Shown here: in pieces, positions 1 to 64,000 of the stretch
Layout: every line of letters starts with the position of its first letter
Position numbering within the stretch: the first letter of the stretch is position 1
Origin: Maritimibacter sp.
GTDB taxonomy: Bacteria > Pseudomonadota > Alphaproteobacteria > Rhodobacterales > Rhodobacteraceae
DNA length: 64,000 nt
Reading direction: 5' to 3'
NCBI GenBank assembly: GCA_011389895.1
Contig: JAABTN010000009.1
Span: 1 to 64,000, forward strand
The notes under the pieces: model-generated
Told to the model about the DNA's origin: nothing
The model's input: only the letters and a program-made list of their open reading frames with translations
The model's database searches: none
Translations under genes and position numbers: made by a program

Positions 1-34
1 CGGCTCCGGCGTCGTCTCGAAAATCGTCGCCTGA
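1..34 (+). CDS. tuf: Elongation factor Tu, 3' end only
   Basis: Only the last ten codons are present, reading GSGVVSKIVA and then TGA at 32-34. This matches the conserved EF-Tu C-terminus (GRTVG.GVV.K). The rest of the gene lies left of the window. EF-Tu delivers aminoacyl-tRNA to the ribosome and is normally encoded directly upstream of rpsJ in alphaproteobacteria, so the context fits. The call rests on a short peptide plus gene order. Confidence 0.8.
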   Translation, partial: GSGVVSKIVA

Positions 35-52
35 ACACCCTCCGGGTTCGAC

Positions 53-81
53 GAGGGCCCCCGGATGAGCCGGGGGTCCTC
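53..81 (+). terminator. Hairpin between tuf and rpsJ
   Basis: A 12-bp stem (53-64 with 70-81, one G-U pair) closes a 5-nt loop. It is GC-rich but is not followed by a T tract, so it may be a partial terminator, an attenuator or an mRNA-stabilising element at the str/S10 boundary. Confidence 0.55.
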
Positions 82-114
82 CTATCAACTCCAATGCCTT
101 GAAAGGCTCGAATA

Positions 115-423
115 ATGCAAAGCCAGAACATTCGCATTCGGCTGAAGGCTTTCGATTACCGCGTGCTGGATTCCAGCACGCAGGAAATCGTGAACACGGC
201 CAAGCGCACCGGCGCACAGGTTCGTGGGCCGATCCCGCTGCCGAACAAGATCGAGAAGTTCACGGTTCTCCGTGGGCCGCACGTTGACAAGAAATCCCGC
301 GAACAGTTCGAGATCCGCACGCACAAGCGTCTTCTCGACATCGTGGACCCGACGCCGCAGACCGTGGACGCGCTGATGAAGCTCGACCTCGCCGCCGGCG
401 TCGACGTGCAAATTTCCGTTTAA
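115..423 (+). CDS. rpsJ: 30S ribosomal protein S10
   Basis: A 102-residue S10 with the family's conserved core (IRIRLKAFD near the N-terminus, [16 protein letters not shown] around residues 28-43, then a basic segment and KRLLDI). S10 sits in the 30S head and, with NusB, also takes part in antitermination. It is the first gene of the S10 operon, 14 nt before rplC. Length is standard. No promoter was found between it and tuf, so read-through from tuf or the str operon is likely. Confidence 0.97.
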
Positions 424-437
424 GGAGGGCATGAGCA

Positions 438-1304
438 ATGATGCGCTCTGGTGTTATCGCGAAAAAAGTCGGCATGACCCGCCTCTTCATGGAAGATGGC
501 AGTCAGGTGCCGGTCACCGTTCTGCAACTTGACGGGCTGCAGGTTCTTGCCCAGCGCACTGCTGATCAGCATGGCTATACCGCCGTGCAGCTTGGCGCAG
601 GTGCGGCCAAGGCGAAGCGGACGTCGAAAGCCATGCGTGGCAATTTCTCGGCTGCCAAGGTTGCGCCCAAGCGCAAGCTGGCCGAATTCCGCGTGGACCC
701 CGACAACCTCATCGGCGTGGGCGAAGAGATCACCGCTGACCATTACTTCGAAGGTCAGTTCGTGGATGTCTCCGGCACCTCGGTCGGCAAAGGCTTTGCC
801 GGTGCAATGAAGCGGCACAACTTTGGGGGCCTGCGCGCCACGCACGGTGTGTCGATCTCGCACCGTTCGCACGGGTCGACCGGCCAATGTCAGGATCCGG
901 GCCGCGTGTTCAAAGGCAAGAAGATGGCCGGTCACATGGGCGCTGCCCGTGTCACCACCCAGAACCTTCAGGTCGTGAAGACGGACAGCGAACGCGGTCT
1001 GATCATGATCAAGGGTGCCGTTCCCGGCGCCAAGGGCGGCTGGGTCACCGTCAAGGACGCCGTGAAGAAGCCGTTCCCCGAGAATGCGATCCTTCCGGCC
1101 GCGCTCAAGTCCGCTGCCGAGGAAGCCGCGAAAGCTGCGGAAGAGGCTGCTGCGGCTGCCGCTGCCGAGGCTGAAGAAGAAGCCAAGCGTCTGGCCGAAG
1201 AGCAGGCGGCTCAGGAAGAAGCCGCCTTGAAGGAAGCCGAAGCCGACATCGCCAAGGATCAAGGTGATGCAGGCGGCGCCGAGAAGAAGGAAGGCGACGA
1301 ATGA
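438..1304 (+). CDS. rplC: 50S ribosomal protein L3 with long C-terminal extension
   Basis: Large-subunit assembly protein with the L3 core ([16 protein letters not shown] at the start, the conserved [11 protein letters not shown] segment near residue 155). There are two adjacent ATG codons (438 and 441); AGGAGGG at 423-429 is best spaced for 438. At 288 residues it is much longer than E. coli L3 (209). The extra part, roughly residues 222-288, is almost entirely Ala, Glu and Lys and should be a charged helix or coiled coil. Its stop overlaps rplD by ATGA, indicating translational coupling. Confidence 0.96.
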
Positions 1305-1918
1305 AACTCGACGTGATCAAACTGGACGGCGGGAAGGCCGGGTCGGTCGATCTGGACGAGGCCCTGTTTGGCCTCGAACCGCGCGCCGACATCCTTCACC
1401 GTATGGTCCGCTGGCAGCGCAACCGCGCACAGGCCGGCACCCATAAGGTCAAGACCCGGTCGGAAACCAGCTATTCGACCAAGAAGATCTATCGCCAGAA
1501 GGGCACCGGCGGCGCACGCCACGGGGACCGGAACGCGCCGATCTTCCGCAAGGGTGGTATCTACAAGGGCCCGACCCCGCGCTCGCACGCGCACGACTTG
1601 TCGAAGAAATTCCGCAAGCTGGGTCTCAAGCACGCGCTCTCGGCGAAGGCCCGTGAAGGCGCGCTTGTCGTGATCGACACCGCCGAGTCCGAGGGCAAGA
1701 CCTCGGCACTGGCCAAGCAGGTCAAGAACCTGGGCTGGAAGCGGGCGTTGGTGATCGACGGTGCGACCGTGAACGAAGGCTTCGCTCAGGCGGCGCGCAA
1801 CATCGATGGTCTCGATGTGCTGCCGTCGATGGGCGCCAACGTCTATGACATTCTCAAGCGTGACACGCTCGTGATCACCAAAGCGGGTGTCGAAGCTCTG
1901 GAGGCTCGCCTGAAATGA
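1301..1918 (+). CDS. rplD: 50S ribosomal protein L4
   Basis: A 205-residue L4 with the exit-tunnel loop visible as [22 protein letters not shown] around residues 62-84. L4 binds 23S rRNA and in E. coli represses its own S10 operon; whether it does so here cannot be read from the sequence. It overlaps rplC upstream and rplW downstream by ATGA in both cases, so the three genes are translated as a coupled unit. Confidence 0.97.
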
Positions 1919-2211
1919 CCGAGAAATCCGCACTTTACGACGTGATCCGCAAGCCGATCATCACCGAGAAATCGACCATGGCGTCCGAAAATGGCGCGGT
2001 TGTCTTCGAAGTGTCGATCGACGCGAACAAGCCGCTGATCAAGGAAGCCGTGGAAACCCTTTTCAATGTCAAGGTGAAGGCCGTAAACACGACCGTCACC
2101 AAGGGCAAGCAAAAGCGATTCCGGGGGCAGCTTGGTCGTCGCAACGACGTCAAGAAAGCCTATGTCACCCTCGAAGAGGGCAACACGATCGACGTGACCA
2201 CCGGTCTGTGA
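1915..2211 (+). CDS. rplW: 50S ribosomal protein L23
   Basis: A 98-residue L23 ([14 protein letters not shown] at the start, [19 protein letters not shown] in the middle). It lies at the tunnel exit and docks trigger factor and SRP. It starts inside the rplD stop. Unusually, rplB does not follow: a terminator at 2231-2262 and three unrelated genes intervene before rplB at 4171. Confidence 0.96.
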
Positions 2212-2230
2212 TCGTGCGACACGCGCATTG

Positions 2231-2264
2231 AAAAGGCCCCCGGTGCGAACCGGGGGCCTTTTTT
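2231..2264 (+). terminator. Rho-independent terminator after rplW
   Basis: A 13-bp perfect stem (2231-2243 with 2250-2262), GC-rich with an A-rich 5' base, runs directly into TTTTTT. It ends the first segment of the S10 operon just before the first block of non-ribosomal genes. Confidence 0.9.
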
Positions 2265-2377
2265 CCGTTTTAACGTGGCACAAAAACCCGGCGCGCGGCG
2301 TTGTGAACACGTGTTGGGTTGATTGAACCCGTCCCGTCACGGACACTTGCGTCGCCTGCCAAGAAGGAAGCTGCCAG

Positions 2378-3118
2378 ATGTTGACCAGACGCCATTTCGT
2401 GATCACCGCTTCAGCGTTGTTCTCTGCCCCCGTCGCCCGGGGGCAAACCGAGGGGGAGGAAAGCGCGCTGCCGCCTGCCGACACGGACGCGTCCGAGGCC
2501 GTGGTCGAGACGCCGGTCGAGGCGCCGCGCCCGAAATCGAACCCGGCGAACTGGCCCCGGTGGGATGCACAGGTCACACCGGCGGGCTATGATCCGGCGA
2601 CTTCAAACCCGTGGGGCATCCCGTCGCGGTTCCTGCCCCGGCGGGTCGATGCCAATCCGGGCCTCGTGCCCGGTGACATCCATGTCGACGCCATCGCGCG
2701 CTATCTCTACCATGTGCAGGCGGATGGGACGGCGATGCGCTATGGCGTCGCCATCGCGAAGGGCAACCTTTATGAACCGGGCACCTACCGTGTCGGGCGC
2801 AAGGCCAAGTGGCCGGTCTGGACCCCGACCGCGGCGATGATCAAACGCGATCCGCATCTTTATAAACAGCATGAAAACGGGATGAACGGCGGGCCACGCA
2901 ACCCGCTGGGCTCACGCGCCTTCTATCTTTACGAAGGCAACCGTGACACCTACCTGCGCATTCACGGCTCGCCTTACCCGAAATCCATCGGCGGGCGGGC
3001 GAGCTCTGGCTGCGTGCGCATGGTCATGGCCCATATCATCGACCTCTATCCGAACGTTTCGACCGGCGTGACTGCGCACCTGCATCCACCGGAAGATTAT
3101 GTGACGGCGGCCAGCTAA
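2378..3118 (+). CDS. L,D-transpeptidase, YkuD family, exported
   Basis: A 246-residue periplasmic cell-wall enzyme. The N-terminus (TRRHFVITASALFSAPVARG) is a signal sequence with a twin arginine, so Tat or Sec export is possible. The YkuD active site is clear: IHGSPYPKSIGG followed by SSGCVRM, with catalytic Cys near residue 220. Such enzymes make 3-3 peptidoglycan cross-links or attach proteins to peptidoglycan. It is the first of three genes interrupting rplW-rplB. It probably has its own promoter, since a strong terminator precedes it. The exact substrate is unknown. Confidence 0.88.
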   Translation: MLTRRHFVITASALFSAPVARGQTEGEESALPPADTDASEAVVETPVEAPRPKSNPANWPRWDAQVTPAGYDPATSNPWGIPSRFLPRRVDANPGLVPGDIHVDAIARYLYHVQADGTAMRYGVAIAKGNLYEPGTYRVGRKAKWPVWTPTAAMIKRDPHLYKQHENGMNGGPRNPLGSRAFYLYEGNRDTYLRIHGSPYPKSIGGRASSGCVRMVMAHIIDLYPNVSTGVTAHLHPPEDYVTAAS

Positions 3119-3122
3119 GGCG

Positions 3123-3413
3123 TCACCCTGCGGCCGTCCCATCCTCGGGTTCGCGGGCACAGATCGGCTGCCCGTTGCGCGCCCTGAGCGGCAGATAGGT
3201 CGATTCAACCGGTCCGTTGTGCAGATAGACATAGCACCCGCTCGTCTCGTCCACCCGCGCGGTTGACAGGTTCTGGCTTGGCGCAACGATTTCAAGCACA
3301 CCTTCGGGCAGGTTGGAGGCCGGGGTGCCTGACGACGTGCTGCCCATTTGCGACGCGTCACAAGCGGCGAGGACAAGGGGCAGGGTTGCGATCAATAGGA
3401 ACGGCTTGGTCAT
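3123..3413 (-). CDS. Small putative lipoprotein, unknown function
   Basis: A 96-residue protein with a lipoprotein signal: hydrophobic [13 protein letters not shown] with the lipobox Cys near residue 18, then a short mature domain with two further Cys. No family recognised. It is convergent with the L,D-transpeptidase gene, only 4 nt between stop codons. An ATG at 3413 and a GTG at 3416 are both possible starts; CAGGAGA lies upstream of both and is well spaced for the ATG. Confidence 0.7.
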
Positions 3414-3529
3414 CACTCGGGTCTCCTGTTCGATGTCGGCAGGATGTTGGAAGCGTCACCGGATGGCCAGAGGGAATTTGCCCGATGACCGCCCTGTGTT
3501 ACGATGGGTGGGGCGAGGAGGCGCAAACC

Positions 3530-3880
3530 ATGGCCAAACATCGGATCTACACCACCAGTTTTGCAAGCGTATATCCACATTACGTCGCCAAGGCGGAAAA
3601 GAAGGACCGGACCAAGGCCGAGGTGGACCAGATCATCCACTGGTTGACCGGCTATGACGCATCAGGGCTGGACCGCGTGATCACGCAAGAGACTGATTTC
3701 GAGACGTTCTTTTCCGACGCCCCCGCGATGAACCCGACCCGCGACCAGATCAAGGGCGTCATATGCGGCGTCCGGGTCGAAGATATCGAAGAGCCAGTGA
3801 TGCGCGAAATCCGCTATCTCGACAAGATGATCGACGAGCTTGCGCGGGGCAAGAAGATGGAGAAGATTTTGCGCGGCTGA
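3530..3880 (+). CDS. DUF2200 domain protein
   Basis: A 116-residue cytoplasmic protein matching the DUF2200 family by its start ([19 protein letters not shown]) and by [19 protein letters not shown]. The family has no established biochemical function known to me. The start is fixed by GAGGAGG 8-9 nt upstream; the reading frame stays open further 5' but has no better signal. It is the last cargo gene before the rplB promoter. Confidence 0.85.
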
Positions 3881-3968
3881 TCCCGGCGGCACGCATGGGC
3901 GACCGGGCCGCGACAAGACCGAATTCGGCTCGGGCCGAGATGGGGCCGACAAAACCCGGCCTGCGGCC

Positions 3969-3997
3969 TAGACTCACCCCCGATACACCGCTATAGA
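3969..3997 (+). promoter_or_regulatory. Sigma-70 promoter for the rplB segment
   Basis: TAGACT (3969-3974) and TATAGA (3992-3997) are separated by 17 bp. The same TATAGA -10 element occurs before rpmC and rpmH, at identical spacing. It would start transcription near 4004 and restore expression of rplB and the following genes after the cargo block. Confidence 0.6.
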
Positions 3998-4003
3998 GCG
4001 CCA

Positions 4004-4170
4004 GTCGCGTGGCCCCGGATTCGTTCCGGGGCCTCGTGGTCTATTGAATTCTGGCACCTGCGGACCATCGGTCGAGGGGCCTATACCCCGGGCACCTGCG
4101 GACATTTGTCGAGGGGCCTTGAAACAGACAGGCGGGGCAACCCGCCGCAAAGCAACGGAAGACAGAAAGC
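4004..4170 (+). promoter_or_regulatory. Structured rplB leader with a duplicated hairpin
   Basis: The roughly 165-nt leader contains, in order, a 9-bp hairpin (4011-4033), two near-identical 28-29 nt elements (4053-4081 and 4091-4118) and a 6-bp hairpin with a GCAA loop (4131-4146) just before the rplB ribosome site. Both copies of the element fold alike: GGC/GCC, an A-G mismatch, CCT/AGG, a GCG-over-G internal loop, then GAC/GTC. Only the terminal loop differs. Regulation by a ribosomal protein is inferred, not shown. Confidence 0.6.
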
Positions 4171-5013
4171 ATGGCACTCAAGTCGTACAATCCGACGACG
4201 CCGGGCCAGCGTGGGCTGGTTCTGATCGACCGTTCGGAGCTTTGGAAAGGACGTCCCGTCAAATCTCTCACCGAGGGTTTGACGAAATCGGGCGGCCGGA
4301 ACAACACCGGACGGATCACCTCTCGCCGCCGTGGTGGTGGCGCGAAGCGTCTTTATCGCGTGGTCGATTTCAAACGTTCGAAGTTTGACATCTCCGCAAC
4401 CGTGGAACGGATCGAATACGACCCGAACCGCACCGCCTTTATCGCTCTCGTGAAATACGACGATGGCGAGCAGGCCTATATCCTCGCGCCTCAGCGTCTG
4501 GCTGTTGGTGACAAGGTGATCTCCGGCAACAAGGTCGACATCAAGCCCGGCAACACGATGCCGTTCCAAGGCATGCCGATCGGCACGATCGTTCACAACA
4601 TCGAGCTGAAGCCCGGCAAAGGCGGCCAGATCGCCCGTGCCGCCGGCACCTATGCCCAGTTCGTCGGTCGTGACGGCGGCTACGCCCAGATCCGCCTCTC
4701 CTCGGGCGAGCTGCGCCTCGTGCGTCAGGAATGCCTCGCCACCGTTGGCGCGGTGTCGAACCCCGACAATTCGAACCAGAACCTCGGCAAAGCCGGTCGT
4801 ATTCGCCACATGGGCAAACGTCCGTCGGTCCGCGGTGTTGCGATGAACCCGATCGACCACCCGCACGGTGGTGGTGAAGGCCGCACCTCTGGTGGTCGGA
4901 CCCCGGTCACACCCTGGGGCAAGGACACCAAGGGCAAGCGCACCCGCAACAAGAACAAGGCGTCGCAGAAGCTGATCATCCGCTCGCGTCACGCCAAGAA
5001 GAAAGGCCGTTAA
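4171..5013 (+). CDS. rplB: 50S ribosomal protein L2
   Basis: A 280-residue L2, one of the most conserved proteins of the peptidyl-transferase region. Diagnostic segments are the [19 protein letters not shown] block near residues 53-72 and the C-terminal [13 protein letters not shown] loop around residue 228, which contains the conserved His. It starts a new transcription segment with its own promoter and leader. The start MALKSYNP is canonical and 4 nt separate it from rpsS. Confidence 0.98.
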
Positions 5014-5016
5014 GAT

Positions 5017-5295
5017 ATGGCACGTTCTGTTTGGAAAGGGCCTTTTGTCGACTCTTACGTCCTCAAGAAAGCCGAGAAGTCCCGCGAGTCGGGCAAGAAA
5101 GAAGTCATCAAGATCTGGTCGCGCCGCTCGACGATCCTGCCCCAGTTCGTGGGCCTGACGTTTGGCGTCTACAACGGCCACAAGCACATTCCCGTGCTGG
5201 TAACCGAAGACATGATCGGTCAGAAATTCGGTGAATATTCGCCGACCCGTACCTACTACGGGCATGCTGCCGACAAAAAAGCGAAGCGGAAGTAA
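5017..5295 (+). CDS. rpsS: 30S ribosomal protein S19
   Basis: A 92-residue S19 ([12 protein letters not shown] at the start, [20 protein letters not shown]). It sits in the 30S head near the A-site and pairs with S13. It lies 3 nt after rplB and 3 nt before rplV, as expected for the conserved operon. Confidence 0.97.
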
Positions 5296-5298
5296 GTC

Positions 5299-5679
5299 AT
5301 GGGCAAGGAAAAGAACCCCCGCCGCGTGGCTGACAACGAAGCAATGGCGAAACTTCGCATGCTTCGCACCAGCCCGCAGAAATTGAACCTCGTGGCGCAG
5401 TTGATCCGCGGCAAGAAGGTCGAGAAGGCTCTGTCCGATCTGACCTTCTCGAAAAAGCGGATCGCGATCGACGTGAAGAAATGCCTTCAGTCGGCCATCG
5501 CCAATGCCGAGAACAACCACAACCTCGACGTGGACGAGCTGATCGTCTCGGAGGCCTTCGTGGGCAAGAACCTCGTGATGAAGCGCGGTCGTCCGCGTGC
5601 GCGGGGTCGTTACGGTGCCATCAAGAAGCCGTTCTCGGAACTCACCATCAAGGTGCGTCAAGTTGAGGAGCAAGCCTAA
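5299..5679 (+). CDS. rplV: 50S ribosomal protein L22
   Basis: A 126-residue L22 with the core [20 protein letters not shown] and the tunnel hairpin ending in [13 protein letters not shown] around residues 94-107, where macrolide-resistance changes map in other bacteria. The last base of its stop overlaps the rpsC start (TAATG), indicating coupling. Confidence 0.97.
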
Positions 5680-6386
5680 TGGGTCAGAAAATCAATCCGA
5701 TCGGCATGCGCCTTCAGGTCAACCGCACCTGGGACAGCCGCTGGTACGCCAACACCTCGGACTTCGGGGATCTTCTGCTGGAAGACGTCGCGATGCGCGA
5801 CTTCATTCGGGAAGAGTGCAAACAGGCCGGCGTCAGCCGTGTGATCATCGAGCGTCCGCACAAGAAGTGCCGCGTCACGATCCACACCGCCCGTCCGGGC
5901 GTCATCATCGGCAAGAAGGGCGCGGACATCGAGGTGCTTCGCAAGAAGCTTGCCAAGATGACCGATAGCGAGCTTCACCTGAACATCGTCGAAGTGCGCA
6001 AGCCGGAGCTTGATGCCCAGCTTGTGGCCGAGTCGATCGCGCAGCAGCTTGAGCGTCGCGTGTCGTTCCGCCGTGCGATGAAACGGGCTGCCCAGAACGC
6101 CATGCGCATGGGGGCCCTCGGGATCCGCGTGAATTGCGCCGGTCGTCTGGGGGGCGCGGAAATCGCGCGCACCGAATGGCTTCGTGAAGGCCGTGTGCCG
6201 CTGCACACGCTTCGCGCCGACATCGACTACGCACTGGCAGAAGCCAAGACCGCCTATGGTATCATCGGCATCAAGGTCTGGATTTTCAAAGGCGAGATCA
6301 TGGAACATGATCCTTCCGCCCGCGAGCGCCGGCAACAGGAACTCCAGGACGGTCCGGGCCCACGTGGCGCCGGTGGCCGGCGCTAA
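5679..6386 (+). CDS. rpsC: 30S ribosomal protein S3
   Basis: A 235-residue S3 with an N-terminal KH domain ([12 protein letters not shown] near residues 70-81) and the C-terminal S3 domain ([13 protein letters not shown]). S3 lines the mRNA entry channel and has helicase activity with S4 and S5. The tail is short and ends in a Gly/Arg-rich stretch (GAGGRR). It starts on the last base of rplV. Confidence 0.98.
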
Positions 6387-6399
6387 GGAGGAATGACAG

Positions 6400-6813
6400 A
6401 TGCTGCAACCGAAGCGCACAAAATTCCGTAAACAGCACAAGGGCCGGATTCACGGTCAGGCCAAGGGTGGTTCCGATCTGAACTTCGGCACCTACGGCCT
6501 GAAAGCGCTCCAGCCCGAGCGCATTACGGCACGCCAGATCGAAGCCGCCCGTCGGGCCATGACGCGTCACATGAAACGTCAGGGTCGCGTCTGGATCCGC
6601 ATCTTCCCCGATGTGGCCGTATCGTCGAAGCCGGTCGAGGTTCGCATGGGTAAAGGCAAGGGGTCGGTCGACTTCTGGGCCGCCAAGGTGAAACCCGGTC
6701 GGATCATGTTCGAGATCGACGGTGTGTCGGAAGAAATCGCCCGCGAAGCCCTGCGCCTTGCCGCGATGAAGCTTCCGGTGAAGACCCGGACGGTCGTTCG
6801 CGAAGACTGGTAA
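6400..6813 (+). CDS. rplP: 50S ribosomal protein L16
   Basis: A 137-residue L16 ([16 protein letters not shown] at the start, [34 protein letters not shown]). It contacts the A-site tRNA elbow. In the standard order rpmC follows at once; here a REP-like palindrome, a terminator and five cargo genes occupy the next 4.6 kb. Confidence 0.98.
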
Positions 6814-6820
6814 GGTCTTC

Positions 6821-6842
6821 GCCGGGCTGAAGCCCGGCCTAC
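6821..6842 (-). repeat. Single REP-like palindrome with GTAG head
   Basis: Read on the minus strand this is GTAGG followed by a perfect 8-bp palindrome (GCCGGGCT/AGCCCGGC) with a 2-nt loop. The GTAG head plus hairpin is the layout described for RAYT-type REP elements. A head-to-head pair with the same GTAGG head lies at 15707-15749. No RAYT transposase gene is in the window. Confidence 0.5.
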
Positions 6843-6850
6843 GAGATAAG

Positions 6851-6880
6851 AACCCCCCGGCGTCCGCGCCGGGGGTTTTT
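6851..6880 (+). terminator. Rho-independent terminator after rplP
   Basis: AACCCCC-GGCG pairs with CGCC-GGGGGTT around a TCCG loop and is followed by TTTTT. It closes the second ribosomal segment. Confidence 0.9.
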
Positions 6881-6973
6881 CTTTGTTCGGATGCTCCCGG
6901 CGCGCGCGTCGCGTGACTGGTGGCTGAAATGCCGTGGGTTGCGGGGGTTCACATTCCGGGTTGGACTTCCCAT

Positions 6974-6990
6974 TTTAGAATTAATCTAAA
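6974..6990 (+). promoter_or_regulatory. Candidate Irr box (iron control element) before bfr
   Basis: TTTAGA and TCTAAA form a perfect 6-bp inverted repeat with 5 nt between. This matches the ICE motif bound by the haem-sensing repressor Irr in Rhizobiales and Rhodobacterales, where bfr-type genes are known targets. It ends 13 nt before the bfr ATG, a position suited to repression under low iron. Irr itself is not encoded in the window. Confidence 0.7.
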
Positions 6991-7003
6991 GAAAGGGATC
7001 GAC

Positions 7004-7489
7004 ATGTCGAACGAAACCACATTGAAAAACCTGAATACCGCCCTTCAGATGGAGCTGACCGCCGCCCATCAATATCAGCTTCACGCTCATGTGCTTGATG
7101 ACTGGGGCCTGGATAAACTGGCCGAAGAAATGCGCGGCGAATTCGCCGAGGAGCTTGAGCATTCGAACCTGTTCATGGAACGGATTTTCGAACTGGGCGG
7201 CGAGCCGGAGATGGCCTTTGCCGACACGCCCAAGGTTGTTAAGACGCTGAAAGATATGTTCGAAAAGGATATGAAGGACGAGGGTGATGCAATCGCCTTT
7301 TACACCAAAGCCGCGCGTGAAGCCTATGAGGGCGACGACCTTAAATCGCGCAGGTTGTTCGAGACGATTGCGGTCGATGAGGTCGGTCACAAGAATTGGC
7401 TCGACCTTCAACTGAACCTGATGGACCGGATCGGTGAGCATAATTACGCCGCGAAATTTGTTTCGGCGGGCGAGGCAGAAGACACCTGA
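7004..7489 (+). CDS. bfr: Bacterioferritin-like iron storage protein
   Basis: A 161-residue ferritin-like four-helix protein aligned by eye with E. coli Bfr. The di-iron ligands are present: Glu17 (MELTAAHQYQLHA), Glu50 and His53 (EELEH), Glu in KDEGDA, and Glu/His in VDEVGH. The haem-binding Met52 of Bfr is replaced by Leu51, so this subunit may not bind haem. The ATG at 7004 is chosen because GAAAGGG and an Irr box lie directly upstream; the frame extends to 6920 but would run through the Irr box. Confidence 0.9.
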   Translation: MSNETTLKNLNTALQMELTAAHQYQLHAHVLDDWGLDKLAEEMRGEFAEELEHSNLFMERIFELGGEPEMAFADTPKVVKTLKDMFEKDMKDEGDAIAFYTKAAREAYEGDDLKSRRLFETIAVDEVGHKNWLDLQLNLMDRIGEHNYAAKFVSAGEAEDT

Positions 7490-7499
7490 TCGGATGGCA

Positions 7500-7517
7500 G
7501 CCGGTTTGAGAACCGGC
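7500..7517 (+). other. Small hairpin after bfr
   Basis: A 7-bp perfect stem (GCCGGTT/AACCGGC) with a TGAG loop starts 11 nt after the bfr stop. It lacks a T tract and sits just upstream of the real terminator, so it may protect the 3' end of the bfr mRNA. Confidence 0.4.
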
Positions 7518-7533
7518 GCTTTGTAAATCCATG

Positions 7534-7560
7534 CCCCCGGCGTCTGCGTCGGGGGTTTTC
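7534..7560 (+). terminator. Rho-independent terminator after bfr
   Basis: A 9-bp stem (7534-7542 with 7547-7555, one G-U pair) is followed by TTTTCGTTT. It isolates bfr as a single-gene transcript. Confidence 0.85.
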
Positions 7561-7636
7561 GTTTGATAGTGGCACCGCCGGGGCGTTCTGTTCGCTTTGT
7601 TTGGAAGCGTGAGGGCCGGGATGGGGGAAGAGCCCG

Positions 7637-8260
7637 TCATCCCTCCCAACGATAATTGAAGCTGACCGAGATACGGTCGTATTCCGACATGTTCATCGGC
7701 ACCTCGTGGCGCAGCCAGCTTTCCCACAACAACACATCGCCCACGTTCGGGGCGACGTAGACGAAGGTGCGCAGGTCTTCGCGCGCGCCCGTCTTGCGGG
7801 GGGGCGCGGCCATGAGGCGGCCCGACCGCGGGTCTTCCAGCTTGAGCGCCGAGGCTCCGTCCGGCATCGCGACATAGGTTGTGCCCGAGATCACGGAATG
7901 CGGGTGGATATGAGAGCCATGGGTGCCGCCCTCGGGCAGAATGTTGATCCACAGGTCCTCGAGCACCAGCGCGCGCCCGTCGAGGTCGAATTCAAGATCC
8001 TCGGCAAAGGCCATGACATGCTTGTCCAGCGCATCCTTGAGCTGCTGAAACACCGGGAACCGCCATGGCAGGTCGGTCAACGACGCGTAAGAGGTGTAGC
8101 CGGGATACCCCTCGCGTTCACACCATGCCTGCCCGGCCTCGTCGTCCTCGGCGATCGAATAACAGGAGGCTTCCAGCTCGTCCGGATCGACGGCGTCGCC
8201 GAGATCGGAAAGCGGGGCACGGTAAAGGCGGGTCACGAAGAGCGATTTGATGTCGGCCAT
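7637..8260 (-). CDS. Putative 2OG-Fe(II) oxygenase, TIGR02466 type
   Basis: A 207-residue cytoplasmic protein. It resembles the TIGR02466/2OG-FeII_Oxy_5 group in length and in two histidine segments that could bind iron: GTHGSHIHPHSVISGTTYV (residues 113-131) and WLRHEVPMN with RISVSFNYRW near the end. These enzymes hydroxylate unknown substrates. The ATG at 8260 gives the usual family start MADIKSLFVTRLYRA; the frame runs back to 8449 but would overlap the divergent gene. It sits next to an iron-storage gene, which is suggestive only. Confidence 0.7.
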   Translation of the reverse strand: MADIKSLFVTRLYRAPLSDLGDAVDPDELEASCYSIAEDDEAGQAWCEREGYPGYTSYASLTDLPWRFPVFQQLKDALDKHVMAFAEDLEFDLDGRALVLEDLWINILPEGGTHGSHIHPHSVISGTTYVAMPDGASALKLEDPRSGRLMAAPPRKTGAREDLRTFVYVAPNVGDVLLWESWLRHEVPMNMSEYDRISVSFNYRWEG

Positions 8261-8366
8261 GGCGGTCTCATAGCCTGTTGCCCCAATTCGGTCCATTCCC
8301 GTCGTGAAATTGCCGCAAGGTCGTGGTGCTCTGTCGCTGATATCCTGCTGCCAAGACTGATGATTC

Positions 8367-8933
8367 ATGACCAAGCTCCTCGGTGCCATGTCTTTCGCGA
8401 CCCTGATCGGGGCCCTGATCTGCGCTGTAGTCCTCGTAGGGCTGGGCACAGAGATCGGCCATGATCGGGCGTTGTCCAGCGCGCTGGGTCAAATGACCAT
8501 CGGTCTGGGGTTCGTCTTTGTCCTGACCTATGGCGTGACCCTTTTGCTTGACCGGCGGGCGACACCGCGCCACCGGCGTATATTTGACCGGGCCTGCCAG
8601 AAGCGCGAACATCGGCTGGGCGCGAAGCAGCGCAAGGCGTTCTATACCCTGACCTTCAAACAGTCGGTCGAGACCCATGGGCTTGACCAGGGCGTTGCCG
8701 TGATGGGCCGGACGCGGGCGCGCGATGCGGTCGAGGCGTTCCGCCATGTCGGATTGCCCCGCCTTGCCCGGATGCTTGAGGATTATCTCGACGCGCTCGA
8801 CCGAGGCGATTTCGACCGGATGAGCGCCGAAGAACAGCGCATCTATGGCGCGACCTGTCGGGCTTTGCTGGTGCGCATGCATTCCGCTGGTCTCGCCAAG
8901 CTGCCTGACATTCTGGACGAAGCGCTGAAATGA
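8367..8933 (+). CDS. Two-TM membrane protein with DMP19-like C-terminal domain
   Basis: 188 residues. Two hydrophobic helices (about residues 4-30 and 36-62) are followed by a basic linker and a soluble domain. The segment QSVETHGLDQGVAVMGRTRA followed by HVGLPRLARMLEDYL resembles the DMP19/DUF4375 pattern (NGGF-.. F...G, then a helix beginning IGL). The next gene has the same layout, so the two look like a diverged tandem duplication. Function unknown. Its stop overlaps an ATG at 8930. Confidence 0.7.
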   Translation: MTKLLGAMSFATLIGALICAVVLVGLGTEIGHDRALSSALGQMTIGLGFVFVLTYGVTLLLDRRATPRHRRIFDRACQKREHRLGAKQRKAFYTLTFKQSVETHGLDQGVAVMGRTRARDAVEAFRHVGLPRLARMLEDYLDALDRGDFDRMSAEEQRIYGATCRALLVRMHSAGLAKLPDILDEALK

Positions 8934-9664
8934 TCGACCTTCGCGCGACACTTGCGTCAATCGCGCCACCCCAATATCCAGTAGGGAACTGGAACACGAG
9001 AATTGGGACAGGGATGGGGAACCGGATTTCGATCGCTCTGGTGGTCAAGGGGCTTGGGCTCGCCGCGTCACTGGGCAGTTTGGTTGCCTTTGCCGTCCTG
9101 ATCCTGCGCGCCATCAACGAAGGGCTTGGGCACGCCTCTGTGCCCGGTCTTCTGGGCGCGGGCGTCATTCTGTTCGTGATTGGCGAGGTTCTGCGCTGGC
9201 GCGCGGGCCAGATGGGCGACCGGGACGACACCGACATCGACGCGGATGCGCCCGAGACGCCGGGCGCGGGAACGGGCATCGCGCGCCCGACCGACGAGGC
9301 CCCGCACGAGGCGGTCTATAACGACGCGTTCCGCAGGCAGCAAAAGCGCGGCGATAGCGCATTGAACGACCCCGAGCGCATGACCCTGCACCTTGTCCCG
9401 CTGTATATCTACATCGCCTCGAACGGCGTGCAGAGTGGCGTCGCGGGCTTTGGCACGACTGAAACCCGCGCCGCGCTTCCCCATCTCATCGAACTTGGGC
9501 TGAACGAAGTGGCGGCGCTTCTGGAAGCCTATATCGCCCACGACGAGGATGTCGTGTCCGATCCCGTCGGGCTTGAAAAACAGCTCAGCGCGGTAGGGTT
9601 TGATGACATTCCCGCGCGGCTGGATGCTTATCTTGACAAGGCCTACCCGTGGCAACCCGCCTGA
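8930..9664 (+). CDS. Paralogous two-TM protein with DMP19-like domain
   Basis: Up to 244 residues: two hydrophobic helices (about residues 33-62 and 70-86), an acidic/proline linker, then a DMP19-like segment (SNGVQSGVAGFGTTETRA, then ELGLNEVAALLEAYI) that parallels the upstream gene. Two starts are plausible: 8930, overlapping the previous stop by ATGA, and 9014, preceded by GGGACAGGG. A nested hairpin lies between them (CCCAAT/ATTGGG at 8970-9007 around CCAGT/ACTGG), which would mask the 9014 site in non-translated RNA. Function unknown. Confidence 0.68.
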   Translation: MIDLRATLASIAPPQYPVGNWNTRIGTGMGNRISIALVVKGLGLAASLGSLVAFAVLILRAINEGLGHASVPGLLGAGVILFVIGEVLRWRAGQMGDRDDTDIDADAPETPGAGTGIARPTDEAPHEAVYNDAFRRQQKRGDSALNDPERMTLHLVPLYIYIASNGVQSGVAGFGTTETRAALPHLIELGLNEVAALLEAYIAHDEDVVSDPVGLEKQLSAVGFDDIPARLDAYLDKAYPWQPA

Positions 9665-9673
9665 CCGCCTACC

Positions 9674-11089
9674 CTACGGTGTCCATCCAGTGATGTTCAA
9701 ATCAGCGAGCGTCAATCCGGTTACATCGCGGAGAGCGATGATTGATGTATAGGGTAAACGCGATCCCAGATCATCCGGACCGGGGACATAGCCGATCTCG
9801 ATCCTTGTATCGTCGCCATCCTCGACCAGTGAAACGTCGTCGACCTGGAAGCCATTTAGCTCGGTGACGAGGTCGAGTGTCAGGCTGTCTTCGACAGGGT
9901 CGAAGTCGTGAATAACCAGATCGCCGCTGCGCGCGGGCGTCGGATCGTCTTCCTCCCCCATCCCTAGCTTGCCTTGGCCCGTCAGGTTGAAGGTGTCGGC
10001 CCCTTCACCGCCCTCGACGTGGAACGGGTCCAATACTTGAAAGAGAATGCTGCTTGGAACGATGATGTTGAACGTGTCGTCGCCTGCGTCGCCATTTGCA
10101 CTTGACGGTACGGGGGCTTGTTCAGCAGCGATGTTGAACGTGTCATTGTCGTCCCCGCCGTTGGCGTTTGTCGGCTGAGAACCGGTGTTCGACATGTTGA
10201 ACGTGTCCTCGCCCGCGCCGCCATTCACCGTAACATTGTATCCGATGAGCTCGTCGAAGGTGTCATTGCCACCCTCGCCATCGATGTCGACAAAAGTTTC
10301 ACCCGTGAAGTAATCATCGCCATCGCCACCAAAGATCTTCTGGTTCGCCAAAATCGGCAGGACGTAATCGTCCTCGTCAGTTGTCAGGGGGTCGTGCGTG
10401 TAGCCCGGAATTTCAAGGTCGTCGTGGGTCAGGCCCGAGACGTTCTTGAGCGTGATAAAAGTCGATTGCGGCTCCAAGTCTTCGTCCGCAGTCACATTCG
10501 GGAAGAAGTGTAGTCCGACGGTTGTTGTGGGCCCCTCGCTTTCCGTTGACTCGCTGAGCTGAACGTAGCCCAGATCGTAGTTCTCGCTGCCCTCCGAGGT
10601 GTCGATGAGCAGACGATCCACGCCCACTTCGAAATCCTCGATCTGGGCAGCCTGTAGACCTTCAGAGTCGGGATTTTCCGTGTCTACGGTATCAAACCTC
10701 AGTTCGACCAGGTCTTCGCCCGATCCCGTCGTGATGCTCGGGCCATCGACGCGGTCAGAAAGATCTTCGAACCGAACATTGACCTGAATGGCGTCATCCC
10801 CGGCGCCGGTGTCGATCGTGGTTCGCTCGGTCGGCGGCTCGGAATCAGGATCGGTGCCGTGGTTGACCTGCACCGTGTCATTGCCGGCTCCGGTCGTGAC
10901 TTCGGCGTGATCATTGGAAATCACGACTGTTTCGTCGGCGACCTCCTCGGGTGGGGTCGGGCTTTCCGGCCACCGGTCCTCGACATCGCGCGCCGACGAT
11001 TGGCCGTCAGCTTGATCTTCTCCGTCGAGAAATGTGGGCATGGCAAACGCGAACGCGAGCCCGAACAACAAAAACAATCCAAAAAACAT
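9674..11089 (-). CDS. RTX-like calcium-binding repeat protein with N-terminal membrane segment
   Basis: 471 residues, very acidic. The first 17 are a hydrophobic signal or anchor (MFFGLFLLFGLAFAFAM). About nine glycine/aspartate repeats of RTX type follow, such as TGAGNDTV, GGDGDDYF and GGAGEDTF, expected to bind calcium in a beta roll. A block of the form DF...D.L.(I/L)D and then ITLKNVSGLTHDDL occurs mid-protein and again at the C-terminus as IALRDVTGLTLADL, so the protein is two related modules. Typical RTX proteins leave by type I secretion without an N-terminal signal, so its location is uncertain. No transporter genes are adjacent. Confidence 0.7.
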   Translation of the reverse strand: MFFGLFLLFGLAFAFAMPTFLDGEDQADGQSSARDVEDRWPESPTPPEEVADETVVISNDHAEVTTGAGNDTVQVNHGTDPDSEPPTERTTIDTGAGDDAIQVNVRFEDLSDRVDGPSITTGSGEDLVELRFDTVDTENPDSEGLQAAQIEDFEVGVDRLLIDTSEGSENYDLGYVQLSESTESEGPTTTVGLHFFPNVTADEDLEPQSTFITLKNVSGLTHDDLEIPGYTHDPLTTDEDDYVLPILANQKIFGGDGDDYFTGETFVDIDGEGGNDTFDELIGYNVTVNGGAGEDTFNMSNTGSQPTNANGGDDNDTFNIAAEQAPVPSSANGDAGDDTFNIIVPSSILFQVLDPFHVEGGEGADTFNLTGQGKLGMGEEDDPTPARSGDLVIHDFDPVEDSLTLDLVTELNGFQVDDVSLVEDGDDTRIEIGYVPGPDDLGSRLPYTSIIALRDVTGLTLADLNITGWTP

Positions 11090-11257
11090 GGTAGCCCCCC
11101 GGCTTTTACTTCCAAAGTCTTGACCGAGGGGGGGGAGGCGTCAACTACCGGGACGAGGAAAGGCGCGCGCGCCCTGTATCTTTAGGTTAGGCGTATCCAC
11201 AATCTCAGACATCGGGCGCGATTGTGCCGTCGATTTCTCGGGACACCCAAGTTTCCC

Positions 11258-11286
11258 TTGCCCCATACGGATGCCTCCACTATAGA
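11258..11286 (+). promoter_or_regulatory. Sigma-70 promoter for the rpmC segment
   Basis: TTGCCC (11258-11263) and TATAGA (11281-11286) with exactly 17 bp between. It lies in the 308-bp space between the RTX-like gene and rpmC, which holds no other gene. It restarts the ribosomal operon after the second cargo block. Confidence 0.6.
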
Positions 11287-11295
11287 GCGGCATCT

Positions 11296-11376
11296 CACGT
11301 TTCCCGTTTTCGGGATTCGTGCGTTTTTCATGTTCCACCGGAACCGGGGTTACCCCCCATAGGGGCGCCCCCCGGT
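11296..11376 (+). promoter_or_regulatory. Structured rpmC leader
   Basis: Two folds follow the predicted start. The first is CACG/CGTG and CCCG/CGGG with a symmetric 3x3 internal loop and a TTTT loop (11296-11321). The second is a 7-bp stem ACCGGGG/CCCCGGT (11343-11349 with 11370-11376) enclosing a CCCC/GGGG hairpin. The second ends 10 nt before the ribosome-binding site, so it could control access to it. Inferred from sequence only. Confidence 0.45.
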
Positions 11377-11397
11377 GTTGTAGAAAGGAAAAAGGCG

Positions 11398-11613
11398 ATG
11401 AACGCCCAGGAACTTCGCGACAAGAGCGCGGACCAGTTGAACGAACAGCTGTCCGACCTCAAGAAAGAGGCCTTCAACCTGCGCTTCCAGCAGGCCACCG
11501 GCCAAATCGAAAACACCGCCCGCATGCGCACCGTCAAGCGCGATGTGGCCCGTGTGAAGACCATATTGAACGAAAAAGCAGCCGCTGCTGCCGGCGAAGT
11601 CAAAGGAGCCTGA
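11398..11613 (+). CDS. rpmC: 50S ribosomal protein L29
   Basis: A 71-residue L29 ([20 protein letters not shown] at the start, [19 protein letters not shown]), all helical, with a short Ala-rich tail. It lies near the tunnel exit beside L23. The start at 11398 follows AAGGAAAAAGGCG; the longer frame upstream is leader sequence. It is 3 nt before rpsQ. Confidence 0.96.
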
Positions 11614-11616
11614 TAG

Positions 11617-11847
11617 ATGCCCAAACGTATCCTGCAAGGCACCGTGACCTCGGACCAGAACGCCCAGACCGTGACCGTCCTCGTCGAACGCCGTTTCAAG
11701 CACCCGCTGCTTCAGAAAACCGTCCGGAAATCCAAGAAATACCGGGCGCATGACGAGAACAACATGTTCAAAGTCGGTGACGCCGTGCGCATTCAGGAAT
11801 GTGCGCCGAAGTCGAAAACCAAACGCTGGGAGGTGATCACCGCCTGA
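11617..11847 (+). CDS. rpsQ: 30S ribosomal protein S17
   Basis: A 76-residue S17 ([20 protein letters not shown], then [18 protein letters not shown]). It is an OB-fold primary binder of 16S rRNA. An 82-nt spacer separates it from rplN, longer than elsewhere in the run; no promoter was recognised in it. Confidence 0.97.
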
Positions 11848-11929
11848 TTGGCGGGGTCACAACCCGGTTTGATCGAAACCATGGGGCGCAAGACGCGAAA
11901 AGCTAGCCCCAAAGGTCAGGAGAAACCCT

Positions 11930-12298
11930 ATGATCCAGATGCAGACCAATCTGGATGTTGCTGACAACTCCGGCGCCCGCCGGGTTCAGTGCATCAAGGT
12001 TCTGGGTGGTTCCAAGCGTAGATACGCCTCCGTGGGTGACATCATTGTCGTCTCGGTGAAGGAAGCCATCCCGCGCGGTCGCGTGAAGAAAGGCGACGTG
12101 CGCAAAGCCGTTGTCGTGCGCACCGCCAAGGAAGTCCGTCGTGACGACGGCACCGCGATCCGGTTCGACCGGAACGCCGCCGTGATCCTCAACAACAACA
12201 ACGAGCCGGTCGGCACCCGTATCTTCGGGCCGGTGGTTCGTGAGCTGCGCGCGAAGAACTTCATGAAGATCATCTCGCTCGCTCCGGAGGTGCTCTGA
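11930..12298 (+). CDS. rplN: 50S ribosomal protein L14
   Basis: A 122-residue L14 ([20 protein letters not shown] at the start, [26 protein letters not shown]). It forms intersubunit bridge B8 and is the docking site for silencing factor RsfS. TGATG overlap with rplX. Confidence 0.98.
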
Positions 12299-12603
12299 TG
12301 GCTGCGAAATTGAAAAAAGGTGACAAGGTCGTCGTGCTGGCTGGCAAGGACAAGGGGAAAGAGGGTGAAATCACGTCCGTGTCCCCGAAAACCGGCAAGG
12401 CCGTGGTCGATGGTGTGAACACCTCCATCCGCCACACCCGCGCCAGCCAGACGACACAAGGCGGTCGCGTGCCCAAGGCGATGCCGATCGACCTCTCCAA
12501 CCTCGCCCTTCTCGACAAGAACGGCAAACCGACCCGCGTTGGCTTCAAGACCGAAGGCGACAAGAAGGTGCGTTTTGCCAAGACCACGGGGGACGTGATC
12601 TGA
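12298..12603 (+). CDS. rplX: 50S ribosomal protein L24
   Basis: A 101-residue L24 with an N-terminal KOW motif ([20 protein letters not shown]). It initiates large-subunit assembly on 23S domain I. It overlaps both rplN and rplE by one base (TGATG), so all three are coupled. Confidence 0.97.
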
Positions 12604-13166
12604 TGCTGGATACCGCAACCTACACCCCGCGCCTTAGGACGACCTTTCGTGAAACGATCAAGGCGGCCCTGAAGGAAGAATTCGGCTACAAGAACGATCT
12701 CGAGATCCCGCGTCTCGACAAGATCGTTCTGAACATCGGCTGCGGCGCCGAGGCGGTGAAGGATTCCAAGAAGGCCAAGTCGGCCCAGGAAGACCTGACC
12801 AAGATCGCCGGTCAGAAAGCCCTGATCACCAAGGCCAAGAAATCCATCGCCGGTTTCCGCGTTCGCGAAGACATGCCGATGGGGGCCAAGGTGACGCTGC
12901 GCGGCGACCGGATGTATGAATTCCTCGACCGCCTGATCACGATCGCCATGCCGCGTGTGCGTGACTTCCGCGGCGTGCCGGGCAAATCTTTCGATGGTCA
13001 CGGCAACTATGCCATGGGCCTGAAAGAGCACATCGTGTTCCCGGAGATCGAATTCGACAAGGTCGACGAAGTCTGGGGCATGGATATCATCATCGCCACC
13101 ACCGCAAAAACCGACGCTGAAGCCAAGAGCCTGTTGAAGCACTTCAACATGCCCTTCAACAGCTGA
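12603..13166 (+). CDS. rplE: 50S ribosomal protein L5
   Basis: A 187-residue L5 ([51 protein letters not shown]). It carries 5S rRNA into the central protuberance. Length is normal for the alphaproteobacterial form. Confidence 0.98.
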
Positions 13167-13183
13167 TCCTTGGAGACCGTATA

Positions 13184-13489
13184 ATGGCCAAAAAATCCAT
13201 GATCGCGCGTGAAGCCAAGCGTCAGAAGCTGGTGGAACAATACGCTGCAAAGCGTGCCGCGCTGAAAGAAATCATCAAAGACGAAACAAAACCGATGGAA
13301 GATCGCTTCCGGGCCTCGCTCAAACTTGCGAAGCTCCCGCGCAATTCGTCGCCGACCCGTCTTCACAATCGTTGCCAGATCACTGGCCGTCCGCATGCGT
13401 ATTACCGCAAGCTGAAGGTCAGCCGGATTGCGCTGCGGGATCTTGGCTCGAATGGCCAGATTCCGGGCCTGGTTAAGTCGAGCTGGTAA
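13184..13489 (+). CDS. rpsN: 30S ribosomal protein S14 (zinc-free type)
   Basis: A 101-residue S14 ([20 protein letters not shown] at the start, [20 protein letters not shown]). It is the long form without the paired CxxC zinc motif. It sits in the 30S head. Preceded by TTGGAGACC, 17 nt after rplE. Confidence 0.97.
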
Positions 13490-13501
13490 GGAGGGACTGA
13501 T

Positions 13502-13894
13502 ATGAACGATCCTATCGGCGATATGCTCACCCGGATCCGCAACGCCCAGATGCGCGGCAAATCCATCGTCTCCACGCCGGCTTCGAAGCTGCGCGCCTGG
13601 GTTTTGGATGTGCTCGCGGACGAAGGCTATATCCGCGGCTACGAAAAAGGCACGAACGCAGAGGGTCACCCGACCCTTGAGATCAGCCTGAAATATTTCG
13701 ATGGCACCCCCGTCATTCGCGAGCTGCAGCGGGTTTCGACCCCCGGCCGCCGCGTCTACATGGGCGCCCAGGAGATCCCGCAGGTCCGTCAGGGCCTTGG
13801 TGTCTCGATTGTCTCCACGCCCAAAGGCGTCATGTCCGATGCAAACGCTCGCACCCAGAATGTTGGTGGCGAAGTGCTTTGCACGGTATTCTAA
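13502..13894 (+). CDS. rpsH: 30S ribosomal protein S8
   Basis: A 130-residue S8 ([17 protein letters not shown] at the start, [16 protein letters not shown] near the end). In E. coli S8 represses the spc operon by binding near rplE; the corresponding site was not sought by folding here. A strong AAGGAGG precedes the next gene. Confidence 0.97.
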
Positions 13895-13906
13895 GGAGGT
13901 CTGGTA

Positions 13907-14440
13907 ATGTCTCGTATTGGCAAACGTCCGGTCGAGCTGCCCTCTGGTGTCACCGCGACGCTGTCGGGTCAGACCGTCGAAGTGAAAGGCCCGAAGGGCA
14001 CCCGCACCTTCACCGCGACCGATGATGTCTCGATCAAGATCGAGGAAAACATCGTGACCGTGGAGCCGCGCGGGAAATCCAAGCGTGCGCGCCAGCAGTG
14101 GGGCATGTCCCGCACGATGGTGGCGAACATGGTTTCGGGCGTCACCGATGGTTTCAAGAAAGAGCTTGAAATCAACGGCGTCGGCTACCGTGCCCAGATG
14201 CAGGGTAACACGCTCAAACTCAACCTCGGCTACTCGCACGATGTCGATTTCGAAGTTCCGGAAGGCGTGACCATCACGTCGCCGAAACAGACCGAAGTCG
14301 TCGTTGAAGGTGCCGATCAGCAGCTCGTCGGTCAGGTCGCGGCCAACATCCGCGAATGGCGCGCGCCGGAGCCCTACAAGGGCAAGGGCATCAAGTACAA
14401 GGACGAGTATATCTTCCGCAAGGAAGGCAAGAAGAAGTAA
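13907..14440 (+). CDS. rplF: 50S ribosomal protein L6
   Basis: A 177-residue L6 made of two similar beta-alpha domains ([15 protein letters not shown] at the start, [14 protein letters not shown] near residue 150). It lies by the sarcin-ricin loop and the factor-binding centre. AAGGAGGTCTGGTA precedes the ATG. Confidence 0.98.
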
Positions 14441-14451
14441 GGACGCGAAAA

Positions 14452-14811
14452 ATGGCAAACAGCAAACGAGACCTGTTTCTGAAGCGCCGCCTGCGCGTTC
14501 GGAACAAGCAGCGGAAAGTGAACCCCGGCAAACTGCGCCTGTCGGTTCATCGCTCCAACAAGAACATCAGCGTTCAGCTGATCGACGATGTGAACGGCAA
14601 GACGCTTGTCGCAGCCTCCTCGCTCGAGAAGGATCTGGGCATCGTCGGCAAGAACAACGTGGAGGCCGCTTCGAAAGTGGGCGCCGCAATTGCCGAACGC
14701 GCCAAGAAGGCCGGGGTGGAAGAATGCTACTTCGACCGTGGCGGCTTCCTGTTTCATGGCAAGGTGAAGGCTCTGGCCGACGCCGCGCGTGAAGGCGGGC
14801 TGAAGTTCTAA
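14452..14811 (+). CDS. rplR: 50S ribosomal protein L18
   Basis: A 119-residue L18 ([40 protein letters not shown]). It binds 5S rRNA with L5. The start at 14452 is 11 nt after rplF; the longer upstream frame is an overlap artefact. A 114-nt spacer with two hairpins follows before rpsE. Confidence 0.97.
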
Positions 14812-14820
14812 AGACCTTGA

Positions 14821-14842
14821 GAGGGGCGGGTCACCGCCCCTC
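14821..14842 (+). terminator. Hairpin after rplR
   Basis: A 9-bp perfect stem (GAGGGGCGG/CCGCCCCTC) with a GTCA loop begins 9 nt after the rplR stop. There is no T tract. It may act as a partial terminator or a processing or stability element inside the spc operon. Confidence 0.45.
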
Positions 14843-14887
14843 CGATGATCCGGGGGTCGCTCTGGCTCACCGAGGATCGAGTTTAAC

Positions 14888-14904
14888 GGCGCGGGTTGCG
14901 CGCC
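14888..14904 (+). other. Hairpin before rpsE
   Basis: A 6-bp stem (GGCGCG/CGCGCC) with a 5-nt loop lies 7 nt upstream of the rpsE ribosome site (GAAGGAA). It could modulate initiation or separate processed transcripts. Confidence 0.4.
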
Positions 14905-14925
14905 ACCTGATGAAGGAAATGCCTG

Positions 14926-15504
14926 ATGGCAGAACGTGACAATCGCCGAGGCCGTGGTCGTGACCGCGAAGAGACCCCGGAATTCGCCGATCGCTTGGTT
15001 GCGATCAACCGTGTGTCCAAGACCGTGAAGGGTGGTAAGCGCTTTGGCTTTGCAGCCCTCGTTGTCGTGGGCGATCAGAAGGGCCGCGTCGGCTTTGGCA
15101 AGGGTAAGGCGAAAGAGGTGCCCGAGGCGATCCGCAAGGCCACCGAAGCCGCCAAGCGCAACATGGTGCGCGTGCCGTTGAAAGAGGGCCGGACCCTGCA
15201 CCACGACATCGACGGTCGCCACGGTGCGGGCCGCGTCGTGATGCGCACCGCCCCGCAAGGGACCGGGATCATCGCCGGTGGTCCGATGCGCGCCGTGTTC
15301 GAAATGCTCGGCATTCAGGACGTGGTTGCCAAATCGGTCGGCTCGCAAAACCCCTACAACATGATCCGCGCAACGCTGAATGGTCTCTCGAAAGAGCAGT
15401 CCCCGCGCTCCGTCGCCCAGCGTCGCGGCAAGAAAGTCGCCGACATCCTGCCTGCCCGCGAAGAGGCCCCGCAGGAATCGAGCCACGTGGCTGAGGAGGC
15501 CTGA
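14926..15504 (+). CDS. rpsE: 30S ribosomal protein S5
   Basis: A 192-residue S5 with the double-stranded RNA-binding fold ([35 protein letters not shown]) and C-terminal domain ([19 protein letters not shown]). It acts in decoding fidelity and helicase activity with S3 and S4. The N-terminal 20 residues are highly charged. Start ATG 14926 follows GAAGGAAATGCCTG. Confidence 0.97.
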
Positions 15505-15508
15505 GACC

Positions 15509-15697
15509 ATGGCGAAAACCATCGTTGTCAAACAGATCGGCTCCCCGATCCGTCGCCCCGCCAAACAGCGCGACACGCTGATCGGCCTCGGCCTGAACAA
15601 GATGCACAAGACCAGCGAACTTGAAGACACGCCGTCGGTGCGTGGCATGGTCGCCAAGATCCCGCATCTCGTGGAGATCGTCGAAGAGCGCGGGTAA
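15509..15697 (+). CDS. rpmD: 50S ribosomal protein L30
   Basis: A 62-residue L30 ([20 protein letters not shown], then [20 protein letters not shown]). It is a small ferredoxin-fold protein of the large subunit. It follows rpsE by 4 nt. Instead of rplO, a repeat pair, a terminator and an unrelated gene follow. Confidence 0.96.
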
Positions 15698-15706
15698 GCC
15701 ACGCGC

Positions 15707-15749
15707 GGTGGGTTCACACCCACCCTACGTAGGGTGGGTGAAACCCACC
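15707..15749. repeat. Head-to-head REP-like palindrome pair
   Basis: A near-perfect inverted repeat centred on CTACGTAG. Each half is a GTAGG-headed hairpin unit (GTAGGGTGGGTG then AACCCACC). This is the arrangement of paired REP elements with GTAG heads, similar to the single copy at 6821-6842. It is intergenic, directly behind rpmD. Confidence 0.55.
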
Positions 15750-15765
15750 ACATCCAACAGACAAA

Positions 15766-15799
15766 GCACCCCGGTCAGAAATTGCCGGGGTGTTTTTTT
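15766..15799 (+). terminator. Rho-independent terminator after rpmD
   Basis: CACCCCGG (15767-15774) pairs with CCGGGGTG (15785-15792) and is followed by TTTTTTT. It closes the third ribosomal segment. Confidence 0.9.
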
Positions 15800-15906
15800 G
15801 GCCCCGGCACCCACCATATCGTGATCACGCGATCGCCACAGGAAGTGAACCCAGCGTCACCTCACGCGTAGTACCCTCGGAACCACGCGAAACAGGGAGA
15901 GACTTC

Positions 15907-16677
15907 ATGAAGACGAACCGCCGCACATTCCTTGCCGCCGCCGCCGCCGCGACGGGCGCGGTTACGATCCTGCCATATGCCGCGCGTGCGGATGGCCATG
16001 CATCGGACGTGTTCGAGACGAACGCGGGCGACATCACCGTTCACCCCGTCTCCCACGCCTCATTCGTGATGGAGACGCCGCTGGGCACGATCTATGTCGA
16101 TCCGGTCGGGGCCGCGGGCGATTATGCGAATTTCCCTGCGCCCGACCTCATCCTCATCACCCATGAACACGGCGACCACTATAGCGCCGAGGTTCTCACC
16201 GCGATCCGGGGCGAGGCGCATCTGATCACCAACCCGGCGGTGAACGGCATGTTGCCCGAAGGGCTCGCCGAGGGCGCCGAAACCATGGCCAACGGCGATG
16301 CAACGAGCTGGAATGATCTTCAGATCGACGCGATCCCGGCCCATAACACCACGGAAGAGCGGCTGAACTTTCACCCGCCGGGCCGCGACAACGGCTATGT
16401 TCTGACCTTCGACGGTTTCAGGGTCTATATTTCGGGCGACACCGAAGACATTGCGGAAATGCGCGCGCTTGAGAACATCGACCTTGCGTTCGTCTGCATG
16501 AACCTGCCGTTCACCATGGCGGCGGATGCGGCGGCTTCGGCGGTCAACGAATTTTCCCCGAGCTACGTCTACCCCTACCATTACCGGGGGCGCGACGGGG
16601 GCACGCAGGACCCCGAGGCCTTTGCCGCGATGCTGGGCGAAGGGATCGAGGCCAAGATGGGCGGTTGGTACGGCTGA
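15907..16677 (+). CDS. Exported metallo-beta-lactamase-fold hydrolase (UlaG-like)
   Basis: A 256-residue protein with a twin-arginine signal ([16 protein letters not shown]) ending near ARADG, then an MBL fold of the UlaG type. The metal motif is THEHGDHY near residue 80; further ligands are GDTED and a C-terminal [10 protein letters not shown]. It is likely a periplasmic Zn or Mn hydrolase of unknown substrate. It is the only gene between rpmD and rplO, flanked by a terminator and by the rplO promoter. Confidence 0.87.
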
Positions 16678-16729
16678 TAGGCCTCGTGCCGCTTATTGTC
16701 AGACGAGCCCCAGCCCGATGTGTCGGGGC

Positions 16730-16758
16730 TTGTTTCATCCGGGGCAAGGGGCTATACG
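16730..16758 (+). promoter_or_regulatory. Candidate promoter for the rplO-secY-adk segment
   Basis: TTGTTT (16730-16735) and TATACG (16753-16758) with 17 bp between. A second candidate, TTGACC (16809-16814) and TCACAT (16832-16837), has the same spacing but a weaker -10. Either restarts transcription after the third cargo block. Confidence 0.45.
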
Positions 16759-16768
16759 CGCCCGGTGC

Positions 16769-16834
16769 GGGTCAAGCCCGTTCAGAATCAATCCAAGATA
16801 CGCCGTGGTTGACCCATTTTCGCTTCGAGGGTCA
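16769..16834 (+). promoter_or_regulatory. rplO leader with two competing stems
   Basis: TTGACCC (16809-16815) can pair with GGGTCAA at 16769-16775 (7 bp) or with GGGTCA at 16829-16834 (6 bp), but not both. The second pairing ends about 9 nt before the AGGAGA of rplO. This resembles a two-state leader. The complication is that TTGACC could instead be a promoter -35 element. Confidence 0.35.
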
Positions 16835-16856
16835 CATCCGGCATAGGAGAAGCGAA

Positions 16857-17318
16857 ATGAAACTCAATGAACTCCGGGACAACCCCGGTGCTGCCAAGAA
16901 ACGTATGCGCGTCGGCCGTGGGGCCGGGTCCGGCAAGGGTAAGACCGCCGGACGTGGCATCAAGGGCCAGAAGTCGCGGTCGGGTGTGGCCATCAAGGGC
17001 TACGAAGGCGGGCAAATGCCCCTCTACCAACGTCTTCCCAAGCGTGGCTTCAACAAGCCGAACCGCAAGAAATTCGCCGTTGTGAACCTTGGCATTATCC
17101 AGAAATTCATCGACGCCAAGAAGCTGTCGGACGATATCACCGAGGACGCGCTTGTCGAAGCAGGCGTCGTGCGTCGCAAGCTTGACGGTGTGCGCGTGCT
17201 CGCCAAAGGTGATTTCTCGGCCAAGGCAAACATCAGCGTGACCGGCGCGTCAAAAGCCGCGATTTCCGCCGTAGAAAACGCGGGTGGCAAGCTGAACACG
17301 GCTTCTGCGGCAGAGTAA
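16857..17318 (+). CDS. rplO: 50S ribosomal protein L15
   Basis: A 153-residue L15 with a Gly/Arg/Lys-rich N-terminal tail that threads into 23S rRNA ([20 protein letters not shown]) and a globular C-terminal half. The ATG at 16857 follows AGGAGAAGCGAA. The 98-nt gap to secY has no obvious signal. Confidence 0.97.
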
Positions 17319-17416
17319 CGCTTGTCGGGGGCGTCGATGCCCCTTAGATATCGCACGACCTTTGCGCCGCCGGAGCCGGGAACGGTCCGGCGGCGTTTTC
17401 CTGAACAGGGGGCCAC

Positions 17417-18790
17417 ATGGCATCTGCAGCGGAACAAATGGCAGCGAACCTGAGCTGGGGCGCGCTGGGCAAGGCGACCGAGCTTCGCCAACGAATCTTC
17501 TACGCAATCGGTCTTTTGATCATCTACAGGATCGGGACCTATATCCCCGTGCCGGGGATCGACGCGGCCGCGCTGCGTGATTTCATGGATCAGGCGGCCA
17601 GCGGCATTGGCGGCATCCTGTCGATGTTCACCGGCGGCGCGCTGGGACGTATGGGCGTCTTCGCGCTCGGGATCATGCCTTATATCTCGGCCTCGATCAT
17701 CGTGCAGCTTCTGGCCTCCATGTGGGAGCCGTTGAAGCAAATCAAGAAAGAGGGCGAGCAGGGGCGCAAGAAGATCAACCAATACACGCGCTACGGCACC
17801 GTGGTTCTGGCCACGGGTCAGGCCTTTGCTCTGGCCAACAGCCTTCAGGCGGGCGATCTCGTGTCCAACCCCGGCATGTTCTTCGTAGCCTCGGCGGTCG
17901 TGACGCTGGTCGGCGGCACCATGTTCCTGATGTGGCTGGGGGAGCAGATCACCGCACGCGGCATCGGCAACGGCATTTCGCTGATCATCTTCGTCGGTAT
18001 CGTGGCCGAGCTTCCGGCGGCCTTCGCCCAGTTCCTGAGCCAAGGCCGGTCGGGCGCGGTCAGCCCGGGCGTGATCATCGCCGTCATCGCCATGGTCATT
18101 GCGGTCTTCGGCTTTGTCGTGTTCATGGAACGCGCCCTGCGCAAGATCCACATTCAATATCCGCGCCGACAGGTCGGGATGAAAATGTATGATGGCGGCT
18201 CGTCGCATTTGCCGATCAAGGTGAACCCGGCGGGCGTGATCCCGGCGATCTTCGCCTCGGCGCTGCTTTTGCTGCCCTCGACGCTTTCGACGTTCTCGGG
18301 GGATGACGCGGGGCCGTTCATGTCGACCCTGCTGGCCTATTTCGGGCCCGGCCAACCGCTCTACCTGCTGTTTTTCAGCATCATGATCATCTTCTTTACC
18401 TTCTTCTACACCAAGGAAGTGGCGTTCAAGACCGAGGATGTGGCGGACAATCTGAAAAGTCAGAATGGCTTCGTGCCGGGCATCCGCCCCGGTGCCAAGA
18501 CCGCCGAATACCTCGATTACGTGGTGAACCGCGTTCTCGTTATCGGGTCGGGATACCTCGCCCTCGTGGCGCTTTTGCCCGAGATCGCGCGTAGCCAGCT
18601 TGCGATCCCGTTCTACTTCGGCGGCACATCGGTTCTTATCATCGTGTCCGTGACCATGGACACGATCACACAGGTGCAAAGTCACCTGCTTGCCCATCAA
18701 TACGAGGGGCTTATCGAGAAATCGCAGCTGCGCGGGAAACGCGGAGGGAGCGCTGCGAAAAAGGGACGGAAGGGACCAGCCAGACGATGA
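17417..18790 (+). CDS. secY: SecY, protein translocase channel subunit
   Basis: A 457-residue inner-membrane protein with ten predicted membrane helices, starting from the typical [24 protein letters not shown]. The plug region is [21 protein letters not shown] (read in two parts around residues 65-85) and the cytoplasmic loop is [20 protein letters not shown]. It forms the SecYEG channel and docks ribosomes and SecA. The basic C-terminal tail overlaps adk by ATGA. Confidence 0.98.
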
Positions 18791-19428
18791 ACATCATACT
18801 TCTTGGACCGCCAGGAGCCGGTAAGGGAACACAGGCGCGCATGCTCGAAGATGAGCGGGGCATGACCCAGCTTTCCACCGGCGACATGCTGCGCGAAGCC
18901 CGGACATCGGGCACCGAGATGGGCAACAAGGTCGCCGCGATCATGGACGCGGGCGAATTGGTCACCGACCAGATCGTCATTGGCCTGATCGAAGAAAAGC
19001 TTGAGGCCGACCCGGAGGGATCGTTCATCTTCGATGGCTTTCCGCGCACTTTGGGGCAGGCCGACGCGCTTGGCGCGCTGCTGGACAAGAAGGGGCAGTC
19101 GCTTGACGCCGTGATCGAAATGCAGGTGGACGACGAAGCGCTTGTCAGCCGCATCACCGCGCGCTCGACCTGCGGCAATTGCGGCGAAGGCTACAATGAT
19201 CTGTCCAAGCCGATCCCGGCGGACGGCAAATGCGTGAAATGCGGCGGGACCGAGTTTAAACGCCGCGCCGATGACACCGCGGATGCGCTGCGCACGCGGC
19301 TGATGGAATACTACAAGAAGACCTCGCCGCTGCTCGGCTATTATTACGCCAAGGGTGATCTCAAGACCATTGACGGTCTGGGCGAGATTGACGAGGTGCA
19401 GGCCGCGATCGGCAAGATCCTCGGCTAA
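18787..19428 (+). CDS. adk: Adenylate kinase, zinc-type lid
   Basis: A 213-residue enzyme that interconverts ATP + AMP and 2 ADP. The P-loop GPPGAGKGT is at residues 7-15 and DGFPRT near 84-89. The LID domain carries two CxxC pairs (CGNC and CVKC, 16 residues apart), the zinc-binding version. Coupled to secY by ATGA, as in many bacteria. Confidence 0.97.
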
Positions 19429-19456
19429 GCCTCGCCAAATCGCGAAACGCTGTTAT

Positions 19457-19480
19457 CCTCCGAAGAGCAATTTTCGGAGG
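19457..19480 (+). promoter_or_regulatory. Hairpin hiding the ribosome site of the next gene
   Basis: CCTCCGAA (19457-19464) is perfectly complementary to TTCGGAGG (19473-19480), which contains the Shine-Dalgarno sequence of the downstream TTG start. ATTTTCTTT follows, so the hairpin could be both a weak adk terminator and a block on translation of the small gene. Confidence 0.5.
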
Positions 19481-19487
19481 ATTTTCT

Positions 19488-19886
19488 TTGCGTTTTTCCC
19501 TTTTCCTGATTCTCATTGGTTTCGCCGTACCGGCAACGGCGCAAGTCGCTTATGTGCATGGTCCGAAAGGCTGTGACTTCATCGACGAATGGGTCGGAGA
19601 GGAAGAAACCGCCTTCCCGATCTTCACCATCGACGAAGTGCATACCGTGGTGATGCCCGACAGCCTTCAAGCCATCGAATGGTTTTGCGGCTTTGAGCCT
19701 CGTTTCGACCCCTACATGGAAACCGGTGAAATCCAGGTGCGCCCGGGCTATTGCAACGAACCCGGTTTCATCTATCCGGGGGTCTTCACCCTGATGGAGA
19801 TGGGCGACCAGGTGCAGATGAACGGCTCCAACTGGGGCGATGATCCCCTGATCCTCGAGCTTTGCCTGCCGCCCCGGGGCCCGTGA
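19488..19886 (+). CDS. Small secreted protein of unknown function, TTG start
   Basis: 132 residues. An N-terminal Sec signal (LFLILIGFAVPATAQV) is followed by a roughly 114-residue mature domain with four Cys (KGCDF, WFCGF, GYCNE, LCLPP), suggesting two disulfides in the periplasm. No family recognised. The start is TTG at 19488, chosen because GGAGG lies 7 nt upstream and no ATG or GTG gives a full signal peptide. It interrupts adk-rpsM. Confidence 0.7.
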   Translation: MRFSLFLILIGFAVPATAQVAYVHGPKGCDFIDEWVGEEETAFPIFTIDEVHTVVMPDSLQAIEWFCGFEPRFDPYMETGEIQVRPGYCNEPGFIYPGVFTLMEMGDQVQMNGSNWGDDPLILELCLPPRGP

Positions 19887-19913
19887 TCAGGCCCATGATC
19901 ACGCGGGTGATCA
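19884..19913. repeat. Three TGATCA palindromes at 12-bp intervals
   Basis: TGATCA occurs at 19884, 19896 and 19908, each separated by 6 unrelated bases. The first overlaps the stop codon of the small secreted protein gene. The array precedes the rpsM promoter by about 65 bp and could be an operator or chance. Confidence 0.35.
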
Positions 19914-19977
19914 GCCCCGTTTTGGCGTGCCGTTGCACAGTCTCCGGTCGGGTGGGAGGGCTATTTCCCCCGACGCC

Positions 19978-20006
19978 TTGACGCGCGTGCGATTCCCTCG
20001 TAAAGC
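19978..20006 (+). promoter_or_regulatory. Sigma-70 promoter for rpsM-rpsK-rpoA-rplQ
   Basis: TTGACG (19978-19983) and TAAAGC (20001-20006) with 17 bp between. It would start transcription near 20013 and serve the alpha-operon segment after the fourth interruption. Confidence 0.5.
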
Positions 20007-20146
20007 ACCGCATCCCTTACGGGAATCGGTGTGGTTCGGGTCGCTCCCGCAGATGCACCAGAATATGAAGTTCAGCGCGGCCCGCGGGGGTGATCCCGGC
20101 GGGCTTACGTTGTGAAAAAAGGACCTGGCGCTACGGGTCCGCAACG
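20006..20146 (+). promoter_or_regulatory. Structured rpsM (alpha operon) leader
   Basis: Three hairpins fill the leader: CACCG/CGGTG with TCCC/GGGA (20006-20031); GCCCGCGGG with CCC-G-GCGGGC (20080-20104); and CGTTG/CAACG enclosing GGACC/GGTCC with an A-rich internal loop (20108-20146). The last ends 4 nt before the A/G-rich ribosome site AAAAGGAAAAG. It is a plausible autoregulatory leader, but the protein that would bind it is unknown. The first hairpin overlaps the predicted -10 by one base, so the start site may be slightly further upstream. Confidence 0.5.
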
Positions 20147-20161
20147 AAAAGGAAAAGACAC

Positions 20162-20530
20162 TTGGCACGTATTGCCGGCGTGAACATCCCGACGCACAAG
20201 CGCGTCCCGATCGCCCTTACCTACATCACTGGCATTGGTCACACCTCTGCCAAAGCCATCTGCGACGCCGTGAACATCGACGTGTCGCGTCGTGTGAACG
20301 AGCTTTCGGACGCCGAAGTTCTGGCCGTGCGCGAGCACATCGACGCGAATTTCACCGTCGAAGGCGACCTGCGCCGCGAAGTGCAGATGAACGTCAAGCG
20401 CCTGATGGACCTTGGCTGCTACCGCGGCCTTCGCCATCGTCGCAACCTCCCGGTGCGCGGTCAGCGGACCCACACCAACGCTCGCACCCGCAAAGGCCCC
20501 GCAAAGGCCATTGCCGGCAAGAAGAAGTAA
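20162..20530 (+). CDS. rpsM: 30S ribosomal protein S13, TTG start
   Basis: A 122-residue S13 whose conserved N-terminus [13 protein letters not shown] begins right after a TTG codon at 20162, which must be the start: no ATG or GTG lies nearby in frame, and AAAAGGAAAAG is 5-14 nt upstream. The C-terminus has the usual [15 protein letters not shown] motif that contacts P-site tRNA. A TTG start in an essential, highly expressed gene suggests tuned translation. Confidence 0.96.
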
Positions 20531-20545
20531 GGGAGGGTCTGAGAT

Positions 20546-20935
20546 ATGGCACGCGATAAACGCGCCCCGAAGCGCAAAGAGCGCAAGAACATCGCCGCTG
20601 GTGTGGCGCATGTGAACTCGTCGTTCAACAACACAAAGATCCTGATTTCCGATGTGCAGGGCAACGCCATTTCGTGGTCGTCCGCTGGCACCATGGGGTT
20701 CAAGGGCTCCCGCAAATCGACGCCTTATGCCGCCCAGATGGCTGCGGAAGACGCCGGCAAGAAGGCCCAGGATCACGGCGTGAAGACGTTGGAAGTCGAA
20801 GTGCAGGGCCCCGGTTCGGGTCGTGAATCGGCCTTGCGCGCGCTGGCCGCCGTCGGCTTTAACATCACGTCTATCCGCGACGTGACGCCGATTGCCCACA
20901 ACGGCTGCCGCCCGCCGAAACGCCGCCGCGTCTAA
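20546..20935 (+). CDS. rpsK: 30S ribosomal protein S11
   Basis: A 129-residue S11 ([53 protein letters not shown]). It lines the platform at the E-site and contacts the mRNA Shine-Dalgarno helix. It has 15 nt to rpsM and is followed by a hairpin. Confidence 0.97.
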
Positions 20936-20951
20936 GGCAGGTATTTCTACG

Positions 20952-20980
20952 CTCGGACCCGGGTTTTCCCGCGGTCCGAG
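20952..20980 (+). terminator. Hairpin between rpsK and rpoA
   Basis: CTCGGACC (20952-20959) pairs with GGTCCGAG (20973-20980); an inner GGG/CCC stem is possible. A short TCATTTTT lies 4 nt downstream. It is likely an attenuator that lowers rpoA relative to the ribosomal genes. Confidence 0.55.
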
Positions 20981-21048
20981 TCCGTCATTTTTAAACCTCG
21001 GGCGTTCTGCCTTTCGGACATGAAGGCAGAACAGGAATGGAGGGACGC

Positions 21049-22065
21049 ATGATCCACAAAAATTGGGCCGAACTGATCAAACCCACGCAGCTTGCCGTAA
21101 AGCCGGGCAATGACCCCGCGCGGCAGGCCACGGTTGTCGCCGAACCGTTGGAGCGTGGCTTTGGTCTGACCCTCGGCAACGCGCTGCGCCGCGTCCTGAT
21201 GTCGTCGCTGCAAGGCGCTGCGATCACCTCGGTGCAAATCGACAACGTGCTGCACGAGTTTTCGACCATCTCGGGTGTCCGAGAGGACGTGACCGATGTG
21301 ATCCTGAACCTCAAGGGCGTGTCGATCCGCATGGAAACCGAAGGGCCCAAGCGTCTCTCGATTTCGGCCAAGGGGCCGCAGGTCGTGACCGCAGGTGACA
21401 TTTCGGAATCGGCCGGTATCGAGATCCTGAACAAGGATCACGTGATCTGCCACCTCGACGACGGCACCGATCTGTTCATGGAACTGACCGTGAGCACCGG
21501 GAAAGGCTACGTCTCGGCGGACAAGAACAAGCCCGAGGATGCGCCCATCGGCCTGATCCCGGTCGATGCGATCTATTCGCCGGTGAAGAAAGTGTCCTAC
21601 GACGTGCAGCCGACCCGCGAAGGTCAGGTGCTCGACTATGACAAGCTCACCCTGTCGGTCGAAACCGATGGGTCTATCACCCCGGACGACGCCGTGGCCT
21701 TTGCCGCGCGCATCATCCAGGACCAACTTTCGGTGTTCGTGAACTTCGAAGAGCCCGAGACCGCGGGTCGCCCGGACGAAGACGATGGGCTGGAATTCAA
21801 CCCGCTTCTGCTCAAGAAAGTCGACGAGCTCGAGCTTTCGGTGCGTTCGGCGAACTGTCTCAAGAACGACAACATCGTCTACATCGGCGATCTGATCCAG
21901 AAGACCGAGGCCGAGATGCTGCGCACCCCGAACTTCGGGCGCAAGTCGCTCAACGAGATCAAGGAAGTGCTCTCGGGCATGGGTCTGCACCTTGGCATGG
22001 ATGTCGAGGAATGGCCGCCGGAGAACATCGAGGATCTTGCGAAGAAATTCGAAGATCAGTTCTAA
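21049..22065 (+). CDS. rpoA: RNA polymerase alpha subunit
   Basis: A 338-residue protein that dimerises to nucleate core polymerase. The N-terminal domain shows [20 protein letters not shown]. After a linker, the C-terminal domain ([33 protein letters not shown]) binds UP elements and activators. The ATG at 21049 is chosen over 21037 because GGAGGGACGC lies between them; it also gives the usual start [12 protein letters not shown]. Confidence 0.98.
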
Positions 22066-22072
22066 GAATTTG

Positions 22073-22094
22073 CGGGCGCGTTTCGGCGCGCCCG
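22073..22094 (+). other. Hairpin between rpoA and rplQ
   Basis: An 8-bp stem (CGGGCGCG/CGCGCCCG) with a 6-nt loop sits 8 nt after the rpoA stop, in a 135-nt spacer. There is no T tract, so it is more likely a stability or processing element than a terminator. Confidence 0.45.
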
Positions 22095-22200
22095 TCAATG
22101 CCCGGACGACCGGGGAACACAAGGGCACAGGCCCCAAGGAGAGCCGGTGACACGCATCGCTGGCCGGACAAAGCAAAACCACAAGACTAGGAGATAGAAA

Positions 22201-22629
22201 ATGCGCCACGCGAAAGGCTATCGTCGCCTCAACCGCACCCATGAGCACCGCAAGGCACTCTTTGCCAATATGGCAGGCTCGTTGATCGAGCATGAACAGA
22301 TCAAGACCACGCTACCGAAAGCGAAAGAGCTTCGTCGCATCGTCGAAAAGCTCGTGACGCTTGGCAAGCGTGGCGACCTGCACGCCCGTCGTCAGGCCGC
22401 GTCGCAACTCAAGCAAGACGCCTATGTGGCGAAGCTTTTCGACGTGCTCGGCCCGCGCTACAAAGAGCGCAGCGGTGGCTACGTTCGCATCATGAAGGCG
22501 GGCTTCCGCTACGGCGACATGGCCCCGATGGCGATCATCGAATTCGTTGACCGCGACGTGGATGCCAAGGGCGCAGCCGACAAGGCGCGCGTTGCGGCAG
22601 AAGAAGAAGCCTCCTTCGCCGAAGACTGA
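22201..22629 (+). CDS. rplQ: 50S ribosomal protein L17
   Basis: A 142-residue L17 ([39 protein letters not shown]). It has a C-terminal charged tail rich in Ala and Glu. It is the last gene of the alpha operon, followed by a hairpin terminator. AGGAG precedes the start. Confidence 0.97.
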
Positions 22630-22652
22630 TTTCGCCGAAGATCGAGACCCCG

Positions 22653-22677
22653 AAGCCCCGCCCCTGTGGCGGGGCTT
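22653..22677 (+). terminator. Terminator after rplQ
   Basis: AAGCCCCGCC (22653-22662) pairs with GGCGGGGCTT (22668-22677). The tail is only TTCG, so termination may be partial. The convergent small ORF on the other strand ends 6 bp further on. Confidence 0.6.
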
Positions 22678-22682
22678 TCGCG

Positions 22683-22874
22683 TTATTGCATCCGGTTCGG
22701 CCCGCCGTCCGATTTCGGGGGCAACAGGGCAAGCGCCACGTCCAGCAACGCAAGTTTTTCGGGCTTTCCCGGTCCGGTTTCGGGACCAAGGTCGATCTGG
22801 GCCTGCATCCGGTCGCGATCCGCGTCATCGAGACCTTCGATCCAAGCGATCAGATCGGCGTCTTTCGGGTCCAT
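22683..22874 (-). CDS. Small acidic hypothetical protein
   Basis: 63 residues, acidic and largely helical in appearance (DLIAWIEGLDDADRDRMQAQ). No family recognised. An AAGGGATGG about 8 nt upstream supports translation. It is divergent from the LuxR-type gene across 118 bp and convergent with rplQ. It could be co-regulated with luxR; this is a guess. Confidence 0.5.
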   Translation of the reverse strand: MDPKDADLIAWIEGLDDADRDRMQAQIDLGPETGPGKPEKLALLDVALALLPPKSDGGPNRMQ

Positions 22875-22901
22875 CCTGCCATCCCTTGCGAATTAACTTG
22901 C

Positions 22902-22917
22902 GTGCCCGGGAGGGCAC
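22902..22917. promoter_or_regulatory. Palindrome between the small ORF and luxR
   Basis: GTGCCC and GGGCAC form a perfect 6-bp inverted repeat around GGGA. It lies between two divergent genes and could be an operator for the regulator. Confidence 0.35.
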
Positions 22918-22992
22918 AATTTAGGGTTGTTTGAGCGCCTCGAAGATGCGCTTTTTCAACAATCTGCGCAAGTTTCTGGAAACGGGTGCCAA

Positions 22993-23604
22993 ATGACAAC
23001 AATGCTCGGGCTTGATCAGGGCCTTGCGAAGCTCTCGGATCTTGCGCCCCGCGGATACGCGCTGGGGCTTCATATTCGCTTCGCGGCGGCCCACCTGATG
23101 ATCCAGACCTATGATCCGCGCTGGACCGAGATTTACACCGAAAACGGGTACATGCTGGCAGACCCGATGGTGTTCTGGGGCTTTGGCAATGACGGGGCGA
23201 TCCGGTGGAGCGACATCGACCTGCCGGACCCCCACGATATACTCGGGCAAGCGGCGGGGTTCGGATTGAAATTCGGCGTTGCGGTGTCGACCGGCCCGAC
23301 CGCGTCGCGCACCATCGGCGGCTTTGCCCGCGATGACCGGGAATTCACCGACGACGAGATCGAAGAGATACAGCATATCGTCGACCGGCTGCACGAACAG
23401 GCCATCCCGCCCGAAAGCCTGACCCCGGCGCAACGCATGGCCCTGCGGCTCGTGGCGAAAGGCAGCCGCCATGCGGAAGCCGCGGCGCTTTTGGGCATTT
23501 CGGAAAGCGCGTTCAAGGCCCGGTTGCGGTCTGCGCGTGAACGGTTGTTCGTGCGCACCACGGCCGAAGCGGTGCAGCGCGCGCAGGAATATAACCTGAT
23601 CTGA
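22993..23604 (+). CDS. LuxR-type quorum-sensing regulator (solo)
   Basis: 203 residues. The N-terminal autoinducer-binding domain shows the spaced aromatic/acid pattern of LuxR/TraR receptors (Trp and Tyr in DPRWTEIYTENGYMLADP, Trp in IRWSDI). The C-terminal helix-turn-helix is in LTPAQRMALRLVAKGSRH through GISESAFKARLRSARERL. No luxI synthase is nearby, so it may sense an outside or distant signal. The ATG at 22993 is chosen; an in-frame TTG at 22927 would add 22 residues. Confidence 0.85.
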   Translation: MTTMLGLDQGLAKLSDLAPRGYALGLHIRFAAAHLMIQTYDPRWTEIYTENGYMLADPMVFWGFGNDGAIRWSDIDLPDPHDILGQAAGFGLKFGVAVSTGPTASRTIGGFARDDREFTDDEIEEIQHIVDRLHEQAIPPESLTPAQRMALRLVAKGSRHAEAAALLGISESAFKARLRSARERLFVRTTAEAVQRAQEYNLI

Positions 23605-23665
23605 CCCGGTGGGATGTGAACACGGGGTGCTGGTGCTGCCGCCGTCGCGGGGCTAGGTAGGGGGC

Positions 23666-24976
23666 ATGGCTGATCTCTTCGACACCGCGTCCGGCAGTGA
23701 AAAGGACCAAGGACCGCGCCCCTTGGCGGACCGGTTGCGCCCGGTTGCGCTGGCCGATGTGATCGGTCAGGAAGAGGTGCTTGGCCCCGACGGGCCATTG
23801 GGTGTGATGCTCGCCTCAGGGTCGCTCGGGTCGCTGATCCTTTGGGGGCCGCCGGGCGTGGGTAAGACAACCATCGCCCGGCTTCTGGCCGATGAGACCG
23901 ATCTTCATTTCGTACAGGTCAGCGCGATCTTCACCGGCGTTCCGGAACTGCGAAAGGTCTTCGATGCCGCGAAAATGCGCCGCCAGAACGGGCGTGGCAC
24001 GTTGTTGTTCGTGGACGAGATACATCGGTTCAACAAGGCGCAGCAGGATGGGTTCCTGCCGCATATGGAGGATGGCACCATCCTTCTGGTCGGCGCCACG
24101 ACAGAGAACCCGTCGTTCGAATTGAACGCCGCCGTCCTGTCGCGTGCGCAGGTAATCACGCTCAAGCGGCTTGAGCCCGCCGATCTGGAGCGGTTGGCCC
24201 AACGCGCCGAGAAAGACCTCGACCGTGCGCTGCCCTTGACAGGCGAGGCGCGCGAGGCGCTGGTCGAGATGTCCGATGGCGATGGGCGCGCGCTGCTCAA
24301 CCTCGTGGAACAGGTGATGGCGTGGCAGATCGAGGGCAAGCTCGATCGTGACGCGCTGACCACCCGCCTGATGCGCCGCGCCGCGCAATACGACAAGTCG
24401 GGCGAAGCGCACTACAACCTGATTTCCGCCCTGCACAAATCCATTCGTGGCTCTGATCCGGATGCCGCGCTCTATTGGTTCGCCCGGATGCTGGAAGGCG
24501 GCGAAGACCCCCGGTTTCTCGCCCGCCGCCTGACCCGGATGGCGGTCGAGGACATCGGGTTGGCGGACCCGCAGGCGAACCAGGTCTGTGTCGATGCTTG
24601 GGAAACCTATGAGCGGCTCGGCAGCCCGGAGGGGGAGCTTGCGCTGGCGCAATCCGTGATCTACCTGGCCCTCGCGCCGAAATCGAACGCGGGATACGTG
24701 GCCTACAAGGCCGCCCGCGCCGAGGCGAAGAAAACCGGCTCGGCCCCACCGCCCAAGCATATCCTGAACGCACCCACCGGCATGATGAAGGATCAGGGTT
24801 ACGGTGCGGGATACCAATATGACCACGACGCCGAAGACGGGTTCTCCGGGCAGGATTATTTCCCGGAAGACATGAAGCGCCCGGTCTACTACACCCCCGT
24901 CGAGCGCGGCTTCGAGCGGGAGCTCAAGAAACGCGTGGCATTTTTCGCCGGGCTGCGCGCCAAGCGCGGTGGTTGA
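23666..24976 (+). CDS. rarA: RarA/MgsA AAA+ ATPase, replication-associated recombination
   Basis: 436 residues. The AAA+ domain has Walker A GPPGVGKTT near residue 60 and Walker B LLFVDEIHRF near 115. The C-terminal RarA/WHIP-type region includes SIRGSDPDAALYWFARML and EDIGLADP. It acts at stalled replication forks with SSB and RecA. It begins a run of closely packed genes to 27811. Length is normal. Confidence 0.95.
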   Translation: MADLFDTASGSEKDQGPRPLADRLRPVALADVIGQEEVLGPDGPLGVMLASGSLGSLILWGPPGVGKTTIARLLADETDLHFVQVSAIFTGVPELRKVFDAAKMRRQNGRGTLLFVDEIHRFNKAQQDGFLPHMEDGTILLVGATTENPSFELNAAVLSRAQVITLKRLEPADLERLAQRAEKDLDRALPLTGEAREALVEMSDGDGRALLNLVEQVMAWQIEGKLDRDALTTRLMRRAAQYDKSGEAHYNLISALHKSIRGSDPDAALYWFARMLEGGEDPRFLARRLTRMAVEDIGLADPQANQVCVDAWETYERLGSPEGELALAQSVIYLALAPKSNAGYVAYKAARAEAKKTGSAPPPKHILNAPTGMMKDQGYGAGYQYDHDAEDGFSGQDYFPEDMKRPVYYTPVERGFERELKKRVAFFAGLRAKRGG

Positions 24977-25006
24977 CAACGGCCCGCGCGCGCGGGACAG
25001 GAGCAT

Positions 25007-25384
25007 ATGGTTCAGACACTTCTTACCGTGGCAGCCGGGGGCGCAATCGGCGCCAGCCTGCGCTACCTCACATTCGTCGGTGCGACGCGCGTTTTCGGTC
25101 CTGGCTTCCCGATCGGAACGCTGGTCGTGAACGTCCTTGGCTCGTTCCTCATGGGTGTGGTTTTCGTCGTGATCGCGAAGAAGGGGGGGCAGGAGCTTGC
25201 CCTGTTTCTGATGACCGGCGTGCTTGGCGGGTTCACCACGTTCTCGGCCTTCTCTCTCGATACGTTCGCGCTGTTCGAGCGGGGCGAAACCGGCACGGCG
25301 GCCTTGTATGTCTTGCTGTCGGTCGGCCTGTCGATTGCCGCCCTTGTCATCGGGGCCTATGCCGCGCGCGGGGTCATGTCATGA
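25007..25384 (+). CDS. crcB: Fluoride channel CrcB/Fluc
   Basis: A 125-residue inner-membrane protein with four hydrophobic helices. Family motifs are GGAIGASLRY, NVLGSFLMG and GFTTFSAFSLDT (the TM3 break that carries fluoride and a structural Na+). It forms an antiparallel dimer that exports fluoride. No fluoride riboswitch was seen in the short gap after rarA. It overlaps the next gene by ATGA. Confidence 0.95.
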   Translation: MVQTLLTVAAGGAIGASLRYLTFVGATRVFGPGFPIGTLVVNVLGSFLMGVVFVVIAKKGGQELALFLMTGVLGGFTTFSAFSLDTFALFERGETGTAALYVLLSVGLSIAALVIGAYAARGVMS

Positions 25385-26436
25385 GCGGGGTGCAAACGCT
25401 GACGGTGGCCGCCGGTGACGGGGACCAGCGGCTTGACCGGTGGTTTCGTCGCCGGTTCGCCCATGTGCCGCAGGGCCGGATCGAAAAGATGTGCCGCAAG
25501 GGTGAAATCCGGGTGGATGGCGCGCGGGTCAAGGCCTCGACCCGCCTTGATGAAGGCCAAGAGGTGCGCATCCCGCCGCTGCCCGACCCGTCGGATACCG
25601 CCCCCAAGCCACGGCAACCGGAGGTCGGCGACGCCGATGCCCGCATGATCCGCGAGGCGGTGATCTACCGCGACGACCACCTGATCGCGTTGAACAAACC
25701 GCCCGGCCTGCCGTCGCAGGGCGGATCGAAACAGACGCGCCACGTCGATGGATTGGCCGAGGCGCTCAAATTCGGGTTCGACGAGAAACCGCGCCTTGTT
25801 CACCGGCTGGACAAGGACACCTCGGGTGTTCTGCTGCTTGCCCGCACGCGGTCCGTGGCCAAGGCCCTGACCGATGCGTTTCGCCACCGCGACACGCGCA
25901 AGATCTACTGGGCCGTGGTTGCGGGCGTTCCCAGCCCGCGCATGGGCACGGTCAAATGGGGGCTGGTCAAGGCACAGGGCCACGGGCGACAGGGCGAGGG
26001 CGAGAAGATGCTTTGCGTTCAGCCCGCCGATGTTCGCACGGTCGAGGGCGCGAAACGTGCCGAAACCGACTACGCGGTGATCGAAGCGCTGGCCCAACGC
26101 GCCGCATGGCTCGCGCTGGTGCCCGTCACGGGGCGCACCCATCAGCTTCGGGCCCATATGGCCGAACTTGGCCACCCGATTGTGGGCGACGGCAAATATG
26201 GCGGCTCGGGGCAAGAGAACCTTGGCGATGGTTGGGGCGCGATGCTGGGCGGCGAAATATCGAAGAAACTCCACCTGCATGCAAGGTCGATCGAGATCGC
26301 GCATCCGGTGACCGGAAAACCGCTCCGGATCGAGGCCGCTTTGCCCGACCATATGGCGCGCACGTGGGACAGCCTTGGGTTTCGTGCCGCCGACGCGCCC
26401 GATGACCCGTTCGAGGACGACGAATGGACCCCCTGA
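25381..26436 (+). CDS. rluC: RluA-family 23S rRNA pseudouridine synthase
   Basis: 351 residues. An N-terminal S4 RNA-binding domain (RLDRWFRRRFAHVPQGRIEK, residues 17-36) precedes the RluA catalytic domain with the active-site Asp in LVHRLDKDTSG near residue 145 and the TGRTHQLRAH motif near 250. The S4 domain and length favour RluC, which modifies 23S rRNA positions 955/2504/2580 in E. coli; site choice is not provable here. It overlaps crcB (ATGA) and the next gene by 13 nt. Confidence 0.88.
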   Translation: MSGVQTLTVAAGDGDQRLDRWFRRRFAHVPQGRIEKMCRKGEIRVDGARVKASTRLDEGQEVRIPPLPDPSDTAPKPRQPEVGDADARMIREAVIYRDDHLIALNKPPGLPSQGGSKQTRHVDGLAEALKFGFDEKPRLVHRLDKDTSGVLLLARTRSVAKALTDAFRHRDTRKIYWAVVAGVPSPRMGTVKWGLVKAQGHGRQGEGEKMLCVQPADVRTVEGAKRAETDYAVIEALAQRAAWLALVPVTGRTHQLRAHMAELGHPIVGDGKYGGSGQENLGDGWGAMLGGEISKKLHLHARSIEIAHPVTGKPLRIEAALPDHMARTWDSLGFRAADAPDDPFEDDEWTP

Positions 26437-27098
26437 AGCTGGTGCTCTTCGACGTGGATGGCACGCTCGTCGACAGCCAGCACGCCATTGTCAATGCCAT
26501 GGCGCGGGCGACGGCGACCGTTGACCTGCCGCCGCCGCCGCGCGACGCGGTTCTCGGGATCGTCGGCCTGTCGCTTCCGGGCGCGGTGGCGCGGCTTTTC
26601 CCGGATCTCGACGCGCAGCGCCAAGGCGCGGTGGTCGCTGCTTACCAGCAAGCCTACATGAGCGCGCGCAACACCTCGGGCACCCCACCGCTTTATGACG
26701 GGGCGCGCGCGGCGTTGCAGGCGCTCGCGGCCCGCGACGAGGTGCTTTTGGGCACCGCGACGGGGATGAGCCGCCGGGGCATGGCGCGGGTGATCGAGAG
26801 CCATGATCTCGCCGGTCTGTTTGCCACCACGCAAACGGCGGATGACCAGCCGTCAAAGCCCGACCCGGCCATGGTTCTCGCCGCGCTGCGCGAGACTGGC
26901 GTTGCGCCCGAACACGCCGCCTTCGTGGGCGATACAGTCTATGACATCGAAGCGGGCCGGGCCGCCGGGGTCTTTACCATCGGGGTCACTTGGGGCTACC
27001 ACGCCGCCGATGATTTGCGCGCGGCAGGCGCGCGGGCCGTGATCGAGGATTTCGCCGACCTGATCCCGACGCTGGATAACGCATGGAGCGAGACATGA
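26424..27098 (+). CDS. HAD-superfamily phosphatase, phosphoglycolate phosphatase-like
   Basis: 224 residues with the HAD motifs DVDGTLVDS (nucleophile Asp9), a motif-2 Thr in LLGTATGMS, the conserved Lys in QPSKPDPAMV and GDTVYDIEAG. The cap is helical (subfamily IA), like Gph. The substrate could be phosphoglycolate or another small phosphate ester. It overlaps rluC by 13 nt and the ATP12 gene by ATGA. Confidence 0.85.
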   Translation: MDPLKLVLFDVDGTLVDSQHAIVNAMARATATVDLPPPPRDAVLGIVGLSLPGAVARLFPDLDAQRQGAVVAAYQQAYMSARNTSGTPPLYDGARAALQALAARDEVLLGTATGMSRRGMARVIESHDLAGLFATTQTADDQPSKPDPAMVLAALRETGVAPEHAAFVGDTVYDIEAGRAAGVFTIGVTWGYHAADDLRAAGARAVIEDFADLIPTLDNAWSET

Positions 27099-27811
27099 GT
27101 GACTGGGCGCCAAAGCGGTTCTGGACGCAGGCGCGCGCGGACGCCTGCGATGGCGGTTACACGGTCTATCTGGACAATCGCACGGTGCGCACGCCCGCGA
27201 AATCAGCCTTTGTCTTGCCAACACGCGCCTTGGCCGAAGCGGCGGCGCGCGAATGGGAGGCGCAGCAGGATTACATCGACCCCAACAGCATGCCGATCAC
27301 CCGGATGGCCAATTCGGCGCTCGACAAGGTGTCGGTTCAGCACGCCGAGGTGGCCGATCTTCTGGCTGCCTATGGCGATAGCGATCTGACCTGCTACCGC
27401 GCGGAGCATCCCGAGGCCCTCGTCGCGCGGCAGGCCGAAGGTTGGGACCCGCTGCTCGACTGGGTGGACGAGGTGTTCTCGGCCCGGCTGATCCCGCGCA
27501 CGGGCATCATGCACCGACCGCAAGACCCAAAGGCGCTGACCCGGCTCGCGCGCGAGGTGCATGCCCTCGACCCCTTCAAACTGGCCGCGTTCCATGACCT
27601 CGTGTCCCTGTCCGGCTCGCTTGTCATCGCGTTGGCGTTGACGCGCGCGCGGCTTGACGCTGAGAGCGCATGGGCGCTGTCGCGGATCGACGAGGACTGG
27701 CAGGCCGAGCAATGGGGCGATGACGAAGAAGCCATGGAACACACGGCGCTCAAAAGGCAGGCATTCCTTGATGCAGTGCACTTTTTCCGACGGGTTGATC
27801 AAAAAAATTGA
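27095..27811 (+). CDS. ATP12-family F1-ATPase assembly chaperone
   Basis: A 238-residue ATP12 protein (PKRFWTQARADACDGGYTVY, YDNRT-like VYLDNRTVRTPAKS, then ITRMANSALDKV). In mitochondria ATP12 holds the alpha subunit during F1 assembly; alphaproteobacteria share it. The ATG at 27095 overlaps the HAD stop, which is better than the in-frame ATG at 27083. A hairpin with a T tract follows. Confidence 0.93.
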   Translation: MSDWAPKRFWTQARADACDGGYTVYLDNRTVRTPAKSAFVLPTRALAEAAAREWEAQQDYIDPNSMPITRMANSALDKVSVQHAEVADLLAAYGDSDLTCYRAEHPEALVARQAEGWDPLLDWVDEVFSARLIPRTGIMHRPQDPKALTRLAREVHALDPFKLAAFHDLVSLSGSLVIALALTRARLDAESAWALSRIDEDWQAEQWGDDEEAMEHTALKRQAFLDAVHFFRRVDQKN

Positions 27812-27840
27812 GCGACTCGACGGGTTTGGAACCGAAATTT

Positions 27841-27888
27841 GCCGGATTTCCTTAGGGTTAAAGAACCAGTGTGAAACCGGCTTTTTCT
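27841..27888 (+). terminator. Terminator after the ATP12 gene
   Basis: GCCGG (27841-27845) pairs with CCGGC (27877-27881) enclosing a GGTT/AACC hairpin, and TTTTTCTT follows. A TTGACG hexamer immediately after could be a -35 for the transporter operon, but no convincing -10 was found. Confidence 0.45.
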
Positions 27889-27955
27889 TGACGCCCCGCG
27901 TTGAATTTGCCCAAACTATCCGCATGGAGGGGGGTCCCCGTTCCTCGTATCGCTA

Positions 27956-27993
27956 CCGGCAGGGAAGCCGGATCATAACGCCCGAAACGGGCG
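27956..27993 (+). promoter_or_regulatory. Two hairpins in the bztA leader
   Basis: CCGGC/GCCGG (27956-27971, loop 6) and CGCCCG/CGGGCG (27979-27993, AAA loop) stand in tandem, ending 8 nt before the AGGAAGAGG ribosome site. They may affect mRNA stability or translation of the binding protein. Confidence 0.4.
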
Positions 27994-28013
27994 ACATTCA
28001 GGAAGAGGTAATC

Positions 28014-29030
28014 ATGAAAAAATCCGTAATTCTCGGCGCACTGACCGTGGCCGGCGTCATGGCCGGCGCGGCACAGGCCGCGACGCTTGACGATGTAAAA
28101 GCGCGCGGTTCGCTGAAGTGCGGTTCGAATTCCGGCTTGACCGGTTTTGCTGCGCCGAATGCCAACGGCGAATGGGAAGGCTTCGACGTGGCAGTGTGCC
28201 GCGCGGTGGCCGCCGCCGTTCTGGGCGACCCGCAAGCTGCCGAATTCGTTCCGACCACGCCGAAGACCCGCTTTACCGCGCTCGCCTCGGGCGAAGTCGA
28301 CATGCTCGTGCGCAACACGACCTGGACGCTGACCCGTGACGTGGATCTGAAATTCACCTTCACCGGCGTCAACTACTACGACGGGCAGGGCTTTATGGTC
28401 CCGAAGGCGCTTGGCGTCAGCTCGGCCAAGGAGCTTGATGGTGCCACCGTCTGCATCCAGACCGGCACCACCACCGAGCTCAACCTCGCGGATTACTTCC
28501 GCACCAACAACATGAACTATGAGCCGGTTCCGATCGAAACCAACGCCGAAGCACAGCAGCAGTATCTTGCAGGGGCCTGTGACGTCTATACCACGGACGC
28601 CTCCGGTCTGGCCGCAACGCGTGCCTCGTTCGAGGCGCCGAGCGACCACGTGATCTTGCCCGAGATCATCTCGAAAGAGCCGCTCGGCCCGCTCGTGCGC
28701 CATGGCGACGACGAATGGGGTGACATCGTGCGCTGGACGCTCAACGCGCTTGTCGCGGCTGAGGAATTCGGTATCACCTCGACCAATATCGAGGAACTGG
28801 CGAAGGGCACCGATAACCCCGAGATCAACCGTATCCTCGGCACCGAAGGCAACATGGGCGAGCTTCTCGGTCTTGATGCCGAATGGGCCAAACGCGCCAT
28901 TATGGCCGGGGGCAACTATGGCGAGATCTTCGAGAAGAACATCGGGGAATCCACGCCAATCGGGCTCGCACGCGGTTTGAACGCCCAGTGGAAAGATGGC
29001 GGCCTGCAATACGCACCGCCCTTCCGCTAA
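28014..29030 (+). CDS. bztA: Acidic/general amino-acid ABC transporter, binding protein
   Basis: A 338-residue periplasmic receptor (AapJ/BztA type). The signal peptide ends at AQA before ATLDDVKARG. The core includes GLTGFAAPNANGEWEGFDVAV and RFTALASGEVDMLVRNTTWT, typical of the glutamate/glutamine/aspartate/asparagine receptor. It is the first of four transporter genes and is followed by a strong hairpin that should favour high receptor output. Confidence 0.93.
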   Translation: MKKSVILGALTVAGVMAGAAQAATLDDVKARGSLKCGSNSGLTGFAAPNANGEWEGFDVAVCRAVAAAVLGDPQAAEFVPTTPKTRFTALASGEVDMLVRNTTWTLTRDVDLKFTFTGVNYYDGQGFMVPKALGVSSAKELDGATVCIQTGTTTELNLADYFRTNNMNYEPVPIETNAEAQQQYLAGACDVYTTDASGLAATRASFEAPSDHVILPEIISKEPLGPLVRHGDDEWGDIVRWTLNALVAAEEFGITSTNIEELAKGTDNPEINRILGTEGNMGELLGLDAEWAKRAIMAGGNYGEIFEKNIGESTPIGLARGLNAQWKDGGLQYAPPFR

Positions 29031-29037
29031 GGACATG

Positions 29038-29072
29038 AGGGCGCGGGGGGAAGGCCCCCGCGCCCTTTCTCT
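29038..29072 (+). terminator. Attenuator hairpin after bztA
   Basis: A 12-bp perfect stem (29038-29049 with 29055-29066) with a 5-nt loop is followed by TTCTCTTT. It stands between the binding-protein gene and the permease genes, the usual place for partial termination in such operons. Confidence 0.8.
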
Positions 29073-29158
29073 TTGACTAGGGACACTACTGACGAACCGG
29101 GCACGGGATGCGGGAAAACTCGCACGGGAAGGTTCCGGGACGCGCAACGGGGAAAAAC

Positions 29159-30463
29159 ATGGCATCAGTGACCGACTCGCAGGGCGGCAGTTTTCGGCTG
29201 TCCATGCTGCTCTACGATAGCCGGTATCGCTCTGCGACGATCCAGATCGTGGCCCTCATAGGCTTTCTGCTTCTGATCGGCTGGCTGGTGAACAACACGG
29301 TTCAAAACCTTGCCGAACTGGGAAAAACGGTGGGGTTCGGATTTCTCGGGGACCGTGCCGGATACGATATCAACCAGCGCCTGCTTGAGTATTCCTCGGC
29401 CGATTCCCATCTGCGCGCGGCGCTTCTCGGTCTTCTAAACACGCTTTTGATCGCCGTGATGGGTTGTATCGCGGCCACCATCGTTGGTGTCGTCGTCGGC
29501 ATTCTCAGGTTGTCCAACAACTGGCTCGTGGCCCGTATCATGACGGTCTATGTCGAGATGTTTCGCAACGTGCCGGTTCTGCTCTGGATCGTCCTGTCGA
29601 TGGCGATCCTCATCGAAACGCTCCCCGCCCCAAGCGCGTTTCGCGGCGATACCCCGAGCGCCAGCATGCTTTTTGGTGACAACGTTGCGCTGACCAATCG
29701 CGGCATCTATGTGCCCGAGCCCCTGTTTGGCAAGGTTGATGAAGAGGGGGTCCATACCTCTTGGCGGCACGGGATCGGCGATCTGCATTTCTTCGGCGAT
29801 GCGTCGCTGCGCTTTGACCTGAGCCTCGATCTCGTGGCCATTCTCGCCACGCTGATCGCCGGGCTGATGGTGTCCGGGCTGATCAAACGGCGGGCCGACC
29901 GGGTGCAGGCGGCCACCGGGCTTCGACCGGTCACCTGGTATTGGCGCACCGGTGTCATCGTGGTGCCGGTGATCGTGCTTCTCTGGGTGCTTGGGCTTCA
30001 CTTCGGTAAACCCGAATTGCGTGGCTTCAATTTCCAGGGCGGCACGCATTTGCGAAATTCGTTTATCGCGCTGTGGCTCGCGCTGTCCCTTTATACCGCC
30101 GCCTTTGTCGCCGAGATCGTGCGCGGCGGCATTCTTGCAATTTCTTCCGGTCAGACCGAAGCCGCCGCCGCGCTGGGCCTGCGCCCGCGCCGGATCATGT
30201 CGCTGGTGGTCCTGCCACAGGCGCTTCGGGTGATCATCCCGCCGCTGATTTCGCAATACCTGAACCTGACCAAGAACTCGTCTCTGGCCATCGCCGTGGG
30301 GTACATGGACCTTACCGGAACGCTCATGGGCATCACGCTCAACCAGACCGGGCGGGAGCTTGAGACAGTGCTTTTGACCATGCTCATCTACCTCCTGATT
30401 TCGCTCGCGATCTCCGGGGCGATGAACGTCTACAACAATTCCGTGAAGCTGAAGGAGCGCTGA
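29159..30463 (+). CDS. bztB: Amino-acid ABC transporter permease BztB/AapQ
   Basis: A 434-residue inner-membrane permease. The HisM-type permease domain is in the C-terminal half with the ATPase-docking loop EAAAALGLRPRRIMSLVVLP. A large insertion between early helices (about residues 150-220) is typical of the AapQ/BztB pair. The start at 29159 is preferred to 29108 since it has GGGGAAAAAC upstream. It pairs with BztC. Confidence 0.93.
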   Translation: MASVTDSQGGSFRLSMLLYDSRYRSATIQIVALIGFLLLIGWLVNNTVQNLAELGKTVGFGFLGDRAGYDINQRLLEYSSADSHLRAALLGLLNTLLIAVMGCIAATIVGVVVGILRLSNNWLVARIMTVYVEMFRNVPVLLWIVLSMAILIETLPAPSAFRGDTPSASMLFGDNVALTNRGIYVPEPLFGKVDEEGVHTSWRHGIGDLHFFGDASLRFDLSLDLVAILATLIAGLMVSGLIKRRADRVQAATGLRPVTWYWRTGVIVVPVIVLLWVLGLHFGKPELRGFNFQGGTHLRNSFIALWLALSLYTAAFVAEIVRGGILAISSGQTEAAAALGLRPRRIMSLVVLPQALRVIIPPLISQYLNLTKNSSLAIAVGYMDLTGTLMGITLNQTGRELETVLLTMLIYLLISLAISGAMNVYNNSVKLKER

Positions 30464-30464
30464 G

Positions 30465-31766
30465 ATGTCTGACCTCTCCTACGTCCGCACCGAGCTTCTT
30501 CCCGAACAAGATCCACCCTTGTCCGAGGTGGGGGTCATCGGCTGGCTGCGCGCGAATTTGTTTTCCGGCTGGTTCAACTCGATCCTCACCTTCGTGTCGC
30601 TGGTGTTGATCTACCTTTTGCTTGCGGCCATCCTGCCGTGGCTTTGGTCACCAACCTGGAATGCCGGGTCGCTTGCCGAATGTCGCGAGATCATCGCGGA
30701 GCTGGGCAAGGAACATGGCGGGGCCTGTTACGGGGTGATCCGGGAGCGGTGGCCACAGCTTCTGTTCGGCTTCTATCCGGACGCCGAACGCTGGCGTCCG
30801 ATCGTCACGCTCATTGGCCTGTTCGTGGCGCTGGCCCCGGTGCTGTTTACTGATCTCTTTCCGCGCAAGATGCTCTGGTTTTCCGGGGCCTTCCTGTTTG
30901 CCGCGCCGTGGCTGATGTGGGGCGGGTCGATCTGGACCCCGGTTCTGGTTGCCGCCGGTCTTGTGATCGGGGCTGGTGCCTATCGGCTTCTCGTGCCCCG
31001 GGTCGGCAATCTCGCGGCGGTGATCGCCGCCGTGGTGGCGCCGCTTTTGTGGTGGTTCCTGTTCGTCGGCCCGGTGTCATCCGTGCTCGCCCCCGTCATC
31101 CCGCTTGGTCTCGAAGTGGTCGAAAGCCGCCTGTTCGGGGGCTTCATGCTTTCGGTCTGGATCGGCGTGGTGTCGATTGCGATTTCATTGGTCCTTGGGG
31201 TGCTTCTTGCGCTTGGGCGGCAATCCGACCTGTTGATCGTGAAATACCTGTCGGTCGGCTTTATCGAGTTCATTCGCGGTGTTCCCTTGATCACGCTTCT
31301 TTTCGTGGCCTCGACGCTTTTGAACATCTTCCTGCCGCCGGGCACGAATTTCGACATCATCCTGCGCGTGATGATCATGGCGACGCTCTTTGCCTCGGCT
31401 TATATTGCCGAGGTCATCCGGGGCGGGCTCGCCGCCCTGCCGCGCGGGCAATACGAAGCGGCGGATGCGCTGGGGCTTGATTACTGGAAGGCGCAGCGGC
31501 TGATCATCCTGCCCCAAGCGCTCAAGATCTCGATCCCCGGTATCGTGTCGACCTTCATCGGGCTGTTCAAGGATACCACGCTGGTGTCGATCATCGGCCT
31601 TCTGGACCCCATCGGGCTTACCGGGTCGATCCGGGCCGATGCCAATTGGAACGGGATCGTGTGGGAGCTTTACGGTTTCATTGCCCTGCTCTTCTTTCTC
31701 TCCTGTTTCGCCATGTCCCGTTATTCCATGTGGCTTGAGCGCAAGCTGCGCACGGACCACAAGTAA
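30465..31766 (+). CDS. bztC: Amino-acid ABC transporter permease BztC/AapM
   Basis: 433 residues with several membrane helices and a HisM-type domain whose EAA-like loop is YEAADALGLDYWKAQRLIILP. The N-terminal 40 residues are cytoplasmic, and a periplasmic insert of about 50 residues includes two Cys. It starts 2 nt after bztB and forms the heterodimeric channel with it. Confidence 0.94.
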   Translation: MSDLSYVRTELLPEQDPPLSEVGVIGWLRANLFSGWFNSILTFVSLVLIYLLLAAILPWLWSPTWNAGSLAECREIIAELGKEHGGACYGVIRERWPQLLFGFYPDAERWRPIVTLIGLFVALAPVLFTDLFPRKMLWFSGAFLFAAPWLMWGGSIWTPVLVAAGLVIGAGAYRLLVPRVGNLAAVIAAVVAPLLWWFLFVGPVSSVLAPVIPLGLEVVESRLFGGFMLSVWIGVVSIAISLVLGVLLALGRQSDLLIVKYLSVGFIEFIRGVPLITLLFVASTLLNIFLPPGTNFDIILRVMIMATLFASAYIAEVIRGGLAALPRGQYEAADALGLDYWKAQRLIILPQALKISIPGIVSTFIGLFKDTTLVSIIGLLDPIGLTGSIRADANWNGIVWELYGFIALLFFLSCFAMSRYSMWLERKLRTDHK

Positions 31767-31778
31767 AGGAGCCCCGCC

Positions 31779-32567
31779 ATGTCCACGCTTGAGCTTGAAT
31801 CTGTCGATACCTCGAAGCTGGAGGTCTTGGACGAGATCGCCATCGAGATTTCGCAGATGAACAAATGGTTCGGCACCTTCCACGTGCTGCGCGACATCAA
31901 CCTCACGGTGAACCAAGGCGAGCGGATCGTGATCTGCGGGCCATCGGGGTCGGGGAAATCGACCCTGATCCGCTGCATCAACCGGTTGGAGGAACATCAA
32001 GCCGGCTCCATCATCGTCGATGGGACCGAGCTGAGTTCTGACCTCAAGAACGTGGACAAGGTGCGATCAGAAGTTGGGATGGTGTTCCAGCACTTCAACC
32101 TGTTCCCGCATCTCACGATCTTGGAAAACTGCACGCTGGCCCCGATCTGGGTGCGCAAGGTGCCGAAGAAAGAGGCGCTGGAACGCGCCATGCATTTCCT
32201 TGAAAAGGTGAAGATCCCCGAACAGGCGAACAAGTATCCCGGGCAGCTTTCGGGGGGGCAACAGCAACGTGTCGCCATTGCCCGGTCGCTTTGCATGATG
32301 CCACGGATCATGCTGTTTGACGAACCGACATCGGCGCTTGACCCGGAGATGATCAAGGAGGTGCTCGATACCATGATCGAGCTGGCGGAAGAGGGGATGA
32401 CCATGCTCGTCGTCACGCATGAAATGGGGTTTGCGCAGGCGGTGGCGAACCGGGTCATCTTCATGGCCGATGGTCAGATCGTGGAGCAGAACGAACCGAA
32501 AGAGTTCTTCAACAACCCGCAATCGGAACGCACCCAGCAATTCCTGAGCCAGATCATCGGGCACTGA
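31779..32567 (+). CDS. bztD: Amino-acid ABC transporter ATP-binding protein BztD/AapP
   Basis: 262 residues with all canonical ATPase motifs: Walker A GPSGSGKST, signature LSGGQQQR, Walker B IMLFDEPTSALD and the switch His in VVTHEMGFAQ. It energises uptake through BztBC. GGAGCC precedes the start. The operon ends here, convergent with the sixA-like gene 43 bp away. Confidence 0.95.
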   Translation: MSTLELESVDTSKLEVLDEIAIEISQMNKWFGTFHVLRDINLTVNQGERIVICGPSGSGKSTLIRCINRLEEHQAGSIIVDGTELSSDLKNVDKVRSEVGMVFQHFNLFPHLTILENCTLAPIWVRKVPKKEALERAMHFLEKVKIPEQANKYPGQLSGGQQQRVAIARSLCMMPRIMLFDEPTSALDPEMIKEVLDTMIELAEEGMTMLVVTHEMGFAQAVANRVIFMADGQIVEQNEPKEFFNNPQSERTQQFLSQIIGH

Positions 32568-32610
32568 CGCGCGGGCCCGAGCGAAGCCGACGGTGCGCCC
32601 ATTGGCGCCC

Positions 32611-33156
32611 TTATTCTGCGGCTGTCGCCTTTGCCGCCTCGGTTTCTTCCCGCGCGATCAGGTCGCGGGGCACCTTGAAATCAACAAGCTGACCGGACCG
32701 CCAGGTCACATGATCCCAGCTTGCGAGGTCGAAATCGACCACGGCGGTCGCGCCGGTCGGAAACCGGTCGAACAGATGCGTTGCTGGCGGCGTCCCGACG
32801 ATGGCCTGGGCCATGTAAGACGCGCCGGGATTGTGGGCGATCAACATCACCGTTTGCCCCAAGGCCCCGCTGAGCACATTCAACAGCGTATCGGGCTCGG
32901 ACAGGTAAAGCGCCGGGGAGACATCGGCGACAAGCCCGAAACCGGCCGCATCCGCGACCATATCCCAGGTTTCCCGCGTCCGTTCCGCCGAAGACACCAG
33001 CGTCTCGTCAGGGACATATCCCTTGGCGGCGAGCCATCGGCCAAGCGCCCCAGCCGAAGCCCGACCCCGCTTGTTCAGCGGCCTGTCGTGGTCGGTCATG
33101 TGCGGATCGTCCCAGCTCGATTTTGCGTGACGCGTCAGAATCAGGCGCAAAGTCAT
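32611..33156 (-). CDS. SixA-like histidine phosphatase
   Basis: 181 residues of the histidine phosphatase (phosphoglycerate mutase-like) superfamily. The catalytic His is in LILTRHAKSSWDD (residues 5-17) and the second His in LIAHNPGAS. SixA removes phosphate from phosphohistidine in some kinases; the substrate here is unproven. The ATG at 33156 has GGGAGGATAG upstream. It is the last gene of the yidC-engB-argB run. Confidence 0.86.
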   Translation of the reverse strand: MTLRLILTRHAKSSWDDPHMTDHDRPLNKRGRASAGALGRWLAAKGYVPDETLVSSAERTRETWDMVADAAGFGLVADVSPALYLSEPDTLLNVLSGALGQTVMLIAHNPGASYMAQAIVGTPPATHLFDRFPTGATAVVDFDLASWDHVTWRSGQLVDFKVPRDLIAREETEAAKATAAE

Positions 33157-33238
33157 GTCGTCTATCCTCCCGGGTGAGCGCGTAATGTAGCCGATGGACC
33201 GAACCCCAACAAGCCGCAGCGCAGCGACCGGACCGGAC

Positions 33239-34102
33239 CTAATCGCGCCGGATGAGAGAGCCGGGCCCTTGCTCGGTATAAAGCTCGAGCAGGCAAGCGT
33301 TTTCGACCCGACCATCGAGGATCACCACCGCGCGCACGCCGCCCTCGATCGCGGCCAGCGCCGTCTCGGTCTTGGGAATCATGCCGCCGCCGATGGTGCC
33401 GTCCTTGACCATTTCGCTGATTTGAAGGGCGGTCAGCTCGGTCACCCAATTGCCATCGCGCCCCTTTACGCCCGGGACATCGGTCAGCAAAAGCAATCTG
33501 TCCGCTTTCAGGGACGCGGCAATGGCACCCGCCGCCGTGTCCCCGTTGACGTTGAAGGTTTCGCCGTCACGCCCGACGCCGATCGGGGCGATCACCGGGA
33601 TGGTTTCGCTCTCGGCCAAGCGTTTCAGAACGAAAGGGTCCACCTCCACCGGGGTTCCGACGAATCCGAGTTTCGGATCGGTCGGCTCGCAGACCATGAG
33701 GTTCGCATCCTTGCCGGACAGCCCGACCGCGCGCCCGCCCTCGGCATTGATGGCCTGCACGATCCGCTTGTTCACCCGGCCCGCAAGCACCATTTCAACG
33801 ACTTCGACCGTGGCCTGGTCGGTGACGCGCTTGCCCCCGATCCATTCGCTCTCGACGCCCATTTTCGCAAGCATCTCGTTGATCATCGGCCCGCCGCCAT
33901 GCACGACCACCGGGTTCACGCCGACGTGGCGCATCAAGACGATGTCGCGCGCAAAGCTCGCCATAGCGTCGTTGTCGCCCATGGCATTGCCGCCGAACTT
34001 TATCACCACCGTCGCGCCTTCGTAACGTTGCAGGTAGGGCAGCGCTTCGTTCAGCGTTCGGGCGGTGGCGATCCAGTCGCGGTTCATGGAGAGCTTTCTC
34101 AT
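33239..34102 (-). CDS. argB: Acetylglutamate kinase
   Basis: 287 residues. It phosphorylates N-acetylglutamate in arginine synthesis. Motifs are [12 protein letters not shown] (residues 32-43), [10 protein letters not shown], the substrate-binding [12 protein letters not shown] and the catalytic Lys in [12 protein letters not shown]. It follows engB, an arrangement conserved in alphaproteobacteria. GAGGACAGAG precedes the ATG. Confidence 0.97.
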
Positions 34103-34176
34103 GTCTCTGTCCTCGGTATCGGACCGTTGTTACGCGAGGGGGGGCAGGGCGGCAAGAGGCGCGCGGTGCGGGGCGT

Positions 34177-34833
34177 TCAGGACAGGCCCGCGATGATCGC
34201 GCGCAGGGTGGCGATCCCGTCACCCTTTTCCGACGATGTCAGGACCAATTCGGGAAAAGCAGCCGGGTGTTTTGCCAGCTTCCCGCGCACTTGGGTCAGC
34301 ACCCGGTCGCGGTCCGCGGCCTTCACCTTGTCCGCCTTGGTCAGGACGACCTGGAATGTGACCGCGGCGCTGTCGAGAAGCGACATGATCTCGTCATCCA
34401 CGTCCTTGATCCCATGCCGGTGGTCGACCAGCACGAAGGCCCGGCGCAGGGTCGCGCGGCCCTGAAGGTAGGATTTCAGAAGCCGTTGCCATTTCTGCAC
34501 CTTGTCGAGCGGCGCGTTGGCATAGCCATAGCCCGGCAGGTCAACAAGATAGGGACCGTTGGAGGTGGTGAAAAAATTGATCTCCTGCGTGCGCCCCGGC
34601 GTGTTTGACGCGCGGGCAAGCCCCTTTCGCCCCGTCAAGGCATTGATCAGGCTGGATTTCCCCACGTTCGACCGGCCTGCAAAACAAACCTCGGCCCGGT
34701 CGTCCGGCGGCAGGCCCGACATGGCGACGACACCCTTGAGAAAGTCGGTTTCCGCCGCAAAAAGTTTGCGCCCCGCTTCGCGGGACGCATCATCCGGCTC
34801 TTCGGCCAGCGGGAAAGGAAGCGGGGCGGACAC
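34177..34833 (-). CDS. engB: Ribosome biogenesis GTPase EngB/YsxC
   Basis: 218 residues, TrmE-Era-EngA-like GTPase. G1 is GRSNVGKSS near residue 55, G3 is DLPGYGYA near 102 and G4 is LTKADK near 170. It acts in large-subunit assembly and is often essential. It starts 4 nt after the yidC stop and is presumably co-transcribed. Confidence 0.96.
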   Translation of the reverse strand: MSAPLPFPLAEEPDDASREAGRKLFAAETDFLKGVVAMSGLPPDDRAEVCFAGRSNVGKSSLINALTGRKGLARASNTPGRTQEINFFTTSNGPYLVDLPGYGYANAPLDKVQKWQRLLKSYLQGRATLRRAFVLVDHRHGIKDVDDEIMSLLDSAAVTFQVVLTKADKVKAADRDRVLTQVRGKLAKHPAAFPELVLTSSEKGDGIATLRAIIAGLS

Positions 34834-34837
34834 GCCC

Positions 34838-36667
34838 CTACTTCTCCTCTTTCGGTTTTCGTTTGAAGCTCGACTTGATGTTGCCGAAGATGTCGGGCTT
34901 GGCGCCGTGGCTGCGCATGATCGCGTATTGCTGCATGAAGGTCAGCGTGTTGTTCGCAATCCAGTAGATGACAAGCCCCGACGCAAAGCTTCCAAGGATG
35001 AACATGAACACCCAGGGCATCCAGGCCATGATCGTCGCCTGCGTGGCGTCGGTGGGGGCGGGGTTGAGCTTTTGCTGCAACCACATCGACAGGCCAAGCA
35101 GGATTGGCAGGATGCCCAGCGACAGGAAATACAGAAGGCTGGACGGATCCGGCGGCGCATTGGGCAGGAGGCCGAAGAGGTTCAGGATCGACGATGGGTC
35201 CGGGGCCGACAGGTCGCGGATCCAGCCGAACCATGGCTCGTGCCGCAGTTCGAGCGTGACGAAGATCACCTTGTAGAGCGAGAACCAGATCGGGATTTGC
35301 AGCAGGATGGGAAGGCAACCCGAGGCAGGGTTCACCTTCTCGCTCTTGTAGAGCTGCATCATCTCTTGCTGGACCTTCATCTTGTCGTCACCCGCGTTCT
35401 CGCGGATTTTCTCCATCTGCGGCTGAAGTTCCTTCATCTTCGCCATCGAGACGTAGGAGCGATAGGACAGCGGCAGTAGCACGAGCTTGATGACGAAGGT
35501 CAGAGCGATGATGGACCAACCCATGTTGCCGATTAACGAATTCAGCCAATGCAGGACCGCAAAGATCGGCTTGGTCAGGAAGAAGAACATGCCCCAATCG
35601 ATGGAATCGAGGAACCGGTAGATCCCGGTGTCGTTCTGGTAATCGCGCAGCGTGTCCCATTCCTTCGCGCCGGCGAAAAGACGTGTGGTCACTTCCGAGG
35701 TGGCGCCGGGTGCGACGTCGAGCGTCGGCATCCGGATCTCGGTCTGGTAGATATCGGCGTTGTCCACGTATTTGAGCGCCGAGGTAAACGCCTGGCCCGA
35801 TTGCGGGATCAGCGCGGTTTGCCAGTAATGGTCGGTGAACCCGATCCAGCCGTCCTGTGTTGTCTGGGTCAGCTCGACGCGCGCGTTCTCGCGCGGGTCG
35901 ATCGGAAGATCCTCGACATCGCCATAGTCAACCTCGGACAACTCATCATCGGTCTGGCGTACGACGCCTTCGTGCAGGATGAAAAACCCTTTCAAATCCT
36001 GCGGTTCGCCATGGCGCGCGATGATGCCGTAGGGGGCAAGGCGCTGTGCGGTGCCCGAGGCGTTTTCGACCGATTGGGTCACGGTGAACAGGTAATCTTC
36101 ATCGACCGCGATGGTGCGCCGGAAGGTCATGTCCTGCGCGTTGGTCCATTCCAGCGTGACCGGCGTTTCGGGGGTCAGGGTGCTGCCCGAAGCGATTGAC
36201 CATTCGGTGAACGCGCCCGGAACATCCTCGGTGCTCAGGCTGCCGCCCGGCGCCCAGCCATAGAGCGTGTAATAGGCGGTATCTTGTCCAGCGGGTCTGA
36301 GAAGCGTGATGGTATCCGCCCCGTCGTCAAGCGTGACGCGGTAATCGGTGAGATGCAGATCGTCGATCCGGCCCCCGACAAGCGAGATGGAGCCAGACAG
36401 CTTCGGGGTCTCGATGTCGATGCGCGGGCTGTCGGCCACTGCCGCAATCGCTTCGTTAACCGGGGTCGCGGGCTCATTGCCGGATGAGGCGGCGGGCGGT
36501 GTGGTTGCGCCAGTCTGCGGGTCGGTTGCACCGGGGGCGAGCGTTTCGGCCACCTCCTCGGGTTGCGGGGCAGGGGGCTCTTCCGGTGGGAACAGGATCA
36601 CCCAGCCGGTGATGACGACAAAGCTCAACACCGTTGCCAGCAGAAGGTTCTTGTTCTGGTTTTCCAT
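34838..36667 (-). CDS. yidC: Membrane protein insertase YidC
   Basis: 609 residues. The Gram-negative form is clear: one N-terminal helix (NLLLATVLSFVVITGWVILF), an Ala/Pro/Glu-rich linker, a large periplasmic beta domain and a C-terminal five-helix insertase core with the hydrophilic-groove Arg in LPLSYRSYVSMAKM. It inserts proteins alone or with SecYEG. The start MENQNKN at 36667 replaces an 10-residue longer frame. Confidence 0.97.
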   Translation of the reverse strand: MENQNKNLLLATVLSFVVITGWVILFPPEEPPAPQPEEVAETLAPGATDPQTGATTPPAASSGNEPATPVNEAIAAVADSPRIDIETPKLSGSISLVGGRIDDLHLTDYRVTLDDGADTITLLRPAGQDTAYYTLYGWAPGGSLSTEDVPGAFTEWSIASGSTLTPETPVTLEWTNAQDMTFRRTIAVDEDYLFTVTQSVENASGTAQRLAPYGIIARHGEPQDLKGFFILHEGVVRQTDDELSEVDYGDVEDLPIDPRENARVELTQTTQDGWIGFTDHYWQTALIPQSGQAFTSALKYVDNADIYQTEIRMPTLDVAPGATSEVTTRLFAGAKEWDTLRDYQNDTGIYRFLDSIDWGMFFFLTKPIFAVLHWLNSLIGNMGWSIIALTFVIKLVLLPLSYRSYVSMAKMKELQPQMEKIRENAGDDKMKVQQEMMQLYKSEKVNPASGCLPILLQIPIWFSLYKVIFVTLELRHEPWFGWIRDLSAPDPSSILNLFGLLPNAPPDPSSLLYFLSLGILPILLGLSMWLQQKLNPAPTDATQATIMAWMPWVFMFILGSFASGLVIYWIANNTLTFMQQYAIMRSHGAKPDIFGNIKSSFKRKPKEEK

Positions 36668-36701
36668 TGAGCCCCACCACTCGTTCTTTCGGGTCACGTG
36701 G

Positions 36702-36730
36702 GTTCAATCGTCCGGGGGGGCAAAGGTCAA
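36702..36730 (-). promoter_or_regulatory. Candidate promoter of yidC-engB-argB
   Basis: On the minus strand, TTGACC (36730-36725) and TTGAAC (36707-36702) are 17 bp apart. The -35 is good, the -10 weak. The position fits, just downstream of the terminator of the preceding gene. Confidence 0.4.
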
Positions 36731-36747
36731 GCAGTTTTCCTGAAAAC

Positions 36748-36810
36748 AAGGGCGTGAGAGGGGCGGAATCCTGCGTGCGCGGGCCGGTTCCGCCCTCATC
36801 TCACACCCTT
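36748..36810 (-). terminator. Long terminator hairpin before yidC
   Basis: AAGGG, GTGAGA and GGGCGGAA (36748-36768) are mirrored by their complements (36788-36810) with one mismatch and a 2-nt bulge. Read on the minus strand it ends in TTGTTTTC. It terminates the EAL gene transcript before the yidC promoter. Confidence 0.75.
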
Positions 36811-36835
36811 GGTTCCACGTTTCGGCCGGATCGCA

Positions 36836-38392
36836 TTATGCGCCCTTTGCCCGCGGATTGATGTGCGGGGCCGGTGGAATTCTGTCCCGGTGTGTCGTGA
36901 TCCAGGTCGCGGTGGCTTCGAACGGCATCGGTCGGGCGATGGAATACCCCTGCACATGGGCGCATCCAAGCTGTGCCAACATGGCATGTTCGCCGTGTGT
37001 TTCGACTCCTTCCCCCAGCGTATCCAGCCCGAGACGTTCAGCCATCGTCAGGATCGCGGAAACCATGTTCTGCTGGTCCCGGTCGGTGTCCATCCTGCTG
37101 ATGAACGAGCGGTCGATCTTGATCCGGCTCACGTCGAAGCGCCGGATGCTCGCGATCGAGGCATGCCCGGTCCCAAAATCATCAAGATCAATGCCACACC
37201 CGAGCCGTGACAGCGCCGCGATGTTGCGCGTCGTGGTGTCGTCGTCCGATTGCGCCACCACGTTTTCCAGCACCTCGATCACCAGCCGATCGGGCGACAG
37301 TTCGAAACGATCGAGTTCCCACCGGATTTTTTCGAACAGGCGCGGATTGCGCAATTCCTCGGGGGAGAAATTGACCGCGACATTCGGCACGCTCAAGTCG
37401 CCTTTGTCCCAGTTTTTCAAAGCGGTCAGGGACTTGAACAGGATCACGTCGCCCAGTTTCTCGAACAGCCCCGCCTCGGCGATGGCGGGAAGAAAGGCGG
37501 CCGGGGCAATCTGCCCTTTCTCCGGGTGTTCCCAACGTGCGAGCGCCTCGAACCCGGTCAATTCGCCGGTATGCGTTGACACCTGCGGCTGGAACCACGG
37601 GCGAATTTCCCCCGCGCCCAACGCGCGCACCACGTCCTTGGTCAGATTGTCGGGCACCGTGATGCGCGGACGCATGCCCCGGGAAAAGGCGCGAATCGAC
37701 CCCGGCCCGGCCTTTTGCGCCTCGTCCAGCGCGCTTTCTGCGGCGTCCAGAAGGCTTTCGCCGGTCTGGTCGGGCACCCGCGACGGCAGGGCGAACCCGA
37801 TGCAGGTGCTGAGCAGAACACGCGTTCCGTCGAGCGAAATGGGCTGTTCGACCGCATCCTGAAGCCGCCCGGACAGCTGGATCAGGCTTTCCAGATCGGT
37901 GCGTGGCGTTTTTTCTAGGGCGAGACCGAACCGCCCGATCGCCAAGGCCGTGACAAGGTCGGATTCGCGCAGCGTGCTTCGGATGCGATCCCCACAGGCC
38001 CGCAGGATGGTTTCGGCCCCGTCTTGGCCAAACTGGGCGGTCAGCGCCGGGGCATTGTCGACCTCGACCACAAGGCAGACGGGCGGGTCGCCCTGCGCAT
38101 TCGCACCATCGGCCATCGCCGTGCCCAACCGGGTGATGAGCGTATCGCGACCGGGCAGCCCGGTGACGCTGTCCCGCGGTGCGCGACGCCGCCATGGTGC
38201 GGGGATCACGCCCGAGAACGCCAGAAGTGCGGGGAGCGTCACGGCGAAGACAAGCAAAAACCCCTCGCCCCCGAACCAATAGGCACCGAGCATGACCGCG
38301 GGCAGAAAGGCCAGCGCATGTGGGCCCAGAAGCATCCGTCTGGCCGTTTCGAATTTTGCCTGTTTGGCTGTCGCCGCCTTGAAGCCCATCAC
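36836..38392 (-). CDS. EAL-domain c-di-GMP phosphodiesterase with degenerate GGDEF
   Basis: 518 residues. Two N-terminal membrane helices (about residues 22-60) are followed by a GGDEF-like domain in which the catalytic motif reads GRFGL, so it should not make c-di-GMP. The EAL domain keeps GFEALARW, NFSPEEL, DDFGTG and EGVET, the residues expected for hydrolysis of c-di-GMP. It is probably a membrane-bound phosphodiesterase. It lies in an insertion between yidD and yidC. Confidence 0.9.
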   Translation of the reverse strand: MMGFKAATAKQAKFETARRMLLGPHALAFLPAVMLGAYWFGGEGFLLVFAVTLPALLAFSGVIPAPWRRRAPRDSVTGLPGRDTLITRLGTAMADGANAQGDPPVCLVVEVDNAPALTAQFGQDGAETILRACGDRIRSTLRESDLVTALAIGRFGLALEKTPRTDLESLIQLSGRLQDAVEQPISLDGTRVLLSTCIGFALPSRVPDQTGESLLDAAESALDEAQKAGPGSIRAFSRGMRPRITVPDNLTKDVVRALGAGEIRPWFQPQVSTHTGELTGFEALARWEHPEKGQIAPAAFLPAIAEAGLFEKLGDVILFKSLTALKNWDKGDLSVPNVAVNFSPEELRNPRLFEKIRWELDRFELSPDRLVIEVLENVVAQSDDDTTTRNIAALSRLGCGIDLDDFGTGHASIASIRRFDVSRIKIDRSFISRMDTDRDQQNMVSAILTMAERLGLDTLGEGVETHGEHAMLAQLGCAHVQGYSIARPMPFEATATWITTHRDRIPPAPHINPRAKGA

Positions 38393-38482
38393 GCAGTCCC
38401 GTTGGTCTGGTCAGGGGCGCGCAGCCCCGGTCACGAGAACCATAGGGGCCACTGGTCAATCAGCGGTTAATGGGCGGAGGGC

Positions 38483-39340
38483 TCAGTCGCTTTTCGTGTC
38501 CGATGACCGGGTCAGCCCGGCGAAATCGAACAGGCTCGGATCCAGCAGATGCGATGGGCGGGCGTTCATCAGCGCGCGGAACATCACCTGTCGACGACCG
38601 GGCGCATTCGCTTCCCACCCGTCGAGGATCTGCTTGACCTGTTGACGCTGAAGCCCGTCTTGAGACCCGCAGAGATCGCAGGGAATAATGGGATAGGACA
38701 TCGCCTGTGCGAACTTTTCACAATCGGCCTCGGCAACATGGGCCAAGGGTCGATAGACGAACAGATCCCCCTCTTCGTTCACCAGTTTCGGCGGCATGGT
38801 CGCCAGCCGCCCGCCGTGAAACAGGTTCATGAAGAAGGTTTCCAGAATATCGTCGCGGTGATGACCCAGAACGACCGCCGAACACCCTTCTTCGCGGGCA
38901 ATCCGGTAAAGATTGCCCCGCCTGAGCCGCGAACACAGGGCGCAAAAGGTCCGGCCCTCGGGCACCTTGTCGACCACGATGGAATAGGTGTCTTCGTATT
39001 CGATCCGATGCGGCACCTCGCGGTCTTCGAGAAACGTGGGCAGCACGGTCGCGGGAAAGCCCGGTTGTCCTTGATCAAGATTGCAGGCGAGCAGATCGAC
39101 AGGCAGAAGCCCGCGCCATTTCAATTCGTAGAGCGCGGCGAGAAGCGTATAGCTGTCTTTCCCGCCGGACAGGCACACGAGCCATCGGGGCAGGCTACCA
39201 TCCGCCCGCGTCTCGATCATGCCGTAGTGATCGACCGCTTCGCGCACGTTGCGGATGATCCGTTTGCGCAGCTTCTTGAACTCCGTGGTGGAGGGCGCGC
39301 CACGAAACAGCGGATGGATATCGTCGGACTTGTCGAGCAT
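38483..39340 (-). CDS. ttcA: tRNA 2-thiocytidine synthetase TtcA
   Basis: About 285 residues. It thiolates C32 in certain tRNAs, using ATP and an Fe-S cluster. The PP-loop is [12 protein letters not shown]; the cluster and sulfur Cys are in [11 protein letters not shown] and CDLCGSQDG. The start at 39340 (MLDKSDD) has GAGG at a good distance; an ATG at 39379 would add 13 residues but its GAGG abuts the start codon. Confidence 0.93.
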
Positions 39341-39406
39341 GGCCGCCTCATAGGGGTGCAAACGGGGTGTGGCAAGCATCCTCGCACCCCGCGCCGCACC
39401 TGAATG

Positions 39407-40240
39407 TCACCCCTTGGGCTTGCGCACCGCCCCCTTCGACAACCGCCGGCCCGCGTCGAAATAGGCATCTGCCATTTCCTCCGACCTGAGCGGCGTTCCC
39501 TTGGCGAGCCGTTTGCAGAAGGCTTCCATGTCGTCGCCGAAATGTGTCTGCTTGGTCGCGTTCTGCCGGGGCGGCATGGTGATGTCGTCCGGCGTGCTGT
39601 CCTGTCCGATCGCGGTGAGAAACCGCGCGGCGCCTTCCGGCTTGGTCAGCTCTGACAGATCGATCCGGTGGATGTGCACGTTCGGCATGTCGGCGGTGAG
39701 CCGCGCGTAATACTCGGCCCGGGTAAAAACCTCGTGCACATACCAAAGGGCGTTGCCCGCGACGCCATGCTTCATGAACGGCGCGGAATTCACGATGGTG
39801 TTGGGATAGCGCGGGTCGAGCGCGAAGAGCCACGTGTAGCCGAAATTCGCGAACTCGAACCGGTTCACGTAGGACCAGAGGATCTTGAAGGGATCGCGCG
39901 TGAGGATGACAAGATGCACCTCGCCCGCCTCGGTCAGCGGTGCAATGTTCTCGACCAGCCCGGCCTTGAACAGGAAATGCGACACCTCGGCGTAATCCTG
40001 TGTGCTCGCGGCGATCAGCCGGTCGAACTTCTGCCGCCAGAATGCGCGCACGCGCGGCACGTTGCCGACCGAGTTGAAATGGGTGAAATGCGAGGCATCC
40101 GGTGTCTCGACCCCGATCTGGGTGAACCCGATGCGTTCATGATGCACCTCGGCCCCGTGCCAGTTGCGCTTCAAAAGCTCGTTCAGAAACACCGTGCCGG
40201 AACGCCCGGTGGTCAGCGGGAAAAGGAATTTGCGGGCCAT
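39407..40240 (-). CDS. Sulfotransferase-family protein
   Basis: 277 residues. The PAPS 5'-phosphosulfate loop is LTTGRSGTVFLNELL at the N-terminus and the 3'-phosphate motif is ILTRDPFKILWSYVNRF in the middle, so a cytoplasmic PAPS-dependent sulfotransferase fold is likely. The acceptor is unknown. It lies between yidD and ttcA in an otherwise conserved housekeeping block, and no sulfate activation genes are nearby. Confidence 0.75.
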   Translation of the reverse strand: MARKFLFPLTTGRSGTVFLNELLKRNWHGAEVHHERIGFTQIGVETPDASHFTHFNSVGNVPRVRAFWRQKFDRLIAASTQDYAEVSHFLFKAGLVENIAPLTEAGEVHLVILTRDPFKILWSYVNRFEFANFGYTWLFALDPRYPNTIVNSAPFMKHGVAGNALWYVHEVFTRAEYYARLTADMPNVHIHRIDLSELTKPEGAARFLTAIGQDSTPDDITMPPRQNATKQTHFGDDMEAFCKRLAKGTPLRSEEMADAYFDAGRRLSKGAVRKPKG

Positions 40241-40252
40241 TCGCGCCTCGGA

Positions 40253-40498
40253 TTACTGCTCTTTCCCTTTCTTACCGGGATCGGGCACCGGGTCAAACCC
40301 GGAACTGCCAAGCGGATGACACCGACCGACGCGGCGCGCGGCAAGCCAGCTTCCCTTGAGCGCGCCGTGTTTCTCAAGGGCCTCGAGGGCATAGGCCGAA
40401 CAGGTCGGCTGATAGCGGCAGGAATGGCCGACCCAAGGCGACAAAAGCAGGCGATAGGCCCGGACCGGCAAGGCAATGATATGGGCAAACGGGCTCAT
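40253..40498 (-). CDS. yidD: Membrane protein insertion efficiency factor YidD
   Basis: 81 residues. Family motifs are [31 protein letters not shown] and GRCHPLG. It is a peripheral inner-membrane protein that assists YidC. The start at 40498 (MSPFAHII) is 19 nt after rnpA; upstream in-frame starts overlap rnpA and are not needed. yidC itself has moved 3.6 kb away behind three inserted genes. Confidence 0.94.
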
Positions 40499-40517
40499 GC
40501 AGGGGATATAGGGGCGC

Positions 40518-40967
40518 TTAACGCGGGTTGGAAGGCGGCGTCTTGCCACGCGGGGCATGAACGCGGGCAAGCGCGCGCGACAGCTCTGCCTCCATCTCTG
40601 CGAATGCCCGGCGCACGGTGTCGCCGGGGCGCGCCACCAGCACGTAATCCCAGCCGCTTAGGCCCTCGGCGGCCATTACGGACCGGGCGAGCGCGCGCAT
40701 CCGCCGCTTGGCCCGGTTCCGGGTGACCGCGTTGCCGGTCTTTTTCGAAGCGGTGAACCCGACCCGGATCGCCGGGTCATCATCGCGCCGGTTGCGCGCC
40801 TGCAACAAGAATCCCGGCATCGGGGCGCGGGCGGCGCGGGCGCAGGCAAGGAAATCCTTGCGCTTTTTCAGGGTCTGCAACGTCATGGTCTGCAAACGCG
40901 ACACCGCCGGAGGCGTGTCCGTGGTCACGACACTGTGGTCGGTCCCGGGCGCCTCCGGCGGTGTCAT
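40518..40967 (-). CDS. rnpA: Ribonuclease P protein component
   Basis: 149 residues. The core has [40 protein letters not shown] and the RNR-type motif in NRAKRRMRA, which contacts RNase P RNA. The ATG at 40967 follows AGGTGAG and gives a Pro/Thr-rich N-terminal extension of about 27 residues; a shorter start at 40886 is possible. It follows rpmH as usual. Confidence 0.93.
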
Positions 40968-40989
40968 TGTTCTCACCTGTGACTGGCGC

Positions 40990-41124
40990 TTACGCGCTCA
41001 GCGACTTGCGGCCCCGCGCGCGGCGCGCGTTCAGGATCTTGCGGCCAGCCTTGGTCGCCATGCGCGCACGGAAGCCGTGGCGGCGCTTGCGAACCAGGTT
41101 CGAAGGTTGGTAGGTGCGTTTCAT
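40990..41124 (-). CDS. rpmH: 50S ribosomal protein L34
   Basis: 44 residues, almost all basic: [20 protein letters not shown], then [13 protein letters not shown]. The small start was set at 41124, where the canonical L34 N-terminus begins. It heads the rpmH-rnpA-yidD transcript from the promoter at 41221-41249. Confidence 0.97.
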
Positions 41125-41220
41125 CGCCCGTCTCCGTCCAGTATCGTTTGTCGTTTCTCGTGCCAGTCGGCACATGCCCCGAAACCCGACGGAATCGGGG
41201 CGAAATCCATTGAAGCCCGG

Positions 41221-41249
41221 TCTATAGGCGGGGATCGGGGCCAAGTCAA
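41221..41249 (-). promoter_or_regulatory. Strong sigma-70 promoter of rpmH-rnpA
   Basis: On the minus strand TTGACT (41249-41244) and TATAGA (41226-41221) are 17 bp apart. The -10 matches those before rplB and rpmC. The rpmH leader would be about 90 nt. Confidence 0.7.
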
Positions 41250-41393
41250 ACCTGCAATTGGCCTTTTTTGCCGTTCCCCGAAGTGTCCGGGGCGGTGATC
41301 GCGACACCATCAAGCCCTCGTGAAACTTGGTGTCAGGGCTGGCAGCGCCGGGCAGGCCGCGCCATGGTGCCCGAAAATGGGACGGGAGGTCCG

Positions 41394-42107
41394 ATGTCCA
41401 ACGAAAAATTCAAGCGATTGGGGCCACTTGGCGTGATCCTCCTGGTCGCCGTGATCGGCGTCGTGTTCCTGCGCGATCACCTGACCTATCAGGCGCTGTC
41501 TGAGAACCGGGACGCGCTTCTGGCCTACCGCGATGCGCATTTCGCGCTCTCGGTGGTGATCTTTGTCTTGGGCTATATCGCCATCGTTGCCTTCTCCCTG
41601 CCGGGGGCGACCATCGCGACGCTGACCGGTGGCTTTCTCTTCGGGCTGTTTCCGGGCGTGATCTTCAACCTTCTCGGGGCCACCACCGGCGCAACGTTGA
41701 TCTTTCTCGCCGCGCGTTTCGGTCTGGGGGAACGGCTGGCCGCCCGTATGGAGGCGGGCGCGGGGCGCATCGCGCGGCTGAAACGGGGTATTGATGAGAA
41801 CCAGTGGTCGGTTCTCTTTCTCATGCGCCTCGTTCCCGCCGTGCCGTTCTTCGTGGCCAACGTCGTGCCCGCGCTTTTGAATGTCCCGGCCTATCGGTTC
41901 ATCGTGACCACGGCGCTTGGCATCATTCCGGGCACGGCGATCTATACGTCGGTCGGTGCCGGGCTGGGCGAAGTTTTCGCGGCGGGCACCGCTCCCGACC
42001 TTGGCGTTATCTTCGAGCCCTTCGTGCTTGGACCGATCCTTGGCCTTTGCGCCTTGGCGGCGCTGCCCATCATACTTCGCATGTTTCGAAAGGACCCTGT
42101 CGCATGA
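41394..42107 (+). CDS. TVP38/TMEM64 (SNARE-associated, DedA-like) membrane protein
   Basis: 237 residues with five or six hydrophobic helices. Family features are [18 protein letters not shown] and [20 protein letters not shown]. Relatives act in lipid scrambling or transport, but the role here is unknown. GGGAGGT precedes the ATG. It overlaps the next gene by ATGA, a pairing with a MerA-like flavoprotein seen in many bacteria. Confidence 0.88.
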
Positions 42108-43471
42108 AAACGATCAAAACCGATATCTGCGTGATCGGCGCCGGGTCGGGTGGCCTTTCGGTCGCTTCCGGCGCGGTGCAGATGGGGGCAAAGGTGGTGC
42201 TTGTCGAAAAGGGCGAGATGGGGGGGGATTGTCTGAATTACGGCTGCGTGCCGTCGAAGGCGCTTCTCCATGCCGGTGCCGTGGGGATGACATGGGACGA
42301 TGCCCATGCCCATGTGAAATCGGCCATTGCCACCATCGCCCCGCATGACAGCCAAGAGCGGTTCGAGAGCTTGGGGTGCATTGTCCTGCGCGACCATGCC
42401 CGCTTCACCGGCCCGCGCGAGATCGTGGCGGGTGAGACCCGGGTGCGCGCGGGCCGGTTCGTCATCGCAACCGGGTCGCGTCCCTTCGTGCCCCCGGTGC
42501 CGGGGCTTGAGGATGTGCCGTATCTGACCAATGAAACCATCTTCGATCTTAATGAGCAGCCCGGCCATCTCCTGATCATCGGCGGCGGGCCGATTGGCAT
42601 GGAAATGGCGCTGGCGCACCGCAGGCTTGGTTCGGCCGTGACGGTGCTGGAAGGCGAGAAGGCGCTGGGCAAGGATGACCCCGACGCCGCCGAGGTCGTG
42701 CTTGAGGCCATGAAGGCCGAGGGCATCGAGATCGTGGAACAGGCCAAGGTCGTGCGCCTCAACAAGACTGCGGAAGGGGTCGAGGCGGCCACGGAAACGG
42801 GCGAAAACCAAACCGGCACCCATCTTCTCGTCGCGGTCGGGCGCAAGGCAAATATCGACGATCTCGGGCTGGAGGCTGCCGGGGTTGAAACGGATGGGCG
42901 CGCGATCACGGTGAACGCGCGGCTCAGAACCACGAACCGGCGCATCTATGCGCTGGGCGATGTGACCGGCGGCGCGCAATTCACCCATGTGGCGGGCTAC
43001 CAGGGCGGCGTCGTGATCCGCCCGACCGTCCTGCGGCTTCCGGCCCGGGCGCGCACCGATCACATTCCATGGTGCTCCTACACCGACCCCGAGCTTGCAC
43101 AGGTCGGCATGACCGAAGCCGGGGCGCGCGCCGAGCATGGCGACAGGATCGACGTCCTGCGCGCCGATTTCGCGGGCAACGACCGCGCCGTTGCCACCGG
43201 TCAGACAACCGGGTTCATCAAGGTCATCGCGCTCCGGGGCAGACCCCTTGGTGTCACCATTGTCGGCAAGGGCGCGGGCGAGCTTATCGCGCCGTGGTCA
43301 TTGGCGCTTTCAAAGGGGCTGAAACTTGCGGATATTTCAGGCATGGTGCTTCCATATCCGACGCTGTCGGAAATTTCGAAACGCGCGGCCGGGAACTATT
43401 TCGCGCCGAAACTGTTTGAGAGTGATAACGTGAAGCGCGTGGTGAGGGCCATTCAACGGCTCATCCCCTGA
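42104..43471 (+). CDS. MerA/dihydrolipoamide dehydrogenase-like flavoprotein
   Basis: 455 residues. The FAD-binding IGAGSGG (11-17) is followed by the redox disulfide GGDCLNYGCVPSK (Cys43, Cys48), the NAD(P) site IIGGGPIGMEMA and a C-terminal dimer domain. The HPT motif of lipoamide dehydrogenase is replaced by YPT (PYPTLSEIS), as in mercuric-reductase-like proteins. It has no N-terminal HMA domain or C-terminal Cys pair, so true mercury reduction is doubtful. It is coupled to the TVP38 gene. Confidence 0.88.
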   Translation: MKTIKTDICVIGAGSGGLSVASGAVQMGAKVVLVEKGEMGGDCLNYGCVPSKALLHAGAVGMTWDDAHAHVKSAIATIAPHDSQERFESLGCIVLRDHARFTGPREIVAGETRVRAGRFVIATGSRPFVPPVPGLEDVPYLTNETIFDLNEQPGHLLIIGGGPIGMEMALAHRRLGSAVTVLEGEKALGKDDPDAAEVVLEAMKAEGIEIVEQAKVVRLNKTAEGVEAATETGENQTGTHLLVAVGRKANIDDLGLEAAGVETDGRAITVNARLRTTNRRIYALGDVTGGAQFTHVAGYQGGVVIRPTVLRLPARARTDHIPWCSYTDPELAQVGMTEAGARAEHGDRIDVLRADFAGNDRAVATGQTTGFIKVIALRGRPLGVTIVGKGAGELIAPWSLALSKGLKLADISGMVLPYPTLSEISKRAAGNYFAPKLFESDNVKRVVRAIQRLIP

Positions 43472-43486
43472 GCGCAAGAGGGATTG

Positions 43487-44908
43487 ATGTTTCTGAACTC
43501 GCTGTCTGGTCGGTTCCTGATTCTGACCGCCGCGGTCGTGATGCTGGCCGAGGTGCTGATTTTCGTGCCCTCGGTTTCGCGGTATCGCGAGGATTATCTC
43601 GCGTCGCGCCTTGAACGCGCGCAGATCGCGTCGCTCGCCCTTCTCGCCGACGACATGATCGCGCCAGAGCTTGAGGCCGAGCTTTTGGAAAATGCCGAGG
43701 TCTATAACGTGGTCCTGCGTCGCGACGAGGCGCGCGAGCTGATGCTGTCTTCGCCGGTGCCGATGGCGGTGGCCGACAGTTTCGATTTGCGCGATGCGAG
43801 CATGTGGTCGCTCATGCGCGATGCTCTGGAGCGGCTTGCGACCGCGGAACCCGAGGTGATCCGGGTCATTGGCGACCCGGTGCGCGCGGGCGGTCTGGTG
43901 ATCGAAGTCACCATGAACACCGAGAAGCTGCGCATGGCGATGATCGACTACGGCCTGCGCATCCTGTTGATCTCGGCCGTGATCTCGGCCTTCACCGGTG
44001 TGTTGCTATACCTCGCGGTGCAGGTTCTCATGGTGCGCCCGATCCGCAAGGTGGTGGACAACATGAAAAGCTATGCCGCGGCCCCCGACGACACCCGACA
44101 GATCATTGCGCCAAGCTCGGGCGTGCTGGAACTGCGTGAAGCCGAGGAGGCGTTGCATGACCTTCAGGAACACCTCTCGACCGCGTTGAAGCAGCGCGAA
44201 CGCCTTGCGGCGCTGGGCGGGGCCGTAGCGCGGATAAGCCATGACCTGCGCAACATCCTGACCACTGCGCAGCTCTTTGCCGACCGGGTCGAGATGAGCG
44301 GGGATCCCGGCGTGCAGCGCACCGTTCCCAAACTGATGGACTCGATCAGCCGCGCCGTGAACCTTTGCGAATCCACGCTGGCCTTTGGGCGCGCCGAAGA
44401 ACCCGCCCCGCGCCTGTCGCGCTTCCCGCTCGCAGGGGTGGTGAGCGACGTGGTGGAAAGCGAACAACTCGCCGCCGGGGACCATGATATTTCTTATGCC
44501 GAAGACGTGCCCACCGGGCTTTTGGTGCGCGCTGACGAGGAACAGCTTTACCGCGTGCTCCGCAATCTCGTGCGCAACGCGCGGCAGGCGATCCAGAGCA
44601 CCGGGGTGGGGGGCGCGATTTCGGTCTCGGGTCAGGAAACCGCCGAGGATTGGGTGATCCGTGTCGAGGATAACGGGCCGGGGTTGCCGCAGAAGGTGAA
44701 GGACATCCTGTTTCAACCCTTCGCCACCTCCGGGCGCAAGGACGGATCCGGCCTCGGCCTCGCCATCGCGGCGGAGTTGGTAAAGAACCACGGTGGCAGG
44801 CTGGAGCTTGAGCGCACGGGGCCCGAAGGCACCGTGTTCGCGATCTGCCTGCCCCGCGGACTTGAAACCCTCGCCGACCCGGCGACCGCCCGCGAGGCCG
44901 CGCAATAA
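43487..44908 (+). CDS. Sensor histidine kinase, orphan
   Basis: 473 residues. Two membrane helices (about 8-28 and 157-180) flank a periplasmic domain of roughly 125 residues; a HAMP-like segment follows. The phosphoacceptor His is in ARISHDLRNILTTA near 247, and the ATPase boxes are LRNLVRNARQAI, DNGPGLP and GSGLGLAIA. No response regulator is adjacent. AAGAGGG precedes the ATG. It follows the flavoprotein gene by 15 nt, so a redox or envelope signal is possible. Confidence 0.9.
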   Translation: MFLNSLSGRFLILTAAVVMLAEVLIFVPSVSRYREDYLASRLERAQIASLALLADDMIAPELEAELLENAEVYNVVLRRDEARELMLSSPVPMAVADSFDLRDASMWSLMRDALERLATAEPEVIRVIGDPVRAGGLVIEVTMNTEKLRMAMIDYGLRILLISAVISAFTGVLLYLAVQVLMVRPIRKVVDNMKSYAAAPDDTRQIIAPSSGVLELREAEEALHDLQEHLSTALKQRERLAALGGAVARISHDLRNILTTAQLFADRVEMSGDPGVQRTVPKLMDSISRAVNLCESTLAFGRAEEPAPRLSRFPLAGVVSDVVESEQLAAGDHDISYAEDVPTGLLVRADEEQLYRVLRNLVRNARQAIQSTGVGGAISVSGQETAEDWVIRVEDNGPGLPQKVKDILFQPFATSGRKDGSGLGLAIAAELVKNHGGRLELERTGPEGTVFAICLPRGLETLADPATAREAAQ

Positions 44909-44963
44909 TTCGGATTTGCCCCTTGCAATGATCTTCGAGGAAAGCTACATCGCCGCCTACCGC

Positions 44964-45040
44964 GCTCTGGTAGCTCAGCTGGATAGAGTACCTGACTACG
45001 AATCAGGGGGTCGGGGGTTCGAATCCTCCCCAGAGCGCCA
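44964..45040 (+). tRNA. tRNA-Arg (anticodon ACG)
   Basis: A complete 77-nt cloverleaf: acceptor GCTCTGG/CCAGAGC, discriminator G and encoded CCA (45038-45040), D arm TAGCTCAGCTGGATAGAGTA, anticodon stem CCTGA/TCAGG with loop CTACGAA (anticodon 44998-45000) and T arm GGGGGTTCGAATCCTCCC. ACG becomes ICG after deamination and reads CGU/CGC/CGA. The following 189 bp hold no recognisable gene. Confidence 0.96.
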
Positions 45041-45229
45041 CTTCCCCTAAGGTAAGTCCCTGTTCTGCTTAGGTTTGGCCCAAGATCGCAAGCGGTGTGG
45101 ACCGTGCGGACAACCACATTCGATGCCACGGGATCACGATGACTACACGCGCTATGCTGCCGCCTGGCGCGCGGAAGTCGCTGCACCCTGACAACCGGCG
45201 CGCTTGATCGCGGTAGCGCGACGGAGGCC

Positions 45230-45778
45230 TTACGCTCGACCCCGTGACACAAGCCTTGCGAGGTCTGATATCTCTTCCCGTGACAGGAGGTTGTTTTCGG
45301 GAAAGGGAAGCATCAGCCGCCCGATTGCCGCCCAATACAGCAGTTGAGCGCGGGGTTTTGCGTCCGCTTTGGGCACCCCGGCTTGGGTCAAAAGGGTTTC
45401 GGCCACTTCGATCCGTTCTTGATCAACTTTCTCGACGGCTTTGGCGACAAACGGCTGCACGGTCGACCATGACCTGATCGCACGTTCCAAGGCCTCACCG
45501 GAACGAAGCGTTGTCTGTAGAAGATCGTCCAGCATTTGTTGTGGGTTGGATGCTTCGCGAGCCGCTTGAATGATCTGACCGCTTGAGCGTTCGGACCAAT
45601 GGGCGATCACCGCAATATGGAAGCTCTCAAGGCTTTCAAAATGGTAGTAGAAGCTCCCACGCGTCACGTTGAGCTTTTTGGCCAAGGGTTGGGCTTTCAA
45701 GGCACCGAAGCCGCCTTTTGTCAGCTCGGCCAAGGCCAGGTCCAACCAGTCTTCGGGTGTGAGGGAGGGTGTTTCCAT
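45230..45778 (-). CDS. TetR/AcrR-family repressor
   Basis: 182 residues. The N-terminal helix-turn-helix is LAKKLNVTRGSFYYHFESLE (residues 30-49); the rest is the helical ligand-binding domain. The start METPSL at 45778 leaves two perfect palindromes (45787-45828) between it and the divergent VOC gene; it most likely represses both. The ligand may be a reactive small molecule handled by the VOC protein. Confidence 0.9.
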   Translation of the reverse strand: METPSLTPEDWLDLALAELTKGGFGALKAQPLAKKLNVTRGSFYYHFESLESFHIAVIAHWSERSSGQIIQAAREASNPQQMLDDLLQTTLRSGEALERAIRSWSTVQPFVAKAVEKVDQERIEVAETLLTQAGVPKADAKPRAQLLYWAAIGRLMLPFPENNLLSREEISDLARLVSRGRA

Positions 45779-45786
45779 CCCATAGA

Positions 45787-45802
45787 CATACATCAGTGTA
45801 TG
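45787..45802. promoter_or_regulatory. TetR operator, copy 1
   Basis: A perfect inverted repeat CATACA-N4-TGTATG, 9 bp upstream of the tetR start. It is identical in its half-sites to copy 2, with 26 bp between the centres. Confidence 0.75.
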
Positions 45803-45812
45803 CGATACGCAA

Positions 45813-45828
45813 CATACATATGTGTATG
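45813..45828. promoter_or_regulatory. TetR operator, copy 2
   Basis: CATACA-N4-TGTATG again, with TATG as the centre. It ends 28 bp before the VOC gene, so a repressor bound here should block the VOC promoter. Confidence 0.75.
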
Positions 45829-45856
45829 TCCATGCGATTCGAACCGGGAGACCAAG

Positions 45857-46228
45857 ATGAACCGTGCCTTTACAAATATCCTTTGCAGCGACGTCGATGG
45901 AACGGCCGAATTTTATCAAGACTTGCTCGGAATGAAGCGAACAGGGGATTTCGGCTGGTTTGTCATCCTCTCGCACGATGACATGCCGGGGTTCGAACTT
46001 GGTGTCTTGCAACGCGATCATGAAACGATTCCGGATGGGCTTTCGTCCCGCCCGGGCGGCACAATTCTCACCTTTGTTGTGACTGATCTTGAAGAGATAC
46101 ATGCACGCGCGGCAGCGATGCAGGCTTTGATCCTCCAGGAGCCGACCGATTTGCCCTACGGCCAGCGGCGCATGATGCTTCTTGATCCGGCAGGCACCGC
46201 TGTCGACGTCAGCTCACCCATTCGGTAG
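45857..46228 (+). CDS. VOC-superfamily (glyoxalase/bleomycin resistance-like) protein
   Basis: 123 residues with the paired beta-alpha-beta-beta-beta fold. Signs are FTNILCSDVDGTAEFYQDLLG at the start (read as the usual F..VxDxxxSxxFYxxxLG) and LPYGQRRMMLLDPAGTAVDV at the end. A metal-dependent lyase, dioxygenase or binding protein is possible. It is controlled by the divergent TetR protein, suggesting an inducible detoxification role. Confidence 0.82.
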   Translation: MNRAFTNILCSDVDGTAEFYQDLLGMKRTGDFGWFVILSHDDMPGFELGVLQRDHETIPDGLSSRPGGTILTFVVTDLEEIHARAAAMQALILQEPTDLPYGQRRMMLLDPAGTAVDVSSPIR

Positions 46229-46233
46229 GGTAT

Positions 46234-46250
46234 GCAGGGTCGGACCGTGC
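46234..46250 (+). terminator. Weak hairpin after the VOC gene
   Basis: GCAGGGT and ACCGTGC pair except for one central mismatch, with a CGG loop. There is no T tract. It lies between the convergent VOC and glpR genes. Confidence 0.3.
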
Positions 46251-46282
46251 TACAGCCGGAGCACTCACTCAGGTCGCGCGGA

Positions 46283-47044
46283 TCATAGGCCCCGGATCAC
46301 CTGCGTGTTCCACCCCTCGAACGCCTTTTCCAGATTGTCTGGCAACTGCGCATCTGTGAATACCGCGTCAAGGCGCTCGATCGACCCGATACGAGCGGGG
46401 GCGGTGCGGGTGAACTTGGTGTGGTCCGCGACAAGAAACGTGCGCCTTGAATGGCGTATGATGGCTTGGCTGACGCTGACTTCCTGAATGTCGAAATCCA
46501 GAAGATCGCCTTCTGAATCAACGGCGGAACAGCCGATCACGGCGATGTCGAACTTGAACTGTCGGATCGTTTCGGAGGCAAGCGGGCCGACCAGCCCGCC
46601 ATCGGCCCGGCGCAACTGGCCGCCCGTCACGATGATATCGCAGTCGGGGTTGGCGGCAAGAATGTTGGCGACGTTCATATTGTTGGTGACAACCATGAGC
46701 TTTTGGTGATGCAGCAACTCCTGTGCCACCGCTTCGGTTGTTGTGCCGATGTTCAGGAACAGCGATATCCCGTTCGGGATCTGCGCCGCACAGGCGCGCG
46801 CAATGGCGCGCTTGGCATCGGCGTTGAGAGCGCGGCGGTCTTCGTAGCCGATGTTGCTCGTGCCCGATGGAAGCACCGCGCCGCCATGCACACGATCCAG
46901 CCGACCGGCATCGGCAAGATCGGACAGGTCGCGCCGGATGGTTTGCAGGGTGACCCCGAAATGCTCGGCCAGCTTTTCTACGGTGACCTTGCCGTCCTTT
47001 CGAGCGATCTCGAGGATCTCGGGATGGCGGAAGGTTTGAGACAT
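46283..47044 (-). CDS. glpR: GlpR, DeoR-family repressor of glycerol genes
   Basis: 253 residues. The N-terminal DeoR helix-turn-helix is VEKLAEHFGVTLQTIRRDLS (residues 21-40); the C-terminal sugar-phosphate sensor has NIGTTTEAVAQELL and VVTNNMNVANIL. Glycerol-3-phosphate is the expected inducer. It is divergent from glpD across 282 bp that contain three similar repeats. The ATG at 47044 follows AAGGAGGCG. Confidence 0.9.
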   Translation of the reverse strand: MSQTFRHPEILEIARKDGKVTVEKLAEHFGVTLQTIRRDLSDLADAGRLDRVHGGAVLPSGTSNIGYEDRRALNADAKRAIARACAAQIPNGISLFLNIGTTTEAVAQELLHHQKLMVVTNNMNVANILAANPDCDIIVTGGQLRRADGGLVGPLASETIRQFKFDIAVIGCSAVDSEGDLLDFDIQEVSVSQAIIRHSRRTFLVADHTKFTRTAPARIGSIERLDAVFTDAQLPDNLEKAFEGWNTQVIRGL

Positions 47045-47195
47045 TTCGCCTCCTTCAGGCAAGTCCGCGGGGCGTTGGGTCACGATGCGCGGTTTTGTTC
47101 GAGATTCGCCGAAGCCGACGAAAATGACAACGGAAAACCCGCTGTGTCGTGCCCCGGAGCCGCCCCGGCAGGTCCGGACGGGCGCGTATGGACAG

Positions 47196-47211
47196 CGAAT
47201 ATCTTCGAAAA
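47196..47211. promoter_or_regulatory. Candidate GlpR site 1
   Basis: CGAATAT-CTT-CGAAAA, a 10-bp direct repeat of CGAA. The same layout recurs at 47242 and, less exactly, at 47269. Confidence 0.5.
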
Positions 47212-47241
47212 AGCATTGTTTTTACCTGATTTATCCAAAAA

Positions 47242-47257
47242 CGAATATAAACGAAAA
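47242..47257. promoter_or_regulatory. Candidate GlpR site 2
   Basis: CGAATAT-AAA-CGAAAA, identical to site 1 outside the three-base spacer and 46 bp from it. Confidence 0.55.
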
Positions 47258-47268
47258 TAAAATGCTTG

Positions 47269-47284
47269 CGAAAATATGCGTAAC
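47269..47284. promoter_or_regulatory. Candidate GlpR site 3 (degenerate)
   Basis: CGAAAAT-ATG-CGTAAC, same spacing, with changes in both units. It lies 27 bp downstream of site 2 and 43 bp before the glpD start. Confidence 0.4.
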
Positions 47285-47326
47285 AGCACAAAGTGCCCCT
47301 CGCAAACGCGCTTTGAGGAGGGACGC

Positions 47327-48922
47327 GTGGAGGATTCGCCAGACAACGCGGTCACAGACCTGTTCATTATCGGGGGTGGCATCAACGGCTGCGGTATCGC
47401 GCGGGATGCGGCGGGCCGGGGGCTGTCGGTGACGCTTGCAGAGATGAACGACCTCGCCTCGGCGACATCCTCGGCCTCGACCAAGTTGTTTCACGGCGGG
47501 CTGCGCTATCTCGAATATTTCGAATTCCGTTTGGTGCGCGAAGCGCTGATCGAACGCGAGACGCTGTTGCGCGCCATGCCGCACATCAGCTGGCCGATGC
47601 GTTTCGTCCTACCCTACCACGAGGGTATGAAGTTTGAATCGGACACGCCGACCTCGAAACTTCTGTCCATTTTCATGCCCTGGATGCGGGGTCGCCGCCC
47701 GGCGTGGCTGATCCGGATGGGGCTGTTTCTTTATGACAACCTTGGCGGGCGAAAGATCCTGCCCGGCACCACCACGCTCGACCTGTCCGGCACGCCCGAG
47801 GGTGCGCCGCTGCAAGACCGGTTTGGCAAGGCCTATGAGTATTCGGATTGCTGGGTCGAGGATTCGCGGCTCGTGGTGCTCAATGCCCGTGACGCAGGCG
47901 CGCGTGGCGCAGTGATCCGGACCCGCACCGAAGTGCTGAGCGCGACCCGCGTAGATGATTTGTGGCAGATCGAGACGCGCAACACCGACACGGGCGAGAT
48001 CGAAACCCAGAGCGCCCGGATGCTGGTCAATGCGGCGGGGCCATGGGTGGGCGATGTCATCCAGAACACCGTGCGGCTGAATTCGCGCGAAGGCGTGCGG
48101 TTGGTGCGCGGTAGCCATATCGTGACGCGCCGGCTTTATGACCACGACAAGTGCTATTTCTTTCAGGGCATCGACGGTCGGATCATCTTCGCCATTCCTT
48201 ACGAGCGCGATTTCACCCTGATCGGCACCACCGACGCCGAACATGGCGATCCGTCGCAGACGCCCCAGTGCACCCCGGATGAATGTCGCTACCTTCTGGA
48301 TTTCGCGAACCATTATTTCAAAGCGCAACTGTCCGAAGACGACGTTGTCTGGACCTATTCGGGGGTTCGCCCGCTTCACGATGATGGGGCCAGCAGTGCC
48401 ACGGCGGCAACGCGCGATTACACGCTGAAGGTCGATACCACGCAGGGCGCGCCCTTGCTCAACATCTTCGGCGGCAAGATCACCACCTATCGCCGGTTGG
48501 CCGAAAGCGCGCTTGAAAAGATCGGGCTGCACCTGCCGGTCGCCAAGGGGCCTTGGACGGCGGGCGTGCCGCTTCCGGGCGGTGATTTTCCCGTCGATGG
48601 GGTGGATGAGCTGATTGCCGGGCTGCGCCGGGATTACGCGTTCCTGACGCCGGATTGGGCGCTGCGGCTGGTGCGCGCCTACGGCACCGAGGCCCGCGTC
48701 ATAATGGGGTCGGCCAAGTCCATCTCCGATCTGGGCCGCGACTTCGGCGCGACCCTGAGCGAGGCCGAGGTCAGATGGCTGGTGGACCACGAATACGCGC
48801 GCACCGCCGAAGACGTGATCTGGCGGCGCAACAAGTTGGGTCTGCGGTTGCAAGACGCACAAATCAAGGCGCTGGACGGCTGGATGGCCCAAGCTGTCAA
48901 ACGCCCTGCGGTCGCAGAATGA
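47327..48922 (+). CDS. glpD: Aerobic glycerol-3-phosphate dehydrogenase, GTG start
   Basis: 531 residues. It oxidises glycerol-3-phosphate to DHAP and feeds electrons to quinone at the inner membrane. The FAD site is FIIGGGINGCGIARDAAGRG (residues 14-33), then SSASTKLFHGGLRYLE. The C-terminal domain is typical. The GTG at 47327 is chosen because GAGGAGGGACGC stands directly before it; an ATG at 47276 lies in the regulatory region. It is the first gene of the glycerol operon. Confidence 0.96.
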   Translation: MEDSPDNAVTDLFIIGGGINGCGIARDAAGRGLSVTLAEMNDLASATSSASTKLFHGGLRYLEYFEFRLVREALIERETLLRAMPHISWPMRFVLPYHEGMKFESDTPTSKLLSIFMPWMRGRRPAWLIRMGLFLYDNLGGRKILPGTTTLDLSGTPEGAPLQDRFGKAYEYSDCWVEDSRLVVLNARDAGARGAVIRTRTEVLSATRVDDLWQIETRNTDTGEIETQSARMLVNAAGPWVGDVIQNTVRLNSREGVRLVRGSHIVTRRLYDHDKCYFFQGIDGRIIFAIPYERDFTLIGTTDAEHGDPSQTPQCTPDECRYLLDFANHYFKAQLSEDDVVWTYSGVRPLHDDGASSATAATRDYTLKVDTTQGAPLLNIFGGKITTYRRLAESALEKIGLHLPVAKGPWTAGVPLPGGDFPVDGVDELIAGLRRDYAFLTPDWALRLVRAYGTEARVIMGSAKSISDLGRDFGATLSEAEVRWLVDHEYARTAEDVIWRRNKLGLRLQDAQIKALDGWMAQAVKRPAVAE

Positions 48923-48938
48923 GAAAGGGGGGGACCCG

Positions 48939-50027
48939 ATGACTTTGGAACTGAAAGGCGTTTCCAAGAGCGTGGATGGGCAAACCCATATCCACCCCAC
49001 GGACATGACGCTGGAAAAAGGCACCATGAACGTGCTGCTTGGGCCGACGTCGTCGGGCAAGACGTCCCTCATGCGCCTGATGGCGGGATTGGATGTGCCC
49101 AACCAGGGCCAGGTCATCTGGCAGGGCACGGACGTGACGGGCATGCGGGTGCAGGACCGTAAGGTCGCGATGGTGTATCAGCAGTTCATCAACTACCCCT
49201 CGATGACCGTCTACGACAACATCGCCTCTCCCATGAAACTGCTCGGCCTCGACCGGGGTGACATCGACACGCGGGTGCGCGAAACCGCCGAGCTGATGCA
49301 GTTGACCCCGATGCTTGACCGAAAGCCGCTTGAGCTATCGGGGGGGCAGCAACAACGCTGCGCCTTGGCGCGCGCGCTGGTCAAGAACGCCGGGCTGGTG
49401 CTGCTGGATGAGCCTTTGGCGAACCTCGACTACAAGCTGCGCGAGGAATTGCGCGTCGAGATCCCGAAAATCTTCGAGGCCTCTGGGGCGATTTTCGTCT
49501 ATGCGACGACCGAACCGGAAGAGGCGCTCTTGCTCGGCGGCAAGGTCGCGACGCTTTGGGAAGGGCGCATCACGCAATTCGGGGCGACCCCTTCGGTCTA
49601 TCGCCAGCCGGTCGATGCCACGACCGCGCGGGTGTTCAGCGATCCGCCGATGAATTTCCTGCAAATCGCCAAGAAAGGCGACCGCATCGAGTTCGGCGAT
49701 GGCCAAAGCACGCAGGCGACCGGAGGGTTCGCAAAGCTGGCCGATGGCCGCTACACCGCCGGGTTTCGCCCCAACCACCTTGAAATCGGCCAACACGCCC
49801 CGGATGCCATGCAGTTTGCAACCAAGCTGACGGTGACCGAGCTGACCGGGTCGGAAACCTTCATCCACCTCGACCATTTCGGGGAACGCTGGGTCGGGCT
49901 GATCCACGGCGTTCATGAGCTGTCGCTGGGCGCGCGGCTCGATGTCTGGCTGGACCCGCGGCATGTCTACATTTTCGCACCGGACGGCACGCTGGTGGCA
50001 CCTGCTGCCTACGCGTTGGCGGCCTGA
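48939..50027 (+). CDS. glpS: Glycerol ABC transporter ATP-binding protein GlpS
   Basis: 362 residues, MalK-like with a C-terminal TOBE region. Walker A is GPTSSGKTS (35-43), the signature LSGGQ (133-137) is canonical and Walker B is LVLLDEP (153-159). The switch His is replaced by Thr191 (YATTEPEEAL instead of VTHD-type). Together with GlpT it should form one normal and one degenerate ATP site. The gene order glpD-S-T-P-Q-U-V matches the glycerol operon described in Rhizobium leguminosarum. Confidence 0.92.
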   Translation: MTLELKGVSKSVDGQTHIHPTDMTLEKGTMNVLLGPTSSGKTSLMRLMAGLDVPNQGQVIWQGTDVTGMRVQDRKVAMVYQQFINYPSMTVYDNIASPMKLLGLDRGDIDTRVRETAELMQLTPMLDRKPLELSGGQQQRCALARALVKNAGLVLLDEPLANLDYKLREELRVEIPKIFEASGAIFVYATTEPEEALLLGGKVATLWEGRITQFGATPSVYRQPVDATTARVFSDPPMNFLQIAKKGDRIEFGDGQSTQATGGFAKLADGRYTAGFRPNHLEIGQHAPDAMQFATKLTVTELTGSETFIHLDHFGERWVGLIHGVHELSLGARLDVWLDPRHVYIFAPDGTLVAPAAYALAA

Positions 50028-50037
50028 GGGGGGAACG

Positions 50038-51120
50038 ATGGCGAAGATAACACTTGATAACCTCGCGCATTCCTACCTGCCGAACCCGGCGGGCGAAGAG
50101 GATTTCGCGTTGAAAGAGCTCAACCACGACTGGGAGGATGGCGCGGCCTATGCGCTTCTGGGGGCGTCCGGGTGCGGCAAGTCCACCTTGCTCAATATCA
50201 TCTCGGGGTTGTTGCAACCCAGCCAGGGGCGCGTGCTGTTCGACGGGCTCGACGTGACCCATGCCCCCACGGCGGAACGCAACATCGCGCAGGTTTTCCA
50301 GTTCCCGGTGGTCTACGACACGATGACCGTGCGCGATAACCTGGCCTTTCCGCTGCGCAATCGTGGCCGGGATGAAACCTATGTGGCCGAGCGGGTACAG
50401 GAGATTGCCCGCATGATCGGCATGGAGGACGTGCTGGCCAAGAAGGCGCGCGGCCTGACGGCGGATGCCAAGCAGAAGATATCGCTGGGGCGCGGCATGG
50501 TGCGCAAGGACGTGAACGCCCTGTTGTTCGACGAACCGCTGACCGTGATCGACCCGCATATGAAGTGGGAGCTTCGCACGCAGCTCAAAAAGCTGCACCA
50601 CGACTTCGGGCACACGATGATCTACGTGACCCATGACCAGACCGAAGCGCTGACCTTTGCCGACAAGGTGGTCGTGATGTTCGACGGGCGCGTGGTGCAG
50701 ATCGGCACGCCGCAGGAATTGTTCGCGCGCCCCGATCATACCTTCGTTGGCTATTTCATCGGCTCGCCCGGCATGAATGTCATACCCGCGCAGATCGAAG
50801 GCAACACCGCCGTGATCCACGGGGCACAGATCGACCTTGGCAAGGGCTACAAGCCGCTCGAGGGCAAACAGGAAATCGGTATCCGCCCGGAATTCGCGCG
50901 CTTGTCGTCCGAGGCTGGCCTGCCGGTGCAGGTCCGCCGGGTCGAAGACGTGGGGCGCCACAAGATCATTCGCGCCGAGCTGTTCGGTCAAACCATCAAC
51001 ATCATGGCGGGCGAGGACGACCACGTCAGCGCCGACATGAACCACGTCACGTTCGATGCCGAACATATCAACGTCTACGCCAATGACTGGCGCGTCATTC
51101 CGGAAGGGGTTGCATCATGA
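50038..51120 (+). CDS. glpT: Glycerol ABC transporter ATP-binding protein GlpT
   Basis: 360 residues, partner of GlpS. Walker A GASGCGKST (42-50), Walker B LLFDEP (162-167) and switch His199 (YVTHDQTEAL) are intact. The signature motif is lost: the position reads LTADAKQK (140-147). The D-loop is also altered (LTVID). Not related to the G3P antiporter also named GlpT in E. coli. It overlaps glpP by ATGA. Confidence 0.92.
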   Translation: MAKITLDNLAHSYLPNPAGEEDFALKELNHDWEDGAAYALLGASGCGKSTLLNIISGLLQPSQGRVLFDGLDVTHAPTAERNIAQVFQFPVVYDTMTVRDNLAFPLRNRGRDETYVAERVQEIARMIGMEDVLAKKARGLTADAKQKISLGRGMVRKDVNALLFDEPLTVIDPHMKWELRTQLKKLHHDFGHTMIYVTHDQTEALTFADKVVVMFDGRVVQIGTPQELFARPDHTFVGYFIGSPGMNVIPAQIEGNTAVIHGAQIDLGKGYKPLEGKQEIGIRPEFARLSSEAGLPVQVRRVEDVGRHKIIRAELFGQTINIMAGEDDHVSADMNHVTFDAEHINVYANDWRVIPEGVAS

Positions 51121-51986
51121 ACAAGACTGTCAATCAAAAGGCTTGGTTTCTTGTGCTTCCGGTGCTTCTGCTGGTCGCGTTCTCGGCGGTCATCCCGCTG
51201 ATGACCGTGGTCAATTACTCGGTGCAGGACACGTTTGGTCAAAACGAGTTCTTCTGGTCCGGCCTGATCTGGTTCGAGGAAATGCTGGCTTCCGACCGGA
51301 TGTGGGACGCGCTGGGGCGTCAGCTGATGTTCTCGGGCATCATCCTCGCGATCCAGGTTCCCCTCGGTATCTTCGTCGCGCTGAACATGCCCAAAAGCGG
51401 CGTCTGGTCCTCGGTCTGCCTTGTGCTGATGTCGCTGCCTTTGCTGATCCCGTGGAACGTGGTGGGCACCATCTGGCAGGTTTTCGGGCGAACCGATATC
51501 GGCCTTCTTGGCTACACGCTGGACGCCCTCGGGATCAATTACAACTATACGCAAGACAGGCTTGCCGCTTGGGTGACGCTGATCGTCATGGACGTCTGGC
51601 ACTGGACATCCCTTGTGGCCTTGCTGGCTTTCGCCGGGCTCAAATCGATCCCCGACGCCTATTACCAGGCCGCCAAGATCGACCAGGCAAGCCGCTGGAA
51701 GGTGTTCCGCTACATCGAGCTTCCCAAGATGAGCGGCGTTCTGACCATCGCCATCCTGCTTCGTTTCATGGACAGCTTCAAGATCTACACCGAGCCGTTC
51801 GTCGTCACCGGCGGTGGCCCCGGCAACGCCACCACGCTGTTGTCGATCGACCTTGTGAAAATGGCGTTGGGACAGTTCGACCTTGGCCCGGCAGCCGCCT
51901 TCTCGATCATGTATTTCCTCGTGATCCTTCTCGTCTCCTGGGTGTTCTACACCGTGATGACCAACCTTGATAAAGAGGAGAGCTGA
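51117..51986 (+). CDS. glpP: Glycerol ABC transporter permease GlpP
   Basis: 289 residues, MalF/UgpA type with six membrane helices. The ATPase-docking EAA-like loop is IPDAYYQAAKIDQASRWKVF near residue 180. It forms the channel with GlpQ. The start overlaps the glpT stop by ATGA. The N-terminal helix is WFLVLPVLLLVAFSAVIPLM. Confidence 0.92.
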   Translation: MNKTVNQKAWFLVLPVLLLVAFSAVIPLMTVVNYSVQDTFGQNEFFWSGLIWFEEMLASDRMWDALGRQLMFSGIILAIQVPLGIFVALNMPKSGVWSSVCLVLMSLPLLIPWNVVGTIWQVFGRTDIGLLGYTLDALGINYNYTQDRLAAWVTLIVMDVWHWTSLVALLAFAGLKSIPDAYYQAAKIDQASRWKVFRYIELPKMSGVLTIAILLRFMDSFKIYTEPFVVTGGGPGNATTLLSIDLVKMALGQFDLGPAAAFSIMYFLVILLVSWVFYTVMTNLDKEES

Positions 51987-51989
51987 GCC

Positions 51990-52841
51990 ATGGCCGACAT
52001 GACCGTCAACAAGGCCTCCAGCCGCCCACGCGGCCTGCCCCGGATCAACAGCCGCCTCGTGGTGATGACCCTCTATCTCGTCTTCCTGTTGCTGCCGATC
52101 TACTGGCTGCTCAACATGAGCTTCAAGACGAACTCGGAGATCGTGAGCACCTTCTCGCTGTGGCCCCGTGATCTGACCATCGCGAATTATATCACGATCC
52201 TGACCGACCCGGCGTGGTATACGGGCTATATCAACTCGATCATCTATGTGTCGCTGAACACGGTGATCTCGCTCGCGGTTGCCCTGCCGGCGGCCTATGC
52301 GTTCTCGCGCTACAACTTCATGGGCGACAAGCACCTGTTCTTCTGGCTCCTGACCAACCGCATGGCACCGCCCGCGGTCTTTGCCCTGCCGTTTTTCCAA
52401 CTCTACAGCTCGGTGGGTCTGTTCGACACGCATATCGCGGTCGCCTTGGCGCACACGCTGTTCAACGTGCCCCTTGCGGTGTGGATTCTCGAAGGCTTCA
52501 TGCGCGGCGTGCCCAAGGAGATCGACGAGACGGCCTATATCGATGGCTACGGGTTCGGGAAGTTCTTCGTGAAGATCTTCATGCCGCTGATCGCGAGCGG
52601 GATCGGGGTCGCGGCTTTCTTCTGCTTCATGTTTTCTTGGGTGGAGCTTCTGCTTTCGCGCACCCTGACAAGCGTCGATGCGAAACCCATCGCCGCCACG
52701 ATGACCCGCACCGTGGGCGCCTCGGGTGTCGACTGGGGCGTGTTGGCCGCCGCCGGTGTTCTGACGATCCTGCCTGGGGCCCTCGTGATCTACTTCGTGC
52801 GCAATTTCATCGCCAAGGGCTTTGCCCTGGGCCGCGTTTAA
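51990..52841 (+). CDS. glpQ: Glycerol ABC transporter permease GlpQ
   Basis: 283 residues, MalG type. The EAA-like loop is VPKEIDETAYIDGYGFGKFF near residue 171, and it has six membrane helices. It pairs with GlpP and lies 3 nt after it. Name follows the Rhizobium glycerol transporter and is unrelated to the E. coli phosphodiesterase GlpQ. Confidence 0.92.
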   Translation: MADMTVNKASSRPRGLPRINSRLVVMTLYLVFLLLPIYWLLNMSFKTNSEIVSTFSLWPRDLTIANYITILTDPAWYTGYINSIIYVSLNTVISLAVALPAAYAFSRYNFMGDKHLFFWLLTNRMAPPAVFALPFFQLYSSVGLFDTHIAVALAHTLFNVPLAVWILEGFMRGVPKEIDETAYIDGYGFGKFFVKIFMPLIASGIGVAAFFCFMFSWVELLLSRTLTSVDAKPIAATMTRTVGASGVDWGVLAAAGVLTILPGALVIYFVRNFIAKGFALGRV

Positions 52842-52854
52842 AGGAGGACAAAAC

Positions 52855-53127
52855 ATGGCATGGATGGCATGGACCTGGCCGACGGCGATCTTCTTCATGG
52901 TCATCGCCGGTCTGTTGATCACCTTCTCGGTGCTCGCGATCAAGTTTCCGGAAACCCCGCGTCGCGGCATTCTGCGGATCGAAACGACGCGCGGCGACCG
53001 GCTTTTCATCACCCTCTTGGGCTCGGCCTTCATCAATCTGGCCTGGCTCGGAGTTGTGGGGGCACAACAACCCTTTGCCCTCATCGTCTGCCTGATCTAC
53101 GCGCTCGCGGTTTTCCGCTGGGTCTAG
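52855..53127 (+). CDS. glpU: DUF2160 small membrane protein GlpU
   Basis: 90 residues with three hydrophobic helices (IFFMVIAGLLITFSVLAI, ITLLGSAFINLAWLGVV, ALIVCLIYALAVF). DUF2160 proteins occur only with this transporter type and are thought to be an accessory membrane subunit. AAGGAGG precedes the ATG at 52855; the longer frame overlaps glpQ. Confidence 0.9.
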   Translation: MAWMAWTWPTAIFFMVIAGLLITFSVLAIKFPETPRRGILRIETTRGDRLFITLLGSAFINLAWLGVVGAQQPFALIVCLIYALAVFRWV

Positions 53128-53209
53128 ACGCGCACTGACGAAGCCGGAAAGGAGGGGGCCGGCCATGTCTCGAATTCCCCTCGCAAAACGGTCCAAGGGA
53201 GGACACCAA

Positions 53210-54913
53210 ATGAATATGAAGTTCAAACTGACCACCGCGACGGCGGCGCTTATGGCGCTGTCCGGGCAAGCGATGGCCGACATGGAGGCCGCGCGCGGCT
53301 TTCTGGACGAAAACATCGACCGCTCGGCGCTGAGCCGCGAGGCCCAGGAAGCCGAGATGCAGTGGTTCGTCGACGCCGCCGAACCCTATCAGGGTATGGA
53401 GATCAACGTCGTCTCGGAAACCATCGCGACGCATGAATACGAAAGCCAGGTCCTGGCACCCGCGTTCACGGCGATCACCGGGATCGAGGTCACGCATGAC
53501 CTTATCGGCGAGGGCGATGTGGTCGAGCGTCTGCAGACACAAATGCAGACCGGCGAGAACGTCTATGACATGTATGTCAACGACGCCGACCTGATCGGCA
53601 CGCACTGGCGTTACCAGCAGGTCCGCAACCTGACAGACTGGATCGCGGGTGAGGGCGCCGACGTCACCAACCCGGAGCTGGACCTTGAGGATTTCATCGG
53701 CACCGCTTCGGCAACCGGACCTGACGGCAAGCTCTACCAGCTTCCCGTGCAGCAGTTTGCCAATGTCTACTGGTTCCGCCACGACTGGTTCACCGATCCC
53801 GAGATCATGGCCGATTTCGAAGAGGAATACGGATACGAACTTGGCGTTCCGGTCAACTGGTCGGCCTACGAGGATATCGCCGCGTTCTTCACGGGTCGCG
53901 AGATCGACGGGCAGGAAGTCTATGGCAACATGGACTACGGTCGCAAACACCCCAGCCTCGGCTGGCGCTTCACCGATGCGTGGATGTCAATGGCCGGGAT
54001 GGGCGACAAGGGTCTGCCGAACGGCGTCCCGGTTGACGAATGGGGCATCCGCGTCAACGAAAACTCCCAACCCGTCGGTTCGTGCATGGCCCGCGGCGGG
54101 GCCACAAACAGCCCCGCAGCAGTCTATGCCATCGACAAGTACAAGAACTGGCTGGAAAACTACGCACCGCCGGAAGCCTCCGGCATGACTTTCTCCGAAG
54201 CCGGTCCGGTGCCGGGCCAAGGGGCCATCGCGCAGCAGATGTTCCTTTATACCACCTTCGTGGCCTCTCTGGTCGACGAAGACCTGCCGGTGATGAACGA
54301 GGACGGAACGCCGAAATGGCGCCTCGCGCCCAGCCCGCATGGTGCCTACTGGGAAGAGGGCATGAAGGTCGGCTACCAGGATGTGGGGTCTGCCACGCTG
54401 ATGAAGTCCACGCCCGTGGACCGCGCACAGGCGGCTTGGCTTTACGCGCAGTTCATTGCCTCCAAGACGGTGGACGTGGAGAAGTCGCACTACGGTCTGA
54501 CCTTTATCCGCGAAAGCACCATCGATCATGAAAGCTTCACCGAACGCGCGCCGCGCCTCGGTGGCCTGGTCGAGTTCTACCGGTCGCCAGAGCGCGAAAA
54601 CTGGACCGATACCGGGTTCAACGTGCCCGACTATCCGCGTCTCGCACAGCTGTGGTGGCAGAACATCGGTGACGCCTCCTCCGGTGCCAAGACGGCCAAG
54701 GAAGCCCTCGACGCGCTTTGTGCGGAGCAGGAGCGCGTGATGGAACGGCTTGAGCGCTCCGGCGTTCAGGGCGATATCGGCCCGCTTCTCAACGATGAGC
54801 GGGATCCGCAGGAATGGCTCGCCGAGCCGGGTGCGCCGAAGCCCGCCCTCGACAATGAAGACCCAGAGCCGGTCACGATCGCCTATGAAGAGCTGATCAA
54901 GTCCTGGCAGTAA
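53210..54913 (+). CDS. glpV: Glycerol ABC transporter binding protein GlpV
   Basis: 567 residues, far longer than a usual sugar receptor, as in the family. The signal peptide [20 protein letters not shown] is cleaved near AMA. The mature part contains [20 protein letters not shown] and a C-terminal acidic region. It binds glycerol in the periplasm. AAGGGAGG lies 6-7 nt before the ATG at 53210. A hairpin separates it from glpK. Confidence 0.93.
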
Positions 54914-54923
54914 GCTTGCGACA

Positions 54924-54947
54924 GGCCGGAGCGTTCGCGCTCCGGCC
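54924..54947 (+). terminator. Hairpin between glpV and glpK
   Basis: A 10-bp perfect stem (GGCCGGAGCG/CGCTCCGGCC) closes a TTCG tetraloop. The tail ACCTTTC is poor in T, so it is likely a partial terminator or 3'-end protector for the receptor mRNA. Confidence 0.65.
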
Positions 54948-55022
54948 ACCTTTCATTCTCGAAAACCGGCGCGCGCGCCCCTTGGGCGCAGGACAACAGA
55001 TCGAACGCAAGGAGGGGCGACC

Positions 55023-56510
55023 ATGAGACATGTTCTGGCGATTGACCAAGGCACCACATCGAGCCGCGCGATCCTGTTCGATGACGCCATGCATATCGCG
55101 TCCACCGCGCAAGAGGAATTCACCCAGCATTTCCCCGAAAGCGGCTGGGTCGAACATGACCCCGAGGAGATATGGGCCACGACCGCGGGCACCTGTCGCG
55201 CCGCGATTGAGAAGGCCGGGTTGTCCCCGGCGGATATCGCGGCGGTGGGCATAACCAACCAGCGCGAGACCACGATTGTCTGGGACAGGGCCACGGGAAA
55301 GCCCGTATACCGTGCCATTGTCTGGCAAGACCGAAGAACCGCCCCGTTCTGTGCCGAGCTGCGCGCGGGCGGACATGACAAGACCATCACCGCCAAGACC
55401 GGGTTGCTGGCCGACCCCTATTTCTCAGGAACCAAGCTCAAATGGATCCTCGATCATGTCGATGGCGCGCGCGACCGCGCCCGCAAGGGTGAGCTTTTGT
55501 TCGGCACGGTCGACAGCTGGCTGATCTGGAAGCTGACGGGGGGTGCCGCGCATGTCACCGATGCCACCAATGCGGCGCGCACCATGCTATACGATATTCA
55601 CAAGGGCTGCTGGTCGCGCACGATCTGCGACCTTTTCGACATCCCGATGGCGATGCTACCAGAGGTGACCGATTGTGCCGCCGATTTCGGCATGACGCGG
55701 CCCGACCTGTTCGGAAAATCTCTCCCGATCCTCGGGGTTGCGGGCGATCAACAGGCGGCCACGGTCGGGCAGGCCTGTTTTGAACCGGGGATGATGAAAT
55801 CCACCTATGGCACCGGGTGCTTTGCGCTTCTGAACACCGGGGCCACCCCGGTCGCCTCGCAAAACCACCTGCTGACCACGATTGCCTATCAGCTTGATGG
55901 GAAGCCGACCTATGCGCTGGAAGGGTCGATCTTTGTCGCCGGGGCGGTCGTGCAATGGCTTCGCGACGGGTTGAAGATCATTCGCGAGGCGTCGGAAACC
56001 CAACCTTTGGCCAGACAGGCTGACACCACGCAGGATGTCGTGCTCGTGCCCGCGTTTGTCGGCTTGGGCGCCCCCTATTGGAACGCCGAATGCCGGGGGG
56101 CGATCTTTGGGCTGACCCGTGCCACCGGCCCCGAAGAAATCGCGCGTGCCGCTCTGGAAAGCGTCGGCTACCAGACCCGCGATCTGCTTGAGGCGATGCA
56201 GGCCGACTGGCAGGCCGAGGGCACCCAGCCCACCTTGCGCGTGGATGGCGGCATGACGGCGAGCGATTGGGCCATGCAGTTTCTCTCGGACGTCATCAAT
56301 GCGCCGGTTGATCGGCCCGATGTTCTTGAGACCACCGCACTTGGCGCCGCCTGGCTCGCCGGTCAGCGGGCCGGGGTCTATCCCGACATGGATGCGTTTG
56401 CCGATGGATGGCGCATTGACCGGACCTTTTCCCCGGCGATGTCGTCGGACACCCGGGACCGGAAATATGGCGCGTGGAAGCGCGCTGTCGATGCCACGAT
56501 GCGGTTCTGA
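55023..56510 (+). CDS. glpK: Glycerol kinase
   Basis: 495 residues, FGGY family. It phosphorylates imported glycerol. Motifs are [16 protein letters not shown] at the start, [11 protein letters not shown], the conserved [15 protein letters not shown] and the C-terminal [27 protein letters not shown] precedes the ATG. Behind the transporter and glpD it completes glycerol to DHAP. Confidence 0.97.
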
Positions 56511-56554
56511 ACCATGATCGGTCCCCCGACCTACTTCGGCCCGGCAGAAACGGC

Positions 56555-57703
56555 ATGATGGGTTTCACCCTCACCGCGCCCGCCCGCACGCTCTTTGGTG
56601 AAGGCTGCCGCGCAGGGGCGGTGGCCGAGATTTCAGACCTCGCACCCGGCGTGCTCCTAATCAGGGGGCGCTCGGTGGCTTGGGTCGACGATCTGGAACA
56701 TGACCTGCGCGCTGCCGGGTGCACGGTGGAGACCGTTTTTTCCGCCGGAGAGCCGGATATTGAGACGGTGCGCGCCGGGGTGCGCGCAGCACGGGCGCGG
56801 GACGTTGGGTGCGTGGTCGCCGTGGGCGGGGGTGCAACCATTGATCTGGGCAAGGCGATTTCCGGGTTGGCCCCCAGCGACGGCGATGTCATGGACCACC
56901 TCGGTCTTGGCGCTGCGCGGGCCGGCCCAATGTCGACACCCCTGCCATTCGTCGCCATCCCGACCACAGCGGGGACGGGCGCGGAAGCCACGCGAAATGC
57001 CGTGATCGGCGTGCCTGACCGGCAGCTAAAGATCAGCCTGCGTGACCCGCGCCTTGTCGCGCGCCTTGCCATTGTGGACCCAGAGCTGACCCATGACGCC
57101 CCGCGTTCCGTGACCTTGGCCACAGGGCTCGATGCGATCACCCAATTGATCGAAAGCTACCTGTCTTGTCGCGCAAACCCGGTGACCGATGCGCTGTGTC
57201 AGGCCACGCTTCCCTCGGCGATTGCCGCGCTGGCCCGGGTGATGGAGGCCGAAGATCCCGATGCGCGGGCCTGTCTTTCGAAAGCCAGCTACCTTAGCGG
57301 TCTGGCGCTGGCCAATGCCGGTCTCGGGGTGGTTCATGGCCTCGCCTCCGTGATCGGCGCGCGTGGCGGGGCGCATGGCGCGATTTGCGGACGTCTGCTC
57401 GCCGGTGCCCTTGTGGTGAACCGGGCGGCGATGGGGGCGCAGGACCGGGGCAGGGCGCGGATCGACGAGATCAATGGCCTATTGCTGAGCACGCTCGACC
57501 GCGGCGGTAGCAGCCAGGATGGGCCAAGGGCGCTGACCCGCTTTGTCGACCACCACGGTCTTCCGACCCTGTCCGATTTCGGCGTGCCCGAGGACGACGA
57601 CATGCAGGTCGCGACCGCCGCTGCCACCGCGTCCTCGACGCAAGCGAACCCGGTTGCCTTGGACGTAGAAGAGATCCGCAGCATCCTGCGACAGACGCGC
57701 TGA
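56555..57703 (+). CDS. Iron-type (group III) alcohol dehydrogenase family protein
   Basis: 382 residues. NAD binding is VVAVGGGATIDLGKA near residue 88 and the PTTAGTGAEAT motif near 136. Metal ligands Asp193, His261 and His274 are present, but the fourth ligand position is Gln197 (GLDAITQLIE) where FucO-type enzymes have His. Substrate unknown: glycerol, glyceraldehyde or another short alcohol would fit the operon. It starts 44 nt after glpK, with a second ATG at 56558. Confidence 0.85.
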   Translation: MMGFTLTAPARTLFGEGCRAGAVAEISDLAPGVLLIRGRSVAWVDDLEHDLRAAGCTVETVFSAGEPDIETVRAGVRAARARDVGCVVAVGGGATIDLGKAISGLAPSDGDVMDHLGLGAARAGPMSTPLPFVAIPTTAGTGAEATRNAVIGVPDRQLKISLRDPRLVARLAIVDPELTHDAPRSVTLATGLDAITQLIESYLSCRANPVTDALCQATLPSAIAALARVMEAEDPDARACLSKASYLSGLALANAGLGVVHGLASVIGARGGAHGAICGRLLAGALVVNRAAMGAQDRGRARIDEINGLLLSTLDRGGSSQDGPRALTRFVDHHGLPTLSDFGVPEDDDMQVATAAATASSTQANPVALDVEEIRSILRQTR

Positions 57704-57734
57704 CGCGCGGGCTTTAATCAGACCACCCCGCCGC

Positions 57735-58919
57735 TCAATCCTTCACGAACAGCTTGCGCTCCACGTTGCACAGGCATTCCGCCGGGCCGCTTTCCTTGAT
57801 CAGGATCGTCTCGGTGGTCTCCAGCCCCCAATCGTCCATCCAAAGGCCGGGCATGAAATGGAACGTCATCCCCGGTTCGAGAATGGTCTCGTCAAAGGCC
57901 CGCAAGCTCACCGTATGTTCGCCCCAGTCGGGCGGGTAGGACAGGCCCACGGCGTAGCCGCAGCGATTGGGTCGTTCGATCCCCACCTTGAGCAATTCGA
58001 CGTCAAGCGCGCGGGCGATGTCACAGGCCCGGTTGCCCGCATGGGCGACCTCGATCCCGGCATTCAGACCTTCGGTGAGCGCGCTTGATGCATCCGCCAT
58101 GTGTTTCGGCGGCTTACCGAAGAAGATCGAGCGGCTGAGGGGCGCGTGGTAGCGCCGGTAACACCCCGATTGTTCGATGAAGGTCGCCTCACCCTTTTTC
58201 AACGCCTCGCCGTTCCATGTCAGGTGTGGGGCCGAGGCATCCTGCCCCGACGGCAGCAGCGGCACGATGGCCGGGTAATCGCCCCAACTGTCATCTTCGC
58301 CATAGACCGAGGCCCGAAAAAGCTCGCCGACCAGTTCGTGCTTGAGCATCCCGGGTTCGGCAATCTCCACCGCCTTTTCGATCACCAGTTCGGAAATGCG
58401 CGCGGCCCGGCGCATGAAGGCCAGCTCTTCGGCAGATTTCTTCAGCCGGACCCAGTTGACCAGCGTCGAGGCATCGATGAACTCGGCTTCGGGCAGCCCT
58501 TCGGCCAGCACCGCAAAGGCGCGGGCGGTGAAGAAATAGGTCTCCATCTCTACCCCGATCCGCTTGTCGCCGTAATCCATGATGCGCAGGTGACTGGCCA
58601 GATCCTCCATCGGGTGGATGTCGGGCGCCTGGATATAGCGGTCGGCGTAGAAGATGATTTCCTCGTCTTCCATCCAGACCGTGCGCCGCGCCCCGTTGGC
58701 ATCCTGCAACCGCCCCCACCAGATCGGCCTGCCCTCAAGCGGCACGATCACGCCTTGGTGGACATAGAACGACCAGCCGTCATAGCCGGTGAGGTAATTC
58801 ATGTTCGACGGGTTGGTGATGAACAGAACGTCGATCCCGGCAAGCTCCATGGCGGTGCGGGTCAACCCGAGGCGGCGGTCGAACTCGTCTTGGGAAAAGT
58901 GGGCATTCGAGATGGGCAT
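57735..58919 (-). CDS. doeA: Ectoine hydrolase DoeA/EutD (M24 peptidase fold)
   Basis: 394 residues of the creatinase/M24 fold: an N-terminal domain (VLFITNPSNMNYLTGYDGWS) and a C-terminal pita-bread domain (GYAVGLSYPPDWGEHTVSLR, then MTFHFMPGLWMDDWGLE). It opens the ectoine ring to N-acetyl-diaminobutyrate. The identification leans on the WGEH..SLR and FHFMPGLW motifs and on the neighbouring eutBC-asnC-ssd-aminotransferase genes. It is divergent from eutB, unlike in Ruegeria pomeroyi where it is in line. Confidence 0.88.
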   Translation of the reverse strand: MPISNAHFSQDEFDRRLGLTRTAMELAGIDVLFITNPSNMNYLTGYDGWSFYVHQGVIVPLEGRPIWWGRLQDANGARRTVWMEDEEIIFYADRYIQAPDIHPMEDLASHLRIMDYGDKRIGVEMETYFFTARAFAVLAEGLPEAEFIDASTLVNWVRLKKSAEELAFMRRAARISELVIEKAVEIAEPGMLKHELVGELFRASVYGEDDSWGDYPAIVPLLPSGQDASAPHLTWNGEALKKGEATFIEQSGCYRRYHAPLSRSIFFGKPPKHMADASSALTEGLNAGIEVAHAGNRACDIARALDVELLKVGIERPNRCGYAVGLSYPPDWGEHTVSLRAFDETILEPGMTFHFMPGLWMDDWGLETTETILIKESGPAECLCNVERKLFVKD

Positions 58920-59032
58920 GGCGTCTCCGGTCAGATCAGGCGGAACTCTTGTGACAGCTTGTCCAAAAAACCCGTGGGATCAATGGCTTTTTGCAGGGTG
59001 GCCTGTTGCATCGAGACGTGTAGAAAGAGGGC

Positions 59033-60052
59033 ATGACTGCCTCGACCGATCTTTCCGTCAACGCCGGCGACATTCGGGCTGCGGCCCGATGCATCGCGGG
59101 GGCGGCTGATGGAACCCCGATGGTGCCGTCTCCTTTCATGGAAAAACAAACCGGGCAACCGTTCTGGATGAAGCTTGAGATTGGGCAGGACACCGGGGCG
59201 TTCAAGCTGCGCGGGGCCACCAATGCGATCCGGGCGCTGGGCGATGTGCCCGGTGTCGTGTGCTGTTCGACCGGCAACCATGGCCGCGCCGTGGCCCATG
59301 CGGCGACCCGCGCGGGCCTGCGGGCCGTGGTCTGCATGTCGCGCCTCGTGCCCGAGGCCAAGGTCGCGCGTATCCGCGCCATGGGGGCCGAGGTGGTGAT
59401 CGAGGGCCGCTCGCAGGACGACGCGCAAAAGGCGGCGGACCGGCTGGTGCGCGACGAAGGGCTTGCAGAGATACCGCCTTTCGATCATCCCGCCGTCATC
59501 GCGGGGCAGGGGACCATCGGGTTGGAGATGCTGGAAAACCAGCCCGATCTTTCGACGCTGATCATCCCGCTGTCCGGCGGCGGGCTGGCCGCGGGCGTGG
59601 CGATCGCCGCGCGGTCGTTGAACCCGGATATCCGGCTTATCGGCGTGACCATGCAAAACGGCGCGGCCATGGCGGCGTCGATCACGGCGGGGCAACCGGT
59701 CGAGGTCGAGGAAGTCGCCTCGCTCGCCGATTCCCTTGGCGGCGGCATTGGGCTGGACAACCGCCACAGCTTTGCCATCTGCCGCGCGCTTCTGGACGAG
59801 GTGGTGCTGGTGACCGAGGCCGAGATACGCGACGGGATGCAGGCGCTTTATTACGAGGATGCGCTGGTTGCCGAAGGGGCGAGTGCTGTGGCCCATGCCG
59901 CGCTTCTCGCGGGCAAGATCACGGTGACCGGACCCACCGGCACGATCCTGACCGGGCGCAATCTCGACATGTCGATGTTCACCCGCCTGATGGTGGGCGA
60001 GGACGTGATGCTTGGCGACAAGGTTTTGAAGGGGAGGATCTATGGCACATGA
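59033..60052 (+). CDS. eutB: EutB, threonine dehydratase-like PLP enzyme for hydroxyectoine
   Basis: 339 residues, fold type II PLP enzyme. The Schiff-base Lys is in GAFKLRGATNAIRAL (near residue 63) and the phosphate loop is SGGGLAAGVAIA near 180. In the roseobacter ectoine cluster EutABC are thought to convert hydroxyectoine to ectoine. It overlaps eutC by 11 nt. eutA is absent from the window, so the pathway here may differ or use a distant gene. Confidence 0.88.
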   Translation: MTASTDLSVNAGDIRAAARCIAGAADGTPMVPSPFMEKQTGQPFWMKLEIGQDTGAFKLRGATNAIRALGDVPGVVCCSTGNHGRAVAHAATRAGLRAVVCMSRLVPEAKVARIRAMGAEVVIEGRSQDDAQKAADRLVRDEGLAEIPPFDHPAVIAGQGTIGLEMLENQPDLSTLIIPLSGGGLAAGVAIAARSLNPDIRLIGVTMQNGAAMAASITAGQPVEVEEVASLADSLGGGIGLDNRHSFAICRALLDEVVLVTEAEIRDGMQALYYEDALVAEGASAVAHAALLAGKITVTGPTGTILTGRNLDMSMFTRLMVGEDVMLGDKVLKGRIYGT

Positions 60053-61019
60053 TATCCGCATCGTGACAGAGGGCGAATTGCGCGCCGCGCTGCGCCTTGA
60101 TCTGTCCCTCGTCGACGTGATCGAAGAGGCTTTTGCCATGCTTGCATCGGGTCGCGTGGTGATGCCGCCGATCCTGTCGATGGAATTGGCCGAGGCGCAT
60201 GGCGAGGTCGACGTGAAGACCGCCTATATCCCCGGCTTCGACGGGTTCGCGATCAAGGTCAGCCCCGGTTTCTTCGACAATCCGAAGCTGGGGTTGCCGA
60301 GCCTCAATGGGCTCATGATCCTGTTGTCCGCCAAGACCGGGCTGGTCGACGCGGTGTTTCTGGACAACGGCTATCTCACCGACCTGCGCACGGCGGCGGC
60401 GGGCGCGGTGGCCGCGCGTCATCTCGCCCCGGAAACGGTCGAGGTCGCGGGGGTGATCGGCACCGGCATTCAGGCGCGGTTGCAGATGCAGGCCGCCCAT
60501 CTCGTGCGCCCGTTCAAGCGGGTTTTGGTGCATGGCCGCAATCCGGACCGCGCAAGGGCCTGCGCAGCCGAGTTGCGCGCGGCGCTTGGGGTCGAGGCCG
60601 AGGTGACCTCTGCCGAAGATCTGGTGGCTAGGTCGAAGCTTGTCGTCACGACCACGCCCGCCAAGTCGCCGGTGCTGATGGCCGACTGGCTCCACCCCGG
60701 TCTGCACATCACCGCCATGGGGTCCGACCAGACGGGCAAGACCGAGATTGAGCCGGCCGCGCTGGAGGCCGCCGATCTTTATGTCTGCGACCGGGTAAGC
60801 CAATGCGCGGTCTCGGGTGAGCTTGAAGCGGCGCGCGCAGCCTGGCTGATGAAAGGGACGCCGCCCGAACTGGGTGCGATCATCGCGGGGGCGCCGGGGC
60901 GAACCGGCCCCGATCAGGTCACGATCTGTGATCTCACCGGCACCGGCGCGCAAGACACCGCCATCGCCTCGCATGTGATCGGGCTGTTGGGCAGCGCCGG
61001 AACGGTGATACAGACGTAA
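60042..61019 (+). CDS. eutC: EutC, ornithine cyclodeaminase-like enzyme
   Basis: 325 residues of the OCD/mu-crystallin family, NAD-dependent. Motifs are GFAIKVSPGFFDNPKLGLPS, the Rossmann GVIGTGIQARLQMQA near residue 142 and GSDQTGKTEIEP near 224. It acts with EutB in hydroxyectoine use. GGGGAGGATCT lies before its ATG inside eutB. Confidence 0.88.
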   Translation: MAHDIRIVTEGELRAALRLDLSLVDVIEEAFAMLASGRVVMPPILSMELAEAHGEVDVKTAYIPGFDGFAIKVSPGFFDNPKLGLPSLNGLMILLSAKTGLVDAVFLDNGYLTDLRTAAAGAVAARHLAPETVEVAGVIGTGIQARLQMQAAHLVRPFKRVLVHGRNPDRARACAAELRAALGVEAEVTSAEDLVARSKLVVTTTPAKSPVLMADWLHPGLHITAMGSDQTGKTEIEPAALEAADLYVCDRVSQCAVSGELEAARAAWLMKGTPPELGAIIAGAPGRTGPDQVTICDLTGTGAQDTAIASHVIGLLGSAGTVIQT

Positions 61020-61020
61020 C

Positions 61021-61512
61021 ATGACGCCGCTGGATCAAACCGACCTTGCCATTCTGGCGACCCTTGCACGCGATGGCCGCATCACCAAGGCCGCCTTGGC
61101 CGATGCCGTGGGGCTGTCGCCGACCCCCTGCTGGAACCGGTTGAAACGGTTGGAGAAAGCCGGGGTGATCGAAGGCTATGGCGCGCGCTTCGATTTGCGC
61201 AAGGTCGGCCCTTCAGTGACGGTGTTCGTCGCCGTCGAGCTGGCCGATCATACCTCGGCCACCTTTCGCATCTTCGAAGACGCGGTCACCCGCTATGACG
61301 AGGTCACCGCTTGTTGGGCGCTGGGCGGGGGGTTTGATTACCTGTGTCAGGTGGTGACGGTCGATATCGACGCCTATCAACGGCTGATGGATGAGATGCT
61401 TGATGCCCGGATCGGGGTGGCGCGGTATTTCACCTATATCGTGACAAAACCGGTCAAGGGGCCGGGCGCGCCGCCGCTGGGATTGATCGCCGGAGAGGAT
61501 TCCTCTTTTTAA
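61021..61512 (+). CDS. asnC: AsnC/Lrp-family regulator of ectoine genes
   Basis: 163 residues. The N-terminal winged helix is KAALADAVGLSPTPCWNRLK (residues 19-38); the C-terminal RAM domain includes VTACWALGGGFDYLCQV. Homologues (DoeX/AsnC) in ectoine clusters sense pathway intermediates such as diaminobutyrate derivatives. It starts 1 nt after eutC. Confidence 0.88.
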   Translation: MTPLDQTDLAILATLARDGRITKAALADAVGLSPTPCWNRLKRLEKAGVIEGYGARFDLRKVGPSVTVFVAVELADHTSATFRIFEDAVTRYDEVTACWALGGGFDYLCQVVTVDIDAYQRLMDEMLDARIGVARYFTYIVTKPVKGPGAPPLGLIAGEDSSF

Positions 61513-61614
61513 TCGCGGCCCGACGCATCAAATCCTCTTCGTCAAAGACCAAATCAAGCCTCACTCTCTCAAAGGCCTATGCAGGATGGCGGTATGGGAA
61601 CAGGAGAGAAACAT

Positions 61615-63090
61615 ATGCTCGACACGACGATTCCGACCAAGGTGGATATTGCCGATCAGCGGCTTTTGCGCAGCTTTGCCTACCTGAACGGCAAATGGCG
61701 CGCGGCCAGCGATGGCGCGACCTTCAACGTCACCGATCCGGCGACCGGGGCGCGGTTGGGCGAGGTGGCAAAGCTCACCACCGATGACAGCCGCGCCGCC
61801 GTGGATGCGGCGCAGGAGGCCTTTGCGGACTGGTCCTACAAACTGCCGCAGGAACGGGCCACGATCCTGCGCAAGTGGTTCGACCTGATGATCGAGCACA
61901 AGGAAGACCTTGCCAAGATCATGGTGCTGGAGCAGGGCAAGCCGATCTCGGAAGCGCGCGGTGAAATCGACTATGCCGCGAGCTTTCTTGAATTCTACGC
62001 CGAAGAGGCCAAGCGCCCGAACATCGAGGGCGTGACATCGCACCTGCATGACGCGGAAGTGGAGCTCTGGCTTGAACCCGTCGGTGTCGTGGCGCTTGTC
62101 ACCCCGTGGAATTTCCCATCTGCGATGCTGACGCGCAAGGCCGCCGCCGCCCTCGCTGCAGGCTGCACCATCGTGGCACACCCGTCGCATGAAACGCCGT
62201 TCTCGGCGCTTGCGCTGGCCGAGCTGGCCGAACGCGCCGGTGTTCCCGCGGGCGTGTTCAACGTGGTGACGGGCGATGCCCCGACGATCGTTGAACCCTG
62301 GACCGCCGACAACCGGGTGCGCGCCCTGTCTTTCACCGGCTCGACCGAGATCGGGCGGCTGCTTTACCGCCAATCCGCCGACACGATCAAGAAACTGGTG
62401 CTTGAGCTGGGCGGCCATGCCCCGGTGATCGTGTTCAAGGGGGCCGATCTGGATGAGGCGATCGACGAGACGATGAAGGCGAAATGGGCCACCTCGGGGC
62501 AGGATTGTCTTGGGGCGAACCGTATCTACGTGGAACGCTCGGTCTATGACGCCTTCTGCGCACGCTTTGCCGAAGAGACCGAAAAGCTCACCGTGGGGCG
62601 CGGCATGGATGACCCTGACCTCGGCCCGCTGATGAACGAAAGCGCGGTTGCCAAGCAGGAAGACCATGTGGCCGATGCCATCGCCAAGGGTGCGAAGGTG
62701 CTGACCGGTGGCAAACGGCTTGAAAACGGGGACCTGTTCTATGCGCCCACCGTGCTGGCCGATGTGGCCGACGAGGCCGCGATCATGCGCGAGGAAACCT
62801 TTGGCCCGGTCGCGGCGATCACGCCCTTTGACAGCGAAGACGAGGTGGTGCGCCGCGCCAATGACACCGAATTCGGGCTGGTGGCCTATGTCCACACCAT
62901 GGACCCGCGACGGATTTACCGGCTGAGCCGGGCCTTGCAATACGGCATGGTCGCGGTCAACCGGACCAAGGTCACCGGGGCGCCGATCCCCTTCGGTGGC
63001 ACCAAGCAATCCGGTCTGGGGCGCGAAGGTGCGCGCCGTGGCATGGAAGAATTCATGGAGATCAAATACGTCTGCCGTGACTGGGCATGA
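61615..63090 (+). CDS. ssd: Succinate-semialdehyde/aspartate-semialdehyde dehydrogenase of the ectoine pathway
   Basis: 491 residues, aldehyde dehydrogenase family. Motifs are VALVTPWNFPSAMLTRKAAA, the Glu in LVLELGGHAPVIV, the Cys in SGQDCLGANRIYV and PFGGTKQSGLGREG. In the cluster it is named ssd/doeC and oxidises the semialdehyde made from diaminobutyrate. The ATG at 61615 follows AGGAGAGAAACAT. A 102-nt gap separates it from asnC. Confidence 0.9.
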   Translation: MLDTTIPTKVDIADQRLLRSFAYLNGKWRAASDGATFNVTDPATGARLGEVAKLTTDDSRAAVDAAQEAFADWSYKLPQERATILRKWFDLMIEHKEDLAKIMVLEQGKPISEARGEIDYAASFLEFYAEEAKRPNIEGVTSHLHDAEVELWLEPVGVVALVTPWNFPSAMLTRKAAAALAAGCTIVAHPSHETPFSALALAELAERAGVPAGVFNVVTGDAPTIVEPWTADNRVRALSFTGSTEIGRLLYRQSADTIKKLVLELGGHAPVIVFKGADLDEAIDETMKAKWATSGQDCLGANRIYVERSVYDAFCARFAEETEKLTVGRGMDDPDLGPLMNESAVAKQEDHVADAIAKGAKVLTGGKRLENGDLFYAPTVLADVADEAAIMREETFGPVAAITPFDSEDEVVRRANDTEFGLVAYVHTMDPRRIYRLSRALQYGMVAVNRTKVTGAPIPFGGTKQSGLGREGARRGMEEFMEIKYVCRDWA

Positions 63091-63152
63091 ACCATGTCAC
63101 CCGCACCTGATACAGCCAATAATACGAAAAACGCGAACACCAAGGACAAGAC

Positions 63153-64000
63153 ATGCTGAAGAACGACCAACTCGACGCCTGGGACCGAGACAATTTCTTC
63201 CACCCCTCAACGCACCTCGGGCAATTCGCCCGTGGTGAAGCGCCGAACCGGGTGATCAAGACCGGCGAAGGCTGTCACATCACCGATCGTGATGGCACCC
63301 GGCTTCTCGATGCCTTCGCGGGCCTTTACTGCGTCAACGCGGGCTACGGGCGGGCCGAAATCGCCGATGCCATTGCCGAACAGGCGCGCGAGCTGGCCTA
63401 TTACCACGCCTACGTTGGCCATGGCACCGAGGCTTCGATCACGCTCGCCAAGATGATCCTCGACCGCGCGCCGGCGCATATGTCCAAGGTCTATTTCGGC
63501 CTCTCCGGCTCGGACGCCAACGAGACCAACATCAAGCTGGTCTGGTATTACAACAACATCCTCGGGCGACCCGAGAAGAAAAAGATCATCTCGCGCTGGC
63601 GCGGTTATCACGGCTCGGGGCTGATGACCGGCTCGCTCACCGGGCTTGAGCTGTTTCACAAGAAATTCGACCTGCCGCTGTCGCAGGTGATCCACACCGA
63701 AGCGCCGTATTATTTCCGCCGCCCGGACACCGCCATGACCGAGGCGGATTTCGTCGCGCATTGCGTGGCCGAGCTTGAAAACCTCATCGAGGAAGAAGGG
63801 GCCGACACCATCGCGGCCTTCATTGGGGAACCGGCGCTTGGCACCGGTGGCCTTGTCCCGCCGCCCGCCGGATACTGGGCGGCGATCCAGGCGGTTCTGG
63901 AGAAACACGACATCCTGCTCATCGCCGATGAGGTGGTGACCGGGTTCGGGCGTCTCGGTTCGATGTTCGGCTCGGACCACTACGGGTTGAAGCCCGACCT
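63153..64000 (+). CDS. atf: Class III aminotransferase of the ectoine pathway, 3' truncated
   Basis: 282 codons are visible, running off the window end. It is a fold type I PLP enzyme: GLYCVNAGYGRAEIADAI, SGSDANETNIKLVWYYNN, RWRGYHGSGLMTGSLTG and the PLP-contact Asp in LLIADEVVTGFGRLG. The catalytic Lys would be just beyond the edge. In ectoine clusters (atf/doeD) it deaminates diaminobutyrate. CAAGGACAAG precedes the ATG. Confidence 0.9.
   Translation, partial: MLKNDQLDAWDRDNFFHPSTHLGQFARGEAPNRVIKTGEGCHITDRDGTRLLDAFAGLYCVNAGYGRAEIADAIAEQARELAYYHAYVGHGTEASITLAKMILDRAPAHMSKVYFGLSGSDANETNIKLVWYYNNILGRPEKKKIISRWRGYHGSGLMTGSLTGLELFHKKFDLPLSQVIHTEAPYYFRRPDTAMTEADFVAHCVAELENLIEEEGADTIAAFIGEPALGTGGLVPPPAGYWAAIQAVLEKHDILLIADEVVTGFGRLGSMFGSDHYGLKPD

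Follow-up and report, generated by a model that had tools for sequence, protein, structure and literature searches.

The glp locus

Three short stretches built around CGAA lie between a gene for a DeoR-family regulator, glpR, and the divergent glpD in a Maritimibacter sp. (contig JAABTN010000009.1; the window is the whole stretch of 64,000 nucleotides that was analysed). A sequence-only reading of this DNA had taken all three for good GlpR sites, which raises the question of which of them, if any, is read by a regulator, by which regulator, and with what effect on glpD. The letters are as that reading gave them, with two exact units at 47196 and 47242 and a third stretch at 47269, and the 10-bp period inside one unit is correct. 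The two full copies are 46 bp apart, about 4.4 helical turns.

The features of the locus are collected in Table 1. Both domains expected of a GlpR are found in the glpR product (HTH_DeoR at 4.7e-18, DeoRC at 1.4e-53), and its top NCBIfam model is NF008154 (DeoR/GlpR) with 270.7 bits, short of the curated cut-off of 331. The one match among solved structures covers the sensor-domain part of the deoxyribose operon repressor (7l6l) and no DNA-binding part. We favour a glpR start at 47044, since tblastn matches of relatives mostly begin around residue 14 of the longer ORF; for glpD, the start region in relatives favours the GTG at 47327, preceded by GAGGAGG, over the ORF start at 47276. With these starts the intergenic region is 47045-47326. 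The transporter set downstream comprises two ATPases, two permeases, a DUF2160 protein and a solute-binding protein, and its glpSTPQUV-like names are given by analogy (PMC7912956). An iron-containing alcohol dehydrogenase gene (56474-57703; Pfam Fe-ADH 5.6e-38) overlaps the end of glpK and may be on the same transcript.

Table 1. Features of the glpR-glpD locus, in window coordinates
Feature	Coordinates	Strand	Basis
glpR, DeoR-family regulator	46283..47044	-	HTH_DeoR and DeoRC domains
First unit, CGAATATCTTCGAAAA	47196..47211	+	borderline near-copy, unconserved
Middle unit, CGAATATAAACGAAAA, conserved direct-repeat operator (predicted)	47242..47257	+	two CGAA half-sites, 10-bp period
Predicted -35 box of glpD, TTGCGA	47266..47271	+	TTG[AC] position in relatives
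Predicted -10 box, CAAAGT	47289..47294	+	17-bp spacer after -35; analogy with relatives
glpD, glycerol-3-phosphate dehydrogenase	47327..48922	+	NF008899, 758.3 bits, cut-off 360
ABC transporter genes (glpSTPQUV-like), co-directional with glpD	48939..54913	+	NCBIfam and Pfam matches
glpK, glycerol kinase	55023..56510	+	TIGR01311, 698 bits, cut-off 590.35

Conservation of one repeat unit

We collected 110 loci, including the window and some duplicated genomes. A divergent glpR adjoins glpD in 93 of them, and 88 of these regions were left after removal of near-duplicates; counts out of 93 keep the duplicates. Across the 88 glpR-glpD regions, CGAA-N6-CGAA (a spacing of 10) occurs 59 times, against a mean of 2.0 and a maximum of 8 in 200 shuffles, and 57 times against 1.8 when the window is set aside. 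At least one such pair is present in 55 of the 88 regions, and no other CGAA spacing from 4 to 40 occurs more than 12 times. A motif search upstream of glpD in Rhodobacterales, which the sequence-only reading had proposed as its check, thus came out, in this family, in favour of a conserved direct repeat.

Starting with 54 seed sites, we extended a matrix until it covered 77 of the 87 non-window regions, iterating on the same regions that were later scored, the window excepted. The held-out core of this matrix places 47242 first among 127,960 window positions with 28.8 bits, the next position reaching 9.8, and gives 3.5 bits (rank 11) to the unit at 47196 and 4.1 bits (rank 9) to that at 47269. 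Only the middle unit of the three is the conserved element, and the idea of three equivalent sites is ruled out by these scores, from a matrix built without the window. In the relatives the half-site is AAACGAA(C/A)A, present twice, with the CG kept in 95-96% of sequences in the second half-site and in 79-94% in the first. The base after CGAA is C in 58% and A in 34% of first half-sites, and A in 58% and C in 32% of second ones; the window's own half-sites read CGAATA and CGAAAA, and with its A-rich flanks the operator spans about 47238-47261. A plus-strand site of at least 12 bits is present in 77 of the 93 divergent regions, most of these being training sequences of the matrix, and is absent from the other 16.

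The first unit is identical to the middle unit at 13 of 16 positions. It is a borderline case, since a match as good is reached by 18 of 3,000 dinucleotide shuffles of the flanks, and 13 or more of 16 by 12 of 3,000 local shuffles. Allowing up to two mismatches, CGAATATNNNCGAAAA matches only the units at 47196 and 47242 in the window, where 1.20 matches are expected by chance; a looser pattern, CGAAWWNNNNCGAAAA, is found at four places genome-wide, two of them at this locus, and its reversed control at two. The unit at 47196 retains CGAA without the preceding A runs of the half-site, and the relatives inspected showed no counterpart at this position. A best second match of at least 13 occurs in 8 of 78 regions, the window included, with six of the eight on the minus strand, facing glpR. 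The 47196 unit is possibly a lineage-specific weak auxiliary site. Of the claim of three good GlpR sites, then, the middle unit stands as a conserved one, but the first is a poor and unconserved match, and the third belongs to the predicted promoter.

Position at the predicted glpD promoter

The third unit, CGAAAATATGCG at 47269, had been described as a degenerate copy of the repeat. Its core score is not that of a motif copy, and it coincides with a predicted -35 box, an assignment that we make because TTGCGA stands at the conserved 22-24 bp place and is followed after 17 bp by CAAAGT; relatives often have CATAAA at the -10 place. Of 77 relatives, 54 have TTG[AC] at a distance of 22-24 bp from where the operator starts and 57 at 16-34 bp, and 20 have none near the site; for comparison, 158 of 1,076 18-base windows upstream of the site contain it. 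The matrix includes the first T of the -35 box at +24, so the distance of 22-24 bp is somewhat favoured. A simple consensus promoter scan did not report the predicted glpD promoter; the sole pair that it returned is a promoter-like TTCGCA-17-TATATT on the minus strand at 47244-47272, running through the operator. If this pair is real, a glpR promoter would lie under the same site.

We suggest, with a probability of about 0.78, that 47242-47257 is a GlpR operator at the glpD promoter that represses until glycerol-3-phosphate releases the regulator. Its two AAACGAA(C/A)A half-sites are arranged head to tail, 10 bp apart, and because of this period two DNA-binding domains of one GlpR oligomer would contact a single helical face. 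As the operator ends just before the -35 box, GlpR bound there would obstruct RNA polymerase, through sigma region 4 or the alpha C-terminal domains. The gene glpD would be off until glycerol-3-phosphate releases GlpR, and so, probably, would the co-directional transporter and kinase genes, if glpD, the ABC transporter genes and glpK are transcribed together.

The operator is upstream of the -35 box and not over it, which is a point against repression and would also suit an activator. It is conceivable, and in our judgement quite unlikely, that GlpR binds the element and activates glpD from just upstream of the -35 box by touching RNA polymerase. The operator is centred some 51 bp ahead of the inferred start and keeps a near-constant 22-24 bp from the -35 box, and sites upstream of promoter elements have been read as activator sites for AraC-type regulators (PMC8579813). 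Activation would also agree with the 20 relatives that have no TTG[AC] there, and the DeoR-family models that match the glpR product include one for an L-fucose operon activator. However, -35 boxes of the TTGAC type adjoin the operator in several relatives, as expected of a promoter that needs repression, the distance from operator to -35 box varies by 2 bp, and the GlpR proteins studied elsewhere repress (PMC9765544; PMC7912956).

Co-occurrence with GlpR

Loci in which glpR is not the divergent neighbour of glpD bear on which protein reads the element. There are 17 of these, and one (L051), with only 51 upstream bases, was left out; in the remaining 16 genomes we looked for GlpR with an E-value limit of 1e-20. 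Nine of the 16 keep the element, and all nine have a GlpR of 58-80% identity elsewhere in the genome; eight of the nine are independent, since L010 and L053 are one genome. Five (L010, L012, L035, L053, L064) have a literal CGAA-N6-CGAA 95-117 bases before the anchor, and four (L007, L022, L050, L089) score 19.4-24.6 with the matrix and have a degenerate first half-site. The element is absent from four loci, two of which (L034, in genome G045, and L061, which look closely related) have a best GlpR match of 36%, and two of which (L069, L098) have none at E 1e-20. The mixed cases are L102 (7.4 bits, GlpR of 64%), L107 (8.3 bits, GlpR of 51%) and L072 (14.4 bits, minus strand), which lies at the edge of a contig and whose genome has no more than a 36% paralogue. 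The element thus tracks the presence of a GlpR orthologue. Together with conservation, this tracking supports the earlier placing of a probable GlpR site between glpR and glpD, as far as can be judged from sequence.

A side observation concerns separated genes. At the Salipiger loci (L010, L053, L064) the element stays at glpD and glpR is not adjacent; in genome G088 the GlpR gene is on a different contig, next to a second copy of glpD, and has sites to either side.

Could another DeoR-family paralogue, and not GlpR, read the element? Direct repeats of the CGAA type also serve other members of the DeoR family (RhaR; PMC3870299), and some genomes have paralogues of 27-36% identity. However, the two genomes with a 36% paralogue only (G045/L034 and L061) do not have the element, and in 93 of the 110 loci it is glpR that stands divergently next to glpD, which makes a different reader very unlikely. 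We give even less credence to the A-rich block aiding RNA polymerase as an UP element or phased A-tract bend, with no regulator site. The block is 82% A+T, and its A runs recur with a 10-bp phase immediately before the -35 box, as such a structure would have them, but the CG of both half-sites is kept at the frequencies given above, mirror copies face glpR, and loss of the element accompanies loss of the GlpR orthologue.

Sites facing glpR

Of the 93 divergent regions, 40 have a minus-strand site of at least 12 bits, which in 33 cases lies no more than 60 bases from the glpR start, and 12 bits is reached on either strand in 8 of 465 shuffled regions. The TTCG pair, which faces the other way, has 22 occurrences at spacing 10, where shuffled sequence gives 1.5, and these are spread over 21 of the 88 regions. 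In the window the best minus-strand score near glpR is 5.4 bits, at 47101, and the glpR of this genome therefore has no glpR-proximal mirror site. In Phaeobacter sp. MED193 the GlpR protein is up on phosphatidylethanolamine (PMC10132767), a rise that fits autoregulation and does not show it.

Distribution in the genome, genus, family and class

A model, R1, was built from the glpD loci of 48 relatives. In the Maritimibacter genome it finds the operator at E 0.018; a wider regulon was sought there, and extending the search to E 10 added a single hit, at 2.83, which is in a coding region. Of 120 family genomes, 110 have GlpD and only 55 have an R1 match with E no higher than 1. Twenty matches are at E up to 0.1, 17 of them within 300 bases upstream of glpD, a location that is partly by construction, since R1 was trained on glpD loci; the other three, away from glpD, are in genomes G047, G077 and G034.

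Of the seven further genomes of the genus, two (L115, L116) have a GlpD of 77-78% identity together with the element. The other five (L117-L121) have only a GlpD of 59-61%, with no site above 1.7 bits and no GlpR within the GlpD locus. Across the class, GlpD was matched in 46 of 142 genomes. Among 29 new loci the top score is at least 12 in five (L125, L126, L137, L140, L143), with four of the five sites minus-strand, and L125 is probably the same record as L113. GlpR was seen in 9 of the 29; where a co-directional glpR is just upstream of glpD, the scores cover the glpD-proximal region only. Outside the family, the direct pair TTTCGTTTGGTTTCG, with its 10-bp period, is present at L137 and L140, and GlpR there is co-directional and 51-52% identical. 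The rest of the 29 mostly have no site near glpD.

Several of these results count against a GlpR operator: the regulator is under the NF008154 cut-off, 16 of 93 regions have no plus-strand site of 12 bits, L102, L107 and L072 do not conform, R1 matches in 55 of 120 genomes, TTG[AC] is missing in 20 of 77 relatives, and the window has no mirror site.

Comparison with known systems

The RegPrecise collection may hold a Rhodobacterales GlpR motif. A literature search, mostly at title level, turned up no publication that we recognised as describing one. In E. coli (NC_000913) the GlpR operator region at glpD carries ATATGTTCGATAACGAACATTT, with the same half-site, CGAACAT, before glpD. The E. coli arrangement is an inverted TTCG-N4-CGAA, whereas the Rhodobacteraceae element is a direct CGAA-N6-CGAA. 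The inverted form occurs twice in the 88 regions, against 1.6 in shuffled sequence, so that the direct layout proposed at the outset does differ from the E. coli one, and the C and A frequencies after CGAA in relatives agree with a half-site of the E. coli type, CGAACA(T). The recognition helices of E. coli GlpR and of the glpR product described here have QTIRRDL in common, and 24 of 48 N-terminal residues are identical. E. coli and the Rhodobacteraceae thus offer a clean pair, with one DeoR-family half-site in inverted and in direct order. With near-identical recognition helices and the same half-site, the geometry could have been changed by how the subunits join and not by base recognition, and GlpR might also activate glpD from its place upstream of the -35 box, a combined proposal that we consider unlikely.

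The direct-repeat layout is already known in the DeoR family, and the glpD element is a further case, since two imperfect direct repeats with a 10-11 bp period have been published for the operators of RhaR, a repressor with a sugar effector, one such regulator having been tested by gel shift (PMC3870299). The likeness extends to head-to-tail half-sites, to a TCGAAA-type unit in Chloroflexus, and to conservation of a spacing-10 direct pair beside a DeoR-family gene and its targets. RhaR differs in belonging to another regulator group with other targets, and Chloroflexus has a tandem of four units (PMC3870299).

Glp loci of related content are known from Rhizobium leguminosarum and Cupriavidus metallidurans, where glpR is beside a glpSTPQUV-type ABC transporter, glpD and glpK in an order that differs from the one here, and GlpR is a repressor in Cupriavidus (PMC7912956). 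Pseudomonas aeruginosa GlpR represses glpD, binds the glpD and glpFK promoters and has glycerol-3-phosphate as effector; there glycerol enters by the GlpF facilitator, and here an ABC transporter is present instead (PMC9765544). The parts of PMC7912956 and PMC9765544 drawn on here give no operator motif or sequence. The element is a candidate GlpR operator in a family that is large and mostly marine and imports glycerol through an ABC transporter.

Other features near glpD

The genome has a second GlpD paralogue (contig C23 of G000, 1072-2553; L168), 57% identical over 403 residues, with no site above 2.0 bits within 5 kb. An Rfam search of 46900-47500 gave no match. At 47306-47330 the Shine-Dalgarno sequence of glpD lies between the arms ACGCG and CGCGT, and the 3´ arm contains the GTG start. 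A 5-bp stem around a Shine-Dalgarno-like loop at the glpD start is present in 22 of 88 relatives, compared with 3-13 in 20 mononucleotide shuffles, and the ACGCG and CGCGT arms recur unchanged in a subset of relatives.
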